This document shows positions 1 to 64,000 of a stretch of 64,000 nt of DNA, in pieces. This DNA comes from Ruegeria sp. YS9 (GTDB lineage: Bacteria > Pseudomonadota > Alphaproteobacteria > Rhodobacterales > Rhodobacteraceae), in NCBI RefSeq assembly GCF_024628725.1, contig NZ_CP102409.1:3032001-3096000 (forward strand). Reading direction: 5' to 3'. The notes under the pieces were generated by a model. It saw nothing but the letters and a program-made list of their open reading frames with translations. It had not been told where the DNA came from and made no database searches. The position numbers were made by a program, and so were the translations under genes. Positions within the stretch are counted from its first letter, which is position 1, and each line of letters starts with the position of its first letter.

Positions 1-748
1 CATGATGAATCTGGGCGACATTTTCGGCAAGGCCTTTGGCGGACGCACCGTCAAGAAACGCCTGACCGTCGCCGAAAGCTATGATTTGCTGATCGGGGAA
101 GAAGCCGACAAGCTGCTGGATGACGAAACCGTCACCCGCACCGCGCTGGAATCCGTCGAACAGAACGGCATCGTATTTCTGGATGAGATCGACAAGGTCT
201 GCGCCCGTTCCGATGCACGCGGCGGCGATGTCAGCCGGGAAGGGGTGCAACGCGACCTTCTGCCCTTGATCGAGGGAACCACAGTCAGCACCAAGCACGG
301 TCCGGTCAAAACGGACCATATCCTGTTCATCGCCTCGGGTGCGTTTCACATCGCCAAACCGTCGGATCTGTTGCCGGAATTGCAGGGGCGCCTGCCGATC
401 CGTGTCGAACTGCGCGCTCTGACCGAAGAAGACTTCGTGCGCATCCTGACCGAAACCGACAATGCCCTGACATTGCAATACACGGCGTTGATGGGCACCG
501 AGGACGTGACCGTCAGCTTTACCGAGGACGGCATCGCGGCATTGGCGAAGATCGCGGCTGACGTGAATCAGAGCATCGAAAACATCGGCGCGCGGCGGCT
601 CTATACGGTCATGGAACGGGTTTTCGAAGAACTGTCCTTCGCTGCACCGGACAAGGCCGGTACGAAAATCACCGTTGACGCACAATTCGTCAGTGACAAT
701 CTTGGAGAATTGACCAAGTCCTCTGATCTCAGCCGTTACGTTCTGTAA
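1..748 (+). CDS. hslU: ATP-dependent protease ATPase subunit HslU (5' end outside window)
   Basis: HslU (ClpY) is the AAA+ unfoldase that feeds proteins to the HslV peptidase in the cytoplasm. About 248 residues are visible against about 435 in the family, so the N-terminal Walker A half lies upstream; base 1 is the last base of an earlier codon. Visible marks are Walker [11 protein letters not shown], the following [15 protein letters not shown] segment, the sensor-type [15 protein letters not shown] and the family C-terminus LSRYVL, which inserts into HslV. hslV is expected just upstream but not seen. A weak hairpin with a T-run follows the stop. Confidence 0.97.
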
Positions 749-749
749 C

Positions 750-766
750 ACGGCCAGCCGTTTTTT
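750..766 (+). terminator. weak intrinsic terminator after hslU
   Basis: A 4-bp stem ACGG/CCGT with loop CCAG is followed at once by a T-run. It sits two bases after the hslU stop and before the next gene. The stem is short, so this is only a possible terminator. Confidence 0.35.
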
Positions 767-846
767 GCCGTTGTTCTCGACTTGCCATGCTGGACGTTAG
801 GCAAGAATAGGATAGCGTGTCCACAATTCACCCAGAGGGTTGGCCC

Positions 847-1947
847 GTGCTGCGCTATTTCATCATTCTGCTCGTATCTCTTTCGCTGGGCGCCTGTGTT
901 GACCGGACGGTGTCCGAGGTCGTGCCAAGTGCCATGAATGTCGGCACACCCGAAACCATCTTCGCAAGCACGACCCGCGCGCGTGAGGCTGACGGATCTT
1001 ATGGATTCCGACGCGGTGAAACGCTCAAGTTTCTGGAAACGACTGTTTCGATTCCACCGACGCATACGCCGGGTACGCTCCGCTTCTCCTACGCGAATCC
1101 GAATCCACAGAAAGAGTTCGTTCTGGCTGATGTGACCGAGTTGGATGGACCGCAGGGGCTGCGCAAGCACCTGCGAGGACAGGATGACGTCACGATCTTC
1201 GTGCACGGCTACAATTCGACCCAGACCGAAACGATCTTCCGCGCGGCGCAGCTGACACATGACATCGGCCTCCCTGGATCAACGCTGGTGTATTCGTGGC
1301 CAAGCCGTGCGACGGGATATGGATACGCCTATGATCTGGACAGTATGCTGTTCGCCCGCGACGGGTTGGAACAGACCATCCGCGAGTTGAAAGCCATGGG
1401 TGTCAAACGCGTTATTCTGGTCGCGCATTCCATGGGCGGTGCGTTGGCGATGGAAATGATGCGACAAACCGAACTGCAAGAACCCGGCTGGGCCAACCGA
1501 AACATCGATGGGGTCGTGCTAATCTCGCCCGATCTGGATCTCGATCTGTTTCGCTCGCAGATGAAACGTATCGACAACCCACCCGATCCGTTCATCGTAA
1601 TGGTGTCCCAAAAGGACAAGATACTGAACATCTCGGGCCGCTTGCGTGGCACTGATGAGGGCCAGCGATTGGGGAACATCAGTTCGATCGACTCGCTCAA
1701 GGAATTTCCGATCAGTGTGATCGACACGACCGCTTTCAACAGCGACGCGGCATCCTCTCATTTCGTTGCCGCGACCTCCCCGGCTTTGTTGTCGATCCTC
1801 AACTCGTTGCGGCGTGTCAACAATACCTTCGGGCGGGAAGACCGACCGGCCATCGATATTCTGGTGCCACCTACCGAACGCAATCCAGATGGTGCTACTG
1901 AAATTGTTCTGACGGAAACCGGGCAGGCACAGGTCAGCTCTCCGTGA
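847..1947 (+). CDS. lipoprotein alpha/beta hydrolase (DUF900-type esterase)
   Basis: The protein of about 366 residues begins with a lipoprotein signal (LRYFIILLVSLSLGAC, lipobox LGAC), so it is probably anchored to a membrane facing the periplasm. The body is an alpha/beta hydrolase of the DUF900 type. It has the oxyanion-side motif FVHGYN, the nucleophile elbow AHSMGG and a late histidine in SSHF that could complete the triad. I chose the GTG at 847 over the one at 817 because AGAGGG lies 7 bases upstream of it and the signal peptide then starts immediately. The substrate is unknown. The MFS gene overlaps its stop by 4 bp, so the two are co-translated. Confidence 0.85.
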   Translation: MLRYFIILLVSLSLGACVDRTVSEVVPSAMNVGTPETIFASTTRAREADGSYGFRRGETLKFLETTVSIPPTHTPGTLRFSYANPNPQKEFVLADVTELDGPQGLRKHLRGQDDVTIFVHGYNSTQTETIFRAAQLTHDIGLPGSTLVYSWPSRATGYGYAYDLDSMLFARDGLEQTIRELKAMGVKRVILVAHSMGGALAMEMMRQTELQEPGWANRNIDGVVLISPDLDLDLFRSQMKRIDNPPDPFIVMVSQKDKILNISGRLRGTDEGQRLGNISSIDSLKEFPISVIDTTAFNSDAASSHFVAATSPALLSILNSLRRVNNTFGREDRPAIDILVPPTERNPDGATEIVLTETGQAQVSSP

Positions 1948-3164
1948 CGCGGTTCAAGCTGCGTCAGTATCTTCTGGACAATGCCACCTGGCTTGGCGCC
2001 GGCGTTCTTCTGACGTTTTTGTCCAGCTTCGGGCAGACCTTCTTCATCTCGATCTTTGCCGGTGAGATCCGCGCGGAATTCGGTCTCGGCCACGGTGCAT
2101 GGGGTGGGCTGTACACATTGGGCACAACCCTGTCGGCCATCGTGATGATCTGGGCCGGAGGGCTAACGGACATCTTTCGCGTCCGGGTGCTGGGTCCGGT
2201 GGTTCTGACCGGGTTGACCCTGGCCGCCCTTGCCATGGCGCTGAATACCTGGCTGCTACTGTTGCCGGTGGTGATTTTTCTGCTGCGCCTTCTCGGTCAG
2301 GGGATGAGCACGCATCTGGCCGCGGTCGCCATGGCGCGGTGGTTCACGGTCACGCGGGGCAAGGCGCTTTCCATTGCATCCATCGGCTATGCCATCGGTG
2401 AGGCCTTGCTGCCCCTGATCTTTGTTGCGGCCATGGTTTACATGGACTGGCGTTGGCTGTGGGTCGTCGCGGCGGGGATGACCGCCTTGGGAATTCCCGT
2501 GTTGATGCGACTGTTGCGCGAGGAACGAACACCGCAAAGCCTTGCCAGCAAATCCTCTGCCATTGGGATGCAGGGTCGCCATTGGAGCCGTCGCGACGCG
2601 CTGTTTGACCCCTTGTTCTGGTTCATGGTGCCCGCCGTGCTTGCGCCATCGGCATTCATTACCGCGTTTTTCTTCCATCAGGTCTATTTCGCTGAGGTCA
2701 AAGGCTGGCAGCATATTCAACTGGTCGCTTTGTTCCCGATCTTTACCGGAGTATCGCTGCTGTCGATGTTTGCTGCGGGCTGGGCATTGGACAAATGGGG
2801 CACTGCGCGCATCATGCCATACTATCAACTTCCGATGGCGGTTGGGTTCATGGTTTTGGGCATGACTGAATCAATCAGCGGCGCGACGGTTGGGTTGGTG
2901 TTTCTTGGCCTGACGGTCGGAGCAAACAGCACTTTGCCCAGCGCGTTCTGGGCAGAATTCTATGGGACCCGGCATATCGGCGCCATAAAGGCGTTGGCTG
3001 CGGCTGTCATGGTACTGGGGTCAGCCATCGGCCCCGGTCTGACCGGCGTTCTGATTGACCTTGGTTTCTCGCTGAGCATTCAGTTTTTCTGGATAGGCCT
3101 GTTTTTCGTGCTGGTATGCGCCTTGGTTTGGGTCGGTATTTCCCGCGCCCGCCGCGACCTTTAG
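1944..3164 (+). CDS. major facilitator superfamily transporter
   Basis: A 406-residue inner-membrane protein with about 12 hydrophobic segments and the two-bundle look of MFS carriers. Features include GLTDIFRVRVLG after the second helix (MFS motif A position) and a basic central loop (MRLLREERTPQSLASK) between the halves. It starts with GTG in a GTGA overlap with the hydrolase, so it is expressed with it. The substrate cannot be read from the sequence; it resembles monocarboxylate or unknown-substrate carriers. Its stop overlaps the end of the convergent Smr gene by 4 bp. Confidence 0.9.
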   Translation: MTRFKLRQYLLDNATWLGAGVLLTFLSSFGQTFFISIFAGEIRAEFGLGHGAWGGLYTLGTTLSAIVMIWAGGLTDIFRVRVLGPVVLTGLTLAALAMALNTWLLLLPVVIFLLRLLGQGMSTHLAAVAMARWFTVTRGKALSIASIGYAIGEALLPLIFVAAMVYMDWRWLWVVAAGMTALGIPVLMRLLREERTPQSLASKSSAIGMQGRHWSRRDALFDPLFWFMVPAVLAPSAFITAFFFHQVYFAEVKGWQHIQLVALFPIFTGVSLLSMFAAGWALDKWGTARIMPYYQLPMAVGFMVLGMTESISGATVGLVFLGLTVGANSTLPSAFWAEFYGTRHIGAIKALAAAVMVLGSAIGPGLTGVLIDLGFSLSIQFFWIGLFFVLVCALVWVGISRARRDL

Positions 3165-3748
3165 CGCGCGCGCCTGAGATATACGTAATACGCCCCGTCT
3201 CCGCCGTGGCTTATATGAGCCGGCGTGACCTGCAACACCGCCTGCGCCAGCGGTGGGATCGACAACCAGTGAGGAACCTGATTTCGCAGAACACCGCGCG
3301 GCGTCGGAATCGGACCGGGCTCGTCCCGATCCTTGCCTTTGCCGGTCACGACCAAAACCAGACGCTTTCCCTGTGCCTGCGCGCTCAGGATAAATCGGAT
3401 CAGCGCCGGATGGGCCGAAGCGACCCGCATACCGTGCAGATCCAGCTTGCCTTCGGGTTTCAGCTTGCCGCGCTTCATCCGGCCAAAGGCCTTGTTGTCC
3501 ATCTGAACCGGTGCATTGCGCAGCGCATCCGTCACCGAAGGTTTCAGATCATTCGGTTTCGGTTTCGACTGAAAGGTCTGTCCAAGTTCGAATGCCTGAA
3601 AACGCGGTTTCGGGGTTTTCTTGGGCTTGGGTTTCGGCAAAGAGGTCGGATGGACCGTCTGCGGGATTTCCGGGTGCAGCCTCTCGGCCTGTTTGGCGAC
3701 CTTGCGCCACAGCTCGATCTCTTCGTTTGTCAGTTTGCGCCGGGTCAT
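3161..3748 (-). CDS. Smr (MutS2 C-terminal type) domain protein
   Basis: A 195-residue protein whose second half is a stand-alone Smr domain, a predicted nuclease or nucleic-acid-binding fold. The hallmark is LDLHGMRVASAH followed by VLVVTGKG and the C-terminal HGGDGAYYVYLR. The N-terminal third is basic and proline/lysine rich (LPKPKPKKTPKPRF) and probably disordered. Stand-alone Smr proteins of this kind are common in alphaproteobacteria and their role is poorly defined. The start overlaps the mltA stop by 1 bp, making it the last gene of the Tim44-mltA-smr operon. Confidence 0.9.
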   Translation of the reverse strand: MTRRKLTNEEIELWRKVAKQAERLHPEIPQTVHPTSLPKPKPKKTPKPRFQAFELGQTFQSKPKPNDLKPSVTDALRNAPVQMDNKAFGRMKRGKLKPEGKLDLHGMRVASAHPALIRFILSAQAQGKRLVLVVTGKGKDRDEPGPIPTPRGVLRNQVPHWLSIPPLAQAVLQVTPAHISHGGDGAYYVYLRRAR

Positions 3749-4788
3749 CAGAATTCATCCGGCAGCAGGGCATAGGCACGCTGGATGGGCAGCAACAGCA
3801 CCATCCGGCCCGGATCCTTCAGTTTGCCCGCGGCCTGACCGGCTTCGTCCCCCGTTCCGAAAAAGATATCAGCCCGTTGCGCGCCTTTGATGGCCGCACC
3901 TGTATCCTGCGCGATCATCAGGCGGCGGATCGATTCCTTGCCGTCCTTTTCCACCCAAACCGGCGCACCCAGCGGGGTATAGGCCGGATCGACCGCGATG
4001 CTGCGCATGGTCGTTATGGATCGGTTCATGGCACCCAGCGGTCCAAGCTCGGGCGCGACACGCGAAACTTCGCGGAAAAACACGTATGAGGGGTTGTGGA
4101 GCAGCAATTCCGCACCGGCCTCGGGGTTCTTGCGCACCCAGGCGCGGATCATCTGCGCGCTGACCTCATGCGCGCCAAGAACACCGCGCCGCACCAGTTC
4201 CACGCCAATTGACCTGTAGGGATGCCCGTTCGCACCACCATACCCGACGCGCAAAGCCCCCCCATCCGGCAATCGAACACGACCCGAACCCTGGATTTGC
4301 AAGAAAAACAACTCTACGGGGTCATCGACCCAGGCAATCTCAAGCCCGCGGCCCTGCATGACATCACTGGTCAGGATTTCTCGCCGGCTCAGCCAGGCCC
4401 CCTCAGCGCGGGCCTCGGGCGGCATTTTGTAGATGGGGTACCTGAAACGATCCGTCCGGGTACGCGCACCATCAAGTTCGGGTTCGAAATACCCCGTGAA
4501 CAGGGCATCCTCACCATCCTCGACCAGAACAGGGCGAAAAAAGAGCTCAAAGAACGACCGTGCCGCTTCGGCATCGTAGGTTCTTGCCACACCGCACAGG
4601 GCCCGCCAATCGGGATCTTTCAGATCACCGCAGGTGTTCAGAAAAACCGAAAGGGCTGCACCGTGGTCATCCTCGGCCCAGCCATGCAGATCATCGAACG
4701 ACAGAATGGATCGCGTTGCCTCGGCTCCGGCAGCGCTGGCAGCGGTCATTGCACCCACCAGTAAAAGCGACCGGAGCGTGGCAATCAT
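3748..4788 (-). CDS. mltA: membrane-bound lytic murein transglycosylase A
   Basis: MltA cleaves peptidoglycan glycan strands to 1,6-anhydromuropeptides in the periplasm. The 346-residue product has an N-terminal Sec signal (LLLVGAMTAASAAGAEA) without an obvious lipobox. The MltA domain is marked by GYFEPELDGARTRTDRFRYP, FFLQIQGSGRVRLPDG, and the 3D-like end QDTGAAIKGAQRADIFFG with its conserved aspartates. The start overlaps the stop of the Tim44-like gene by 4 bp (ATGA). Confidence 0.95.
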   Translation of the reverse strand: MIATLRSLLLVGAMTAASAAGAEATRSILSFDDLHGWAEDDHGAALSVFLNTCGDLKDPDWRALCGVARTYDAEAARSFFELFFRPVLVEDGEDALFTGYFEPELDGARTRTDRFRYPIYKMPPEARAEGAWLSRREILTSDVMQGRGLEIAWVDDPVELFFLQIQGSGRVRLPDGGALRVGYGGANGHPYRSIGVELVRRGVLGAHEVSAQMIRAWVRKNPEAGAELLLHNPSYVFFREVSRVAPELGPLGAMNRSITTMRSIAVDPAYTPLGAPVWVEKDGKESIRRLMIAQDTGAAIKGAQRADIFFGTGDEAGQAAGKLKDPGRMVLLLPIQRAYALLPDEF

Positions 4789-5444
4789 GCGTCCGTGGCA
4801 ACAAGCAGCCAGTTCGGATCGTCCTTGCCCATCACACGGGCAAAGGTCCAGCTGTCCTTTTGGCGTTTCACGGTATTGGGGCTGCCTTCGACGATATCGC
4901 CACCGCGATCCCGCACGACCGATGTCAGTTCACCCACGAATTTCATGGTGATTTCGGCCTGATTGGTATCCTTGTCGAACTTCACATCCGTCAGGGTCGT
5001 CTCTCGGACACCGATAAACTCGGCCTCGATCGTCAGGCCCTGATCTTCTCGTGCGGCGACGCCCGCAACGAAGGATTCAAAAACTTCTTCCGACAGGAAC
5101 GGTTGGATCTCGTCCAGGTTTCCCTTTTCATACCCCATCAGGATCATTTCATAGGCACCGCGCGCACCCTGAACAAACTCGGTGACGGAAAAACTGGGTT
5201 CAACCCGTTTCATCGCCGCCAGCGTCTGTGCCAGCTCGCTGTCTTCCGGGACATGGTCTGTGATGTCATGATCCGGGCCGCCTTCGATCACTTCGAAATC
5301 GCGGCGCGACTTATGCGCTTCGGGCTGCTGCTGCACAGGCGGTTTTTCAAAACCTTCACGCGTGCCCAACACGCTCTTGAGGCGCAGGATCAGGAAAACG
5401 GCAATTCCGGCCAGGACCAGCAACTGGATCATGGGTTCGTTCAT
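4785..5444 (-). CDS. Tim44/TimA-family protein
   Basis: A 219-residue protein with one N-terminal membrane helix (IQLLVLAGIAVFLILRL), a charged linker and a C-terminal Tim44-like domain (about residues 85-215: FVQGARGAYEMILMGYEKGN, LVATDA end). Bacterial homologues of mitochondrial Tim44 occur throughout alphaproteobacteria near secB and mltA, and are thought to act at the inner membrane. AGAGGA precedes the ATG. It heads the operon with mltA and smr and is divergent from fxsA, with about 108 bp between the starts for both promoters. Confidence 0.9.
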   Translation of the reverse strand: MNEPMIQLLVLAGIAVFLILRLKSVLGTREGFEKPPVQQQPEAHKSRRDFEVIEGGPDHDITDHVPEDSELAQTLAAMKRVEPSFSVTEFVQGARGAYEMILMGYEKGNLDEIQPFLSEEVFESFVAGVAAREDQGLTIEAEFIGVRETTLTDVKFDKDTNQAEITMKFVGELTSVVRDRGGDIVEGSPNTVKRQKDSWTFARVMGKDDPNWLLVATDA

Positions 5445-5552
5445 TTCATCCTCTTTTCAGAACCGCGGCTTTGTATACGCGGCCTCATGCCACTATGTAG
5501 GTGACCGTAGGTGGCAAGTCCACAGCCCGGCCTAAGGGAAAGGATAACGCAA

Positions 5553-6053
5553 ATGTATCTGTTCTTGGCATTTTTGTTGGTGCCCATCATCGAGATTGCG
5601 CTGTTTATTCAGGTTGGCGGGTTGATCGGCTTGTGGCCAACCCTTGCCATCGTAGTACTGACGGCGGTTTTGGGCACTGTTTTGGTGCGGACACAAGGTC
5701 GCATGGCGTTGGGAAACCTGCAACGGTCGTTTGCCGAACTGGCCGACCCGACCGAGCCGCTGGCGCATGGTGCGATGATCCTGTTGTCGGGTGCTTTGTT
5801 GCTTACACCGGGATTTTTCACTGATGCCATTGGATTTGCGTTGCTTGTTCCGGGCGTACGGGTTGCGGTTTTCAGGTACCTCAGATCGAAAGTCACCGTT
5901 ACCCAGTTTCAGATGGGTCAGGGCCCCGGTTTTCGGTCACGGGAAAATCCGTTCGATCAGGGTGACATCATAGACGGCGACTTTACCGAGGTCCGCCCGA
6001 AAAATGATCCGTCAAAGCCGTCTAAATGGGTGGAAGGCCCCCACCGGCATTGA
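5553..6053 (+). CDS. fxsA: FxsA family cytoplasmic membrane protein
   Basis: A 166-residue protein with the FxsA domain in the first 130 residues. It opens with MYLFLAFLLVPIIEIALFIQ, then has two more hydrophobic segments and the family segment GALLLTPGFFTDAIGFALLVP. The C-terminus is hydrophilic. FxsA in E. coli reduces F exclusion of phage T7; the general role is unknown. I chose ATG 5553 because AAAGGA stands before it and it begins at the conserved family start; an upstream in-frame ATG at 5511 would add 14 unlikely residues. Confidence 0.9.
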   Translation: MYLFLAFLLVPIIEIALFIQVGGLIGLWPTLAIVVLTAVLGTVLVRTQGRMALGNLQRSFAELADPTEPLAHGAMILLSGALLLTPGFFTDAIGFALLVPGVRVAVFRYLRSKVTVTQFQMGQGPGFRSRENPFDQGDIIDGDFTEVRPKNDPSKPSKWVEGPHRH

Positions 6054-6107
6054 GGTGCCGCGCCCAACTTGATAAGCAGTGGCGAATTTCATTTTTGGAG
6101 TAGATCC

Positions 6108-6608
6108 ATGGCCGAAGAAAAAGCTGCAGAAAACACTGCGGCCAAAGCCGCCCCGCAAGTTCAGATGCGTGTTCTGGGGCAGTTCATCCGCGACATGTCC
6201 TTTGAAAACGTGATGGCCCAGAAGGGTGTTTCCGGTGACGTACAGCCCGAAATAGCGGTTCAGGTGAATCTGGACGCCAAGAAACGCCCGACAGACCACC
6301 AGTTCGAAGTGTCGATCAAGCTGAACCTGACATCCAAAGCCAAAGGTTTGGAAGACGTTCTGTTCCTGTGTGAGCTGGACTATTGCGGCCTGTTCCATGT
6401 GGAAGGTGTGCCGGAAGACCAGCTGCACCCGTTCCTGATGATCGAATGCCCGCGAATGCTGTTCCCGTTCCTGCGCCGCATCGTCAGCGACATCACCCGT
6501 GACGGCGGTTTCCCACCGGTGAATCTGGACAATATCGATTTCGTCGCCCTGTATCGCAACGAATTGATGCGTCGTCAGGCCGAACAGTCCCAGAAGACAG
6601 ACGCCTGA
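6108..6608 (+). CDS. secB: protein-export chaperone SecB
   Basis: SecB is a tetrameric cytoplasmic chaperone that holds preproteins unfolded and hands them to SecA. The 166-residue protein has the family core throughout: QMRVLGQFIRDMSFEN, FEVSIKLNL, LCELDYCGLFHVEG, IECPRMLFPFLRRIV and FPPVNLDNIDFVALYR. GGAG lies 9 bases before ATG 6108. It follows fxsA by 54 bp and converges with dnaQ. Confidence 0.97.
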   Translation: MAEEKAAENTAAKAAPQVQMRVLGQFIRDMSFENVMAQKGVSGDVQPEIAVQVNLDAKKRPTDHQFEVSIKLNLTSKAKGLEDVLFLCELDYCGLFHVEGVPEDQLHPFLMIECPRMLFPFLRRIVSDITRDGGFPPVNLDNIDFVALYRNELMRRQAEQSQKTDA

Positions 6609-6637
6609 GGTTTTGGCCCGTACCTGACGGGTTCAGG
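6604..6637. terminator. nested hairpin between convergent secB and dnaQ
   Basis: CCTGA/TCAGG (outer) and CCCGT/ACGGG (inner) can pair around ACCTG in the 24-bp gap between the secB stop and the dnaQ stop. The position suits a bidirectional terminator. There is no clear T-run, so support is modest. Confidence 0.35.
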
Positions 6638-7355
6638 GGCGGGTCCACAGGGCATTGTCGCCCAGTTTTTCGATGAACGCGTCATGTGCCGCGCGTTCAT
6701 CCTCGGTAATACGAGACGGCAGCGGCGTGGCTCGTGGTGCCGGTCGCCAATCATCGCCGCCGCCTGCCACGGATGATGCAGATGTCGACAGTCCAAAATC
6801 GGGCTGTCGTCCTCCGATCAGCTCAAGATAAACCTCGGCCAGAATTTCAGAGTCGAGCAACGCGCCGTGCAGAACACGGTTCGAGTTGTCGATATTGAAG
6901 CGACGGCAAAGCGCATCCAGTGAAGCCGGAGAGCCGGGGAACCGTTTGCGCGCAATCGCCAGCGTATCCAGCGCCTGTTCCATCGGGATGAGCGGGGCAC
7001 CCATCCATTTCAGTTCGGCATTCAGGAACTTCATGTCGAAAGATGCATTGTGGATCACCAGCCGCGCATCGCCGACGAATTCGCGAAAAGCGTGTCCGAT
7101 CTTGGCAAAAACCGGTTTGTCTTTCAGCGTCACTTCGCCTTTTTCCGGCGGACGCGGGTTTTCCAACAGGTCCGGGCCGATGCCATGCACGCCAAATGCC
7201 TCTTCCGGCATCGAACGTTCAGGGTTGATGTAAACGTGATACGTCTCACCCGTTGCGACGTGGTTCCACAGTTCAACCGCGCCGATTTCCACGATCCGAT
7301 CGCCGCTTTCGGGATCGAAACCCGTGGTTTCGGTGTCGAGTACAATTTCACGCAT
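6633..7355 (-). CDS. dnaQ: DNA polymerase III epsilon subunit (3'-5' exonuclease)
   Basis: The proofreading subunit of the replicative polymerase. From the ATG at 7355 it is 240 residues. The three exonuclease motifs are plain: ExoI LDTETTGFDP, ExoII HNASFDMKFLNAEL, and ExoIII LHGALLDSEILAEVY with the HxAxxD spacing of DEDDh enzymes. The chosen start gives MREIVLDTETTG as in the family and overlaps the coaE stop by 8 bp. It is the last gene of the maf-aroE-coaE-dnaQ operon. Confidence 0.97.
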   Translation of the reverse strand: MREIVLDTETTGFDPESGDRIVEIGAVELWNHVATGETYHVYINPERSMPEEAFGVHGIGPDLLENPRPPEKGEVTLKDKPVFAKIGHAFREFVGDARLVIHNASFDMKFLNAELKWMGAPLIPMEQALDTLAIARKRFPGSPASLDALCRRFNIDNSNRVLHGALLDSEILAEVYLELIGGRQPDFGLSTSASSVAGGGDDWRPAPRATPLPSRITEDERAAHDAFIEKLGDNALWTRP

Positions 7356-7941
7356 CTGCCATCCCCGCCCGTATCTGCCTGACCACATCCTGCACCTGCG
7401 CGCGGGCGTGGTCCAGAGAGTCGGTCACGATGACGTAATCCGACCGCGCGCATTTTTCTTCATTCGGCATCTGCTTGGCGCGGATTTGCTCAAACTGCGC
7501 CTCGGTCATTGTGCCCCGTTCCATGACACGCCGCTTTTGCTCGTCGGCCGGGATCGAAACACACGCCACCGCGTCCATCGCCGCGTCACCGCCCGTTTCA
7601 AACAAAAGCGGAATATCGAACACCAGGATGTCGTGTGTCGCGGTTTCACGAAATGCTGCGCGGTCAGCAGCGACCAGAGGGTGAACGATGGCTTCGATGG
7701 CCTTCAGCGCAGCGGGATCGGCGGCAATAATCTGTTTCAGTGCCTCCCGGTTGACCGCACCGTCCTGTATGGCCGCCGGAAACAGTCGTTCCATGGGGCC
7801 AACGGCCGCGCCCCCCCTGGAATACAGGCGATGCACCGCCGCATCCGCATCCCACAGGGCACAGCCTTCTTCGACGAACATCTGCGCCGTTGTGCTTTTC
7901 CCCATGCCGATGGAACCGGTCAGGCCTAGCGCGAAACTCAT
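7348..7941 (-). CDS. coaE: dephospho-CoA kinase
   Basis: Catalyses ATP-dependent phosphorylation of dephospho-CoA, the last step of coenzyme A synthesis. The 197-residue protein starts with LGLTGSIGMGKSTTA (Walker A), followed by DADAAVHRLY and DIPLLFETG, both typical of CoaE. The start overlaps the aroE stop by 4 bp. maf-aroE-coaE-dnaQ is a known alphaproteobacterial gene order beside the origin. Confidence 0.97.
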   Translation of the reverse strand: MSFALGLTGSIGMGKSTTAQMFVEEGCALWDADAAVHRLYSRGGAAVGPMERLFPAAIQDGAVNREALKQIIAADPAALKAIEAIVHPLVAADRAAFRETATHDILVFDIPLLFETGGDAAMDAVACVSIPADEQKRRVMERGTMTEAQFEQIRAKQMPNEEKCARSDYVIVTDSLDHARAQVQDVVRQIRAGMADA

Positions 7942-8771
7942 GCCAAGGCCGCCGCACGCGCATCAGCATCAACTTCGGGGCGCACACCGAACCAGCGTTC
8001 GAAACCGGGTACCGCCTGGTGCAACAACATGCCCAGCCCATCGACTGCGGTGCATCCTGCCTGTTCTGCGGTTTGCAACAGGCGGGTTTTCAAAGGCGCA
8101 TAAACCAGATCCGTTACCACGGCACCGGGCTGCAACCCATCGAGTGGAACCCGCAATTCCGGTTGACCCTGCATGCCCAACGAGGTGGTGTTCACCACGA
8201 GCTCTGCGTTTTCGATGACATTTCCGGCCTGAACCCAATCCACCACGCGGATACGTTGGCCGAATTCCTCTTTCAGATGATCCGCACGGGCGCGGGTTCG
8301 GTTGGTCAGCAGGATTTCCGGGACACCCGCGTCAGACAATGCCTGCAACACGGCGCGCGCGGCCCCTCCGGCCCCGAAGACAACAGCCGGCCCGTCCTTT
8401 GCATTCCAGTCCGGTGCACCGGTGCGAAGATTCTCCATGAACCCGTACCCGTCAGTGTTATCCGCGTGGATCGAGCCATCTTCACGAAAGACCAGAGTGT
8501 TCGCAGCACCTATCACCGTCGCACGGTCAGACGCATGATCCGCGATCTTCAAGGCGGCTTCCTTGTGGGGAACGGTCACATTGGCGCCGACAAAACCCGC
8601 CTTGGGCAGGGTGCGCAGCACGGCTTCCAGATCGGCGGGTGCCACATCCATCGGGATGTAATGACCGGCAAGACCGTATGTCTTCAGCCAATGACCATGC
8701 AGTTTGGGGGATCGTGAGTGACCAATGGGATGTCCAATCACACCGGCCAAAGGAACCCGATAGTCCGTCAT
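7938..8771 (-). CDS. aroE: shikimate dehydrogenase (NADP+)
   Basis: Reduces 3-dehydroshikimate to shikimate in aromatic amino-acid synthesis. The 277-residue protein has the substrate site GHPIGHSRSPKLHG, catalytic NVTVPHKEAAL (lysine), GAANTLV, NTDGYGF and the NADP loop FGAGGAARAVLQAL. The start overlaps the maf stop by 4 bp. Confidence 0.97.
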   Translation of the reverse strand: MTDYRVPLAGVIGHPIGHSRSPKLHGHWLKTYGLAGHYIPMDVAPADLEAVLRTLPKAGFVGANVTVPHKEAALKIADHASDRATVIGAANTLVFREDGSIHADNTDGYGFMENLRTGAPDWNAKDGPAVVFGAGGAARAVLQALSDAGVPEILLTNRTRARADHLKEEFGQRIRVVDWVQAGNVIENAELVVNTTSLGMQGQPELRVPLDGLQPGAVVTDLVYAPLKTRLLQTAEQAGCTAVDGLGMLLHQAVPGFERWFGVRPEVDADARAAALA

Positions 8772-9367
8772 TGATCGATTACCCCTTTGACAGCCAGAAA
8801 GTTGAGCAGCTCCAACAGGGGCATACCCAAAACGTTAAAATAGTCGCCGTCAATGGTGGCGAACAGGCGGACACCTTCTTCCTCCAGCTTGTAGGCTCCG
8901 ACGGCATGCCGGATACTGTCCCAGTTTCGCGCCACATAGTCTTTCAGATAGGCGTCGGAACTGGCCCGCATCCGCAACCGCACCTGCCCTACATGCCGCC
9001 AGATCGGCTCTCCATTCTGATAGATCACGGCCGCGGACAAAAGCATGTGCCGCTTGCCTCGCATGGCTTTCAGCTGGGCCAACGCCTGTTCGGGGGTTTC
9101 CGGCTTTGATATCAGCTGACCGTCAAAGTCCAGAACCTGATCACATCCCAGAACCATGGATCCGGGGTTTTTGTCGCTGACCTTCCGTGCCTTCATTTCT
9201 GCGAGTGTATCGGCAATGTCCCGTGGAGATGCGTTTTCAGCCAGCAGGGCGCGTTTGGCCGTCTCTTCATCCACGCGCGCGGTTTGAACCACAAACGGTA
9301 CGCCTGCATTTTCAAGCAGCTGCGCGCGAATGGCGGACCCGGAAGCAAGAAGAATGGGGACAGACAT
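8768..9367 (-). CDS. maf: Maf family nucleoside triphosphate pyrophosphatase
   Basis: Maf proteins hydrolyse non-canonical or modified nucleoside triphosphates and have been linked to septum control. The 199-residue product opens with PILLASGSAIRAQLLENAGV (the Maf substrate loop) and has the conserved aspartate segment LGCDQVLDFDGQLISKPE. The ATG lies at the very edge of the AT-rich candidate origin; a DnaA-like 9-mer at 9367-9375 touches its start codon. First gene of the leftward operon. Confidence 0.93.
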   Translation of the reverse strand: MSVPILLASGSAIRAQLLENAGVPFVVQTARVDEETAKRALLAENASPRDIADTLAEMKARKVSDKNPGSMVLGCDQVLDFDGQLISKPETPEQALAQLKAMRGKRHMLLSAAVIYQNGEPIWRHVGQVRLRMRASSDAYLKDYVARNWDSIRHAVGAYKLEEEGVRLFATIDGDYFNVLGMPLLELLNFLAVKGVIDQ

Positions 9368-9771
9368 GTGGAAAACCCCGTGCGCAAATCATTGAGAGTT
9401 CAGGGATGCTTTGTATGGGTTTCCGGTTGACACGCAACCCCGTGGATTTCGCGACAAAGATCCCCGAGTCGCTCAAATCCCATCCCGTCCGGACAAGGAT
9501 AAGTCAGTTTCTCTGGAAAACCTCGATATCCCGAATTCTCCTACCAGTTATCCCCAAGTGAAACAAGGAAGGATGAGAATAAACCATTGATTTTAAATGT
9601 TTAAAATATCCACCAACAGAATCACCTAAAGAATTCCGTGATCTGTCCACCTGGGGAAAACGCTTGTGTAAAAAAGTAATCCACGGATTTTGCTCACCCT
9701 ACAAAACCATCATCCTTTTTCTTTTCTTATTTTTTTATTAGGGAGGGTTCCGAACAACGCCCGGAGCCGAA
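9367..9771. other. candidate chromosomal replication origin (oriC)
   Basis: This 404-bp non-coding gap is the longest in the window and is unusually AT-rich on its right side. DnaA-box-like 9-mers (consensus TTATCCACA, either strand) lie at 9367-9375 and 9548-9556 (8/9 matches each) and at 9606-9614, 9652-9660 and 9677-9685 (7/9). A perfect AT palindrome TTTTAAA-TG-TTTAAAA is at 9591-9606, and a T-rich tract at 9714-9740 could unwind. GANTC methylation sites are at 9466-9470 and 9619-9623. Genes diverge from it, and parS/parAB lie 3-7 kb to the right, as expected of an alphaproteobacterial origin. This is an inference; no skew was computed. Confidence 0.75.
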
Positions 9772-10221
9772 ATGACCGATCTTCTTTTCACACTGTATCC
9801 GTGGGTGAAGTCACTTCATATCATGGCGGTGATTTCCTGGATGGCAGGCCTGTTCTATCTGCCCAGGCTGTTTGTCTATCACGTTGAGAAAGCTCAGGCC
9901 GTCGATGGCGCACAGGAAATTTTCTTTGAAATGGAAGAAAAGCTGCTGCGTGTGATCATGGGCCCGGCGATGATCGTAGCGTGGGTCTGTGGTTTGATCA
10001 TGGTGTTTACGCCGGGCATCGTGGGGTGGGAATGGAGCTGGCCCTGGGTCAAGGGCGCCGCCGTGATCGGCATGACATGGTTTCATCACTGGTTGATGGC
10101 GCGACGCAAGGATATCCTGGAAGGGCGAAACAAGCTCACTGGACGGCAGTTTCGCATGATGAACGAGGTCCCGACCGTTTTGATGGTTGCCATCGTTCTG
10201 GCGGTCGTTCTGAAGTTCTGA
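9772..10221 (+). CDS. hemJ: protoporphyrinogen oxidase HemJ
   Basis: HemJ oxidises protoporphyrinogen IX to protoporphyrin IX in the inner membrane in bacteria that lack HemG/HemY. The 149-residue protein has four hydrophobic helices, the early conserved histidine in SLHIMAVISWMAGLFYLPRLFVYHVE, and later FHHWLM. GGAG lies 6 bases before the ATG. It is the first rightward gene after the candidate origin. The neighbouring hemJ-rho pairing is common in the group. Confidence 0.93.
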   Translation: MTDLLFTLYPWVKSLHIMAVISWMAGLFYLPRLFVYHVEKAQAVDGAQEIFFEMEEKLLRVIMGPAMIVAWVCGLIMVFTPGIVGWEWSWPWVKGAAVIGMTWFHHWLMARRKDILEGRNKLTGRQFRMMNEVPTVLMVAIVLAVVLKF

Positions 10222-10343
10222 GGGCCTGTTTGACTCCGAACCGCACTGCGCTTATGTAGGGATCAACACGCCCGTCCGGGCGGCGTATCTTCCATACTGA
10301 AATTCCACTTCGTGCCGCGCTGTGAGCGGTGAAGGTATATATC

Positions 10344-11615
10344 ATGACAACCGAATCCCTGAATCTTGCTGATCTGAAAGCCAAAAGCCCCAAAGACCTT
10401 CTGGCGATGGCCGAAGAACTGGAGATCGAAAACGCCTCGACCATGCGCAAGGGCGAGATGATGTTCCAGATTCTGCGTGAACGCGCGGATGAGGGCTGGA
10501 CCGTCGGTGGCGATGGCGTGCTTGAAGTGCTTCAGGACGGTTTCGGTTTCCTGCGCTCGCCCGAGGCGAACTATCTGCCCGGCCCGGATGACATCTATGT
10601 CTCACCCGAGATGATCCGCCAGCACTCATTGCGGACAGGGGATACCGTCGAAGGCGAGATCAAGGCTCCGGATGAGAATGAGCGCTATTTCGCGCTGACG
10701 AAGGTGACCAAGATCAACTTCGAAGATCCGGAAAAGGCCAAGCACAAGATCCTGTTCGACAACCTGACGCCGCTCTACCCGGATGAGCGGCTGAAGATGG
10801 AGATCGAGGATCCGACCATCAAGGACAAGTCCGCCCGCGTGATCGACCTGGTCGCGCCGATCGGCAAGGGCCAGCGGTCGTTGATCGTGGCGCCGCCGCG
10901 CACCGGTAAGACGGTGATCCTGCAAAACATCGCGCATTCGATTGAACGCAACCATCCGGAATGCTACCTGATCGTGCTGCTGATCGACGAACGCCCCGAA
11001 GAGGTGACGGACATGCAGCGGTCTGTGAAGGGCGAGGTGGTGTCTTCGACCTTTGATGAACCGGCGTCGCGTCACGTTGCCGTGTCGGAAATGGTGATCG
11101 AAAAAGCCAAGCGTTTGGTCGAACATAAACGAGATGTTGTTATTCTTCTCGACTCGATCACAAGACTTGGTAGGGCCTTTAACACCGTGGTCCCATCCTC
11201 GGGCAAGGTTCTGACCGGTGGTGTGGACGCAAACGCCCTGCAACGGCCCAAGCGGTTCTTTGGTGCGGCGCGGAACATCGAGGAAGGCGGATCGCTGACC
11301 ATCATCGCAACCGCACTGATTGATACCGGCAGCCGGATGGACGAAGTCATCTTTGAAGAATTCAAAGGTACGGGTAACTCGGAAATCGTTCTGGATCGCA
11401 AGATCGCAGACAAGCGTGTGTTCCCGGCCATCGACATCCTCAAATCCGGCACCCGAAAAGAGGACCTGCTGGTCGACAAGGGCGACCTGGCCAAGACCTT
11501 CGTTCTGCGGCGTATCCTCAACCCGATGGGCACGACCGACGCAATCGAGTTCTTGCTGTCCAAGTTGAAGCAGACAAAGACAAACAGCGAATTCTTCGAT
11601 TCCATGAACACCTGA
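10344..11615 (+). CDS. rho: transcription termination factor Rho
   Basis: Rho is the hexameric RNA helicase that ends transcription at unstructured C-rich RNA. From ATG 10344 it is 423 residues. It has the N-terminal [22 protein letters not shown] region, the cold-shock RNA-binding fold ([22 protein letters not shown]), P-loop [24 protein letters not shown], and R/Q-loop [15 protein letters not shown]. An in-frame ATG at 10329 would add five residues; the downstream start matches the family. A small GC hairpin (10269-10282) lies in the gap after hemJ. Confidence 0.97.
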
Positions 11616-11646
11616 TACTGGTCTTTAACTCTAGCGAGGCCTTCGA

Positions 11647-12933
11647 ATGGATACGATATTCGCCTTGGCCAGCGCGCAGGGCAAAGCCGGGGTGGCGGTC
11701 ATCCGCCTCTCGGGTCCGGACTCCCATTCAGCAGCGGCGCGCCTGACGGGTGGTGCGCTGCCAAAGCGTGGCATGGTCCTGCGCACTCTGACCGATCATG
11801 GCGGAGCACGTTTGGACGACGGATTGATCTTGACCTTCCAGGCCCCGGCTAGCTTTACCGGTGAGGACGTGGCCGAGCTTCAGATTCATGGAAGCACCGC
11901 CTCTGTCAACGCCGTGCTGCGCTGCCTGTCGGATACGGAAGGATTGCGCATCGCTGAACCGGGTGAGTTCACACGCCGGGCACTGGAAAACGGCAAGATG
12001 GACCTGACTCAGGTTGAAGGCCTGGCCGATCTAATTGATGCAGAAACGGAAGCACAACGTAAGCAGGCGCAGACCATTCTGGCGGGCGAGCTGGGCACAT
12101 TGGCCGAACGGTGGCGCCGGGATCTGATACGGGCTGCGTCCCTGTTGGAGGCTGTCATCGACTTTGCTGATGAAGAAGTTCCAACCGATGTGACGCCGGA
12201 AGTACGCGCGCTGATCCAAGGCGTCATGTCGGACCTTCATCGTGAAGCAGATGGCGTCAAGATTGCCGAGCGAATACGTACAGGGTTCGAGGTTGCGATC
12301 GTCGGCCTTCCAAATGCGGGAAAATCCACTCTTTTGAATGCATTGGCAGGCCGTGAGGCGGCCATCACTTCGGAATATGCCGGGACCACGCGTGATGTGA
12401 TCGAAGTTCGCATGGATCTGGCTGGTCTACCGGTGACCTTGCTGGATACGGCGGGGTTGCGACAGACCGAAGATCATGTCGAAAACCTGGGCATCGAGCT
12501 TGCGCGCAGCAGAGCGGAGGCTGCCGATCTTCGCGTTTTCCTGTCTGAAACGCCGAAGGACCTGGGGGTGGAGATGCGGGAAGATGATATACATGTTTTG
12601 CCCAAAGCAGACCTTCGGGGGATCGAGGGGAAGAGTGTGTCAGGGAAAACAGGTCAGGGAATAGATGCGCTAGTAGACCAGATATCGTGCGTGCTGCGTA
12701 AGCGAACTACTACGCATGGTATTGCAACTCGGGAACGTCACCGCATTGCAATCACCAGAGCATTGGACTCACTTACAACTGCGATCTCGGTTCTGGAATC
12801 AGGCCCAGACCTGTATGATATTGCGGCAGAGGAGCTGAGAACCGCCATTCGCGCCCTTGAATCCCTGGTGGGCAGAATAGACGTGGAAACTCTGTTGGAT
12901 GAAATCTTCTCCAGCTTCTGTTTGGGAAAATAA
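11647..12933 (+). CDS. mnmE: tRNA uridine-5-carboxymethylaminomethyl modification GTPase MnmE
   Basis: MnmE (TrmE) works with MnmG to make cmnm5U34 in tRNA wobble positions. The 428-residue protein has the N-terminal tetrahydrofolate-binding domain ([32 protein letters not shown]), then the G domain with [14 protein letters not shown] and DTAGLR, and ends in the signature FCLGK whose cysteine is conserved. It is followed 3 bp later by mnmG. Confidence 0.97.
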
Positions 12934-12936
12934 GGA

Positions 12937-14814
12937 GTGTTTCACGTGAAACATTCGAAGTTTGATGTCATCGTCATCGGCGCAGGTCACGCCGGAACCG
13001 AGGCTGCTCATGCATCAGCCAGAATGGGCGCGATAACTGCGCTGGTAACGCTGTCTGCAGCCGACATTGGCGTCATGTCCTGCAATCCGGCGATTGGTGG
13101 TTTGGGGAAAGGCCATCTTGTGCGTGAGATTGACGCTTTGGATGGCGTCATGGGGCGCGTGGCGGATCAGGCGGGCATTCAGTTTCGTTTGTTGAACCGT
13201 CGAAAAGGGCCCGCCGTTCAGGGGCCGAGAGCGCAGGCGGATCGCGCCCTTTATCGTCATGCCATGCAACAGGTAACGGAGAAACAGGATAACCTGTCCG
13301 TCGTTGTCGGAGAGGTTGTCGATTTCCTGATGAACGGCGAAAAGGTTGCAGGTGTTGTTCTTTCCGATGGATCAGAAATTTCAGCGCGCGCCGTTATCCT
13401 GACGTCTGGTACGTTTCTAAGGGGCGTCATCCATATCGGTGACGTGTCTCGCCCAGGTGGGAGAATGGGGGATCGGCCTTCCATCAAGCTGGCCGAGCGG
13501 TTGGATGGATACGATCTTCCCATGGGGCGATTGAAAACCGGCACACCGCCGCGTCTGGATGGACGAAGCATTGATTGGTCCGATCTTGAAAGGCAGGACG
13601 GCGACGATGAGCCAACCCTGTTTTCTTTCATGTCGAAAACCGTTGCCGCGCCCCAGATTTCTTGCGGAATTACGCATACAAATGCGCGAACACATGAGAT
13701 CATTGCGGCGAATCTTTCGAAATCTGCCATGTATGGTGGTCACATCGATGGGGTAGGCCCGCGTTATTGCCCCTCGATCGAAGACAAGATCGTACGCTTC
13801 GCGGACAAGGAATCGCATCAAATCTTCCTCGAGCCCGAAGGGGTCAACGATCACACGATCTATCCGAACGGTATATCGACGTCATTGCCGCAAGACGTTC
13901 AGCTGGACTATGTGCGATCGATTAAGGGTCTGGAGAATGCAGAGATTCTGCAACCGGGATATGCGATCGAATACGACTATGTTGATCCGCGCGTCCTGAG
14001 CGCTTCTTTGTCCTTGCCAGCTGTTCCCGGACTATATCTAGCGGGCCAGATAAATGGAACCACAGGATATGAGGAAGCCGCGGCTCAGGGCATGGTGGCC
14101 GGCCTCAATGCGGCGTTGGAGACCCAAGGGCGGGAACCCATCCATTTTACGCGATCCGACAGTTATATTGGCGTGATGATCGATGATTTGACAACTCGAG
14201 GAGTTGCCGAACCTTACCGCATGTTCACGTCGCGCGCGGAATTCCGGCTATCCCTGCGCGCCGACAATGCCGACCAGCGGCTGACACCGCTTGGTTTGGA
14301 ATTGGGGTGTGTCGGACAGGAGCGTAAAGTTCAGTTCGAAGAAAAAATGCACCAACTTGAGAGTGTGAAGTCAAAGCTGACGGAACGGACTTATACGCCC
14401 AAGGAAGTTCTTGCCGCTGGAATAAACGTTAATCAGGATGGAAACCGTAGGGATGGGATGGCAATTCTGGCATTCCCCGATACTTCGTTTGAAGATTTGT
14501 TGCCCCTTGTTCCTGATTTACAAGACGTTGATCCAAAAATCCGCCTCCAGATCGAGCGGGACGCCTTGTATGCCAATTACATTGCCAGACAAAAGCGGGA
14601 CGTCGAAGCAATGAAACGGGATGAGTCCTATGTCATCCCCCATGAGTTCGACTATTTTGCTTTGGACGGTCTGTCTTCGGAGATGAAACAGAAACTGTCG
14701 CAAGCCAAACCCGCAAATATCGCTCAGGCAAGCCGTGTTGAGGGGGTCACGCCCGCAGCGCTGACGCTTGTTCTGGCAAAACTGCGCCGGGATCAAAGAG
14801 CTCGCCAAGCATGA
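12937..14814 (+). CDS. mnmG: tRNA uridine-5-carboxymethylaminomethyl modification enzyme MnmG
   Basis: FAD-dependent partner of MnmE in tRNA wobble uridine modification. The 625-residue protein has the N-terminal dinucleotide-binding loop [19 protein letters not shown], then [33 protein letters not shown], and the C-terminal helical domain. The GTG at 12937 is preceded by AAGGA, and the first codons (FHVKH) are encoded by a perfect parS site, so the start region does double duty. The stop overlaps the rsmG start (ATGA). Confidence 0.97.
12938..12953. other. parS centromere site 1
   Basis: TGTTTCACGTGAAACA is the perfect 16-bp palindromic ParB-binding site. It overlaps the mnmG start codon and lies 3.3 kb upstream of parB, on the rightward arm about 3.2 kb from the candidate origin. 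Confidence 0.97.
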
Positions 14815-15431
14815 TGGTTGATTATTCGAAGTTTGAGGACCTGAATGTTTCACGTGAAACATTCGAGCGCCTTGTAACCTATGTTGATCTGGTGAAACGT
14901 TGGAATCCTAAGATCAACCTTGTGTCGCGGAACAGCTTAGAGAATATCTGGGACCGGCATATTCTGGATTCCGTGCAAGTCTATCGGTGCGCTGACAGTT
15001 TTGACACCTGGGCGGACCTGGGAAGTGGCGGCGGATTCCCCGGTATGGTCTGCGCCATCATCGCTGCGGAAGAAAACCCAGGCGCCGCATTCAATATGAT
15101 CGAGAGCGACCAGCGGAAATCGGCTTTCTTACGCAGCGTTGCGCGGGAATGCGGCATAAAATGCGCGGTGACTTCAAAACGGATTGAATCGGTTGATCCT
15201 TTGGCTGCTAGCATAGTTTCCGCCCGAGCACTGGCTGACTTGCGCACCTTGTTGTCCTTTTGTGACAGGCATTTACGCACCGACGGGACAGCGTTGTTGC
15301 CCAAAGGCGCAAATTGGAAAAAAGAGCTGGAAGACGCACGTGAGGAATGGAATTTCCAGGCTGAGGCGATTACAAGTTTAACTGAACCTCAAGCCGTTAT
15401 CCTTAAGATAAATGGAGTATCACGTGGTTGA
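14811..15431 (+). CDS. rsmG: 16S rRNA (guanine527-N7)-methyltransferase RsmG
   Basis: RsmG (GidB) methylates G527 of 16S rRNA using S-adenosylmethionine; loss gives low-level streptomycin resistance. The 206-residue protein has [21 protein letters not shown] and the SAM-binding [15 protein letters not shown], all family signatures. Residues 12-17 (NVSRET) are encoded over the second parS site. Its 3' end overlaps the chosen parA start by 8 bp. Confidence 0.97.
14846..14861. other. parS centromere site 2
   Basis: A second perfect TGTTTCACGTGAAACA, inside rsmG codons 12-17, 1.9 kb from the first. Both are palindromic and upstream of parAB. Confidence 0.97.
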
Positions 15432-16227
15432 TTTGTCTCGACCTTCAGGGCCTCGGATAATTGCTGTTGCCAATCAGAAGGGTGGGGTCGGGAAAACAAC
15501 CACAGCTATCAATCTTGCTGCTGGATTGGCAGAGGCCGGTTGCAGAGTTCTGGTGGTTGATCTCGATCCACAGGGGAACGCGTCAACCGGTTTGGGTGTC
15601 GAAGATCGAGACTGGACAACTTATGATCTGATCCTCGACGACGCGCCACTGGAGGCCGTGGTTCAGGAGACTGAAATTGAAGGTCTTTTCGTTGTCCCGG
15701 CCACCGTTGATCTGAGTTCCGCCGATATCGAACTGATCTCAAACGAAAAACGCAGCTATCTTTTGCATGATGCTTTGCGGCAGACAGCCATAGACGCGTT
15801 TGAACTGGATTTTGTGCTTATCGACTGCCCGCCGTCCTTAAATTTGCTGACCGTGAATGCAATGGTCGCTTCGCATTCGGTGCTTGTGCCGTTGCAGAGC
15901 GAGTTCTTTGCCCTTGAAGGCCTGTCGCAATTGATGTTGACGATTCGAGAGGTTCGTCAAACGGCGAATCCAGATCTGAGAATCGAAGGTGTTGTGTTGA
16001 CCATGTATGACAACCGCAACAACTTGTCCCGCCAGGTTGAAAAGGACGCGCGTGACAATCTGGGTGAGATGGTTTTTAAAACCAAGATACCCAGAAATGT
16101 GCGGGTCAGCGAAGCGCCGTCATATGCGCTGCCTGTTTTGCAATATGACTCGGGCTCGCTTGGGGCCATGGCCTATCGGCATCTTGCTCGCGAGATCATG
16201 CACAAGAACAATAAGACCGCTGCCTGA
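15424..16227 (+). CDS. parA: chromosome partitioning ATPase ParA
   Basis: ParA forms an ATP-dependent gradient on the nucleoid that pulls ParB-parS complexes to the cell pole. The protein of about 267 residues has the deviant Walker A motif KGGVGKTTTAINLA, Walker A' VVDLDPQGNASTG and Walker B FVLIDCPPSLN. I prefer GTG 15424 (GGAG 6 bases upstream) to ATG 15412, which would add four residues and lacks a ribosome binding site. parB follows by 20 bp. Confidence 0.96.
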   Translation: MVDLSRPSGPRIIAVANQKGGVGKTTTAINLAAGLAEAGCRVLVVDLDPQGNASTGLGVEDRDWTTYDLILDDAPLEAVVQETEIEGLFVVPATVDLSSADIELISNEKRSYLLHDALRQTAIDAFELDFVLIDCPPSLNLLTVNAMVASHSVLVPLQSEFFALEGLSQLMLTIREVRQTANPDLRIEGVVLTMYDNRNNLSRQVEKDARDNLGEMVFKTKIPRNVRVSEAPSYALPVLQYDSGSLGAMAYRHLAREIMHKNNKTAA

Positions 16228-16247
16228 GCGGGAACGAGGAGGGCGAC

Positions 16248-17144
16248 ATGAGCGCCAAGAAAGCAAAGTCCAGAGGTTTGGGGCGGGGCCTGTCTGCCCT
16301 AATGGCGGATGTGAATCCTGAATCGGAAGGTCGGATTCCAACGGATGCACGCAGACCTGATCTGAAAGTCCCGATTGAAAAACTGAAAGCCAACCCCAAC
16401 CAGCCGCGCCGGACATTCATGCCCGAGCAGTTGGACGAGCTGGCAGCGTCAGTTAAGGAAAAAGGCATCATTCAGCCGTTGATCGTTCGCGCGACGGGCT
16501 CCGACGAATACGAAATCGTCGCGGGGGAACGCCGTTGGCGCGCGGCGCAGATGGCGCAGCTGCATGATATCCCGGTGATTGTACGTGATTTCGATGATAC
16601 GGAAGTGTTGGAAGTTGCGATTATCGAAAACATCCAACGCGCGGATCTGAACGCGGTGGAAGAGGCCGCCGGTTACAAGCAGTTGATGGACCGGTTTGGT
16701 CACACACAGGAAAAGCTCGCCGAGGCCCTGGGTAAAAGCCGAAGCCATATCGCAAATCTTTTGCGGCTTCTGTCCTTGCCGTTTGATGTGCAAACCCTTG
16801 TTATTGAAGGAAAATTATCCGCAGGCCACGCAAGGGCACTGATTACGGCGGAAAATCCTTCGGAACTTGCGAAACAGATCGTCAAGGATGGCTTGTCGGT
16901 GCGCGCGACCGAGGCTTTGGTCAAAAAACAGCAACAAGGCGGCGCTGAGCGTTCCGCACCTCGCGCCAGAAATCTGGATGCTGGAAAGGATGCAGACACA
17001 CGTGCGTTGGAAAAAGACCTGTCCGCGATCCTGGCGATGAAAGTGTCGATCAATCACAAGGCCGGAACGGAAACAGGGCAAGTTGTTCTGACCTACGAAA
17101 ACCTGGATCAGTTGGACGACTTGTGCGCCAAGCTCAGCCGTTAG
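16248..17144 (+). CDS. parB: chromosome partitioning protein ParB
   Basis: ParB binds parS, spreads as a CTP-dependent clamp and loads SMC. The 298-residue protein begins with RGLGRGLSALMADV (ParA-stimulating region), then NPNQPRRTF, the CTP-binding/hydrolysis box GERRWRAAQ, ENIQRADLNAVEEAAGY, and the helix-turn-helix TQEKLAEALGKSRSHIANLLRLL that reads parS. The C-terminal about 60 residues form the dimer domain. Its 3' end overlaps the convergent ybaN end by 11 bp. Confidence 0.97.
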   Translation: MSAKKAKSRGLGRGLSALMADVNPESEGRIPTDARRPDLKVPIEKLKANPNQPRRTFMPEQLDELAASVKEKGIIQPLIVRATGSDEYEIVAGERRWRAAQMAQLHDIPVIVRDFDDTEVLEVAIIENIQRADLNAVEEAAGYKQLMDRFGHTQEKLAEALGKSRSHIANLLRLLSLPFDVQTLVIEGKLSAGHARALITAENPSELAKQIVKDGLSVRATEALVKKQQQGGAERSAPRARNLDAGKDADTRALEKDLSAILAMKVSINHKAGTETGQVVLTYENLDQLDDLCAKLSR

Positions 17145-17487
17145 GCCGTGACCAGATAAAGATCATGACGCCGCCCAGCACAACCGCCTGAATGATCAAC
17201 ACAAAAGGCGGTGCTGACAGCAAAACAGAGAGTCCGAAAACGGCGGCGATCGAGACGGTTGCCGCCCTTTTTGCGACCGGTCGAATGGCACCGGAACTTT
17301 GCCAATCAAGAATCAATGGCCCAAAAAGGTTATGGGTCACAAGCCAATTGTGCAGCCGCGAGGATGAGCGGGCGAAGAAAAACGCGGCAAGCAGAAGAAA
17401 AGGCACCGTTGGAAGAAGGGGCAGGACAACCCCAACAGCCGCCATGGCAACACAAAGCAATCCCAGTCCGGCCCAAAGATACTGCAT
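17134..17487 (-). CDS. DUF454 (YbaN) inner-membrane protein
   Basis: A 117-residue protein of the DUF454 family with three to four hydrophobic helices (WAGLGLLCVAMAAVGVVLPLLPTVPFLLLAAFFFARSS), the LPTVPFLL core being the family mark. Function is unknown. ATG 17487 is chosen because it begins right after the hemW stop and gives the family's length; an upstream extension reading into hemW is not credible. It is the last gene of the rph-rdgB-hemW-ybaN operon. Confidence 0.88.
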   Translation of the reverse strand: MQYLWAGLGLLCVAMAAVGVVLPLLPTVPFLLLAAFFFARSSSRLHNWLVTHNLFGPLILDWQSSGAIRPVAKRAATVSIAAVFGLSVLLSAPPFVLIIQAVVLGGVMIFIWSRPNG

Positions 17488-17489
17488 GC

Positions 17490-18644
17490 TCAGTCCAACA
17501 GCTCCCGGATGACTGCGTTCAATACGGCGCGCCCGTCTGATGTGGCGATGAGACGCCCGTTGCAACGCCGAACCATGTTGATGTCGGTCAGGTGATCTAT
17601 GGCCTCAGAGGGAAGAGGGCGGCCAGAGAGGGTTTGCCATCTATCTATATCTAGACCCTCAGTAATTCTCATACCCATCATAAGGTATTCATTTGCCTGA
17701 TCTTCAAGTGGCAACGCGCTGCGGTTCTTTTCACCATTGCCTTGATTGGCGGCATCAAGCCAACGCTGGGGGTTCAGATGCGTTTCGGTCGCGTATTTCT
17801 GACCATTCAGGGTAATCCTCCCATGGGCACCGGGGCCGATGCCGACATAATCGCCGTACCGCCAGTATATCAGGTTGTGCTGTGATTCTGCGCCCGGGCG
17901 TGCATGGTTCGAAACCTCATAGGCCGGCAAGCCATGTGCTTCGCATATTTCCTGAGTGACCAGATACATGTCGGCGGCACTGTCATCTTCGGGCAGGCCG
18001 CGTAACTTACCTAGGGCATACCGATCCCCAAAGGCCGTCCCGTCTTCGATCGTCAATTGATAGAGCGACAGGTGATCTATGGCCATCGACAGCGCTTCGG
18101 TCAGTTCCTTTTGCCAGGCGTCCAGCGTCTGGTGTTGGCGCGCATAGATCAGGTCAAAGCTGACCCGGTTGAAACAGGTGCGGGCGATGTCAAAGGCGGC
18201 GCGTGCTTCTGCCACGGTGTGGATGCGGCCCAGTCGCCTGAGATCTTCGTCATTCATCGCCTGAATGCCCATCGAAACCCGGTTCACGCCCGCATCGCGA
18301 TAGGCGGCGAACCGTCCGGCCTCGACCGAACCGGGATTGGCCTCGAGGGTGACTTCCATGTCATTGGCGGGCCGCCACAGGGCGCGGGCGGTGTCGATCA
18401 CGGCGGCCACGGTCTCGGGCGCCATCAATGACGGGGTGCCGCCGCCAAAGAAGATCGTGTTCAGAACCCGGTCGGGAGTTTCGGCAGCAGATCGGTGAAG
18501 CTCGGATAGATAGGAGTCAAGCCATTGTTTTTGATCAATATTTTTGGAAACATGGCTGTTGAAGTCGCAATAGGGGCACTTGGCCTCGCAAAAGGGCCAA
18601 TGCACGTACAGGCCAAAGCCCCCGTTGCGCCAATCATCCGCCAA
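17490..18644 (-). CDS. hemW: radical SAM heme chaperone HemW
   Basis: A 384-residue radical SAM protein. The cluster motif is HWPFCEAKCPYCDFN (CxxxCxxC, without the fourth cysteine found in true HemN), followed by FFGGGTPSL and EANPGS. This pattern, and the C-terminal HemN-type domain with EYLMMGMRITEG, mark HemW, which binds and inserts heme, rather than coproporphyrinogen dehydrogenase. The start overlaps the rdgB stop by 11 bp. Confidence 0.95.
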   Translation of the reverse strand: MADDWRNGGFGLYVHWPFCEAKCPYCDFNSHVSKNIDQKQWLDSYLSELHRSAAETPDRVLNTIFFGGGTPSLMAPETVAAVIDTARALWRPANDMEVTLEANPGSVEAGRFAAYRDAGVNRVSMGIQAMNDEDLRRLGRIHTVAEARAAFDIARTCFNRVSFDLIYARQHQTLDAWQKELTEALSMAIDHLSLYQLTIEDGTAFGDRYALGKLRGLPEDDSAADMYLVTQEICEAHGLPAYEVSNHARPGAESQHNLIYWRYGDYVGIGPGAHGRITLNGQKYATETHLNPQRWLDAANQGNGEKNRSALPLEDQANEYLMMGMRITEGLDIDRWQTLSGRPLPSEAIDHLTDINMVRRCNGRLIATSDGRAVLNAVIRELLD

Positions 18645-19248
18645 AGCAGCCTTTCACGAACATTTCCACCGCGCGACCGCGATGGCTGATCTTGTTCTTT
18701 TCCCAGCGATCCATTTCGGCAAAGGTAATGTCATATCCTTCGGGGACAAACATCGGGTCATAGCCGAACCCGTCCTTGCCACGAATCGGCCAGACCAGAT
18801 GACCGGGCGCGACGCCTTCGAACACTTCGTCGTGCCCGTCGGGCCAGGCCAGAACCAGTGTGCAGCGGAATTGGGCCGTGCGCGGATGCGGCGCGTTTTT
18901 TGCTTCGAGCTCATCATGGGCGCGGGTCATGGCCATCAGAAAATCGCGCCCGTTGCCGGTTTCTGCCCAATCGGCGGTGTAAACACCCGGTGCGCCGTTC
19001 AGCGCATCGATCGTGATCCCGGAATCGTCCGACAAAGCGGGCAGGCCGGTGGCTTTGGCGGCCGCATGGGCCTTGATCCGCGCATTGCCGACAAAGGTGT
19101 CCTCGGTCTCTTCGGGTTCCGGCAGGTTCAATTCGCCGGCACCGACAACTGTCACGCCGAAGGGCTCGAGCAGATGCGCCATCTCCTCGAGCTTGCCTTT
19201 GTTGTGCGTGGCCACCAGCAGCCGATCGCCGTCGAACTTGCGGGTCAT
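18634..19248 (-). CDS. rdgB: RdgB/HAM1 family non-canonical purine NTP pyrophosphatase
   Basis: Hydrolyses dITP/XTP to the monophosphates and so keeps deaminated purines out of nucleic acids. The 204-residue protein has [14 protein letters not shown] at its N-terminus, then [25 protein letters not shown] and [19 protein letters not shown], the family's substrate and metal motifs. The start overlaps the rph stop by 4 bp. Confidence 0.97.
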
Positions 19249-19958
19249 GCGGTGGCGGCCTTTTGCGCGGTCGCCAGTTCGGACACGCCTTTTTCCGCCA
19301 GATCCATCAGTTGATCCATTTGGGCGCGGCTGAAGACCGAGCCTTCGGCGCTCATCTGTACTTCGATCAGTTTGCCGGATCCGGTCATGATGAAGTTGCC
19401 ATCTACGCCTGCTTCGCTGTCTTCGGGGTAATCAAGGTCCAGCACCGGCTGACCTGCATAAATACCACAGGACACGGCCGCGACCGGATCAACCAGCGGG
19501 TCCGAGATCACATCGCCGGCCTTCATCAACTTGTTCACCGCCAGCCGCAGCGCGACCCAGCCGCCGGTGATCGAGGCGCAGCGGGTGCCGCCATCGGCCT
19601 GGATCACATCACAGTCCACGGTGATCTGACGCTCACCCAGAGCAACCCGATCAACGCCGGCGCGCAGGGCGCGGCCGATCAGGCGCTGGATTTCGACCGT
19701 ACGGCCCCCCTGTTTGCCCGCGGCCGCCTCGCGCCGCATCCGCGTATTGGTGGCGCGGGGCAACATGCCGTATTCGGCTGTGACCCATCCCAGGCCCGAG
19801 CCTTTGATAAACGGCGGCACGCGATCTTCGATCGTGGCGGTGCACAAAACATGCGTGTCGCCCATTTTGATCAGGCAGGAACCTTCGGCATGTTTCGTGA
19901 CTCCCGTCTCGATTGAAACGGCGCGCATTTCACTTAAATCTCTTCCAGAGGGTCGCAT
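19245..19958 (-). CDS. rph: ribonuclease PH
   Basis: Phosphorolytic 3'-5' exoribonuclease that trims tRNA 3' ends. The 237-residue protein has [19 protein letters not shown], the basic motif [30 protein letters not shown] and phosphate-site residues in [19 protein letters not shown]. It heads a leftward operon with rdgB, hemW and ybaN, divergent from hrcA across 112 bp. Confidence 0.97.
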
Positions 19959-20019
19959 CGGAATTCCTTTGTTTGCTGGGTTGGGGATAACGCCCCGCAG
20001 CGTTACGATGCAACCCCGA

Positions 20020-20047
20020 TTGACCTTTCATTTGCCTGCTATTTAAT
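20020..20047 (+). promoter_or_regulatory. sigma70-type promoter for hrcA-grpE
   Basis: TTGACC at 20020-20025 and TTTAAT at 20042-20047 are separated by 16 bp (5/6 matches each to the vegetative consensus). They lie 24 bp before the hrcA start in the rph/hrcA divergent gap. No inverted CIRCE repeat is visible here. Confidence 0.5.
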
Positions 20048-20070
20048 GACAAGCGAGCAGGGGAACACGG

Positions 20071-21135
20071 ATGAGCGAAGCGAGCAAGATACTGGACGAG
20101 ATGAACGACCGGTCACGAGAAGTGTTCCGGCTGATTGTCGAGAGCTATCTGGAAAGCGGAGAGCCCGTCGGCAGCCGTACTTTGACACGTACGTTGTCCG
20201 AAAAAGTCAGCGCCGCAACTGTCCGCAATGTGATGCAGGATCTGGAGTTTCTGGGCCTTCTGGACAGCCCCCATGTCAGCGCCGGTCGAATCCCGACGCA
20301 GCAAGGTCTGAGAATGTTTGTGGACGGATTGCTTGAGGTCGGCGACCTGGGTGCAGATGACCGGCAGAAACTGGAACAGACATTAGGCTCTAACACGGGT
20401 GATGTTGGTGGAATGCTGGACCGTGTCGGGTCTGCCTTGTCAAACGTGACACAAGGGGCCTCGCTGGTTTTGACGCCCAAGCATGAATCGGAAATCAAAC
20501 ATATCGAATTTGTTTCTCTGGGCCATGACCGGGCTTTGGTGGTTTTGGTTTTCTCGGACGGACATGTGGAAAACCGGCTGTTCACGCCGCCGCCCGGGCA
20601 AACTCCCAGTTCAATGCGCGAGGCCGCGAATTTCCTGAACGCACTTATCGAGGGGCGGACACTCAGCGAAGTGCGGCGGCAGATGCAGACTCAGATCGAT
20701 GCGCGTAAGCAGGAAATCGACACTCTGGCGCGTGAGATGGTCGAAAGCGGAATGGCCGTTTGGGACGGAGATGGAAGCGACTCGGCCCGTTTGATCGTGC
20801 GCGGGCGCGCGAATCTTTTGAACGAACCCGGTCAGGCCGAGGAACTTGACCGCATCCGCACCCTGTTCGATGACCTTGAACGCAAGCGAGACATCGCCGA
20901 ATTCCTTGAATTGACCGAAGAAGGCGAGGGTGTGCGCATTTTTATCGGGTCTGAGAACAAACTTTTCTCACTTTCGGGTTCCTCTTTGGTGGTGTCTCCT
21001 TATATGAACGCTGATCGAAAGATAATCGGTGCGGTTGGGGTTATCGGACCCACCCGTCTGAATTATGGGCGGATCGTACCGATCGTGGATTATACGGCGC
21101 AACTGGTCGGCAAGCTGATATCCGACCGGAGCTAG
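20071..21135 (+). CDS. hrcA: heat-inducible transcription repressor HrcA
   Basis: HrcA represses groESL-type operons by binding CIRCE operators. The 354-residue protein has the N-terminal winged-helix region (FRLIVESYLESGEPVGSRTLTR; SAATVRNVMQDLEFLGLLDSPHVSAGRIPT) and the C-terminal VSPYMNADRKIIGAVGVIGPTRLNYGRIVPIVDYTA. grpE follows by 10 bp, as in many alphaproteobacteria. Confidence 0.97.
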   Translation: MSEASKILDEMNDRSREVFRLIVESYLESGEPVGSRTLTRTLSEKVSAATVRNVMQDLEFLGLLDSPHVSAGRIPTQQGLRMFVDGLLEVGDLGADDRQKLEQTLGSNTGDVGGMLDRVGSALSNVTQGASLVLTPKHESEIKHIEFVSLGHDRALVVLVFSDGHVENRLFTPPPGQTPSSMREAANFLNALIEGRTLSEVRRQMQTQIDARKQEIDTLAREMVESGMAVWDGDGSDSARLIVRGRANLLNEPGQAEELDRIRTLFDDLERKRDIAEFLELTEEGEGVRIFIGSENKLFSLSGSSLVVSPYMNADRKIIGAVGVIGPTRLNYGRIVPIVDYTAQLVGKLISDRS

Positions 21136-21145
21136 AGGGTAAAAG

Positions 21146-21709
21146 ATGGCAGAGCCGAAGAACGAAGATTTTCTGGACGATATCGCAACCGCCGAGGCCG
21201 AGGAACTGGCCGACGAGCTGATGGATATCAGCGAAGAAGAACTGGAACTGGACGCGCTGCGGGCCGAACGGGATGACTATAAAGACAAGTTCATGCGCGC
21301 GCTGGCGGATGCTGAAAACTTGCGCAAGCGCAGCGACAAGGCGCGTCGCGACGCGGAACAGTATGGCGGGTCCAAGCTGGCCCGCGATATGCTGCCCGTC
21401 TATGACAACATGAAACGGGCCCTTGATGCTGCGACTGATGAGCAGAAAGAAGTGGCTGCTGGTCTGCTGGAAGGCGTCGAACTGACCATGCGTGCATTGA
21501 AGGACGTGTTCCACAAGCATGGTATCGAAGTGATCACGCCCGAAGTGGGCGACCGGTTTGATCCGAACGTGCACGAGGCCATGTTCGAGGCGCCTGTTCC
21601 CGGAACCAAGGCAGGAGACATCATTCAGGTGTCCGCCGAAGGTTTTATGTTGCACGATCGCCTGCTGCGTCCGGCACAGGTGGGCGTGTCGTCAACCCCG
21701 GCAAGCTGA
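21146..21709 (+). CDS. grpE: nucleotide exchange factor GrpE
   Basis: GrpE releases ADP from DnaK. The 187-residue protein has an acidic N-terminal tail, a long helical coiled coil (about residues 35-110, with DKFMRALADAENLRKRSDKARRDA) and a C-terminal beta domain (HGIEVITPEVGDRFDPNVHEAMFEAPVPG). Its partner genes dnaK and dnaJ are 32 kb away in the same window. Confidence 0.97.
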   Translation: MAEPKNEDFLDDIATAEAEELADELMDISEEELELDALRAERDDYKDKFMRALADAENLRKRSDKARRDAEQYGGSKLARDMLPVYDNMKRALDAATDEQKEVAAGLLEGVELTMRALKDVFHKHGIEVITPEVGDRFDPNVHEAMFEAPVPGTKAGDIIQVSAEGFMLHDRLLRPAQVGVSSTPAS

Positions 21710-21710
21710 T

Positions 21711-21763
21711 ACGCGCCCCTTGGGCGCGTGCCTTCGGCGAGAGTATTTGGGAAAAGATGAAGG
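21711..21763. terminator. GC hairpin plus GATGAAG-type roseobacter repeat between grpE and mutS
   Basis: ACGCGCCC/GGGCGCGT (8-bp stem, loop CTT, 21711-21729) follows the grpE stop and is succeeded by GAGTATTTGGGAAAAGATGAAG ending at 21762. The gap lies between convergent genes. The same order of GC hairpin and (G)A(G)TATTT...GATGAA recurs at 57.9 kb, so this looks like one member of an intergenic family acting as a bidirectional terminator. Confidence 0.65.
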
Positions 21764-21768
21764 GGCGG

Positions 21769-24402
21769 TCAGGATCTGGCCGCCTCTTTCAGTTTGTAGA
21801 TCAGATCCAAGGCTTCGCGCGGGGTCAGCTCGTCCGGTAGGATCTGGTCCAGCATATCGGTGACGGGCGATGCTTTCGGGACCGGCGGCGGCGGGGGCGG
21901 TGCGGCGGAAAACAGCGGCAGATCATCGATCAACGCCTTTTGTTTGCCGCCCTCGCGCTCGGTCTTCTCCAGCTGGTTCAGTACCACACGCGCGCGCTCG
22001 ACCACGGATGCGGGCAGCCCGGCCAATTGCGCGACCTGCACGCCATAGGAGCGGTCGGCGGCGCCCTTGTGGACCTCGTGCAGGAAGATCACCTCGCCGT
22101 CCCATTCCTTGACCGCGACGGTGGCGTTTTCGACGCCCTCCAGCTTGCCGGCCAGCGCGGTCAGCTCGTGGTAATGGGTGGCGAACAGGGCGCGGCAGCG
22201 GTTGGCGGCGTGAAGATGCTCCAGCGTGGCCCAGGCGATGGACAACCCGTCATAGGTGGCGGTGCCACGACCGATCTCATCGAGGATCACCAGCGCCCGG
22301 TCATCGGCCTGGTTTAGGATGGCCGCGGTTTCCACCATCTCGACCATGAAGGTCGATCGGCCGCGCGCAAGGTCGTCAGAGGCGCCCACGCGGCTGAACA
22401 GCTGGCTGACCACGCCGATATGAGCCTGCTCGGCCGGCACGTAGCTGCCCATCTGGGCCAACAGGGCGATCAACGCATTCTGGCGAAGGAAGGTTGATTT
22501 ACCCGCCATGTTCGGGCCGGTCAGCAGCCAGATGGCGGCGCCGTCCTCGGCGCCGAGGTCGCAGTCATTGGCGATGAAGGCATCGCCGCTTTGCTGGCGC
22601 AGCGCGTGCTCTACCACCGGATGCCGACCGCCCTGAACGTTGAACGCCCGGGACGCGTCTACCTGTGGTCTGCACCAGTTTTCACCGCGGGCCAGATCTG
22701 CCAGCGCGGTGGTCATATCCAGTTCGGCCAACCCTCGTGCGGCTTGATTAAGTCGCGCAGCGAGGCTCAAAATCTCATCAGAAAGCCTTTGATAGAGCCG
22801 CTTTTCGATCTCCAATGCCAGGTTGCCGGCATTCAGGATGCGGGTTTCGATCTCGCTGAGTTCAACCGTAGTGAAGCGCACCTGGTTGGCGGTGGTCTGA
22901 CGGTGGATATAGGTCTCGGAAAAGGGCGGGTTCAGCATCTTCTCGGCGTGGGTGGCCGTGGTTTCGATGAAATAGCCCAGAACGTTGTTGTGCTTGATCT
23001 TCAACGAAGCGATGCCGGTATGTTCCGCATATTTCTGCTGAAACCCGGCAATGACCGAGCGGCCTTCGTCGCGCAGGGTGCGGGCCTCGTCCAGTTCGGC
23101 GTCGAAACCCGGCGCGATGAAGCCGCCATCGCGCGCCAGCAGCGGCGGGTCGGCGACCAGCGCCTGATCCAGCTGGTCGAGCAGATCGTCAAAGCCCACG
23201 AGGTTCTGCACCGCAGTCGCCAGCAGCACGGGCAGGTCCTGACCGGTGCAGATCTCGGCAATTTCCTGCGCCTGCGCCAGCCCGTTGCGGATGGCGGCCA
23301 GATCGCGCGGGCCGCCTCGGTCCAGCGACAGGCGTGACAGGGCGCGGTCCAGATCCGGCGTTTTCCGCAATGCTTCACGCAGGTCTGACGCGACAAGACT
23401 GTATTCGGCCGCAAAGCTCACCGCGTCCAGTCGGGCGTGAATGACATCCAGATTGCGTGAGGGGCTGGACAGGCGTTGCTCAAGCAAACGCGCACCGCCC
23501 GGGGTCACGGTTCGATCGACTACCGAAAGCAGTGAACCGGCGCGCCCGCCAGACAGGGACCGGGTCAGCTCCAGATTGCGGCGCGTTGCAGCGTCGATCT
23601 GTACAACGCGGTCTTCGGATTCCTTCAGTGGCGTTTGCAACAGGGGCAGTTTACCCTTCTGTGTGATCTCCAGATAGTCGATCAGCGCCCCCATCGCGGA
23701 CACTTCGGCGCGTCCAAAGCTTCCGAAAGCATCCAGCGCACCCACGTGAAACAACCCGCAGATGCGTTTTTCAGCCGCCGTGCTGTCAAAACTGGCCCGC
23801 CCGACCGGGGTGATGGAAATACCCAAGTCACGGACCGGCTCGTTCAGTTTGTCTTGCATGCCATCAGCCACGATCAGTTCCGACGGCGCCAGTCGGGCCA
23901 GCTCGGGGCTGAGCCGGACCGAGGTCAGCGGCATCACGTGGAACGCCCCGGTCGAAATGTCGGCCCAGGCCAGCGCGGCCTCATCCCGGACCTCGGCATA
24001 GGCGGCCAGAAAGTTGTGGCGGCGGGCCTCCAACAGCGCGTCTTCGGTCAGGGTGCCGGGGGTGACAAGGCGCACGACATCACGCTTTACGACTGATTTA
24101 GAGCCTCTTTTCTTGGCCTCGGCCGGACTTTCCATCTGCTCGCAGACAGCTACGCGAAAGCCCTTGCGGATCAGCGTCAGCAGGTAGCCCTCGGCGGAAT
24201 GCACCGGCACTCCGCACATCGGAATGTCTTCGCCATTGTGCTTGCCACGTTTTGTCAGGGCGATGTCCAGCGCCTCGGAGGCGTTGACGGCGTCTTCAAA
24301 AAACATCTCATAGAAATCGCCCATGCGGTAAAACAGCAGGGCATCCGCGTGGGCCTCTTTGATTTCCAGGTATTGCGCCATCATCGGCGTGACATTGGAC
24401 AA
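21769..24402 (-). CDS. mutS: DNA mismatch repair protein MutS
   Basis: MutS recognises mispaired bases and starts mismatch repair. The 877-residue protein has the mismatch-reading N-terminus (MMAQYLEIKEAHADALLFYRMGDFYEMFFEDA, containing the GDFYE-type Phe-Glu wedge), Walker A LLTGPNMAGKSTFLRQ, Walker B/D-loop VILDEIGRGTATYDGLSIAWA and a C-terminal helix-turn-helix tail. It is divergent from maeB and convergent with grpE. Confidence 0.98.
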   Translation of the reverse strand: MSNVTPMMAQYLEIKEAHADALLFYRMGDFYEMFFEDAVNASEALDIALTKRGKHNGEDIPMCGVPVHSAEGYLLTLIRKGFRVAVCEQMESPAEAKKRGSKSVVKRDVVRLVTPGTLTEDALLEARRHNFLAAYAEVRDEAALAWADISTGAFHVMPLTSVRLSPELARLAPSELIVADGMQDKLNEPVRDLGISITPVGRASFDSTAAEKRICGLFHVGALDAFGSFGRAEVSAMGALIDYLEITQKGKLPLLQTPLKESEDRVVQIDAATRRNLELTRSLSGGRAGSLLSVVDRTVTPGGARLLEQRLSSPSRNLDVIHARLDAVSFAAEYSLVASDLREALRKTPDLDRALSRLSLDRGGPRDLAAIRNGLAQAQEIAEICTGQDLPVLLATAVQNLVGFDDLLDQLDQALVADPPLLARDGGFIAPGFDAELDEARTLRDEGRSVIAGFQQKYAEHTGIASLKIKHNNVLGYFIETTATHAEKMLNPPFSETYIHRQTTANQVRFTTVELSEIETRILNAGNLALEIEKRLYQRLSDEILSLAARLNQAARGLAELDMTTALADLARGENWCRPQVDASRAFNVQGGRHPVVEHALRQQSGDAFIANDCDLGAEDGAAIWLLTGPNMAGKSTFLRQNALIALLAQMGSYVPAEQAHIGVVSQLFSRVGASDDLARGRSTFMVEMVETAAILNQADDRALVILDEIGRGTATYDGLSIAWATLEHLHAANRCRALFATHYHELTALAGKLEGVENATVAVKEWDGEVIFLHEVHKGAADRSYGVQVAQLAGLPASVVERARVVLNQLEKTEREGGKQKALIDDLPLFSAAPPPPPPVPKASPVTDMLDQILPDELTPREALDLIYKLKEAARS

Positions 24403-24545
24403 GGCTGCTCCCCTCTGGCGTGTTCCGGCGCGACCTTACAAACCCGGCCCCTGCGACGAAAGGTGAAAACGTATTGTCGTTGAGACGCGCCTTTGCCTGC
24501 GCTATGAGGCAAAAGCCCAACAGATGTAAAGAAACGACATATCCG

Positions 24546-26801
24546 ATGCCCAAAGCGAAGATCACCAAAGAAGAGGCGCTGGCCTTTCACCTCGACCCGA
24601 CCCCCGGCAAGTGGGAGGTGCAGGCAACCGTCCCGATGACCACGCAGCGGGATCTTTCGCTTGCCTACAGCCCGGGTGTGGCCGTTCCATGTGAAGCAAT
24701 CGCCGAGAACCCAGAAACCGCCTATGACTATACCAACAAGGGCAACCTGGTGGCCGTAATCTCGAACGGGACGGCGGTGTTGGGTCTTGGCAACCTTGGC
24801 GCGCTGGGCTCGAAACCGGTGATGGAAGGGAAATCCGTTCTGTTCAAACGGTTCGCTGACGTGAACTCGATCGATATCGAGCTGGATACAGAAGACCCGG
24901 ATGAGTTCTGCCGCGCGGTTCGACTGATGGGGCCGACCTTCGGCGGGATCAACTTGGAAGACATCAAGGCGCCCGAGTGTTTCATCATAGAACAGCGCCT
25001 GAAGGAAGAGATGGACATCCCCGTCTTTCACGACGACCAGCATGGCACGGCGGTGATCTGTGCGGCGGGGCTGATCAACGCGCTGCATATTTCGGGCAAG
25101 AAGATCGAGGATGTGAAGATCGTTCTGAACGGGGCCGGGGCGGCGGGGATCGCCTGTATTGAACTGCTCAAATCCATGGGCGCGCGGCACGAGAACTGTA
25201 TCGTCTGTGACACCAAGGGCGTGATCTACCAGGGCCGGACCGAGGGCATGAACCAGTGGAAGTCGGCCCATGCGATCACCACGGATCTGCGTACTCTGGA
25301 AGAGGCCATGAAGGGCGCGGACGTCTTTCTTGGTGTTTCGGTCAAGGGCGCGGTCACGCAGGAGATGGTCGCAAGCATGGCCGATAATCCGGTGATCTTT
25401 GCCATGGCCAACCCCGATCCGGAAATCACCCCGGAAGAGGCGCACGAGGTCCGCGTGGACGCCATCGTGGCGACCGGGCGCAGCGACTATCCCAACCAGG
25501 TCAACAACGTTCTGGGCTTTCCCTATTTGTTCCGCGGCGCGCTGGACATTCACGCGCGTGCCATCAATGACGAGATGAAGATCGCCTGTGCCCATGCACT
25601 GGCCAATCTGGCGCGCGAAGACGTACCGGATGAGGTCGCGATGGCTTATGGCAAATCGCTGACCTTCGGGCGCGACTACATCATTCCCACGCCGTTTGAT
25701 CCGCGCCTGATCCACCGTATTCCGCCCGCTGTTGCCAAGGCGGGGATGAATACCGGCGCAGCCCGCCGTCCGATCATCGACATGGATGCGTATGAGCTGA
25801 GCCTGAAGTCCAGGATGGACCCGACCGCAAGCATTCTGCGCGGGCTGAACGCCCGGGCGCGACAGGCGCAAGGCCGCATGATTTTTGCCGAGGGCGATGA
25901 CCCCCGCGTGCTACGTGCGGCGGTCATGTATCAGCGCTCGGGCTTCGGAAAGGCGCTGGTCGTTGGTCGCGCCGATGACGTCAAAATCAAACTTGAGGCT
26001 GCCGGGCTCGGAGATGCAGTGCGTGAGCTGGAGGTGGTGAACGCCGCCAACACCACTCACCTCGATACCTATAAGGAATTCCTTTATAAACGCCTGCAAC
26101 GTAAGGGGTTTGACCGAAAGGATATCCACCGTCTGGCCGCGCGCGACCGACATGTGTTTTCGTCTCTGATGCTGGCACATGGGCATGGCGATGGTCTGGT
26201 TACGGGCGCAACCCGGAAATCAGCGCATGTGTTGGATCGGATCAATCACGTCTTTGACGCGGATGCGGCTCATGGCGCTGCTGGTGTCACGGCATTGCTG
26301 CACAAGGGCCGGATCGTCCTGATAGGTGATACGCTGGTTCACGAATGGCCGGATGAGAATGATCTGGCCAATATCGCCGAGCGCGCAGCCGCCGTGGCCC
26401 GCCATATGGGTCTGGAGCCGCGCGTTGCTTTCGTCAGCTTCTCGACCTTTGGCTATCCGGTGTCGGAACGTGCGGAAAAAATGCATGTCGCCCCGGAAGT
26501 TCTGGACGGACGTGGTGTGGATTTCGAATACGAAGGCGAGATGACCGTCGATGTTGCCCTGAACATGGATCAGCAGGAAGCTTATCCATTCTCGCGCCTG
26601 ACCGGTCCTGCGAACATTCTGATCGTTCCCGCGCGGCACTCGGCCAGCATCTCGACCAAGCTGATGCAGGAAATGGGCGGTGCCACCGTGATCGGGCCGA
26701 TCCTGTCGGGTGTCGACAAGCCGATTCAGATTTGCTCGACCGTCTCGACAGCGAACGATATTCTGAACATGGCCATTCTGGCCTCGTGCGACATCGGATA
26801 A
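24546..26801 (+). CDS. maeB: NADP-dependent malic enzyme with phosphotransacetylase-like C-terminal domain
   Basis: Oxidatively decarboxylates malate to pyruvate with NADP. The 751-residue protein has an N-terminal malic enzyme (LAYSPGVAVPCEAI, NDEMKIACAHALANLARE, VFHDDQHGTAVICAAGLINAL) and, from about residue 430, a region like phosphate acetyltransferase (GRMIFAEGDDPRVLRAA...; GPANILIVPARHSASISTKL). The fusion is typical of alphaproteobacterial MaeB, in which the second domain is regulatory. ATG 24546 gives the family start; an upstream in-frame start at 24420 would add 42 unlikely residues. The pfkB gene follows by 3 bp. Confidence 0.96.
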   Translation: MPKAKITKEEALAFHLDPTPGKWEVQATVPMTTQRDLSLAYSPGVAVPCEAIAENPETAYDYTNKGNLVAVISNGTAVLGLGNLGALGSKPVMEGKSVLFKRFADVNSIDIELDTEDPDEFCRAVRLMGPTFGGINLEDIKAPECFIIEQRLKEEMDIPVFHDDQHGTAVICAAGLINALHISGKKIEDVKIVLNGAGAAGIACIELLKSMGARHENCIVCDTKGVIYQGRTEGMNQWKSAHAITTDLRTLEEAMKGADVFLGVSVKGAVTQEMVASMADNPVIFAMANPDPEITPEEAHEVRVDAIVATGRSDYPNQVNNVLGFPYLFRGALDIHARAINDEMKIACAHALANLAREDVPDEVAMAYGKSLTFGRDYIIPTPFDPRLIHRIPPAVAKAGMNTGAARRPIIDMDAYELSLKSRMDPTASILRGLNARARQAQGRMIFAEGDDPRVLRAAVMYQRSGFGKALVVGRADDVKIKLEAAGLGDAVRELEVVNAANTTHLDTYKEFLYKRLQRKGFDRKDIHRLAARDRHVFSSLMLAHGHGDGLVTGATRKSAHVLDRINHVFDADAAHGAAGVTALLHKGRIVLIGDTLVHEWPDENDLANIAERAAAVARHMGLEPRVAFVSFSTFGYPVSERAEKMHVAPEVLDGRGVDFEYEGEMTVDVALNMDQQEAYPFSRLTGPANILIVPARHSASISTKLMQEMGGATVIGPILSGVDKPIQICSTVSTANDILNMAILASCDIG

Positions 26802-26804
26802 ACC

Positions 26805-27677
26805 ATGACGATCTGGAACCTCGGCTCGATCAACGCGGATATGGTCTATGACCTGCCGCATCTGCCTGCGCCGGGGGAAACTCTGGCCGCCCACGGGCTG
26901 GATCGGTTCCTTGGCGGAAAAGGTGCCAATATGTCAGTGGCGGCTGCGCGGGCCGGATCGCGCGTCAGCCATATCGGTGCCATCGGGCATGATGGCCGCT
27001 GGGCGAAGGACCGACTGACGGAATATGGCGTGGACACACGCTATATCTCGGAGGTGGACCTGCCGACGGGGCACGCGATCATTGCGGTGGACGCCGAGGG
27101 CGAGAATCTGATCATCCTCTATCCGGGGGCCAACCATGCCTTGGATATCAGCCATCTTGGGCAGGCCCTGTCATCGGCAAGCACCGGTGATCTGCTGATC
27201 TTGCAGAATGAAACCAACGCACAGGTCGAAGCCGCGCAGTTGGGGCGCAAACTTGGACTGACCGTATGTTACGCCGCCGCACCGTTTCAGGCACAGGCGG
27301 TTCAGGCGGTTCTGCACTATCTGGATTTCCTGATCCTGAACGAGATCGAGGCCGAACAACTGCGGCAGGAAACCGGGATGGGTGCGGCTGACCTGCCCGT
27401 GCGACATGTCATTGTCACGCTGGGCTCAAAAGGTGCCCGGTATTTGCAGCAGGGCAAAGACCCGGTGGAATTTGCGGCCCACAAGGTTCAGGCCGTGGAT
27501 ACCACCGGGGCAGGTGATACATTTACCGGCTACGTGCTGGCTGGAATGGATCGCGGAATGCCGATGGAACAGGCCATTCTGCAAGCGAACCGCGCCGCTG
27601 CCCTGATGGTCACGCGGCACGGAACCGCGGATGTCATTCCTGATCTGAGAGAAGTGCGCGACGCGACCTTTGATTAA
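26805..27677 (+). CDS. PfkB family carbohydrate kinase (ribokinase-like)
   Basis: A 290-residue sugar kinase. PfkB signature 1 is GGKGANMSVAAARAG near residue 40, and signature 2 is DTTGAGDTFTGYVLAGM near residue 230, with the catalytic aspartate in GAGD. Closest by feel to ribokinase, but the sugar is not determined by sequence alone. It is 3 bp behind maeB and likely co-transcribed; its end overlaps the convergent msrA end by 4 bp. Confidence 0.88.
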   Translation: MTIWNLGSINADMVYDLPHLPAPGETLAAHGLDRFLGGKGANMSVAAARAGSRVSHIGAIGHDGRWAKDRLTEYGVDTRYISEVDLPTGHAIIAVDAEGENLIILYPGANHALDISHLGQALSSASTGDLLILQNETNAQVEAAQLGRKLGLTVCYAAAPFQAQAVQAVLHYLDFLILNEIEAEQLRQETGMGAADLPVRHVIVTLGSKGARYLQQGKDPVEFAAHKVQAVDTTGAGDTFTGYVLAGMDRGMPMEQAILQANRAAALMVTRHGTADVIPDLREVRDATFD

Positions 27678-28345
27678 GACCCGGCGAAAGGCGCATCTGA
27701 ACCCCAAAGCTGTTTGACACGCGCGTCACGGCCACAGGCTTTGCGATATGCTTTATAGGCGTTGTGCTGACGTTTGGGCCCAAAGCGGGTAAGGATCAGC
27801 TTGTTCCCTTTGTAGTAATCCTGATGATAGGCCTCGGCAGGGTAAAACGTGCCCGCCTTCAGGATCGGGGTGACAACATTTTGACCCAGGGCTCGTTGTG
27901 CTTCTTTCTTCGCCTGTTCAGCCAACGCTTTTTCGCCTGTGTTAGAGACGAATATCGCAGTTCGATAGCTGTCGCCCCGATCGCAGAACTGGCCGCCGGC
28001 ATCCGTCGGATCAACCGAACGGAAGAACATGTTCAGCAGTGTTTCACGTGAGACGCGGGCCGGGTCAAAAGTGATCTGAACCGCTTCATAATGGCCGGTG
28101 CCACCTTTGGAGACCTGATCATAGGTGGGGTTGGCCGATTTGCCGCCGGTATAGCCCGACACGGCCCCGACAACACCCGGTACAGATTCAAAATCGGACT
28201 CGACACACCAGAAACAGCCTCCTGCAACTGTCAGCGTTTCGGCCTCTGCCGCGGGGGCAGGCAGGGCGCGCAGCATCATCGCAAGTGTGATCAGGGTGAA
28301 CAAAATGGCCGGTTTGAAGGCGTCCAGATAAGCAGTCCGTGACAT
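27674..28345 (-). CDS. msrA: peptide-methionine (S)-S-oxide reductase MsrA, exported
   Basis: Reduces methionine-S-sulfoxide in oxidised proteins. The 223-residue protein has the catalytic loop GGCFWCVES and VVGAVSGYTGG, with CDRGDSYRTAIF and YHQDYY downstream. The N-terminal 30 residues (LFTLITLAMMLRALPAPAAEA) form a Sec signal, so it should act in the periplasm. No msrB lies beside it. A 14/16 parS-like sequence is within the coding region, and a perfect 7-bp-arm palindrome lies 55 bp upstream of the start. Confidence 0.95.
   Translation of the reverse strand: MSRTAYLDAFKPAILFTLITLAMMLRALPAPAAEAETLTVAGGCFWCVESDFESVPGVVGAVSGYTGGKSANPTYDQVSKGGTGHYEAVQITFDPARVSRETLLNMFFRSVDPTDAGGQFCDRGDSYRTAIFVSNTGEKALAEQAKKEAQRALGQNVVTPILKAGTFYPAEAYHQDYYKGNKLILTRFGPKRQHNAYKAYRKACGRDARVKQLWGSDAPFAGS
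28040..28055. other. parS-like sequence inside msrA
   Basis: TGTTTCACGTGAGACG matches the parS consensus at 14 of 16 positions. On the gene strand it encodes VSRET, the same peptide read from parS site 2 in rsmG. It is 13 kb beyond the second perfect parS. It may be a weak ParB site or a chance product of codon use. Confidence 0.4.
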
Positions 28346-28400
28346 GTCGGGTCTCCTTTCTGCACCAAGGTGAACCGAACCCGGATGACATTCAATTGCC

Positions 28401-28415
28401 TGACATCTGATGTCA
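28401..28415. promoter_or_regulatory. palindrome upstream of msrA, possible operator
   Basis: TGACATC-T-GATGTCA is a perfect 7-bp-arm palindrome about 55 bp upstream of the msrA start, with another TGACAT copy at 28386-28391. The place suits a repressor or activator site. Palindromes of this size arise by chance a few times in 64 kb, so support is limited. Confidence 0.35.
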
Positions 28416-28535
28416 CGGGCTGGTGAGGCAAGTTTATCGGCGCCGGATGTCGGTGAAACACCTTGCGCCGGGCCGTCTTGGCGGTGGGACAGGGTGCCCC
28501 GGCGGGGGGCAGTCCGCGATGAACCTGCCTTCGGC

Positions 28536-28817
28536 TTAACCCAGCAACTGCCCCAGTTTCATCGCAACGCCCATATTGCCCGAGATTTTGAGCTTGCCCA
28601 AAGCGACACCTGTCATCGGGTTCAGTTTTCCGGTCAAAAGCTTGGTCAGGTTGTCCTGCGAGATGCGGATCGTGCAATCCGTTTCCTGATCCAGTGTCGA
28701 TGCCTGACTGTCGGCCAGAACAATCACGCCGTCCTCGCCACAATCGAATTTCAATGAGCCGTCAAAGGTTTTGCCGTTCAGGCCTTTTTGAATTTCGTCG
28801 GCGATATGCTGAAGCAT
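28536..28817 (-). CDS. SCP2 sterol-binding-domain protein
   Basis: A 93-residue protein made of a single SCP2 fold: acidic N-terminal helix, then DGSLKFDCGEDGVIVLADSQ and the hydrophobic pocket end LTKLLTGKLNPMTGVALGKLKISGNMGVAMKLGQLL. Such small proteins bind lipids or acyl-CoA; the bacterial role is not settled. It lies 80 bp from the DUF1810 gene in the same direction. Confidence 0.88.
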   Translation of the reverse strand: MLQHIADEIQKGLNGKTFDGSLKFDCGEDGVIVLADSQASTLDQETDCTIRISQDNLTKLLTGKLNPMTGVALGKLKISGNMGVAMKLGQLLG

Positions 28818-28896
28818 CCGGGTTCCTTTCGCAGTTTCCGAATGCGTAAAGCGTCAGGTATCGAACAGGCAAGGCTGACCCGACTGGAACTTCCGA

Positions 28897-29333
28897 TCAC
28901 GATGCGCCAAGGCTCTGAACGGTTCGTGCGCAAGGCTCGCCGTCGTAGAAAGCATCAAGAACGGCCTGAAACTCTGCCGGAGCATCTGCCACCGAGGAAA
29001 ACAATGTCATCGAAGAGCGAAGCTTTTTTGCGTCAATCCCGCCCAGAATGTCGCTGGCGTCGCGCCCCTGATGCAGCAACATCAACGAGGCCGCTTGTGT
29101 CAGACGGCGGCGCAGTACGGGGTGGTTCAGATAGCGCGTGGCTTCGTCCAGATCTTCGATACCGTAAAGCTGCGCCATATGGGACTGGCCCAGCTCGGCC
29201 AGTTGCGGAAACACGAACCACATCCAGTGGCTGGTTTTCTGCCCCTGTTCCAGTTCGCGCAGGACATCGGCCCAAACCGTGTCCTGCGCCTCGATGAACA
29301 TATCGAGTTCGTCGTCGTTATCGTCTTCGTCGA

Positions 29334-29337
<4 letters not shown>
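28897..29337 (-). CDS. DUF1810 family protein
   Basis: A 146-residue protein of the DUF1810 family. Family marks are [25 protein letters not shown] near residue 35 and [21 protein letters not shown] [15 protein letters not shown] toward the C-terminus. Function unknown. Its start overlaps the argG stop by 4 bp, so it is co-translated with argG; I see no metabolic reason for this. Confidence 0.9.
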
Positions 29338-30560
<1,223 letters not shown>

Positions 30561-30701
30561 CTGACTTCCCTTTATTCGTAGAACGATTGGCCCCTAGCGG
30601 GTTTTGCACGCGGGGGCAAGTTGTGAGGATTGACGCAGTGCCTGAATTGGGGTGAAACGGATGCAGAGAATAACAAGCATTGGTTGAAGGGGCGGTTTCA
30701 A

Positions 30702-31469
30702 ATGTTGGGATGGCAAATATTCGTGCATTCGGTGCGGATGGTATTTGGAAACATCAAGCAGGTGCTACAGATTACGGTTGGCCCTGCCCTGATTGCGACG
30801 ATCATCATCGTGGGCGTGTTCATGGCGCTTGGTATTCCGCTTGAGGCGCTGGATGAAAGCGCAGTTGATCTGCCACCGGGTGTAACCGCAGGTTCAGCCT
30901 TTGTTTTTGTGGTCGTTTTGCTGGCGGTAATGTTCGTCACCATGTTCTGGATTGCGGTGTCATGGCACCGCTTTATCCTGATGGAAGAGTACCCCACGGG
31001 AATACTGCCGACCTTCCGTTTCGACAGGATTCTTGCCTATTTCGGTCGTTTTCTGATGTTGGGGATTTTGATGGTGATCGCGTATGTCCCCATGGGTCTG
31101 GTCGCTGCTGCACTAGGCGAAGGTCTTGCAGGGCTTTCGATCATTCTGATGATTGCATACTCCGTTTTTCTGGTCGTATGCTTCTATCGCCTGTCAATTA
31201 TTCTGCCCGCGGCGGCGATAGGAAATCCCATATCGCTCGGTGAGGCTTGGAACAACACATCCGGGGTCAGCGGTGCAATCTTGTTGCTGCTCCTCGTTGC
31301 ATTCCTGTTCCAGGTGTTGGTGCAGCTGGCTTTCGCCGCCTTGGCAATAATACCGGTGCTGGGCGTTTTGCTGACAGTGTTCTTCGGCACGCTCATCCTT
31401 CCGATGATCAACGTCAGTATCTTTACTACAATGTACGGCGTCTTCATCGAAAAGCGCGAACTGTCATAA
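30702..31469 (+). CDS. hypothetical multi-pass membrane protein
   Basis: A 255-residue protein with about six hydrophobic helices and no recognisable catalytic motif. The first is ITVGPALIATIIIVGVFMALGIPL; an acidic loop follows, then a WHRFILMEEYP segment between helices, and a C-terminal pair of long helices. ATG 30702 was chosen for the start, with GGGG about 10 bases before; ATG 30630 would add 24 mostly polar residues. I do not recognise the family. Confidence 0.75.
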   Translation: MLGWQIFVHSVRMVFGNIKQVLQITVGPALIATIIIVGVFMALGIPLEALDESAVDLPPGVTAGSAFVFVVVLLAVMFVTMFWIAVSWHRFILMEEYPTGILPTFRFDRILAYFGRFLMLGILMVIAYVPMGLVAAALGEGLAGLSIILMIAYSVFLVVCFYRLSIILPAAAIGNPISLGEAWNNTSGVSGAILLLLLVAFLFQVLVQLAFAALAIIPVLGVLLTVFFGTLILPMINVSIFTTMYGVFIEKRELS

Positions 31470-31527
31470 GCGGCGTACACATATGTATTCCTTGCCCTTA
31501 TCGCGACGATGGGGCAGGGAAACGGGC

Positions 31528-32754
31528 ATGACTGATTTCATGACCCGCGCCCGCGCCGCCGAACAGGCGATGCGCTCTGTGTTTCCGGCGACGCCATTGC
31601 AGCGGAATGCCCATCTGTCTGACCGCTACGGCGCCGATATCTGGCTCAAGCGCGAGGACCTCAGCCCGGTGCGGTCTTACAAGATCCGTGGTGCGTTCAA
31701 TGCCATGCGCAAGCAGCAGGGGCAGGACCTGTTCGTCTGTGCCAGTGCTGGCAACCACGCGCAGGGCGTGGCGTTCATGTGCAAGCATCTGGACGTGCGC
31801 GGCGTGATCTTCATGCCGGTGACGACGCCGCAGCAAAAAATTCAAAAGACCCGCATTTTCGGCGGCGACAATATCGAGATCCACCTGACTGGCGACTATT
31901 TCGACGATACTCTGGCCGCCGCGCAAGCATGGTGCGCGCAGCAGGGCGGGTATTTCCTGTCACCCTTCGATGACGCTGATGTCATTGAAGGCCAGGCTTC
32001 ATTGGCGGTCGAGATCGAAGAGCAAATGGGCGGTGTGCCGGATCACGTCGTTTTGCCGGTTGGCGGCGGCGGCATGTCCTCGGGCGTGGCGACATGGTTC
32101 GGGGATCGCAGCCATTGTCTGTTTGTCGAACCGGCCGGAGGTGCCTGTCTGCGCGCTGCACTGGCTGCGGGGCATCCTGTGTCGCTGGATCATGTGGATA
32201 CCTTCGTCGATGGCGCTGCGGTTGGACGGATCGGTGAGAAACCGTTTGAATTACTGAAGTCTCGCCACCTGTCGGATGTTCTGGTTCTGTCCGAAGACCG
32301 CATCTGCACAACTATGATTGAGATGCTGAATGTCGAAGGCATCGTTCTGGAACCCGCGGGCGCGCTGGCGATCGAAGCGGTGGGCGATATTCAAAGCTTT
32401 GTGCGGGGCAAGACCGTGGTCTGCGTGACATCCGGTGGCAATTTCGATTTCGAACGCCTGCCCGAGGTCAAAGAACGCGCCCAACGCTATTCCGGAGTGA
32501 AGAAGTATTTCATCCTGCGCCTGCCGCAGCGCCCCGGCGCGTTGAAAGAGTTTCTGGGTATTCTCGGCCCCGAGGACGATATCGCCCGCTTTGAATACAT
32601 GAAAAAATCGGCCCGCAATTTCGGTTCGGTCCTGATCGGGATTGAAACCCGCAAGCCTGAGAACTTCATGCGTCTGTTTGCGCATCTGGATGAGGCAGGG
32701 TTCACCTACACCGATATAACCGAAGACGAAACGCTGGCGCAGTTCGTGATTTAA
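31528..32754 (+). CDS. ilvA: threonine ammonia-lyase (threonine deaminase)
   Basis: PLP enzyme that deaminates threonine to 2-oxobutanoate for isoleucine synthesis. The 408-residue protein has the PLP lysine in REDLSPVRSYKIRGAFNAM, the phosphate loop PVGGGGMSSG, and one C-terminal ACT-like regulatory domain (YFILRLPQRPGALKEFLGILGP), the short form of the enzyme. ATG 31528 fits the family; an upstream in-frame ATG at 31483 would add 15 residues. Confidence 0.95.
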   Translation: MTDFMTRARAAEQAMRSVFPATPLQRNAHLSDRYGADIWLKREDLSPVRSYKIRGAFNAMRKQQGQDLFVCASAGNHAQGVAFMCKHLDVRGVIFMPVTTPQQKIQKTRIFGGDNIEIHLTGDYFDDTLAAAQAWCAQQGGYFLSPFDDADVIEGQASLAVEIEEQMGGVPDHVVLPVGGGGMSSGVATWFGDRSHCLFVEPAGGACLRAALAAGHPVSLDHVDTFVDGAAVGRIGEKPFELLKSRHLSDVLVLSEDRICTTMIEMLNVEGIVLEPAGALAIEAVGDIQSFVRGKTVVCVTSGGNFDFERLPEVKERAQRYSGVKKYFILRLPQRPGALKEFLGILGPEDDIARFEYMKKSARNFGSVLIGIETRKPENFMRLFAHLDEAGFTYTDITEDETLAQFVI

Positions 32755-33080
32755 TCCAGATTCTGGCGCAGCTCAGCCTCGAACTTCTGTTTCGAACTGT
32801 CAAATACGGCCAGAATAGCGGGCAGATCGACATCCTCGCCCTGACCCGCGGCCGCCTGCCGTTCGCCGTCCTGACAGAGTTTCGAAAACTGGTCGAATCC
32901 AAGACTGAGCGCGCTGCCCTTCAGGAAATGCAGATTCTGTTCCAGTTCGGACCGGCTTGTATCCTGATGCAAGCGGGCGATGACCTCCTGCACTTCTTCC
33001 AGAAAGATGTCGACCACCTCATCAAACTCAACCGGGCCAACCTCGTCCCGCAATTGTCGGACTCTGCCCCAGTGGATCAT
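32751..33080 (-). CDS. HPt phosphotransfer domain protein
   Basis: A 109-residue single HPt domain. The phospho-accepting histidine is in NLHFLKGSALSLGFDQFS near residue 50, in the usual four-helix setting. Such proteins relay phosphate between a hybrid kinase and a response regulator. It lies back to back with a receiver-PP2C phosphatase gene (164-bp divergent gap), a likely partner. Its end overlaps the convergent ilvA end by 4 bp. Confidence 0.9.
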   Translation of the reverse strand: MIHWGRVRQLRDEVGPVEFDEVVDIFLEEVQEVIARLHQDTSRSELEQNLHFLKGSALSLGFDQFSKLCQDGERQAAAGQGEDVDLPAILAVFDSSKQKFEAELRQNLD

Positions 33081-33243
33081 ACTGCGTCACCTGCCGTTGA
33101 ACATGCGTTTTCAGGAATAGGCAACACCAGTAAAAACCGGGTTAACAGCCCAGCGGGATTGCGGCCTTCGGTCTTCACCGGATGTTAAAACCGTCGCTAC
33201 TAGGATCGCCCTGTGTGAATGAACGCATCAGGTCAGAGGGTAA

Positions 33244-34518
33244 ATGGTACCAAGGGCGAGTCTTAAGGAAACCAGATCAGATCTGGATTTCGGCGCGATC
33301 CGTAAGGTGCTGGTGGTTGATGACAGCCGTCTGCAGCGGCGCATCCTGGTCGCATCGCTCAGAAAATGGGGCTTTGAGGTGGTTGAGGCCGATACGGGCG
33401 ATGCCGCCCTGGCGCATTGTCTGGACGATCCGCCCGATCTTGTTCTCAGCGATTGGGTCATGCCGGGGATGAGCGGGCTTGAGTTCTGCAATGCGTTTCG
33501 CGCCCTGGATACCGATCAATATTGTTATTTCATCCTTCTGACTTCCAAAAGTGAAAAGCAGGAGGTTGCGCGCGGACTGGATGCCGGGGCAGACGATTTT
33601 CTGATCAAACCCCTTGAGGCGGATGAATTGCGGGCGCGCATATCCGCAGGCGCGCGCATTCTGGACATGCAGCGCGAGCTTTCACAGAAAAACCGCCTGA
33701 TCGAATCCGCGCTGGAAGAACTCAGGCTGGCGCATGACGCGATCGACAAGGACCTCATTCAGGCCCGAAAAATCCAGGAATCGCTGGTCCCGGAATTTAC
33801 GCGGAGCTTTGGAAAATCCCGGGTCAGCCTGTTGTTGAAACCCTGTGGCCATATCGGAGGAGACCTTGTTGGCATGTTTTCGCCCGGGGTCAATCGGCTG
33901 GGGTTCTACAGCATCGATGTATCCGGACATGGCATCACCTCGGCCATGATGACGGCGCGTCTGGGCGGTTATCTTTCCAGCAAGCATTTCGATCAAAATG
34001 TCGCAATGGAGAAGAGGTTCAACAAATTCTATGCACTGCTGCCTCCGGAAGACGTCGCAAGCATGCTCAATTCCCGATTGATGGCGGATGAAGGGATCGA
34101 GGAATATTTCACGATGGTCTACGCCATTGTGGATCTTCGAAACGGGCATCTCAAGATGGTGCAGGCCGGGCATCCGTATCCGCTTCTGCTGCGGCAGGAT
34201 GGCAGCACTGAATTTCTGGGCGATGGCGGGTTGCCGATCGGGCTGATCGAAGATGCGAGTTTTCAGCAAATCGAGATTCACATGAAACCCGGCGACAAAC
34301 TGTTGGTGTATTCGGACGGATTTACCGAATGTCAGCTTGCCGAAGGCGGTTTGCTGGAGGAAGACGGTTTGCGACAGATGGCCCAGCAGTGCATTTCTGA
34401 AAAGGGCGGGTCGGAGTTTCTGGACGACATGTTCTGGCGATTGACCCAGGAGATTTCGCCCAAAGATGGCATTGGGGATGACGTATCCGCCGTATTCTTT
34501 GAATATAACGGGCCTTAA
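33244..34518 (+). CDS. response regulator with PP2C (SpoIIE-type) phosphatase output
   Basis: A 424-residue protein. Residues about 20-135 are a receiver (VLVVDDSRLQRRIL; LVLSDWVMPGMSGLEF with phospho-acceptor Asp; LLTSKSEKQE; FLIKPLEADEL). A helical linker follows (LSQKNRLIESALEELRLAHDAI), then a SpoIIE/PP2C phosphatase (IQESLVPEF, GGDLVGMFS, SIDVSGHGITSAMM, LVYSDGFTECQ, DDVSAVFF), whose aspartates bind metal. This is the RsbU/RsbP-like layout that dephosphorylates an anti-sigma-factor antagonist. No such antagonist or anti-sigma gene is adjacent. Confidence 0.92.
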   Translation: MVPRASLKETRSDLDFGAIRKVLVVDDSRLQRRILVASLRKWGFEVVEADTGDAALAHCLDDPPDLVLSDWVMPGMSGLEFCNAFRALDTDQYCYFILLTSKSEKQEVARGLDAGADDFLIKPLEADELRARISAGARILDMQRELSQKNRLIESALEELRLAHDAIDKDLIQARKIQESLVPEFTRSFGKSRVSLLLKPCGHIGGDLVGMFSPGVNRLGFYSIDVSGHGITSAMMTARLGGYLSSKHFDQNVAMEKRFNKFYALLPPEDVASMLNSRLMADEGIEEYFTMVYAIVDLRNGHLKMVQAGHPYPLLLRQDGSTEFLGDGGLPIGLIEDASFQQIEIHMKPGDKLLVYSDGFTECQLAEGGLLEEDGLRQMAQQCISEKGGSEFLDDMFWRLTQEISPKDGIGDDVSAVFFEYNGP

Positions 34519-34958
34519 AGCGAACTGAGATGCATTTCCGCAAAGTGCCGGTCACCGTCATTGCCCAGCAATTCAACGGCATCGGCGGCTTCCATCCACA
34601 GTGCTTCGTGGAATGCCTCACTCGGCGGGCCTTTGCGGCGTACGGGACGGGCGCGGTAGATCAGGCAGACTTTTTCGGCCCACAGATCGTATTCGGGCAT
34701 ATAGGTGAACCGGCGAAAAGCGCCGATCCGACGCGGGTTGGCAACGTGCCACCCGGTTTCTTCATAGACTTCGCGATGCAAGGCCGAAATCGGTGATTCG
34801 CCCGGATCGATGCCTCCACCCGGCAATTGCAGATCCGGGCCCGGTTCGGTCTGACAGGTCAACAGCAATTGGCCGCCACGTGGCAAAAGGGCATATACGC
34901 CAACCCTTCGGGTGTATTTCCGCCCCGTCTCGGGGGTTTCACCGAACCGCCTGATCAT
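34515..34958 (-). CDS. NUDIX hydrolase
   Basis: A 147-residue NUDIX protein. The Nudix box is visible as GGGIDPGESPISALHREVYEETGW (G-x5-E-x7-REUXEEXGU). It hydrolyses a nucleoside diphosphate linked to some other moiety; the substrate cannot be named. It is convergent with the phosphatase gene (4-bp overlap) and divergent from hslO across 76 bp. Confidence 0.92.
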   Translation of the reverse strand: MIRRFGETPETGRKYTRRVGVYALLPRGGQLLLTCQTEPGPDLQLPGGGIDPGESPISALHREVYEETGWHVANPRRIGAFRRFTYMPEYDLWAEKVCLIYRARPVRRKGPPSEAFHEALWMEAADAVELLGNDGDRHFAEMHLSSL

Positions 34959-35034
34959 GTATGGCCCCTTTCAACCCGATCTGTACGACCTATATGGTGC
35001 CGGTATGCCAACCCGTGGCGTGTAAGGAAACCCC

Positions 35035-36021
35035 ATGTCTCTTGGAACAAAAATCGCGTGGGACGATACCGTCCTGCCCTTTCAACTTGATGCATCCGAC
35101 ATGCGCGGCCGCGTGGCCCGTCTGGATGGCGTGCTGGATGGTATCCTGAAACAGCATGACTATCCCGAGCAGGTCGAGGCGCTAGTGGCCGAGATGGCCT
35201 TGCTGACCGCGTTGATCGGCCAAACGGTTGCGTTGCGCTGGAAACTGTCGTTGCAGGTACAGTCCAAAGGGGCGGTGCGCATGATCGCAACCGACTATTA
35301 TGCGCCGCAGGAAGAGGGCCAGCCCGCCCAGATACGGGCTTATGCCAGCTTTGACCGGGACCGGCTTTCCAATTCTGCGCCTTTCGATCAGGTGGGCGAA
35401 GGGTATTTTGCCATCATGATCGATCAGGGAGAGGGCACGCAGCCGTATCAGGGCATCACTCCGCTGGCCGGTGGATCGCTGAGCGCCTGCGCCGAGTCGT
35501 ATTTTGCGCAATCCGAACAGCTGCCGACGCGGTTTTCGCTGAGCTTCGGCAAATCGACCGAGCCGGGCGTGGGCGAGCATTGGCGTGCAGGCGGCATCAT
35601 GCTGCAACACATGCCCAAAGCGTCGCCCTTTGCCGCGTCGGGTGAAGGAACCGGTGACATCCTGACCGCTGCCGATCTGGTCGATGGCGAAGAAGGTGAA
35701 AACTGGGGTCGCGTCAATATCCTGCTGGATACCGTCGAGGATTTGGAGATGATCGGCCCCTCTGTTGCGCCGACCGACCTTCTGGTTCGCCTGTTTCACG
35801 AGGAACGGCCGCGTGTCTATGATGCGCAATCTGTGCAATTTGGCTGCACCTGTTCCGAGGATCGCGTGCGACAGAGCCTGTCGATCTATTCGGCCAAGGA
35901 TATCGAAAAGATGACCACGCCCGAGGGCCAGGTCACCGCGGATTGTCAGTTCTGCGGGGCTCATTATGTATTGGACCCGGCCACTGTCGGGTTCGATGCC
36001 GAAGACACCAAAGGTGCATGA
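35035..36021 (+). CDS. hslO: redox-regulated chaperone Hsp33
   Basis: Hsp33 is activated by oxidation: four cysteines release zinc and the protein unfolds to a holdase. The 328-residue protein has the N-terminal domain to about residue 235 and a C-terminal zinc switch made of FGCTCSEDRV (CxC) and CQFCGAHYV (CxxC). It is slightly longer than the E. coli protein but has all four cysteines. The next NUDIX gene starts before its stop. Confidence 0.96.
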   Translation: MSLGTKIAWDDTVLPFQLDASDMRGRVARLDGVLDGILKQHDYPEQVEALVAEMALLTALIGQTVALRWKLSLQVQSKGAVRMIATDYYAPQEEGQPAQIRAYASFDRDRLSNSAPFDQVGEGYFAIMIDQGEGTQPYQGITPLAGGSLSACAESYFAQSEQLPTRFSLSFGKSTEPGVGEHWRAGGIMLQHMPKASPFAASGEGTGDILTAADLVDGEEGENWGRVNILLDTVEDLEMIGPSVAPTDLLVRLFHEERPRVYDAQSVQFGCTCSEDRVRQSLSIYSAKDIEKMTTPEGQVTADCQFCGAHYVLDPATVGFDAEDTKGA

Positions 36022-36610
36022 CCCGGTTGAAAAGATCCGGGCGGCCCTGCGCCGCCCCGGTCACGGGTCCAGTGATTTTGATCTGAACCCGGATACCGTT
36101 CTGCCGCCCGGGCGCCGGTTGCGACCCGCCGGTGTTCTGGTGGCCATTTCTCTGGCTGATGATACACCGCAGGTCATCCTGACCAAACGCTCATCCGCGC
36201 TGAAGCATCACCCGGGCCAGATCGCCTTTCCCGGTGGCAAACAGGATGAAACCGATGCCGATGTTACGGCTGCGGCGCTGCGGGAAGCTGAGGAAGAGAT
36301 CGGCCTGCCTCCGGAGATGGCCGAGATCCTGGGATTCCTGCCGACGCATGAAACCGTGACTTCGTTCACCGTAACACCTGTTGTCGCGGTTATGCGGGAC
36401 AGGTTCCAATCCGTGCCTGAACCCGGCGAAGTGGACGAAGTTTTCTCGACCCCCCTTGCTCATCTTTTGAATCCTGAGAATTATCTGGTCGAGTCGCGCC
36501 GATGGCGCGGCCAGAGACGCAGATATTACGCAGTTCCGTACGGCCCCTATTACATTTGGGGCGCGACCGCCCGCATATTGCGCGGGCTTGCAGCACGGGT
36601 GAATGAATGA
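35996..36610 (+). CDS. CoA pyrophosphatase-type NUDIX hydrolase
   Basis: A protein of about 204 residues with the NUDIX box GGKQDETDADVTAAALREAEEEIGL preceded by LKHHPGQIAFPGG, the pattern of CoA/peroxisomal NUDT7-like diphosphatases that split CoA. ATG 35996 overlaps hslO by 26 bp; GTG 36014 is an alternative with weaker context. The cca gene starts at its stop (overlap 4 bp), so it is part of an hslO-nudix-cca unit. Confidence 0.88.
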   Translation: MPKTPKVHDPVEKIRAALRRPGHGSSDFDLNPDTVLPPGRRLRPAGVLVAISLADDTPQVILTKRSSALKHHPGQIAFPGGKQDETDADVTAAALREAEEEIGLPPEMAEILGFLPTHETVTSFTVTPVVAVMRDRFQSVPEPGEVDEVFSTPLAHLLNPENYLVESRRWRGQRRRYYAVPYGPYYIWGATARILRGLAARVNE

Positions 36611-37761
36611 TGCTGATTGACGAGCCATGGATTAGTGAACCAGCGACCCAAAAAGTCTGTTCGGCCCTGACCTCATCCGGGGCTCAGGCGCTTTTCGTGG
36701 GTGGCTGCGTGCGCAACGCGCTGCTTGGCGCACCAGTGTCGGATATCGACATTGCCACCGATGCAAAGCCCGGGCAGATCGTTGAATTGGCGCAGGCTGC
36801 CGGGCTCAGGGCCATTCCGACCGGCATCGAGCATGGTACGATCACAGTGGTCAGCGCGGGCATCCCACACGAGGTCACGACCTTCCGCCGTGACGTGGAA
36901 ACCGATGGCCGGCGCGCGGTCGTGGCGTTTTCCGATCACGTCGAAGAAGACGCGGCGCGACGGGATTTCACCATGAATGCGCTCTACGCCCAACCCGATG
37001 GCACCGTGCTGGACCCGCTTGGAGGTCTTCCCGACCTAGAGGCCCGGTTGGTGCGGTTTATCGGAACCGCCGAGAACCGCATTCGCGAAGACTATCTCCG
37101 CTCGCTTCGCTACTTCCGTTTTCACGCCTGGTACGGGGATCCGGATGGCGGTTTCGACCCCGATGCGCTGGCCGCCATCGGTGCCAATCTTGACGGGCTG
37201 GAGTCGTTGTCGCGTGAGAGGGTCGGGGCAGAACTGCTGAAATTGCTGGCATCGCCTGATCCGGCTCCCGCCGTTGCGACCATGCGCAGTACCGGTGTTC
37301 TGGCCCGGGTGTTGCCGGGAGCGGACGACCGGTCTTTGGCCCCTTTGATCGCGCTGGAACGGGCGGCTGGTGCCGATCCCGATCCGGTGCGCCGTCTGGC
37401 AGCCATTGCCGCGCCCGAGGATGCCGCGACATTGCGGTTGAGCCGTTCGCAGTTGCAACGCCTGACAAGGATGCGTGAAGAGGCACAGGCCGAAACCAGT
37501 ATAGCTGAACTGGGATACCGCTATGGCGACGAAGGCGGATTGCACGAGACGCTTTTGCGCTGCGCCTTTCTGGAACAACCCTGGTCCGAAGATTTGCGGC
37601 GCGATCTGCATGCAGGCGCAGCAGCGCGTTTCCCTGTGCAGGCCAGGGATCTGATCCCCAACTTCACAGGCCCGGCGCTGGGCAAGAAGCTGGCCGAGCT
37701 GGAAAAACGCTGGATCGCTTCCGGTTTTGCGCTGTCTCGCGAAGAGTTGCTGGCACATTAG
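36607..37761 (+). CDS. cca: CCA tRNA nucleotidyltransferase-type enzyme
   Basis: Adds or repairs the tRNA 3' CCA end. The 384-residue protein has the class II nucleotidyltransferase head (LFVGGCVRNALLG; DIDIATDAKPG with the catalytic Asp pair), then RRDFTMNALY and EDYLRSLRYFRFHAWYG, the tRNA-binding neck region. A poly(A) polymerase is the other possible family member; alphaproteobacterial homologues of this layout are usually CCA enzymes. It ends 77 bp before the leader ORF. Confidence 0.9.
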   Translation: MMLIDEPWISEPATQKVCSALTSSGAQALFVGGCVRNALLGAPVSDIDIATDAKPGQIVELAQAAGLRAIPTGIEHGTITVVSAGIPHEVTTFRRDVETDGRRAVVAFSDHVEEDAARRDFTMNALYAQPDGTVLDPLGGLPDLEARLVRFIGTAENRIREDYLRSLRYFRFHAWYGDPDGGFDPDALAAIGANLDGLESLSRERVGAELLKLLASPDPAPAVATMRSTGVLARVLPGADDRSLAPLIALERAAGADPDPVRRLAAIAAPEDAATLRLSRSQLQRLTRMREEAQAETSIAELGYRYGDEGGLHETLLRCAFLEQPWSEDLRRDLHAGAAARFPVQARDLIPNFTGPALGKKLAELEKRWIASGFALSREELLAH

Positions 37762-37809
37762 TGCGAAGTCTCAAAAAGGGATGACAACTTTGATCCTTTG
37801 TGCTTAGGT

Positions 37810-37905
37810 GCGCCTGTTACATTGATGGAGGACTGCGAATGTATTACGGGATCTGGTTCGGCTAAAGCCGGGACACTTGCCCCGTAAAGGGTGGTGTTCA
37901 GGCGC
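37810..37905 (+). promoter_or_regulatory. putative leader-peptide attenuator upstream of the ABC exporters
   Basis: The 190-bp gap between cca and the first ABC gene can fold. GCGCCTG at 37810-37816 pairs with CAGGCGC at 37899-37905, enclosing the short ORF at 37839-37865, a small hairpin over its stop (CGGC 37859-37862 with GCCG 37867-37870), and a second hairpin at 37873-37897 (ACAC/GTGT outer, CCC/GGG inner). This looks like leader-peptide-controlled attenuation, as known for B. subtilis bmrCD (leader bmrB). The folding is by eye; no energy was computed. Confidence 0.45.
37839..37865 (+). CDS. eight-residue aromatic-rich leader peptide (MYYGIWFG)
   Basis: ATG TAT TAC GGG ATC TGG TTC GGC TAA encodes eight residues, four of them aromatic. 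GGAGGA at 37827-37832, six bases before the ATG, is a near-perfect ribosome binding site, one of the strongest in this window, which argues the ORF is translated. It lies 88 bp before the first of two ABC multidrug-type exporters. I do not recognise the peptide from any known leader. A regulatory leader or stalling peptide is inferred from context, not shown. Confidence 0.55.
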   Translation: MYYGIWFG

Positions 37906-37952
37906 CATCTTTCTTCGCACGTCTTTGTTTCTGCTCAATCGGAGCACTCTCC

Positions 37953-39791
37953 ATGTTTCGCTATTTCGAAAACCTTGTTGACCCTTTTGTTGCCTACCGC
38001 GAGGCTGACATTCCGCCGACGCGCTTGTGGCCCTTCATGCTGGACTATTCGCGACCGTTCTTTCGGGTATTTGTATGGGCGGCGCTGATTTCCATTGTCG
38101 TCGCGGGTGTTGAAATCGGGCTGATCTACTACATGGGTCGCGTAGTGGATCTGTTGGGCGGCACGCCGGCAGATGTCTGGCAAAATCACGGAACGGAATT
38201 GTTGTTGATGGCGGCCTTTGTATTGCTGTTGCGTCCGCTTCTGCATTTGGTCGACGTACTTCTGCTGAACAATACGATTTTGCCGAACTTTGGTACGCTG
38301 ATCCGTTGGCGTGCGCACAAACACGTGTTGCGTCAGTCGGTTGGCTGGTTCGAAAACGACTTTGCCGGGCGGATTGCAAACCGGATCATGCAGACACCGC
38401 CCGCAGCGGGCGAAGTGGTCTTTCAGGTATTTGACGCGATTTCATTTTCGCTGGCCTATCTGATTGGTGCGGCGATCCTGCTGTATGCGGCGGATCCGCG
38501 TTTATTGATCCCGCTGCTGATCTGGTTTGCGTTCTATGCGGCACTGGTTCGTTGGACCGTTCAGCGTGTCGGCCCGGCGTCAAAGGCGGCATCGGACGCG
38601 CGTTCGACGGTCACGGGACGGGTCGTGGACAGCTATACCAACATCCATTCGGTCAAAATGTTTGCCCATGGCCCGCAAGAGCTGGACTATGCCCGTGAAG
38701 CGATCGAGGAAACCCGCCGGACATTTCAGATCGAAATGCGGATTTTCACCATCATGGATGCCGTTCTGGTCACTTTGAACGGCATGCTGATCGTGGGTGT
38801 TGTGGGCTGGGCGATCGCGTTGTGGATGCAGGGCAGCGCTTCGGTCGGAGTTGTTGCAGCGGCCACGGCGCTGACCCTGCGCCTGAACGCCATGACCGGA
38901 TGGATCATGTGGGCCCTGACCAGCTTTTTTCGCCAACTTGGTATCGTGGCCGAGGGGATGGAGACCATTGCCCAGCCCATCGATTTGATCGACGCACCTG
39001 ATGCAAAACCCTTGCGGCTCGGCAAGGGAGAGATCCAGATCCGCGACCTCTCGCATCACTATGGACGCGAGGCCGGCGGTTTGGACCATATCAACCTGAC
39101 CATCCAACCGGGTGAAAAGATTGGCCTGATCGGTCGCTCCGGCGCTGGCAAGTCAACCCTGGTAAAGCTGCTGTTGCGGTTCTACGACGTCGAACGCGGT
39201 GCGATTTATATTGATGGTCAGAACATTGCGAACGTCACCCAGGACAGTCTGCGCAGCCATATCGGTATGGTTCAACAAGACAGCGCCTTGCTGCATCGCT
39301 CGGTCCGCGACAACATCCTTTATGGCAGGCCGGATGCGTCCGAGGCGCAGATGATCGCCGCCGCCAAGCAGGCCGAAGCGCATGAGTTCATCCTCGACTT
39401 GCAAGATCCGCAGGGTCGGACCGGGTACGACGCGCATGTCGGTGAACGGGGGGTGAAACTGTCAGGTGGTCAGCGGCAGCGCGTGACGCTGGCGCGGGTG
39501 ATCCTGAAGGATGCGCCGATCTTGTTGTTGGATGAGGCGACTTCCGCCCTAGATTCCGAGGTCGAAGCGTCAATTCAGGAAACCCTCTACGGCATGATGC
39601 AAGGAAAAACCGTGATCGCCATCGCCCACAGGCTCAGCACCATCGCGCAGATGGATCGCATTCTGGTTATGGATGCAGGCCGTATCGTCGAGGAAGGCAC
39701 GCATTCCGATCTTCTGGCGCAGGGTGGCCTTTACGCCCAATTCTGGGCGCGGCAATCTGGTGGCTTCATGAACCCGGAGGCCGCTGAATGA
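37953..39791 (+). CDS. ABC exporter half-transporter 1 (TMD-NBD fusion)
   Basis: A 612-residue multidrug/lipid exporter half-molecule. Residues about 1-330 carry six membrane helices; from about 345 there is the nucleotide-binding domain with Walker A GRSGAGKSTLVKLLL, Q-loop MVQQDSALL, signature LSGGQRQRVTLARVIL and Walker B ILLLDEATSALDSE with intact catalytic Glu and H-loop AHRLST. GGAG lies 9 bases before the ATG. The second half-transporter overlaps its stop by 4 bp, so the pair may form a heterodimer. Substrate unknown. Confidence 0.95.
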   Translation: MFRYFENLVDPFVAYREADIPPTRLWPFMLDYSRPFFRVFVWAALISIVVAGVEIGLIYYMGRVVDLLGGTPADVWQNHGTELLLMAAFVLLLRPLLHLVDVLLLNNTILPNFGTLIRWRAHKHVLRQSVGWFENDFAGRIANRIMQTPPAAGEVVFQVFDAISFSLAYLIGAAILLYAADPRLLIPLLIWFAFYAALVRWTVQRVGPASKAASDARSTVTGRVVDSYTNIHSVKMFAHGPQELDYAREAIEETRRTFQIEMRIFTIMDAVLVTLNGMLIVGVVGWAIALWMQGSASVGVVAAATALTLRLNAMTGWIMWALTSFFRQLGIVAEGMETIAQPIDLIDAPDAKPLRLGKGEIQIRDLSHHYGREAGGLDHINLTIQPGEKIGLIGRSGAGKSTLVKLLLRFYDVERGAIYIDGQNIANVTQDSLRSHIGMVQQDSALLHRSVRDNILYGRPDASEAQMIAAAKQAEAHEFILDLQDPQGRTGYDAHVGERGVKLSGGQRQRVTLARVILKDAPILLLDEATSALDSEVEASIQETLYGMMQGKTVIAIAHRLSTIAQMDRILVMDAGRIVEEGTHSDLLAQGGLYAQFWARQSGGFMNPEAAE

Positions 39792-41620
39792 GGATTGCCG
39801 ATCTCATCTATCCGTTCAGGAACATCGAAACGCCCCCACCGCAGACGTTGGGGGCGTTCATCCGCTGGAGCCTGTCCGGGGCGTGGCCGATGCTGTTTGT
39901 TGCGGCGTTCTTCTCGGCCATTGCAGGCGCGATGGAGGCGGGGACAGCATGGATTCTGGGCCGCGTGATTGATGTAGCGACCGCCAGTGGGCCCGAGAAT
40001 TTTCTGACCGCTGCCAATATGTGGATGATCCTCGGTGCGGTCGCCTTCTTCATGTTGCTTCGCCCGATCCTGTTCGGCCTGTCATCCTTGTCGAACAATT
40101 ACATTGTCATGCCAAACATCACACCTTTGGTTCTGGCCAAGTTGAACCGTTGGACCCTGGGTCAGTCGGTGACCTATTTCGACGATGATTTTGCCGGTCG
40201 GATCGCGCAAAAGCAGATGCAGACATCGAACGCGATGGCATCGGTGGTGTCGGAAACCATCAGCGCGATTGTGTTTGCCCTGGCGTCTCTGATGGGGTCT
40301 TTGCTTTTGTTAGGGTCTATTCATCCTTTGGTGATGCTGCCCTTCGCGGCATGGCTGGCGGTGTATTTCATGCTGGTGCGCTGGTATCTGCCGCGCATCC
40401 GCAAACGTTCCGCCGCGCGGGCCGGGGCGCGGGCGATGGTGTCCGGGCAGGTGGTCGATACGATCACCAACATCAAGACCGTGAAGCTGTTCGCCCACTC
40501 AGAATTCGAAGATCAGGCGGCGCGCGAATCGATGGTGGATCTGCGCGAAAAATCGCTGGATTTTGGCAAGTTGTCGGCCAGTTTCCGGTTCATCCTGATG
40601 ACGCTGGCCGGTGTCCTGCCCGTCTTGCTGCTGGGCGCGACCTTGTGGCTGTGGCAGGGCGGCATGGCGACCGCCGGGGATATCGTGGCTGCCGGGGCTG
40701 TTTCGATCCGTATTGCTCAGATGACCGGTTGGGTCAGTTTCACCTTGATGGGGCTGTATGCCAATGTCGGTGAAATCGAAAACGGGATGAAAACGCTGAC
40801 CAAGCGTGACCGGGTCGAAGATATGCGCGGGGCTAAGGACCTTGATGTGACCGAAGGGTCGATTTCATTCGACGGCGTCAGCTTCGCCTATGGTCGCGAT
40901 ATCGGTGGCGTCACGGATTTGACCCTGACCGTCAACCCGGGTGAAAAACTGGGCATCGTCGGTGCCTCGGGGGCGGGGAAATCCACGCTCGTTTCGCTGT
41001 TGCTTAGGCTCTATGACAAGGAAAGTGGCGCCATTCGCATCGACGGCCAGGACGTGTCGCAGGTGACGCAGGACAGCCTGCGCCGACAGATCGGTATGGT
41101 TACGCAGGAAACGGCGATGTTCAACCGGTCTGCTCGTGAGAACATTCTGTATGGCCGGCCGGACGCCTCAGAGGCCGAGATGATCGAGGCCGCAAAGAAG
41201 GCCGAAGCGCATGACTTCATCCTGAGTCTTGAAGATGCTCATGGTCGTAAGGGCTATGATGCTCATCTGGGGGAGCGGGGCGTGAAACTCAGCGGCGGGC
41301 AGAGACAACGGATAGCTCTGGCGCGCGCCATTCTGAAAGATGCCCCAATTCTGGTTCTCGACGAAGCGACATCGGCGCTGGATTCCGAAGTTGAAGCCTC
41401 GATTCAGACCGCGCTGCATCGGGTGATGCAGGGCAAAACCGTGCTGGCCATTGCGCACCGTCTGTCCACGCTCAGCGAAATGGACCGGATTGTTGTTTTG
41501 GACCAGGGACGGATCGTGGAAACCGGAACCCATGAGGCGTTGCTGGACCTGGGCGGGCTGTATGCGCGGTTCTGGCACCGCCAGTCGGGCGGTTTCATTC
41601 AGGCAGAAGCTGCGGAATAA
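39788..41620 (+). CDS. ABC exporter half-transporter 2 (TMD-NBD fusion)
   Basis: A 610-residue paralogue of the preceding protein, of the same order: six helices then NBD with Walker A GASGAGKSTLVSLLL, Q-loop MVTQETAMF, signature LSGGQRQRIALARAIL, Walker B ILVLDEATSALDSE and AHRLST. Both proteins share the ENILYGRPDASEA segment and a C-terminal FWHRQSGGF / FWARQSGGF tail, showing an old duplication. Both catalytic glutamates are intact, unlike many asymmetric heterodimers. The start overlaps the first gene's stop. Confidence 0.95.
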   Translation: MRIADLIYPFRNIETPPPQTLGAFIRWSLSGAWPMLFVAAFFSAIAGAMEAGTAWILGRVIDVATASGPENFLTAANMWMILGAVAFFMLLRPILFGLSSLSNNYIVMPNITPLVLAKLNRWTLGQSVTYFDDDFAGRIAQKQMQTSNAMASVVSETISAIVFALASLMGSLLLLGSIHPLVMLPFAAWLAVYFMLVRWYLPRIRKRSAARAGARAMVSGQVVDTITNIKTVKLFAHSEFEDQAARESMVDLREKSLDFGKLSASFRFILMTLAGVLPVLLLGATLWLWQGGMATAGDIVAAGAVSIRIAQMTGWVSFTLMGLYANVGEIENGMKTLTKRDRVEDMRGAKDLDVTEGSISFDGVSFAYGRDIGGVTDLTLTVNPGEKLGIVGASGAGKSTLVSLLLRLYDKESGAIRIDGQDVSQVTQDSLRRQIGMVTQETAMFNRSARENILYGRPDASEAEMIEAAKKAEAHDFILSLEDAHGRKGYDAHLGERGVKLSGGQRQRIALARAILKDAPILVLDEATSALDSEVEASIQTALHRVMQGKTVLAIAHRLSTLSEMDRIVVLDQGRIVETGTHEALLDLGGLYARFWHRQSGGFIQAEAAE

Positions 41621-41659
41621 GGGTTTTTTTGCTGTGAAAGCCCGGCTATCAGGCCTCTC

Positions 41660-42889
41660 ATGACGCAGCAATTCACAATCACACGGCTTGGACATCAGGG
41701 CGACGGTATTGCCGATGGCCCCATCTACGCCCCACGCACCCTTCCGGGCGAAATCGTAAGCGGCACCCTCGTTGGCCAGCAATTGACCGATATCCGGGTC
41801 GAGACACCGTCCGAACACCGTATCAAAGCGCCTTGCCGCCACTACAAAGCGTGCGGTGGCTGCCAGTTGCAGCACGCATCCGATGCATTTGTGGCCGACT
41901 GGAAACTGCAAATCGTCCGCAAGGCGCTGATGGCGCAAGGTCTCGAAGCGCAACTGCGCCCGATACACACATCGCCCGAACAGTCGCGGCGGCGCGCTAC
42001 GATTGCCGTGAGGCGCACGAAAAAGGGCACGTTGGCGGGGTTTCACGGTCGTGCATCCGGCACGATCACCGAGATACCCGATTGCCGGTTGCTTGACCCG
42101 ACATTGATCGCGGCCATTCCGGTGGCCGAGGCGCTGGCCACCCTGGGCGCAAGCCGCAAGGGCGTTCTGGCTGTCACGATTACACTTTCCGAAGGTGGTC
42201 TGGATGTGGCCGTAACAGGCGGCAAACCGCTGGACGGCCCGTTGGAACTGGCGTTGGCCCAGGCGACCGAGAAACATGGGCTGGCCCGGCTCAGCTGGGA
42301 TGATGAGGTTATTGCCATGCGGCATGCGCCGGTTCAGCGTTTCGGGACAGCCAGCGTCACGCCACCCCCCGGGGCTTTCTTGCAGGCAACAAAGGACGGA
42401 GAAAAGGCTCTGTTAAAGGCAGTTTCCGAGGCTACACGGGGTGCAAAACGTATCGTAGACCTGTTTGCAGGCAGCGGAACGTTCTCTCTGCCGTTGGCGG
42501 AAAACGCCGAAGTTCACGCGGTTGAAGGCGAGGCCGCCATGGTCGAGGCGCTGGATCAGGGCTGGCGTCGGTCACAGGGGCTGAAACGCGTAACGACCGA
42601 GGCCCGCGACCTGTTCTGCCGCCCGCTGATGCCGGACGAGCTGAAATCCTTCGACGCCATTGTCCTGGATCCGCCTCGTGCCGGCGCCGAAGCGCAGGTA
42701 GATGAGATAGCACAGGCGCAACGCCCGGTGATTGCCTATGTCTCGTGCAATCCCGTCACCTTTGCGCGCGATGCGAAAACGCTGGTTAACGCGGGTTACA
42801 CCCTTGAATGGGTACAGGTCGTTGACCAATTTCGATGGTCGTCACATACGGAACTCGCTGCGCGGTTTGTCCTGAGCGCCGCATCTTGA
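41660..42889 (+). CDS. RlmD/RumA-type iron-sulfur m5U RNA methyltransferase
   Basis: A 409-residue SAM enzyme methylating C5 of a uridine in rRNA or tRNA. A TRAM-like N-terminal half leads to the 4Fe-4S motif CRHYKACGGCQLQH (C-x5-C-x2-C) with the fourth cysteine in PDCRLL. The SAM domain has VDLFAGSGTFSLPLA, DAIVLDPPRAGA and the catalytic cysteine in YVSCNPVTFARD. RlmD (U1939) is likeliest from the cluster motif, but the target uridine is not fixed by sequence. Confidence 0.9.
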   Translation: MTQQFTITRLGHQGDGIADGPIYAPRTLPGEIVSGTLVGQQLTDIRVETPSEHRIKAPCRHYKACGGCQLQHASDAFVADWKLQIVRKALMAQGLEAQLRPIHTSPEQSRRRATIAVRRTKKGTLAGFHGRASGTITEIPDCRLLDPTLIAAIPVAEALATLGASRKGVLAVTITLSEGGLDVAVTGGKPLDGPLELALAQATEKHGLARLSWDDEVIAMRHAPVQRFGTASVTPPPGAFLQATKDGEKALLKAVSEATRGAKRIVDLFAGSGTFSLPLAENAEVHAVEGEAAMVEALDQGWRRSQGLKRVTTEARDLFCRPLMPDELKSFDAIVLDPPRAGAEAQVDEIAQAQRPVIAYVSCNPVTFARDAKTLVNAGYTLEWVQVVDQFRWSSHTELAARFVLSAAS

Positions 42890-42910
42890 TCTTACTGGGG
42901 AAGCTGACAC

Positions 42911-43696
42911 ATGGGGTCCAAACAGCGTTTGCTGAATTTTATCGAAGCGCCCGTTTTCGGTCGGTTCATAACGGCCGTGATCATTTTCAATGCCATTCTT
43001 TTGGGGATGGAGACATCGCCGACCCTGATGGAGCTGGCAGGCCCTTTGATCGTGGCGCTGGACCGGCTTTGCCTGACGATCTTCGTGGTCGAAATTGCCA
43101 TGAAGCTGATCGCCACAGGGCGCAGGTTCTTCACAAATGGCTGGAACATATTCGATTTCCTGATCGTTGGAATTGCCCTGGTTCCCAGCGCCGGAGGTCT
43201 GTCGGTGCTGCGCGCCCTGCGAATTCTGCGGGTTCTGCGCGTGATTTCCGTGGCGCCTCGTTTGCGTCGCGTGGTCGAAGGGTTCATCTCGGCCCTTCCC
43301 GGAATGGCCAGCGTGTTTCTGCTGATGGCAATTCTGTTCTATATCGGGGCGGTTATCTCGACCAAGCTGTTCTCGACATCCTTCCCGGATTGGTTCGGCG
43401 ATCTGGGCCTGTCTGCTTATACGCTGTTCCAGATCATGACATTGGAAAGCTGGTCCATGGGTATCGTGCGCCCGGTGATGGAGGTCTATCCCTATGCCTG
43501 GGTCTTCTTTGTTCCCTTCATCATGGTCACCACTTTTGCCGTGGTGAACCTGTTGGTGGGTCTGATCGTCAATTCGATGCAGGATGCCCACCACGCCGAG
43601 GATGAGGTTAAAACCGATGCCTATCGTGATGAGGTTCTTGTGCGGCTGGAAAGCATTGAACGTCGACTGGCCGAGCAGTCGAACATCAAAAAGTGA
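42911..43696 (+). CDS. bacterial voltage-gated sodium channel (NavBac, NavSp1-like)
   Basis: A 261-residue single-domain channel with S1-S6. S4 carries LRALRILRVLRVISVAPRLRRV with regularly spaced arginines as voltage sensor. The pore has the selectivity filter TLESWSM, the Na+-selective pattern of NaChBac/NavAb (TLESWAS). The C-terminal tail (about residues 225-255, VRLESIERRLAEQ) is a probable coiled coil that tetramerises the channel. A Silicibacter pomeroyi member, NavSp1, is known to have this filter. It follows the methyltransferase by 21 bp. Confidence 0.96.
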   Translation: MGSKQRLLNFIEAPVFGRFITAVIIFNAILLGMETSPTLMELAGPLIVALDRLCLTIFVVEIAMKLIATGRRFFTNGWNIFDFLIVGIALVPSAGGLSVLRALRILRVLRVISVAPRLRRVVEGFISALPGMASVFLLMAILFYIGAVISTKLFSTSFPDWFGDLGLSAYTLFQIMTLESWSMGIVRPVMEVYPYAWVFFVPFIMVTTFAVVNLLVGLIVNSMQDAHHAEDEVKTDAYRDEVLVRLESIERRLAEQSNIKK

Positions 43697-43755
43697 TTTC
43701 AGTTTTTGCCTTTTTTGGCATAATGATCGAAAAAAAGCAGAGCAGGCAGTGAAAC

Positions 43756-44274
43756 ATGGATCGTCGAGTATTCGGTTTGGGGGCGTTGGCAACGCTGAGC
43801 CTTTCGGCTTGTGCCTCTGGCAGCCCAAGATTTCTGACTTATGACGGGCCCGAGGTGACCTCTTTGGTGGTCAACAAAGGTGCGCGCAAGCTTTACTTGT
43901 TGCACAACGATAAAATCCTCAGGGAATATGACGTCGATTTGGGGTTCGCGCCGAATGGAACAAAGAACCAGCGCGGTGACGGCAGAACGCCCGAGGGCAC
44001 TTATCTGATCGACCGTCGCAACCCCAGAAGCCGGTATCATCTGTCCCTGGGCATTTCTTATCCCAACTCGCAGGATGTCGCCAAAGCCAAGGCTGCGGGC
44101 GTTGATCCGGGTGGAGATATATTCATCCACGGTGAACCCAATCTGCGCTCAGAGCGGAAGCGCGCAAAAAAGAAGCGGGATTGGACAGCAGGATGCATCG
44201 CGGTCAAGAATGACGAAATCGAAGAGATCTATGCGATGGTCAACAAAGGTACGCTGATTACCTTGCGCCCCTAG
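43756..44274 (+). CDS. L,D-transpeptidase lipoprotein
   Basis: A 172-residue lipoprotein: signal to the lipobox LSAC (cysteine about residue 19), then an L,D-transpeptidase (YkuD/ErfK) catalytic domain. The active site is IFIHGEPN and, after the loop, DWTAGCIAVKNDEI, where the cysteine is the nucleophile. It cross-links or anchors to peptidoglycan in the periplasm. Its stop shares the CTAG bases with the convergent sulfotransferase stop. Confidence 0.93.
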   Translation: MDRRVFGLGALATLSLSACASGSPRFLTYDGPEVTSLVVNKGARKLYLLHNDKILREYDVDLGFAPNGTKNQRGDGRTPEGTYLIDRRNPRSRYHLSLGISYPNSQDVAKAKAAGVDPGGDIFIHGEPNLRSERKRAKKKRDWTAGCIAVKNDEIEEIYAMVNKGTLITLRP

Positions 44275-45716
44275 GCTGTTTTTGGCGCACAGTCAGTGAA
44301 CCCGAATGCTTCATAGTCGCGCTGGTACGCTGCAACTGCCAGCGCTTCGAGGTTTTCGTCGTAGATCTGGTCCAAAGCGTATGGTTCATCCGGCGCGCAA
44401 GAGCCAGGTTGAGGCGGGTTTGAATGCCCAATATTGCGCGCCAGATCCGGCAGGGCGGTCATCAGATCCTCTTCTCTCAGAATCAGATCCGGCATGGTGA
44501 AGGATGCGATTCCCTCCAACGTCCTGGACTGGCTGCACCACGTGCCGTCTACGCGGATCGGCGTCTGCCCGTTGAGGTTGAGGCGCAGAAACTCCAGAAA
44601 GCCCGAAAAAGCTTCGCGGTGTTGTTCAACAGAATAATTGGTGTCCCGCACTTGCCCCGGGATCGGCAGCTTGAGCCGGTTTCGAAGATAATTCCGCACC
44701 ATCTTGTAGCTGCCTGGTCCGGTATTCAGAATGTGACTGCAAAACGCCGTATGTGCCCGCGCCAGAGGGTGACGCAGAACCGTAAATTTCCGATGACCGG
44801 GATGGCCCTGCTTCCATGAACGGACCTGTTTGCGATTTCGATCCGTGATCAGCTTGTCGGTCTGACATCCGTCCAGATCAGCCAGCCATTGCACAACAAC
44901 AGGCTCTATTCCGCCCCGAATGGGCAAATACATCAAAGAAGACCGCGCAGCGGCAACATAAAGCGGCACAGCCGCGCCGCGCTGCGGCTCAAAACTTGTT
45001 GACCGATGCAATCCGAACCGATCCTGATCGCACAGGGCTTGCTTCATCTCATCAGGATTCGTGACCTTCGACAAAGCCGGCGCCGGGTTTTGCGGCTTCA
45101 GGGTATCATCCAGTCGGGTCAGCCGCCCCTCAACCCCCAGCCATGCAGCCAGCCCGTTTATGACATCCAGCTCGGTCAGGTCGTCATAGTGAATGAAGAA
45201 CCCGGTTTGACCTGTCTTTTGCAGGTGCCGTTGCACCGTAAGCTGATAGTCTTGCAGCTGATCCAGGTAATCCGAAAACTCGTCGGCATCGAAGTCAACC
45301 TGCGCGTCGACGCGGCGTTTCACATTCTTCAGCAACCACTGCTGCGTTTTCCGTGCTATTTTCAGCGACAGATAACTGTCCAATGGATTGCGGGTCAGAA
45401 TGATCTTGGCACAGTGCGGGTCGTTCAGCATGGGTTTCAGGATACGTGGGTCATGGTCTTCGAAATATCGAAACCCATTGATGTCACCCGGTGCCGATTT
45501 GATGGCCTTGAGCATTCGCATCGGATCCGCATCCCGGTCTTCCAGTGACAGGCCGAGCAGGTGGTCGGATTTCAGGCTGCCCGCAAAATGCGGATTGAAC
45601 GCCTCTCCGTGACAGGTAACCCCGTCCATCGCATTCAGGTTGGCTTCCAGCAGGTTCGAACCTGTGCGCATGGCCGCCAGAATGACGAAGTAATCAAAAT
45701 GGGCTGACATGGGCAA
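44271..45716 (-). CDS. tandem sulfotransferase (two sulfotransferase-like domains)
   Basis: A 481-residue protein that reads as two sulfotransferase folds in a row. The first (about residues 8-190) has the PAPS 5'-phosphosulfate loop ILAAMRTGSNLLEANL and a 3'-phosphate region RNPLDSYLSLKIAR. The second (about 225-475) has a similar PIRGG loop and LRHPLARAHTAFCSHI (3'-phosphate site) with the C-terminal YQRDYEAFGF. It would move sulfate from PAPS to a carbohydrate. It starts right at the GT14 stop. The acceptor is unknown, and the second domain's phosphosulfate loop is less canonical. Confidence 0.82.
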   Translation of the reverse strand: MPMSAHFDYFVILAAMRTGSNLLEANLNAMDGVTCHGEAFNPHFAGSLKSDHLLGLSLEDRDADPMRMLKAIKSAPGDINGFRYFEDHDPRILKPMLNDPHCAKIILTRNPLDSYLSLKIARKTQQWLLKNVKRRVDAQVDFDADEFSDYLDQLQDYQLTVQRHLQKTGQTGFFIHYDDLTELDVINGLAAWLGVEGRLTRLDDTLKPQNPAPALSKVTNPDEMKQALCDQDRFGLHRSTSFEPQRGAAVPLYVAAARSSLMYLPIRGGIEPVVVQWLADLDGCQTDKLITDRNRKQVRSWKQGHPGHRKFTVLRHPLARAHTAFCSHILNTGPGSYKMVRNYLRNRLKLPIPGQVRDTNYSVEQHREAFSGFLEFLRLNLNGQTPIRVDGTWCSQSRTLEGIASFTMPDLILREEDLMTALPDLARNIGHSNPPQPGSCAPDEPYALDQIYDENLEALAVAAYQRDYEAFGFTDCAPKTA

Positions 45717-47417
45717 TCACTGCACCAGATACGGTTTTCGGTATGGCTTTTTCTGGCGACCGAACACATCGTCCGCCGGGAAATCACCCATCAGATACGG
45801 GTGCATTCCCTGATTCTTGAGGTTTTGCAGGAACTTCCCGAACCCGGACAGGTCGACCATGGTTGGCACTTCGGTCAGGTGGCTGGTCTGCTGCATGCCG
45901 ATTTCTTCAAGAATGCCCTGCAAGGCATCCATCGGAGATTCAATGAAGTCGGCCAGCGTCCAGCTGCGCATCCGCGCCTTGGTCCAGACCGATGTCAGCA
46001 CCTCCAGCTGTTTGGTTTCAATTTGTTGCAGGCGCGCCGCCTCACACCGGATTTCCGAGAAGTTCATATTGGACCGGAACAGTGGGATTGCCCAAGCGCC
46101 GGTGATAACCGAAATCTGAGCGTTCTTGTCCCGCGCCAGAAACCAGTTGATTTCCTGAGTGTCCCGCGGGCTGAACTGGAAACACTGGCGTTCGCCCCGC
46201 GTATTCCAGATCAGGTTCGACAAAAAGGCGGTCGGGTTGTAGTCCCGCAGCGTCGCACTGTCGCTGAGAGCACCATTCGTTATGGCTTCCCCCTGCGAAA
46301 ATTCGGCGCGTTCGGGGTCGAAAAGATGCCCGTGGACTCTGGCCCCAGTGGTTGCGGCCAACCATGGCTCGAAATCCTCGAACAGTTCCGAAAAGCCTTG
46401 GAATACAGAATATTGTGACGATGTCAGACCGTTTTCACTGCCATGGCGGGGAAACCGGCTTTGCATATACAGCCCGTCGCGCCCGCGGGTTCGCCGTTCC
46501 ACCGCTTTGGAAAATACCCGATCGATCTTGCCCGGATTGGGCTCTGCCGGTTTCATCGCCCCGGCCTGATCTGTCAGGAATGCCTGGTACAATCGCTCTG
46601 CGCGGGGCCAGATTTTTCGGGCGACAAAACAATCCGATCGGCGCAGCAATTGCAGATGATCGTCATAGAAGATGTGTGGGCGGCCCTGGTAATCGAATTT
46701 GGACAGGGTCAGGGACCTGCTTTCAATATGTGTGGAATACAATCGCGCCAGCGTCTGGAAATAGCTTTCATCCGGAATCCAGACATGGCGGAAATACTTG
46801 TCATACAGCTTGCGTCTGGGGTCCTGAAGGATTGCAGACAGCGTTTGGCGGGTCAGGCACCACCATTGGCTGCCCATATGCGGAACCAGGCCGTCGGGGA
46901 TTTTCCTGCGAAACCCCATCAGGCGCTGAAGTTTTACATATGCGTCGAATAGTTTGCGATGTTTACGCCACGAAAACGGAAACCGCAGGGTGAACCGTTC
47001 ATGATCCAGCCCGCCGATGGTCCAGCTGACATCGGATGTCGTCGCGCTTTCGATGAAATCGACACGTGGCCGGTCTGACAGGTAGTCGATCAGCTCCTGA
47101 ACCGGTCGCAACGGCAGGCAAGCCCCCGAGGCAAGAAACACATGCCGAACCTCGGGGAATCGCTCCAGCATCAACTCGGACGCGCATTGCGAGGCAGCAA
47201 CGATACCCCAGCCACCCCAATCGCACCGATGCCGGTTTGAAAACACGATCGAGGGATTGTTCGAACAGGACGCAACAAACCGGGAATAGACATTGTCGGA
47301 CACCTTGCGATCCACATGGATGACCACCGGGCACCCCGCTGCCGTCCAGTGGCGCGCGACCTGCTCGGCGCGGTCCAGCGAGGTATGAACCAACATGACA
47401 ATACCCAGACTGCTCAT
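45717..47417 (-). CDS. GT14 beta-1,6-N-acetylglucosaminyltransferase with extra C-terminal domain
   Basis: A 566-residue protein. The N-terminal about 290 residues are a Core-2/I-branching-type (GT14) glycosyltransferase: VMLVHTSLDRAEQVARHW, VIHVDRKVSDNVY, HVFLASGACLPLRPV, HMGSQWWCLTRQTLSAI and VWIPDESYFQTL. The remaining about 250 residues are a domain I know as DUF5928; it includes ADFIESPMDALQGILEEIGM, reminiscent of the P-x3-L-x2-I region of sulfotransferases. The start overlaps the upstream GT2 stop by 4 bp; the sulfotransferase starts at its stop. It probably adds a branching sugar to a surface polysaccharide. Confidence 0.82.
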   Translation of the reverse strand: MSSLGIVMLVHTSLDRAEQVARHWTAAGCPVVIHVDRKVSDNVYSRFVASCSNNPSIVFSNRHRCDWGGWGIVAASQCASELMLERFPEVRHVFLASGACLPLRPVQELIDYLSDRPRVDFIESATTSDVSWTIGGLDHERFTLRFPFSWRKHRKLFDAYVKLQRLMGFRRKIPDGLVPHMGSQWWCLTRQTLSAILQDPRRKLYDKYFRHVWIPDESYFQTLARLYSTHIESRSLTLSKFDYQGRPHIFYDDHLQLLRRSDCFVARKIWPRAERLYQAFLTDQAGAMKPAEPNPGKIDRVFSKAVERRTRGRDGLYMQSRFPRHGSENGLTSSQYSVFQGFSELFEDFEPWLAATTGARVHGHLFDPERAEFSQGEAITNGALSDSATLRDYNPTAFLSNLIWNTRGERQCFQFSPRDTQEINWFLARDKNAQISVITGAWAIPLFRSNMNFSEIRCEAARLQQIETKQLEVLTSVWTKARMRSWTLADFIESPMDALQGILEEIGMQQTSHLTEVPTMVDLSGFGKFLQNLKNQGMHPYLMGDFPADDVFGRQKKPYRKPYLVQ

Positions 47418-48484
47418 GCCCAGTTTCCTTTCGACATGAGGCCCAGGATCTCAAGCTGTCGCCAGTTAATATAGGCCTCGGACCATTCGCACCAGAAAAC
47501 AGGCTTGTCCTCAAGCCGGGTTGCATATGCCTTGTATTCGCCCGAGCTCCGGTAATGCTGGCCACGCTGCAACTCTTCGCGGGCTTTTTCCCCAAGAGTG
47601 TTGATCAACTTGGCATGAAGCAGTGATCCGCTGGCCTTTTCGCCGCCCCATTCGTCGTAAACCTGATTGAGCCCGCGTGGCAAAAGCGAATGGGTCGAGC
47701 TGACATAGACATAGCGCCGGTTCCATTTTACCAGCGGAATCTTGTTCAGCGCCGGTGCCTTCGAGGGGTTGTCCTGAAAGAACACGCGCGCCCGTGGACC
47801 CCCTTGAATCCAAAGGTTCTTATACTCGGGGTTCTTGGTGATCATGTAATTCCCGGGATCGAACCAGCGCGCGATTTCGAACGGGTTCTGACCTTCGGCA
47901 TAGGGTTCGGCGTCCACCGGACCTTCAGGGTACATGTCGATCAGCATCGTGCCAAAACTGCGCACGGCACTGCCGTCCAGCCAGTCCGTCAGGGCACGGA
48001 TTGGACGGGTGTCGCAGAACGGATAGACGAAGAATTCGTCCGGATCGACGCTCAAAACCCAGTGACCGTGCGCATATTTGCGCAGCAGATAGTTCGACCA
48101 GTCCAGACCATAGCTTGCCCGTTTGTAGCTGGTCGTCGTCCGCCAGACCGAAACGTCAGCCTGTTCTTTCAAAAATTCAAAACTGCCATCATCGCTGTTG
48201 TTGTCGACAAACAGAAAATGGTTGATGCCCAGTTTGCGATAATATTCAAGAAAGAAGGGCAGGCGAATTTTCTCGTTCCGTATAACGCTGATCAGCAGGA
48301 TATCATCACGCCGTATGGCCTGTGTGTTGTTGCTGACCGGCTTGAGTTCGCGGCGTCGTTTGAGGCAGCGCAGAATACGGCGCTTGCGCCGCAATCTCAT
48401 TTTGTAGGACTCAAACAGGCTCACGTGACTGCCCAACCTTTTTATAACGCGAGCTTTCCCCGAACCCGTCGTGACCGTTGGCAC
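47414..48484 (-). CDS. glycosyltransferase family 2 (PF13704-type), paralogue B
   Basis: A 356-residue protein with a basic N-terminus (KMRLRRKRRILRCLKRRREL) and a GT-A-like core: ILLISVIRNEKIRLPFFLEYYRKLGINHFLFVDNNSDDGS, then a DxD-like VDPDEFFVY for metal and sugar binding. The order IRNE..LP.F...Y..LG..HF..VDN.S.DGS is typical of this clan of family-2 enzymes. It is a paralogue of the protein at 48585-49628, 100 bp upstream. Sugar and acceptor unknown. Confidence 0.85.
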   Translation of the reverse strand: MPTVTTGSGKARVIKRLGSHVSLFESYKMRLRRKRRILRCLKRRRELKPVSNNTQAIRRDDILLISVIRNEKIRLPFFLEYYRKLGINHFLFVDNNSDDGSFEFLKEQADVSVWRTTTSYKRASYGLDWSNYLLRKYAHGHWVLSVDPDEFFVYPFCDTRPIRALTDWLDGSAVRSFGTMLIDMYPEGPVDAEPYAEGQNPFEIARWFDPGNYMITKNPEYKNLWIQGGPRARVFFQDNPSKAPALNKIPLVKWNRRYVYVSSTHSLLPRGLNQVYDEWGGEKASGSLLHAKLINTLGEKAREELQRGQHYRSSGEYKAYATRLEDKPVFWCEWSEAYINWRQLEILGLMSKGNWA

Positions 48485-48584
48485 GACATGGCATTACCGG
48501 TTTATGCCATCTTTGCATCTTCTGACGCAACGTCTTTAAAACCGATAAACCGTAAACGTGCGGTTGATGCCCTTGTTTTCGTTT

Positions 48585-49628
48585 TCAATCCCAGCCTCCG
48601 CCGTTCATCAGAGCCAACTGTTCCAACTGGCTCCACCCGGTGTAGCGTACCGACTGTGGGGTCCACATGTCCGGCTGGTTGATTATTCCATCGTAGTATG
48701 GCCCGAATTGGTCCGGATCATGAAAATGCTGGCGTCGCTGCTTTTCGGTATTGGATTTCTCGATAACGTCCGGCAGGAATTTCGTGTGCAGCAACACGCC
48801 CGACGGGGTATCGCCGCCTGGCCCATCATAGGTTTCGTTCAGACGGCGCGGCAGGGCGGAATGGCATGAGTTCACATAGGCATAGCGCCGCGACCAGCGC
48901 ATCAGCGGGATCTTGTTCAGCGTGGGTGATCTTTGCCGTGTCTGCGTAAAGAACATCCGCTCTCGCGCGCCGCCCTGCACCCAAAGGTTGCCCATCGGGC
49001 TTTGCCTCTGCGCGCGATACGGTCCTGCATCGAACCAGCACAGCAGATTTGTGGGGTCGGTGTCCGGGTCATAAGCCGCATCCCCCAAAGGACCCTTGGG
49101 ATAGAGGTCCAGCATCAGCGCCCCGAACCCGATCTTCCCGCGCCGGTCCAGCCAGGCCGTAAGGTCATGCAGGGGCCGGGTGTCGCAGTGGGCATAGACC
49201 AGCAGTTCATCCGCATCCACCATCAGGCACCAGTGGCGGTGGCCATAGCGCATCTGCAACCAGGTCAACCAGTCCAGGCCAAACCGCGATCCACGGTAGC
49301 TGGAATGGGTTTTCCACACGGAGACGTCCGGTTGATCCTCCAGATACTCGGACGATCCGTCATCGCTGCCGTTGTCGACGATCAGAAAATGATCGACACC
49401 CAAAGCGCGATAGTGACGAAAGAACCACGGCAGGCGGATGATTTCATTGCGCAAGGTGACAAAGGCCAAAATGTCACCCCGCTGGATTCGGGATGTCTGA
49501 TCCTTCTGGCAGATCAACTGATGTCGGCTGCGCAGCGACCTCCAGAGCAGCCGCCGGCGTTTCCAGCGCAACCTGTACTTCCGATCCCATCCGATCCGGG
49601 GAAGTGTCAATGCAGTACTGGATGTCAC
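48585..49628 (-). CDS. glycosyltransferase family 2 (PF13704-type), paralogue A
   Basis: A 347-residue paralogue of the next gene: ILAFVTLRNEIIRLPWFFRHYRALGVDHFLIVDNGSDDGS and MVDADELLVYAHCDTRPLHDL, with TRPLHDLTAWLD matching TRPIRALTDWLD in the partner. GTG 49628 is preferred: GAGGA lies 5 bases upstream and it follows the galE stop by 7 bp. A longer frame from 49676 would overlap galE by 41 bp. The downstream gap of 100 bp before paralogue B holds only an imperfect inverted repeat. Confidence 0.85.
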   Translation of the reverse strand: MTSSTALTLPRIGWDRKYRLRWKRRRLLWRSLRSRHQLICQKDQTSRIQRGDILAFVTLRNEIIRLPWFFRHYRALGVDHFLIVDNGSDDGSSEYLEDQPDVSVWKTHSSYRGSRFGLDWLTWLQMRYGHRHWCLMVDADELLVYAHCDTRPLHDLTAWLDRRGKIGFGALMLDLYPKGPLGDAAYDPDTDPTNLLCWFDAGPYRAQRQSPMGNLWVQGGARERMFFTQTRQRSPTLNKIPLMRWSRRYAYVNSCHSALPRRLNETYDGPGGDTPSGVLLHTKFLPDVIEKSNTEKQRRQHFHDPDQFGPYYDGIINQPDMWTPQSVRYTGWSQLEQLALMNGGGWD

Positions 49629-49635
49629 CGGGTCC

Positions 49636-50619
49636 TCATTTCTCGTAGTGGCCGTTCTGGTGCCAACGCCAGGCATCTGCGATCATCGTCTCTAACGTTG
49701 ATCTTTTGGGCTTCCATCCCAGTTCGTTTTCAGCCCGTACAGAGCCGGAGACCAGCTTGGTGCAATCTCCTGCCCGACGAGGGCCCACTGTATACGGCAC
49801 GGGACGGTTGGTGACGGACTTGGATTGCTCGATCACCTCAAGAACGGAAAACCCGGACCCGGTGCCCAGGTTGAAGACACGGCTGCCTTTGCCCTGTTTC
49901 AGCCAGCCCAGCCCCAGAATATGCGCATCTACCAGGTCACAAACATGTACATAGTCGCGGATACAGGTGCCGTCGGGCGTGTCGTAATCCGTGCCAAAGA
50001 CGGTAAGACCTTCGCGCTTGCCGTCAATCGCGTCCAACATCAGCGGGATCAGATGCGTTTCAGGTCGGTGAAACTCGCCCACGTCCCCTTCGGGATCGGC
50101 ACCTGCAACGTTGAAATAGCGGAAAATGACATGGCGCAGCCCATGAGCCGCTTCGAAATCCTTGAGGATATCTTCGATCGCGCGTTTCGATGCTCCGTAG
50201 GCGTTCAGGGGATACTGCGCGGTGGATTCATCAAGAACCACGTTGTCGTGCTCGCCATATGTGGCACATGTGGACGAAAACACGAAATCCAGACAGCCGG
50301 CCGCAACGGCGGCTTCAATCAGAGTCAGTGACCCCGTGACATTGTTCGACCAATACACGCCGGGCTGACGCATGGCATCGCCAACCTGGCTGAGCGCCGC
50401 GAAATGCATCACCGCATCTGGTTTGTGTTTCGCGAACACCACATCCAGGCGGTCCCGATCCAAAAGGTCGCCCTGTTCAAAAGGGCCAAACTGCACCGCA
50501 TCCTGCCAACCCGTGATCAGATTGTCGTAGGTCACAGGAAGATAGCCTGCCTGCGCAAGCGCCTTGCAGGCATGTGAGCCGATATACCCGGCACCACCGG
50601 TGACAAGAATTGTCTTCAT
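49636..50619 (-). CDS. galE: UDP-glucose 4-epimerase
   Basis: Interconverts UDP-glucose and UDP-galactose. The 327-residue SDR protein has the NAD loop VTGGAGYIGSHACKALA, VMHFAALSQVGDAM, FSSTCATYGE and the catalytic YGASKRAIEDIL (YxxxK), and ends with an ordinary GalE C-terminus. Its place between kdsB and the glycosyltransferases suggests it supplies UDP-galactose to the same polysaccharide. Confidence 0.96.
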   Translation of the reverse strand: MKTILVTGGAGYIGSHACKALAQAGYLPVTYDNLITGWQDAVQFGPFEQGDLLDRDRLDVVFAKHKPDAVMHFAALSQVGDAMRQPGVYWSNNVTGSLTLIEAAVAAGCLDFVFSSTCATYGEHDNVVLDESTAQYPLNAYGASKRAIEDILKDFEAAHGLRHVIFRYFNVAGADPEGDVGEFHRPETHLIPLMLDAIDGKREGLTVFGTDYDTPDGTCIRDYVHVCDLVDAHILGLGWLKQGKGSRVFNLGTGSGFSVLEVIEQSKSVTNRPVPYTVGPRRAGDCTKLVSGSVRAENELGWKPKRSTLETMIADAWRWHQNGHYEK

Positions 50620-50689
50620 GGGATATCCATCGGGGCTGGTTGAGGGACAGTTTCCACAGGGGCGCCGTCCGATTCATGGGGAAAAGACG

Positions 50690-51490
50690 TCACTCCAGCC
50701 CCATGGCTGCCATCATCTCTTCGATCTTGGGCACGTCCTGCGGGTTGTTCAGTTCCCAGAACTGACGGCCCCTTGCCTCGACCTCGACGCACAGAACCTT
50801 GCGCCCGTTTTCCATGAACCTAAGCTGTTCCAGGCCTTCCTGCTGTTCCAGAGGCCCGGCTGGCCAGCCCGGATACGCCGCCAGAGCGTCGGGCCGATAG
50901 GCGTAGACGCCGACATGGTGAAACACGGGTGTCGCTTCATCGCCGGCATATGTCCGGGACGTAAAGGGCACGACCTCTTTCGAGAAGTACATTGCACTGT
51001 GATCGCGTCCGAACACTGCCGTCGTGCCGCCTACACGGCCATGCTTGCGGTCGTTCAGCAGACTGTTCAACGCACTGCCGTCGCAGCGCAGGACAGGGGT
51101 CGCGACGCCGGCATCCGGGGCCGCGCGCAGGCCGGACACCAGATCTTCGACAAACCAATGCGGGGTCAGCGGGGCGTCCCCTTGCAGGTTGACGATGATT
51201 TCATACCCGCCGCCCAGAACCTCATGCGCTTCGGCGCATCGTTCGGTGCCGTTTTGACAGCTTTCCGAGGTCATCACGACGTCGGCCCCAAAGCCCTCGG
51301 ACACTTCGCGAATGCGTTCATCATCCGTCGCAACAACTACGCGATCGACGCCCGAGACTGACTTGGCTGCACGCCACGACCGTTCAATCAATGTCATGGA
51401 CTCGCCCGTCGCGCCTGTCAGAGGAACCAGAGGTTTGCCGGGATAGCGGGTCGAGGCGTAGCGGGCAGGGATGGCAATCAGAACAGACAT
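50690..51490 (-). CDS. kdsB: 3-deoxy-manno-octulosonate cytidylyltransferase
   Basis: Activates Kdo to CMP-Kdo, the donor for lipopolysaccharide core or for Kdo linkers in capsules. The 266-residue protein has IAIPARYASTRYPGKPLVPL, VATDDERI, NLQGDAPLTPHWFVEDL and HHVGVYAYRPDAL. It overlaps the cysQ stop by 1 bp (TGATG) and lies 70 bp before galE. kdsA and kdsD are not in the window. Confidence 0.95.
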   Translation of the reverse strand: MSVLIAIPARYASTRYPGKPLVPLTGATGESMTLIERSWRAAKSVSGVDRVVVATDDERIREVSEGFGADVVMTSESCQNGTERCAEAHEVLGGGYEIIVNLQGDAPLTPHWFVEDLVSGLRAAPDAGVATPVLRCDGSALNSLLNDRKHGRVGGTTAVFGRDHSAMYFSKEVVPFTSRTYAGDEATPVFHHVGVYAYRPDALAAYPGWPAGPLEQQEGLEQLRFMENGRKVLCVEVEARGRQFWELNNPQDVPKIEEMMAAMGLE

Positions 51491-52287
51491 CAGGCTTCCT
51501 TCAGTTCAACACCCGGAGCGTAAGCAATAAAGAACGGATTTGCATAGCCATCTTTGCCATAAACCAACGGAGTATGGTCGTCAAAACGCACAACCCGGCC
51601 ACCGGCTCCGGCCAGTACTGCATGGCCCGCTGCTGTATCCCATTCCATCGTGCGTCCGACGCGCGGGTAAATATCAGCTTCGCCCGTGGCAACCAGACAG
51701 AACTTGAGTGACGAACCCGCGCTTTTGCTGTCCTTCACATGGTATTTGTTGATGTAGTCCTCGGTGGCCTGATCCCTGTGGGACTTCGACGCCACAACCA
51801 GCAGCCCGGAATTGTCCGGTTCAGAGACTGATATGGGCGTCAAAGGACCTGTCACGTTTTTGTCGAAAGCACCTGTTTCCTCGACCGCACGGCCATCAGC
51901 CAGCGTGAAGAACATACGACCCCGCGCCGGGGCATAGACGACACCCCGGGTCGGTACTCCGTTTTCGACAAGTGCGATGTTGACGGTAAAATCACCGCGA
52001 CGGTTGATGAACTCCTTGGTGCCGTCCAGCGGGTCAACAATGAGGAAAGTGTCGCCTTTTTCAGAGTGCGAAGCGGCCTGTTCTTCGGTGACCAGAAGAA
52101 TATCCGGGAATGCCGCACGCAACCCTGCCGAAATCAATGCGTCGGCGGCTTCGTCTGCCTCGGTCACAGGGCTGGAGTCGGATTTGACTTTGACATCGAA
52201 ATCATCCGCCTCGTAGATTTCCATGATCTTGTCGCCTGCCTCCAGAGCCAGTCGCCGAATGACGGGAATAAGCGCGTCGTAGGTCAC
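51490..52287 (-). CDS. cysQ: 3'(2'),5'-bisphosphate nucleotidase CysQ
   Basis: Removes the 3'-phosphate of PAP, the by-product of PAPS-dependent sulfate transfer. The protein of about 265 residues has the inositol-monophosphatase-like metal site VTEADEAADALI, TEEQAASHSEKGD, IVDPLDGTKEFINRRGDFTVNIALVENG and WDTAAGHAVLAGAGG. GTG 52287 has GGAG 7 bases before it and gives the usual family length; an ATG at 52371 would add 28 residues unlike the family. It heads the leftward cluster, which ends in a sulfotransferase that would make PAP. Confidence 0.93.
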   Translation of the reverse strand: MTYDALIPVIRRLALEAGDKIMEIYEADDFDVKVKSDSSPVTEADEAADALISAGLRAAFPDILLVTEEQAASHSEKGDTFLIVDPLDGTKEFINRRGDFTVNIALVENGVPTRGVVYAPARGRMFFTLADGRAVEETGAFDKNVTGPLTPISVSEPDNSGLLVVASKSHRDQATEDYINKYHVKDSKSAGSSLKFCLVATGEADIYPRVGRTMEWDTAAGHAVLAGAGGRVVRFDDHTPLVYGKDGYANPFFIAYAPGVELKEA

Positions 52288-52409
52288 AAAAAAGCTCCGT
52301 TCCTGTGGTTTGTTGATCCAAACTCGCGATCGACTTATGATGCGGCGGTTACGGAACGGCAAGATATTCATGCCAGTTTTGAGGCGACGAAGCAGAAAAG
52401 ACCCTTTGA

Positions 52410-53234
52410 ATGTTCTATTTCAAGCGTAACCAAACGCTGCTGGGCAGCGCTTTCACGACGGCTGAGCTGGTGTTCCATGCCACCGTACGAAAGGTGCGCT
52501 CGCAACACCCGAATGCGATAGTCGCCATCCTGATCAATGTCCTGCAACTTGTGGTGATGGGAACCACTTTCTACCTGCTCATGTCACTGATGGGCCGGGG
52601 CGGAATTCCAAAGATCAGGGGCGAATTTCTGCTGTATGTTCTGTCCGGCGTGTTCCCCTTCATGCTTCATATCCAGTCAATCGGTGCGATTTCAGGGGTT
52701 GGGTCCGCGAACAATCCGATGATGCTCCATTCGCCGATGAATGTGATGGTCACGATCCTGTCTGCGGCGCTCGGTATTCTTTACAAGCAATTGCTGGCGA
52801 TGTTCGTGATCCTGTTCATCTACAGCGTCGCGGTCGCCCCGATCGAGGTGCAGGATCCCGGCGGTGCTTTCGCGATGCTGATATTGGCCTGGTTTACCGG
52901 ATGCGCCGTGGGTTTGGTGTTCATGGCGATGAAGCCCTGGTTTCCGACAACCGTTGGAATGCTCACCAATATCTATCGTCGCCTGAACATGGTGTTTTCA
53001 GGAAAGATGTTCGTTGCAAACACGCTGGGCGGCGGATTGCTGATGATGTTCGCCTGGAACCCGCTGTTTCATATTATCGACCAGTGCCGGGGCTTCATCT
53101 TTCGAAACTATTTTCCGCGAAACACGAGTTGGGATTACGCATTGTGGGTGGGGATCGCCCTGCTGATGATCGGTTTGATGGGTGAATTTTTTACGCGCCA
53201 GCATGTTTCACAAAGCTGGAACGCGCGCCGCTAA
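52410..53234 (+). CDS. ABC-2 type permease, polysaccharide-export (KpsM-like) type
   Basis: A 274-residue membrane protein with about six helices and the ABC-2 permease outline, starting with an amphipathic N-terminus (FTTAELVFHATVRKVRSQHPNA). ELVFHATVRKV and the late FHIIDQCRGFIFRNYF place it near capsule or O-antigen export permeases. The ribosome binding site before ATG 52410 is weak. No ATP-binding subunit lies beside it, so it must pair with an ATPase elsewhere or have lost it. It is divergent from cysQ and convergent with alkB (4-bp overlap). Confidence 0.85.
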   Translation: MFYFKRNQTLLGSAFTTAELVFHATVRKVRSQHPNAIVAILINVLQLVVMGTTFYLLMSLMGRGGIPKIRGEFLLYVLSGVFPFMLHIQSIGAISGVGSANNPMMLHSPMNVMVTILSAALGILYKQLLAMFVILFIYSVAVAPIEVQDPGGAFAMLILAWFTGCAVGLVFMAMKPWFPTTVGMLTNIYRRLNMVFSGKMFVANTLGGGLLMMFAWNPLFHIIDQCRGFIFRNYFPRNTSWDYALWVGIALLMIGLMGEFFTRQHVSQSWNARR

Positions 53235-53833
53235 CGTGCGACCCGCAGCGTCAGGTTGATCCGCCCGCCTTTTGGCAACAGCCGGGATGACCCGTATCTG
53301 ATCCGGTCGATCCCGTGATAGGCCAGCCGTGCCGGGCCGCCCATGATCACCACGTCGCCCGAGCCCAGCCAGATCGACTCGGTCTTGCCGCCACGGGTCG
53401 TATTGCCAATTCGGAACAGGGCGTCATCGCCCAGGGAAACCGACAGAACGGGCCAGGAAAAATCTGCCTCGTCCTTGTCTTGATGCAGGCCCATTTTGGC
53501 GCCTTCTCCGTAGTAATTGACCAAACAGCAATCCGGTGCGCGCTCAGAGCTGACCAGATCGCGCCAGATATCCAGAATGACCGGGGGGATTTCAGGCCAG
53601 ACCCCGCCTTTCGGATGCTTGTCCTGATAGCGATAGCCCGCCTTGTCGGTCACCCATCCCAGATCCCCGGCCGAGGTCATTCGCACCGACATCTCTTTGC
53701 CCGACGGCGTGACGGGCCGAAACAAGGGTGCCGCTTTCAGAATCGGTCGCAGGGCTGCGATCACCTGTGTCTGGGCGGCGGGATCAAGATAGCCTTTTCT
53801 GATTTCGAACCCTCGCAAGATGACCCGCGTCAT
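53231..53833 (-). CDS. alkB: AlkB-type alpha-ketoglutarate-dependent dioxygenase
   Basis: Fe(II)/2-oxoglutarate oxygenase that repairs alkylated bases by oxidative demethylation. From ATG 53833 it is 200 residues. It has YRYQDKHPKGGVWPEIP, NYYGEGAKMGLHQDKDEADF (HxD iron ligands) and HGIDRIRYG with the distal histidine, then SRLLPKGGRINLTLR (2-oxoglutarate arginines). A TTG at 53857 would add eight residues and is less likely. Confidence 0.93.
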   Translation of the reverse strand: MTRVILRGFEIRKGYLDPAAQTQVIAALRPILKAAPLFRPVTPSGKEMSVRMTSAGDLGWVTDKAGYRYQDKHPKGGVWPEIPPVILDIWRDLVSSERAPDCCLVNYYGEGAKMGLHQDKDEADFSWPVLSVSLGDDALFRIGNTTRGGKTESIWLGSGDVVIMGGPARLAYHGIDRIRYGSSRLLPKGGRINLTLRVAR

Positions 53834-53907
53834 TCCGGAAACCCCAAACCTTTCCAATTCCTTGCCAAAAAAGACCTCAAATTCCCGAAAACCTGCACTC
53901 TACGGTG

Positions 53908-53938
53908 CTTGCAGGCCTCTTGCCTCGCCCTTATATAC
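53908..53938 (+). promoter_or_regulatory. heat-shock (RpoH-type) promoter for dnaK
   Basis: CTTG at 53908-53911 and CCTTATATAC at 53929-53938, with 18 bp between CTTG and CTTATAT, match the alphaproteobacterial sigma-32 pattern (CTTG, then CYTATNT-like -10). It lies about 108 bp before the dnaK ATG. I see no CIRCE element, so HrcA probably does not act directly on dnaK. Confidence 0.6.
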
Positions 53939-54045
53939 GCCGGGACGCGCGATGGTAGTGCTGTCGCGCACATCAGATCGGGGGTGGGATGCCATAACGG
54001 GTCCGACCCTCGGGACATCGCCTTGAAGAGAAAGGGATTGAAAAA

Positions 54046-55953
54046 ATGGGAAAAGTAATCGGGATCGACCTCGGAACCACAAACTCCTGCGTAGCCATCA
54101 TGGAGGGCTCGCAGCCGAAGGTCATCGAAAACGCCGAAGGGGCGCGGACCACGCCTTCGATCGTCGCCTTCACCGAAGATGAGCGACTGGTCGGTCAGCC
54201 GGCGAAACGCCAAGCGGTCACCAACCCCGACAACACGATCTTTGGCGTCAAACGTCTGATCGGGCGTCGTGTGGATGATGCCGAAGTTGAAAAAGACAAG
54301 AAAATGGTGCCGTATGCCATCGTCGATGGCGGCAATGGCGACGCATGGGTTGAAGCCCGCGGCGAAAAGTATTCTCCAAGCCAGATTTCCGCTTTCATTC
54401 TGGGCAAGATGAAGGAAACCGCCGAGAGCTATCTGGGCGAGGACGTCACGCAGGCCGTCATCACCGTTCCTGCATATTTCAACGACGCCCAGCGTCAGGC
54501 CACCAAAGACGCCGGTAAAATCGCCGGTCTGGAAGTGCTGCGGATCATCAACGAACCGACGGCGGCTGCGCTGGCCTATGGTCTGGACAAGGAAGAAACC
54601 CAAACCATCGCGGTTTATGACCTTGGTGGTGGTACCTTTGACGTGACCATCCTGGAAATCGACGACGGCTTGTTCGAGGTCAAATCGACCAATGGTGACA
54701 CCTTCCTGGGTGGTGAAGACTTTGACATGCGCATCGTCAACTACCTGGCGGATGAGTTCAAAAAGGAACACGGTGTCGACCTGTCGCAAGACAAGATGGC
54801 CTTGCAGCGTCTGAAAGAAGCCGCGGAAAAAGCCAAGATCGAACTGTCCTCGACCTCGCAGACCGAGATCAACCAACCGTTCATCTCGATGGGCGCCAAC
54901 GGTCAGCCGCTGCACATGGTCATGAAGCTGACCCGTGCCAAGCTGGAATCGCTGGTTTCGGACCTGATCAAGAAGTCGCTGAAGCCCTGCCAGGCCGCTC
55001 TGAAAGACGCGGGTCTGTCGGCTGCTGACGTGGACGAAGTTGTTCTGGTCGGTGGTATGACCCGGATGCCGAAAGTGATCGAAGAGGTCACCAAATTCTT
55101 CGGCAAAGAGCCGCACAAGGGCGTGAACCCGGACGAAGTGGTTGCCATGGGCGCCGCCATTCAGGCCGGTGTTCTTCAGGGCGACGTCAAAGACGTGGTT
55201 CTGCTGGACGTGACTCCGCTGTCGCTGGGCATCGAAACGCTGGGTGGCGTGTTCACCCGCCTGATCGACCGCAACACCACGATCCCGACCAAGAAGTCTC
55301 AGGTCTTCTCGACCGCCGAGGACAACCAGAACGCCGTGACCATCCGCGTGTTCCAGGGTGAACGTGAAATGGCTGCGGACAACAAGATCCTGGGTCAGTT
55401 CAACCTTGAAGACATCCCGCCGGCACCGCGCGGTATGCCTCAGATCGAGGTGACTTTTGACATCGACGCCAACGGCATCGTCTCGGTTTCGGCCAAAGAC
55501 AAAGGCACTGGCAAAGAACAGAAGATCACCATCCAGGCCTCGGGCGGATTGTCCGACGAGGATATCGAAAAGATGGTCAAGGACGCCGAAGAGAACGCGG
55601 AAGCCGACAAGGAACGCCGCGAGCTGATCGAGGCGAAGAACCAGGCGGAAAGCCTCATCCATTCGACCGAAAAGTCGATGGAAGAGCATTCCGACAAAGT
55701 CGACCCGACCACGATCGAAGCCATCGAGCTGGCGATCGCCGCGTTGAAGGACGAGCTGGAAACCGAAAATGCCGACAAGATCAAGTCGGGCATCCAGAAC
55801 GTCACCGAAGCCGCGATGAAGCTGGGCGAGGCCATCTATAAGGCGCAAGCCGAAGAAGGCGAAGAGGAACCTGCTGCCGCAGATGCTGCACCAGGCGACG
55901 ATGACATCGTCGACGCCGAGTTCGAAGATCTCGACGACGACAAACGCGCCTGA
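54046..55953 (+). CDS. dnaK: molecular chaperone DnaK (Hsp70)
   Basis: ATP-driven chaperone that folds new and stress-damaged proteins. The 635-residue protein has [48 protein letters not shown] and [14 protein letters not shown] in the ATPase half, then the substrate-binding beta domain and helical lid, and a disordered acidic tail. A 13-bp hairpin follows the stop. A FkbM methyltransferase gene, not dnaJ, is next, which is unusual. Confidence 0.99.
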
Positions 55954-55964
55954 CGCGTTACTCG

Positions 55965-55997
55965 GTTCCGGCAGGCCTGGTTCGGGCCTGCCGGAAC
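55965..55997 (+). terminator. strong hairpin terminator after dnaK
   Basis: GTTCCGGCAGGCC (55965-55977) and GGCCTGCCGGAAC (55985-55997) form a perfect 13-bp stem with a 7-nt loop, 12 bp after the dnaK stop. No clear T-run follows. It probably separates dnaK from fkbM or reduces read-through into dnaJ. Confidence 0.75.
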
Positions 55998-56007
55998 GGT
56001 CTTCACC

Positions 56008-56718
56008 ATGCAGCACGCGTCTCCGAAACCTCCATATGGCACTTACGTTCTTTCACATCGGATGGAAATCTTGCGCCGGTGGTCCGAGGGCATGCCACGT
56101 CAATGGATGTCGTCCGGAATTCGCAGGATAGTCATGGCCTCTCGGCGAGAGCCTTGCGATTATGCCTTTGTCGATGCCGGTGCGAATGTCGGGCTGTACA
56201 CCCTGTGGGTCAGATCAGTTGCGCAGAAGTTGGCACGCAACCTGAAAGCGCTTGTGGTTGAACCGGCTCCGGTCGACAAGGCTCGCCTCGGTACCACTCT
56301 GGCTGCCAATCAAGCCAGTGAGGACATCCATTGCGACAAGGCCTTGTCTGACGAACCCGGTGAGATGTGGTTCGAATCCGCGAACCTTGGCGACCAGGAT
56401 CATGCCAAAGTTGCCGAGTCGGGCGATCTGTGCGTTCAGGCGATTCCGTTGCTGGACGCGACACGTGATGCCGGGCTGACCAGGGTTGATGCCATGAAAA
56501 TGGATATCGAAGGCCAGGAAACCCGCGTATTGCGCGCTTTTTTCGAAGACGCACCGCGGGAGATTTGGCCCGAAGTGCTGCTGACGGAAATCAAGCATTC
56601 GGACGACGGGCTGGACGAGGTCTTGAATAAGGCAGGTTACGTGGCCAGTTTTGCAAACAACACCAACGGCGTGTACAGGCTCAATGAAAGCGCCGCGTCC
56701 GGCGGCACGAAGGAATAA
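56008..56718 (+). CDS. FkbM family methyltransferase
   Basis: A 236-residue SAM-dependent methyltransferase of the FkbM type. It has the SAM loop FVDAGANVGLYTLWV near residue 50, VVEPAPVDKARL, an EPGEMWF-type insertion and DAMKMDIEGQETRVLRAFFEDA. FkbM proteins methylate sugars or polyketides, so a glycan role is plausible. The start has only a weak ribosome binding site and lies 11 bp after the dnaK hairpin. dnaJ starts 3 bp after its stop, so it is translated with dnaJ; its function there is unknown. Confidence 0.87.
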   Translation: MQHASPKPPYGTYVLSHRMEILRRWSEGMPRQWMSSGIRRIVMASRREPCDYAFVDAGANVGLYTLWVRSVAQKLARNLKALVVEPAPVDKARLGTTLAANQASEDIHCDKALSDEPGEMWFESANLGDQDHAKVAESGDLCVQAIPLLDATRDAGLTRVDAMKMDIEGQETRVLRAFFEDAPREIWPEVLLTEIKHSDDGLDEVLNKAGYVASFANNTNGVYRLNESAASGGTKE

Positions 56719-56721
56719 CAA

Positions 56722-57870
56722 ATGTCAAAGCGCGACTATTACGAAGTGCTCGGCGTGTCCAAGGGCGCTTCGGCGGATGAGATCAAGAAGGGTTTTCGCA
56801 GGAAAGCCAAAGAGCTGCACCCTGACCGCAACAAGGACAACCCGGATGCCGAGGCGCAGTTCAAGGAAGCCAACGAGGCTTACGACGTTCTGCGCGATGC
56901 CGAAAAGAAGGCAGCTTATGATCGCTTTGGCCATGCCGCATTTGAAAACGGCATGGGCGGCGGTGGCCGCCCCGGTGGCGGTTTTGGCGGTCAAGGCGAC
57001 TTCTCCAGCGCATTTTCGGATGTATTTGACGACCTGTTCGGTGATTTCATGGGTGGTCAAAGGGGTGGCGGCGGGCGTCGCGCCGCGCGCGGCTCGGACC
57101 TGCGCTACAACCTGCGTGTGACGCTGGAAGAGGCCTACTCGGGCCTGCAAAAAACCATCAACGTGCCAACGGCCGTGGCGTGTTCGTCCTGCGAAGGTAC
57201 CGGGGCTGAAGGTGGCGTTGAGCCCACGTCCTGCCCCACCTGTTCAGGCATGGGAAAAGTGCGGGCACAACAGGGCTTCTTTACGGTGGAACGGACTTGC
57301 CCCACCTGTTCGGGACTGGGTCAGATCATCAAGAACCCCTGTAAATCCTGTCAGGGGGCAGGCAGGGTCGAAAAAGACCGCGCTTTGTCGGTGAACATTC
57401 CTGCTGGTGTCGAAACCGGAACGCGAATTCGTCTGGCGGGCGAAGGTGAGGCCGGAATGCGTGGCGGCCCTCCGGGCGATCTGTACATTTTTGTCGAAGT
57501 GGCCGAGCACAAACTGTTCGAACGCGACAGCGTGAACCTCTATTGCCGCGTGCCGGTCAGCATGGCCAAGGCGGCGCTGGGCGGATCGATCGAGGTTCCG
57601 ACCATCGATGGCGGTCGCGGCCGCGTTCAGATTCCGGCCGGAAGCCAGTCGGGTCGGCAAATGCGCCTGCGCGGAAAAGGCATGCCTGCGTTGCGCGGCG
57701 GTGGCGTGGGTGACATGTTCATTGAACTGGCCGTGGAAACCCCGGTCAACCTGACCAGCCGCCAGAAAGAACTGCTTCGGGAATTCGACGATTTGGGTGA
57801 AGATAACCATCCGGAATCGAAAAGCTTTTTCTCGTCCGTCAAATCTTTCTGGGACGGTATGAAAGGCTGA
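56722..57870 (+). CDS. dnaJ: chaperone protein DnaJ
   Basis: Hsp40 co-chaperone that stimulates DnaK. The 382-residue protein has the J domain with HPD in [12 protein letters not shown], a Gly/Phe-rich stretch ([16 protein letters not shown]), the four CxxCxGxG zinc repeats ([32 protein letters not shown]) and the C-terminal substrate domain. AAGGA lies before the ATG. It follows fkbM by 3 bp and is followed by hairpins. Confidence 0.98.
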
Positions 57871-57881
57871 ACGACCGGGAA

Positions 57882-58001
57882 CGGGGGCGCTGCCCCCGCC
57901 GCCCTTCGGGCGACTCCCCCGGGATATTTTCAGCCAGATGAAGCAAGGGATCCTGTATTCATCTGGCCAAAAATATCCCGGAGCGCGAGGCAGAGCCTCG
58001 C
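57882..58001. repeat. multi-hairpin intergenic repeat/terminator after dnaJ
   Basis: Three structures stand in a row: a 7-bp GC hairpin CGGGGGC/GCCCCCG (57882-57898), then GCCC/GGGC, then a long inverted repeat of about 24 bp whose arms (57919-57942 and 57958-57981) match at 22 positions, and a final 7-bp hairpin GCGAGGC/GCCTCGC (57985-58001). The arms carry ATATTTT...GATGAA, echoing the shorter element at 21.7 kb. It likely ends dnaJ transcription and belongs to a roseobacter intergenic family. Confidence 0.7.
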
Positions 58002-58123
58002 ATGTCACTGTCTTACACATGCAGTCACATGCAGTTTTGGCCTTAGCAGAAAGCTGAAAGTGGCAATACATCTGGAAAATTGAGACTTGATTCCGGCCCT
58101 CGACCCTGAGATTGTCCGCCTCA

Positions 58124-58212
58124 ACCGTTGGGGTGCCCTTTGACAGGGCTGAGAGACGCAGCCGCGTTAACCCATCGAACCTGATCCGGGCAATGCCGGC
58201 GTAGGGAACGGT
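58124..58212 (+). promoter_or_regulatory. TPP riboswitch (THI element)
   Basis: The conserved THI-box strings are present in order: GGGGTGCCC (58130-58138), GGGCTGAGA (58146-58154) and CCTGATCCGGGCAATGCCGGCGTAGGGAA (58180-58209), closed by the P1 helix ACCGTT (58124-58129) with AACGGT (58207-58212). It should bind thiamine pyrophosphate and switch off thiD and the genes behind it. The ribosome binding site of thiD is about 45 bp downstream. Confidence 0.97.
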
Positions 58213-58268
58213 CTCTTGAACACAGACGTTTTCTCTACTCCGTTGCCCATAGAAGATGGAGCAACGAC

Positions 58269-59072
58269 ATGGCGGCAATTGCCCTGACCATAGCAGGATC
58301 CGACAGCGGCGGCGGCGCAGGCATTCAGGCTGACCTGAAGGCAATGTCGGCGTTGGGTGTTTTTGGCGCAAGCGTCGTCACCGCCGTTACCGCGCAGAAC
58401 ACGCAAGCTGTTACCGCGGTGCATGGGATTCCCCTGGATGTGATTTCCGCCCAAATTGACGCGGTTCTGAGCGATCTGGACGTTAAGGCCGTCAAAATCG
58501 GCATGCTTGGCACACCTGAGATCATTCATACGGTTGCCAGGGGGCTGGCGGCGTTCGAGGGTCCCGTAGTTCTTGATCCGGTCATGATCGCCAAATCCGG
58601 CGACGCTCTGTTGGCGCAAGAGGCGGTCCGGACGCTGCGCGATGTGTTGTTGCCAACGGCGACGGTTCTTACGCCGAATCTGCCTGAGGCGGCGTGCCTG
58701 CTGAACATGCCAGCGGCAGAAACGCGCGAGCAGATGGCTGAACAGGGCCGGGCATTGTGTGCCTTGGGTGCGGGTGCAGTCGTGATGAAAGGCGGACACG
58801 GGTCAGGTGATATCTGCCACGATTTGCTGATCGATTCGTCGGGTGTCATGGCCGAGTTTCAGGCCCCGCGTCAGGATACGAAAAACACCCATGGGACAGG
58901 ATGCACCCTGTCGTCATCCATCACTGCCGGTTTGGCCAATGGGCTGACCCTGAGGGACGCGGTTGCACAGGCGCATGACTATCTGCAAGGGGCCATCGCG
59001 CGCGCGGATGAGCTGAATGTCGGCGCTGGGCACGGCCCGGTGCATCATTTCCACCGGGTTTGGCCCACGTGA
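58269..59072 (+). CDS. thiD: hydroxymethylpyrimidine / phosphomethylpyrimidine kinase
   Basis: Phosphorylates HMP to HMP-P and HMP-PP for thiamine synthesis. The 267-residue ribokinase-like protein has IAGSDSGGGAGIQADLKAMSALG (substrate loop), KIGMLGT, DPVMIAKSGDALL and the anion-hole motif THGTGCTLSSSI. GGAG precedes ATG 58269. It is the first gene after the TPP riboswitch; thiO starts over its stop (GTGA). Confidence 0.97.
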   Translation: MAAIALTIAGSDSGGGAGIQADLKAMSALGVFGASVVTAVTAQNTQAVTAVHGIPLDVISAQIDAVLSDLDVKAVKIGMLGTPEIIHTVARGLAAFEGPVVLDPVMIAKSGDALLAQEAVRTLRDVLLPTATVLTPNLPEAACLLNMPAAETREQMAEQGRALCALGAGAVVMKGGHGSGDICHDLLIDSSGVMAEFQAPRQDTKNTHGTGCTLSSSITAGLANGLTLRDAVAQAHDYLQGAIARADELNVGAGHGPVHHFHRVWPT

Positions 59073-60046
59073 CGCTTTGGTCTGTCATAGGGGCAGGGGT
59101 TGCCGGTCTTGCCGTTGCCAGCGAACTGGTGTCGCGCGGTGCGAAGGTGCAGATATACGACCCCGGCGGGCCACCGGGCCCGCATGGGTGTTCGTGGTGG
59201 GCCGGGGGAATGCTGGCGCCGTGGTGCGAATATGAAAACGCAGAAGAACCGGTGCTGCGCCTGGGTCAGACGGCGATCGAATGGTGGGCTCAACGCACCA
59301 AGGTGATCCAGCGGGGAACGCTTGTTGTCGCAAGCGCCCGCGATGTACCGGACCTGCGCCGCTTCGCGCGTCGAACAAAAGAGTTCACCAAGGTCGAACG
59401 GGCAGAAATAACGGAATTAGAGCCTGATCTGGCAGGGTTTGGCCAGGGCCTGTTTTTCGAACGCGAAGCCCATGTCGATCCGCGTCAGGCGCTGCGCGAT
59501 CTGTATCGTCAACTGCAAACTCAGGGCGTGGAGTTCCACCGGAAACTGGCCCCCGCTCAGTTGGAGAATGCCATTGACTGCCGTGGTCTTCACGCGCGCG
59601 AATACCTGCATGACCTGCGCGGCGTGAAGGGCGAGATGCTGGTCATACGATGCCCTGACGTGGAACTGACGCGCCCGGTTCGTTTGCTGCACCCGCGGAT
59701 GCCGCTTTATATCGTTCCGCGCGGCGACGGCGTCTATATGTTGGGTGCGACCATGATCGAATCTGAGGATAGCAGCCGCATCACCGCCCGTTCGATGCTG
59801 GAACTGCTCAGCGCAGCCTATGCCGTGAACCCGGCTTTTGGCGAAGCCGAGGTTTTGGAGATAGGCGTCGATCTGCGTCCCGCCTTCCCTGACAACTTGC
59901 CGCGTATCCGGCGTTTGGGCCGGACGATCTATGCCAACGGGCTCTATCGCCACGGGTATCTGCTGGCACCGGCGCTGGCGCGGGGTGTTGCGGATCTGGC
60001 GCTGCACAACACACATTCGGAGATGGTCGATGAAGATCGTGCTTAA
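59069..60046 (+). CDS. thiO: glycine oxidase ThiO
   Basis: Oxidises glycine to iminoacetate, the source of the thiazole C2-N3 unit. The 325-residue FAD enzyme has VIGAGVAGLAVASELVSRG at the start, the GCSWWAGGMLAPWCE region and a C-terminal GVDLRPAFPDNLPRIRRL, as in ThiO. GTG 59069 is chosen because it overlaps the thiD stop; a TTG at 59060 would add three residues. thiS overlaps its end by 17 bp. Confidence 0.94.
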   Translation: MTLWSVIGAGVAGLAVASELVSRGAKVQIYDPGGPPGPHGCSWWAGGMLAPWCEYENAEEPVLRLGQTAIEWWAQRTKVIQRGTLVVASARDVPDLRRFARRTKEFTKVERAEITELEPDLAGFGQGLFFEREAHVDPRQALRDLYRQLQTQGVEFHRKLAPAQLENAIDCRGLHAREYLHDLRGVKGEMLVIRCPDVELTRPVRLLHPRMPLYIVPRGDGVYMLGATMIESEDSSRITARSMLELLSAAYAVNPAFGEAEVLEIGVDLRPAFPDNLPRIRRLGRTIYANGLYRHGYLLAPALARGVADLALHNTHSEMVDEDRA

Positions 60047-60224
60047 CGGCGAGGCGAGCGAGGTACGCGCCGAAACCTTGTTGGAATTGTTGGACGAATG
60101 CGGTTTCTCGGGCCGTGTGGCCACCGCCGTGAACGAAGATTTCGTGCCCTCAAGCCTGCGCGTCGCTCACAAGCTGGCCGAAGGTGACCGGGTCGAGGTC
60201 GTCGCACCGATGCAGGGGGGCTGA
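60030..60224 (+). CDS. thiS: sulfur carrier protein ThiS
   Basis: A 64-residue ubiquitin-like sulfur carrier. It begins [21 protein letters not shown] and ends in the required Gly-Gly (VAPMQGG), which is adenylated and turned to thiocarboxylate for thiazole synthesis. It overlaps the thiO end by 17 bp and thiG follows by 2 bp. Confidence 0.97.
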
Positions 60225-60226
60225 AG

Positions 60227-60991
60227 ATGAAGACGTTTTACGGCACTGAACTGCCCAACCCGTTGATGCTGGGTACGGCGCAATATCCAAGCCCGGCCAT
60301 TCTGGAACAGGCGTTTCGCGAAAGCGGTGCAGGCGTTGCCACTGTATCTCTGCGGCGCGAAGCGGGTGCGGGTCAGACCTTTTGGAACATGATCCGCGAC
60401 CTGGGTGTACGCATTCTGCCCAATACCGCCGGTTGCCATACGGTGAAAGAGGCCGTGACGACCGCCCATATGGCCCGCGAAGTGTTTGAGACCCGTTGGA
60501 TCAAGCTGGAACTCATCGGACATACGGACAGCCTGCAACCAGACGTTTTCCAACTGGTCGAAGCCGCCCGCATTCTGACCGAGGACGGGTTTGAGGTGTT
60601 TCCCTACACCACCGATGACCTGATCGTGGGGGAACGCCTGCTGGAAGCGGGGTGCGAGGTGCTGATGCCCTGGGGCGCACCGATCGGCTCAGGGCAGGGG
60701 CTGAACAACGAATACGCCCTGCGTGCGATGCGGGCGGAATTTCCTGACATTCCCCTGGTGGTGGATGCAGGTATCGGTTTGCCCAGCCACGCGGCCCGCG
60801 CGATGGAGTTGGGTTTTGACGCGGTTCTGCTCAACACCGCTGTGGCCCGTGCCGGAGATCCGGTTCTGATGGCTAGGGCGATGGCGCAGGCAACCCTTGC
60901 CGGGCAATTGGCCCATCAGGCCGACCCGATCGAGCCGCGCGATATGGCTGAGCCCTCTACCCCTGTTGTTGGAAAGGCTTTCCTGTCATGA
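60227..60991 (+). CDS. thiG: thiazole synthase
   Basis: Forms the thiazole ring from DXP, iminoacetate and ThiS thiocarboxylate. The 254-residue TIM-barrel has the catalytic lysine in [39 protein letters not shown] and [27 protein letters not shown]. The thiE start overlaps its stop by 4 bp. Confidence 0.97.
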
Positions 60992-61584
60992 CGCTGGACC
61001 GTTTCTATCCGATCTTTGATCACTCGGACTGGCTGCGTCGGATGCTGCCGCTGGGTGTCAAACTGGTGCAGCTGCGCATCAAGGATCAACCAGGCGATGT
61101 GGTGCACGACCAGATTGCCGTCTCACGCGAATTGTGTCGCGACCATGGGGCGGTTCTGGTGATCAATGACTATTGGCAGCACGCGATCGATCTGGGCTGC
61201 GACTGGATTCATCTGGGGCAGGAAGATCTGGACGACGCCGACCTGAAAGCCATTCGAAAAGCGGGTCTGAAACTGGGTGTTTCCACCCATGACGATGATG
61301 AGCTTGAGCGTGTACTGGCCATGGATCCCGATTACGTGGCATTGGGACCGGTCTACCCCACCATTCTGAAAAAGATGAAATGGCATCAGCAGGGCCTGCC
61401 CCGCGTAACGGAATGGAAGGCGCGGGTTGGTGATATTCCCTTGGTTGGTATCGGCGGCATGAGTGTTGAGCGCGCGGCCGGTGTGCTGGAGGCCGGGGCG
61501 GACATTGTCTCGGCGGTCACGGATATCACACTGAACTCCGACCCCGAAGCACGGGTGCGCGCGTGGATCGAGGTCACACGATGA
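60988..61584 (+). CDS. thiE: thiamine-phosphate synthase
   Basis: Joins HMP-PP and thiazole phosphate to thiamine monophosphate. The 198-residue TIM-barrel has [45 protein letters not shown] and [10 protein letters not shown], then [29 protein letters not shown]. Residues differ slightly from E. coli at the pyrophosphate loop but the pattern is complete. The thiF start overlaps its stop (ATGA). Confidence 0.95.
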
Positions 61585-62546
61585 GCCGGTATGCCCGCCA
61601 GACGCGTCTGCCCGAAGTTGGGGCACAAGGGCAGGCACGTCTGTCAGAGGCTCGTGTTCTGGTCGTCGGTGCAGGCGGTCTGGCTGCTCCGGCCCTGCCG
61701 CTTTTGGCCGGGGCCGGGGTGGGGCAAATGACTATTATGGACGGTGATTCCGTCGATCTGTCGAACCTGCACCGTCAAACGTTTTTCTCCGAGGCCGATT
61801 GCGGGCAACCCAAGGCGGAAACCGTCGCCGCCCGCTGCCGCGCGCTGAATGGCGAAACTTATGTCATCGGTCTGAATCAGGCTCTGACCAGTGAAAATGC
61901 GCCTGGTTCGGTGTCGCAAGCCGATATCATTCTGGATTGCGCTGACAGCTACGCGGCCAGCTACATCCTGTCGGACACGTGTCTGGCGCAGGGCAAGCCT
62001 TTGATCAGCGCCTCGGTGCTGGGGCTTTCGGGTTATGTGGGCGGGTTCTGCGGCGGGGGCCCATCGCTGCGCGCTGTCTTTCCCGATGCGCCGGACAGTG
62101 GCGCCAGCTGTGCCACTGCCGGGGTTCTGGGCCCCGTGGTTGGCGTGATCGGGGCGATGCAGGCGCAGATGGCGCTCAGCTTGATCCTTGGGCTTGATCC
62201 TTCGCCCCTTGGGCAGTTGGTTCAATATGACGCAAGAACCTTGCGCAGCACCGGGTTTCGCTTTGATGACGCACCCGAACCCGGCAACTGTTTTCGCTTT
62301 CTGTCCACAAGCCAGCTGAAGGACACGGATCAGATCATCGAACTGCGGAGTTCGCAGGAAGCCCCTGTTCCCATCCATTCGAACGCGACGCGCGTATCAC
62401 CGGATAATTTGCACGAAATAGACCCTAACAAGGGAAAACGGCTGGCTCTGTGCTGTGCCACGGGTTTACGGGCATGGCGTGCCGCCGAACAGATTCAACC
62501 AGATTGGCCGGGCGAGATTGTTCTCGTCGCGGCCTCAACCTCGTGA
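61581..62546 (+). CDS. thiF: ThiF/MoeB-type adenylyltransferase with short rhodanese-like tail
   Basis: Adenylates the ThiS C-terminus in thiazole synthesis. The 321-residue protein has the ATP loop VVGAGGLAAPALPLLAGAGVG, DGDSVDLSNLHRQ and SCATAGVLGPVVGVIGAMQA (C177 at the usual catalytic position). The zinc CxxC pairs of the family are lost: the first (usually CYRC) reads SLRA at 162-165, and the second is also absent (GNCFRF near 235-240). The end holds a short rhodanese-like loop CATGLRA at about 292-298. It could act as a ThiF-rhodanese fusion like MoeB-type proteins. Confidence 0.88.
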   Translation: MSRYARQTRLPEVGAQGQARLSEARVLVVGAGGLAAPALPLLAGAGVGQMTIMDGDSVDLSNLHRQTFFSEADCGQPKAETVAARCRALNGETYVIGLNQALTSENAPGSVSQADIILDCADSYAASYILSDTCLAQGKPLISASVLGLSGYVGGFCGGGPSLRAVFPDAPDSGASCATAGVLGPVVGVIGAMQAQMALSLILGLDPSPLGQLVQYDARTLRSTGFRFDDAPEPGNCFRFLSTSQLKDTDQIIELRSSQEAPVPIHSNATRVSPDNLHEIDPNKGKRLALCCATGLRAWRAAEQIQPDWPGEIVLVAASTS

Positions 62547-62566
62547 AGAAAAGGGAAACGCGAGAC

Positions 62567-63502
62567 ATGAAAAAGCTGATGACAGCCATCGCCCTTCTGG
62601 CCGCCGCGCCGGCATGGGCCGAAGACAAAATGACCGTCCTGCTGGACTGGTTCATCAACCCTGATCATGGTCCCATCATCGTGGCGCAGGAAAACGGCTA
62701 TTTTGCCGAACAAGGGCTTGAGGTCGAGATCGTTCCGCCCGCCGACCCGTCCGCCCCGCCCCGTTTGGTGGCTGCCGGTCAAGCCGATCTGGCGGTGTCT
62801 TACCAGCCGCAATTGCACTTGCAGATTCACGAGGGCCTGCCTCTGAAGCGTGTCGGCACGTTGGTTGCTACGCCACTGAACTGCCTTCTGGTGCTGGAAG
62901 ACGGGCCAATCAAGTCGCCGGCCGACCTCAAGGGTAAAAAAATCGGCTTCTCGGTTGCAGGGGTCGAAGAAGCCATCCTTGGCACCGTTCTGGGCAAATA
63001 TGATGTTGCGCTGGGCGATGTTGAGCTGATCAACGTCAACTTTTCCCTCTCGCCGTCGCTGATGACCGGTCAGGTGGATGCGGTCATTGGCGCATATCGC
63101 AACTTCGAGCTGAACCAGATGGATATCGAAGGTCGTCCCGGCACCTGCTTCTATATCGAGGAAGAAGGCGTTCCGTCTTATGACGAACTGATCTATGTCG
63201 CCAATCCGGATACGATGGACAAGGACAAGATTGCCCGGTTCCTCGCCGCGACTGAAAAAGCGACCCAATATATCGTCAACAATCCGGAAAAAAGCTGGGA
63301 GATCTTCGCGGCCACCTCGCCCGAACTTCAGGACGAGCTGAATGCCCGCGCCTGGGTCGATACACTGCCGCGCTTTGCATTGCGTCCGGCAGGTTTTGAT
63401 GCCGGTCGTTATGCCCGGTTCGAAACCTTCCTGAACGAAAGCGGGATGATCGACAGCGTCCTTCCGGTCAGTGACATCGCCATCGACGTGACCGCGCAAT
63501 GA
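62567..63502 (+). CDS. thiY: ABC transporter substrate-binding protein for pyrimidine precursor (ThiY-like)
   Basis: A 311-residue periplasmic binding protein of the NMT1/ThiY family: a Sec signal (LMTAIALLAAAPAWA), then TVLLDWFINPDHGPIIVAQENGYFAEQGLEVEIVPPADPSAPPRLVAAGQADLAVSYQP, and ADLKGKKIGFSVAGVEE. Such proteins bind N-formyl-aminopyrimidine or HMP-type thiamine breakdown products. Lying just before tenA makes an amino-HMP salvage role likely. thiX and thiZ are expected after tenA, outside the window. Confidence 0.88.
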   Translation: MKKLMTAIALLAAAPAWAEDKMTVLLDWFINPDHGPIIVAQENGYFAEQGLEVEIVPPADPSAPPRLVAAGQADLAVSYQPQLHLQIHEGLPLKRVGTLVATPLNCLLVLEDGPIKSPADLKGKKIGFSVAGVEEAILGTVLGKYDVALGDVELINVNFSLSPSLMTGQVDAVIGAYRNFELNQMDIEGRPGTCFYIEEEGVPSYDELIYVANPDTMDKDKIARFLAATEKATQYIVNNPEKSWEIFAATSPELQDELNARAWVDTLPRFALRPAGFDAGRYARFETFLNESGMIDSVLPVSDIAIDVTAQ

Positions 63503-64000
63503 GCAACTATGGCAAAGCCTTCGCGCTGATGCGTGATGCTGCGGCGGGGCCGTGGCGGGATTATACCCGCCACGCCTTCGTAGAGGGCATGAAAGACGGA
63601 ACGCTGCCACGCGAGGCGTTTCTGCATTATCTGCGGCAGGATTACGTGTTCCTTATCCACTTCAGCCGCGCGTGGGCCCTGGCGGTGGTGAAATCGGAAA
63701 CGCATGAAGAAATGCTTGCCGCATCGCGAACCGTGAACGGTTTGATCAGCGAAGAGATGAAACTGCATATCGGTATCTGCGCGGCAGAAGGTATCTCGCA
63801 GGCAGAGCTGTTTGCCACGCCAGAGCGTCACGAGAATCTGGCCTATACCCGGTTTGTCCTGGAAGCAGGCTACAGCGGAGACCTTCTGGATCTGCTGGCG
63901 GCGCTTGTTCCTTGCGTCATGGGATATGGCGAGATCGGTACGCGGCTGTCCGCCGAGGCAACGTCCGGGACATATCGCGGCTGGATCGACACGTATGCCG
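63499..64000 (+). CDS. tenA: aminopyrimidine aminohydrolase TenA (3' end outside window)
   Basis: Hydrolyses 4-amino-5-aminomethyl-2-methylpyrimidine to HMP in thiamine salvage. 167 codons are visible of about 220. The helical fold is recognisable: GKAFALMRDAAAGPWRDYTRHAFVEGMKDGTLP, FLHYLRQDYVFLIHFSRAWALAV and the catalytic cysteine in LVPCVMGYGEIG. The later conserved glutamate lies beyond the window. Its ATG overlaps the thiY stop by 4 bp. Confidence 0.95.
   Translation, partial: MSNYGKAFALMRDAAAGPWRDYTRHAFVEGMKDGTLPREAFLHYLRQDYVFLIHFSRAWALAVVKSETHEEMLAASRTVNGLISEEMKLHIGICAAEGISQAELFATPERHENLAYTRFVLEAGYSGDLLDLLAALVPCVMGYGEIGTRLSAEATSGTYRGWIDTYA

Follow-up and report, generated by a model that had tools for sequence, protein, structure and literature searches.

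A candidate translational double lock in the leader of an ABC exporter operon of Ruegeria and its relatives

In the stretch of Ruegeria sp. YS9 DNA analysed here (the window, 64,000 nt), the 5′ leader of an operon for two ABC half-transporters carries an eight-codon ORF, MYYGIWFG, behind a strong Shine-Dalgarno (SD) sequence. A leader ORF of eight to eleven codons is conserved in this place across many marine members of the family, and comparison among genomes recovers two long-range helices, P0 and P1, that pair its ribosome binding site and start region with the exporter start and the segment before it. On this comparative evidence and on folding models, we give about an even chance to the reading that the leader is a cis-acting translational double lock, opened by a ribosome at the leader start. 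If true, an ABC exporter would be governed by a leader-ORF switch that is widespread in the family around Ruegeria. One ribosome binding site would mask another start and thereby tie the exporter to translation stress, with no need for an arrest peptide dedicated to the task, and several peptides on one lock would let natural variation separate RNA logic from peptide logic.

The exporter locus and its leader ORF across the family

The leader lies between an upstream CCA tRNA nucleotidyltransferase-like gene and the ABC pair, with an RlmD-like 23S rRNA methyltransferase gene 3′ of the pair (Table 1); the names of both flanking genes are best NCBIfam matches below the curated cut-offs. Each ABC protein has a transmembrane and an ATPase domain, both share the Walker B sequence LDEATSALD, and the top solved-structure matches of both are ABCB-type (e.g. 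plant ABCB19 and P-glycoprotein). The nearest named relatives of the first protein belong to Ruegeria (96% identity, best of 80 loci kept). Because no NCBIfam model reached its cut-off among the best 25 of 187 and the best 25 of 189 matches for the two proteins, a 'multidrug' label is not established. Near the operon (42911-43696, + strand) lies a gene for a 261-aa ion-channel protein (Pfam Ion_trans) with TLESWSMG, which we take to be a motif typical of bacterial voltage-gated sodium channels.

Table 1. Genes and leader elements mapped in the window (window coordinates)
Feature	Position	Strand	Details
CCA tRNA nucleotidyltransferase-like gene	36607-37761		upstream of leader
Promoter-like pair	37781-37809	+	ATGACA (37781-37786), 17 nt, TTAGGT (37804-37809; second hexamer set by eye)
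P0 5′ arm	37825-37831	+	ATGGAGG; holds leader SD GGAGG (37827-37831); permutation
P1 5′ arm	37834-37839	+	TGCGAA; spacer and first base of leader AUG
Leader ORF, stop codon included	37839-37865	+	MYYGIWFG; ATG TAT TAC GGG ATC TGG TTC GGC TAA
P2 5′ arm	37844-37850	+	TTACGGG; end of codon 2 to codon 4
P2b small hairpin	37860-37869	+	GGC-TAAA-GCC over leader stop codon; model-fitted, weak support
P2 3′ arm	37881-37887	+	CCCGTAA; after leader stop
P3 hairpin	37890-37909	+	GGTGGTG / CGCCATC; model-fitted
P1 3′ arm	37914-37919	+	TTCGCA; pairs with 37834-37839
Exporter-SD hairpin	37932-37946	+	TGCTC-AATCG-GAGCA; covers GGAG 37941-37944; model-fitted
P0 3′ arm	37948-37954	+	TCTCCAT; takes in first two bases of exporter AUG
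ABC half-transporter 1	37953-39791	+	612 aa; ABC_membrane and ABC_tran
ABC half-transporter 2	39788-41620	+	610 aa; 4-nt overlap with half-transporter 1

The first-pass annotation had singled out MYYGIWFG for its strong ribosome binding site, and this is confirmed: GGAGG and ATG are separated by a 7-nt spacer, and in the 64 kb no other ORF of 5-12 codons, on either strand, has its ATG 4-9 nt behind a GGAGG. Among type-A leaders, defined by the pattern M[Y/F/N]xG[I/L]W and 8-10 codons long, all 36 leaders examined (35 genera) have an in-frame stop no more than five codons past codon 6, compared with 5/36 and 6/36 in the other two frames; the test draws on sequence past codon 6 because the collecting pattern fixed the first six codons only. 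The 8-, 9- and 10-codon forms differ by whole codons. On the stop-codon counts, the reading frame of the type-A leader is under selection. Across 109 leaders of all types, the start codon is ATG in 108 and TTG in one, and a purine-rich SD precedes the ORF, missing in a few. In the 88 distinct type-A leaders, codon 5 is always Ile or Leu, and codon 6 is Trp (TGG) in 86 and Arg in two (MYYGLRFG in L140, MFRGIRLI in L173), under a collecting pattern that, for most leaders, required Trp at codon 6 and only Ile/Leu/Val at codon 5. Further upstream, 45 of 53 leaders have TGACA, TGACT or TGATA at -62 to -53 relative to the leader ATG, often followed, by eye, by a TA-containing hexamer about 17 nt downstream. 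A scan with an E. coli-type consensus called no promoter at this place in the window. The TGACA-like element and the hexamer suggest a promoter directly upstream of the leader and a transcript 5′ end near P0.

At E 1e-100 or better, 271 of the 295 family genomes contain a match to the first ABC protein. For 110 loci at the top of this match list (the window's among them; identity almost always about 70% or higher), the upstream regions were read. A pattern search found type A in 38 of them, and reading by eye and by script found another short ORF in the same place in at least 19, namely at least 10 of type B (e.g. MYRDRTLISFN), at least seven of type C (e.g. MIYRICIPTA) and at least two others, with types B and C standing on the same lock. 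No leader was recognised in the remaining 53 of the 110 among the loci listed, where a few odd ones may be missed. By eye, the ABC gene of leaderless orthologues (L012, L031, L160, L180 and others) often sits a short way behind the preceding gene. Among 80 named relatives, whose genomes are partly shared with the 110, a leader is present in 68 (59 type A by pattern, and nine variants that include L140, L173 and the TTG-start leader L182) and no leader shows in 12; both samples are skewed to close relatives. The claim that a leader ORF with foldable flanks precedes the ABC pair thus extends beyond the window, and the ORF, its ribosome binding site and the stems are all conserved in close relatives. 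Of 14 more upstream stretches picked on grounds other than a model match, three have a type C-like leader (L203, L207, L213) and 11 have none that was recognised.

The 109-leader set comprises 88 type A, 10 type B, 8 type C and 3 type X leaders, exact duplicates being counted once (11 leaders from the named set duplicate one in the first set); L094, L107, L110, L111 and L167, with an uncertain ABC start, were left out. One leader (L182, 1346-1506) starts with TTG and encodes, as read by eye, MDDRISYDA; its P2 is ACAGG/CCTGT in type A-like surroundings, and by its sequence it would be a naturally occurring form intermediate between type A and type C. The codon-4 Arg of types B and C, within an AGGATC stretch, is AGG, a codon used for 16 of 242 Arg residues in nine window ORFs, and slow decoding at this position is possible.

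A covariance model, R1, was derived from 24 sequences of type A, with P0 left out because its register moves and P0 in a fixed register is weak. At E up to 1, all 25 genomes of the window's genus gave a strong match over the full length of R1, and 16 genomes of 16 other families gave none; the extras were a second partial match at a contig end in G308 and three weak rows (E 0.11-0.23) in G301 and G303. At E 0.01, it matched 46 of 295 family genomes once each, and each of the 46 matches stops where a homologue of this ABC gene begins (42 by coordinate comparison; G034, G127, G147 and G242 by translating the downstream DNA). This count is a lower bound, given the stricter filters applied and the low scores of types B and C. 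Run over 96 chosen sources at E up to 1, R1 gave 92 matches that include types B and C (e.g. L093 5e-6, L103 5e-6, L065 7e-6), and the types therefore share one RNA architecture. A second, weak match in the window (19801-19895, + strand, 18.4 bits, E 0.046) is probably chance. Across the class, four of 385 genomes carry the type-A pattern, and these four are among the five from the window's family (a reversed control pattern gave two matches). Within the family, 38 of 295 genomes carry it, 37 of them at the ABC start; the occurrence in G059 is probably chance. Rfam returned only two matches for window positions 37500-38200, both far below the gathering score (E 0.1 and 1.7), and none at the gathering score for the leaders L024, L065, L103 and L185; a search for the leader as a tRNA or tmRNA was negative.

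Long-range helices and covariation

The outermost pairing, P0, absent from the first-pass annotation, joins the leader SD region to the exporter spacer and AUG. P1 joins the leader spacer/AUG region to a segment before the exporter SD, and P2 joins leader codons 3-5 to a segment after the leader stop. The long-range pairing claimed earlier corresponds to P1; it is real, at 6 bp rather than 7. The predicted fold does contain hairpins, but the folding energy of the window leader is not significant (z -1.2; 28 of 200 shuffles fold as well). Because single-sequence folding is ordinary, the structural case rests on comparison.

A permutation test compared the best ungapped helix between each leader's own arms with that obtained when arms were swapped among genomes, a design that removes shared ancestry in part only. 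In 53 leaders from 52 genera, own-arm complementarity reached z 9.1 for P0, 9.3 for P1 and 4.7 for P2, and 0 of 10000 permutations reached any of the three; P0 still gave z 5.9 when the 5′ stretch searched stopped short of the usual SD position. The same held in type A with one leader per genus (n 35; P0 6.6, P1 6.4, P2 3.0), in types B and C together (n 16; 5.3, 5.3 and 3.6) and in the named set (n 56; 7.9, 6.7 and 3.5). Across these three subsets, 0 of 5000 permutations reached P0 or P1, P2 was reached by 9, 5 and 2 of 5000, and two control pairings gave z of only -2.8 to 1.8. The loci L094, L107, L110 and L111 were also left out of the 53-leader test; L003, a second genome of the window's genus, is in the 53-leader and 36-leader tests and out of the set of 35. 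P0 reads CATAACGGA/TCCGTTATG in L006, TGTCGGA/TCCGACA in L019, ATCGGAGGCT/AGCCTCCGAT in L052 and CATTCGGAGG/CTTCCGAATG in L056, the ATG of the 3′ arm being the exporter start in L006, L052 and L056; P1 reads ATGCAAATGT/ACATTTGCGT in L024 and TACGAAATG/CGTTTCGTA in L044. P0 in one fixed register gave excess pairing of at most 15 percentage points, its register shifting between lineages, and the P2b hairpin at the leader stop, appealing by eye, reached only z 1.7 (460 of 10000 permutations reach it) and is kept as weak.

Alignment A3, made of the 92 R1 matches fitted to the structure of the model, without P0 and with the weak window match at 19801-19895 counted in, has changes on both sides in some sequences for 27 of 27 modelled pairs. 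In total, 83.0% of its cells pair, vs 67.6% when shuffled (0 of 500 shuffles) and 35.9-51.1% when slid, and its covariation is 0.362 vs 0.034-0.078 when slid; the weakest helix is outer P2 (63.7% pairing). An all-type alignment, A1, was excluded from the counts, as P2 and P3 are misaligned in it by eye. The covariation check proposed at first pass thus came out in favour of the stems, with P0, P1 and P2 above permutation. In predicted ensembles, mean pairing probability exceeds 0.5 for the best P0 helix in 66/88 type A, 8/10 type B, 4/8 type C and 3/3 type X leaders, for P1 in 75/88, 9/10, 6/8 and 1/3, and for P2 in 64/88, 7/10, 8/8 and 0/3, respectively.

Proposed mechanism and alternatives

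With no ribosome on the leader, the RNA would be closed, with P0 and P1 formed. Closed P0 would hold the exporter spacer and AUG against the leader SD region, closed P1 would hold the leader spacer and AUG against the segment before the exporter SD, and in many species a small hairpin would also cover the exporter SD; by eye, this hairpin is missing from some type-A leaders (e.g. L027, L028, L030). The closed state would mask both start sites, the leader's and the exporter's. A ribosome at the leader SD/AUG would take away the 5′ arms of P0 and P1 and expose the exporter start, and exporter output would track the frequency, and above all the duration, of ribosomes at the start of the leader ORF. 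Output would rise when initiation complexes or the first elongation steps are slowed, as under translation stress or ribosome-targeting drugs, and fall when ribosomes clear fast or cannot load. We infer that the leader ORF is translated, and likewise the direction of control and the coupling of the signal to slowed initiation or early elongation and to ribosome-targeting compounds; the ribosome position that would unlock, the leader AUG, is calculated.

That calculation barred a 30-nt ribosome footprint from pairing; the energies are thermodynamic estimates for 37 °C, and the footprint is a crude one. The mean cost of opening the exporter start over 109 leaders is 10.9 kcal/mol in the free RNA and 8.0 with the footprint at the leader AUG, compared with 9.9, 10.2 and 10.8 kcal/mol with the footprint at codon 3, codon 5 and the last codon (standard deviations about 2). 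The gain from occupying the AUG exceeds 2 kcal/mol in 66 of 109 leaders, and the predicted unlocking is modest; the exporter-SD hairpin would persist after it. For the window leader, the costs are 10.2 (free), 8.5 (AUG), 7.8 (codon 3), 8.6 (codon 5) and 10.1 (last codon), such that early elongation would unlock it about as well as the AUG. Shuffling the first 28 nt once lowered the opening cost by 2.7 kcal/mol on average (sd 2.6), and by more than 1 in 82 of 109 leaders. Against a leaderless set (n 49) of higher GC than the leader-bearing one (n 53), 140 nt of upstream context gives opening costs of 9.1 and 10.4, respectively (p 0.0035), 35 nt of context reverses the order (8.2 leaderless, 7.2 leader-bearing, which opens more easily), and the far-upstream sequence adds 0.9 and 3.1 kcal/mol (p 1.7e-6).

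That the peptides differ among types while the lock stays was counted in favour of the double lock. The suggestion that MYYGIWFG itself reads out an aromatic amino acid or an antibiotic is not supported: in other genera, unrelated peptides (MYRDRTLISFN, MIYRICIPTA, MDRDRIFTSFS) occupy the same lock, and Trp gives way to Arg in 2 of 88 leaders. Amino-acid sensing is not favoured, as types B and C have no aromatic run. The best reading of the sequences and models is an occupancy sensor more than a MYYGIW-specific arrest, although the near-constant GIW core and a Trp codon unaccounted for by P2 speak for some peptide role. Tentatively, and with more doubt than confidence, the leader may be a peptide-independent initiation sensor, in which the leader SD/AUG would act as antisense of the exporter start and lingering initiation complexes would switch the exporter on. 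The ORF sequence would then be free to vary, as in types A, B and C, provided that it can be started, can be stopped and forms the lock.

The near-constant GIW core of type A, found in a pattern-biased collection, would also suit classical translational attenuation, in which a drug or a shortage of charged tRNA arrests the ribosome on MYxGIW and the rearranged RNA frees the exporter start. The same explanation could draw on the 3′ CCC of P2, which could pair with a following GGG instead and form an attenuator-like ladder (CCC-N3-9-GGG, 37881-37891 in the window; 67 of 109 leaders and 27 of 53 with one per genus, raw counts uncorrected for composition), and on the window leader, where footprints at codons 3 and 5 unlock about as well as one at the AUG. 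We consider it unlikely, however, given the other peptides that types B and C carry on the same lock, the Arg codons of L140 and L173, and a codon-5 footprint that lowers the cost by only 0.7 kcal/mol on average and by more than 2 in 22 of 109 leaders. Strong RNA covariation beside loose peptide conservation across types would fit a lock run by a non-ribosome factor (a small RNA, an RNA-binding protein, temperature or a ligand), with leader translation as steady low use; the stop kept in frame after codon 6 in all 36 leaders, the whole-codon length differences, the ATG in 108 of 109 and the purine-rich SD in nearly all make such a factor distinctly unlikely.

Transcription attenuation, with leader translation governing Rho-dependent or intrinsic termination before the exporter genes, has a comparable uORF in the alphaproteobacterium S. 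meliloti (PMC12218461), and T-rich stretches lie between the ORF and the exporter SD in 45 of 109 leaders. The other 64 have none, the window leader has zero intrinsic terminator-like sites (37700-38100), and P0 and P1 cover start codons, which leaves this explanation improbable. A chance ORF within an ordinary untranslated leader would sit well with the ordinary single-sequence fold (z -1.2) and with the 53 of 110 orthologues in which no leader was recognised among the loci listed, but it is contradicted by conservation, frame and covariation and has next to no probability.

Comparison with known systems

A literature search, with subscription journals mostly outside its coverage, found no paper on this element and none with the strings MYYGIW, YYGIWFG, MYHGIW or MYRGIW, nor did it turn up such control of an exporter in the family around Ruegeria. 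The first-pass annotation had likened the layout to that of bmrCD. In BmrCD, one ABC site is degenerate, whereas both ABC proteins here have LDEATSALD. In B. subtilis, bmrB acts as a ribosome-mediated attenuator of transcription, and its intrinsic terminator lies within bmrB itself (PMC4191407). The likeness holds for the layout, a short ORF with alternative stem-loops before two ABC exporter genes, and by sequence the ORF, its frame and its SD are conserved here. It does not extend to the terminator, the defining feature of bmrB-type control: unlike bmrB (PMC4191407), the Ruegeria leader has helices that would cover start sites and, in the window (the only leader scanned, 37700-38100), no intrinsic terminator. 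As 45 of 109 leaders have T-rich stretches, intrinsic termination may still apply in other lineages. The covarying helices cover translation starts, which points to translation rather than termination.

In erm-type translational attenuators, a ribosome that a drug has stalled within the leader rearranges the intergenic hairpins. The Ruegeria leader resembles them in having a leader ORF before a masked start and, by the proposed mechanism, control at translation initiation (PMC11264731). In silico, the masking would come from P0 and the SD hairpin. Unlike in the erm type, the strand that masks the downstream start would be the SD region of the leader itself, and lineages differ in their peptide, which is conserved within type A and different in types B, C and X. 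Where an inducer-arrested ribosome unmasks the start in the erm/cat scheme, modelled mid-ORF footprints here would unlock little on average.

Two S. meliloti systems come close in other respects. The uORF of a DUF1127 gene is a proposed sensor of ribosome availability and slow initiation; like the Ruegeria leader, it is alphaproteobacterial and its ribosome binding site can pair with another element, whereas it acts on a different gene through premature Rho-dependent termination (PMC12218461). Within the literature searched, it comes closest as a published proposal of an initiation-sensing uORF in alphaproteobacteria, with another mechanism. The leader peptide peTrpL is tied to post-transcriptional control of a multidrug resistance operon (PMC7298713); that peptide acts in trans, in contrast to the evidence here for a cis RNA. 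The Ruegeria element would thus function as translational attenuators do, and its position matches that of bmrB ahead of bmrCD.
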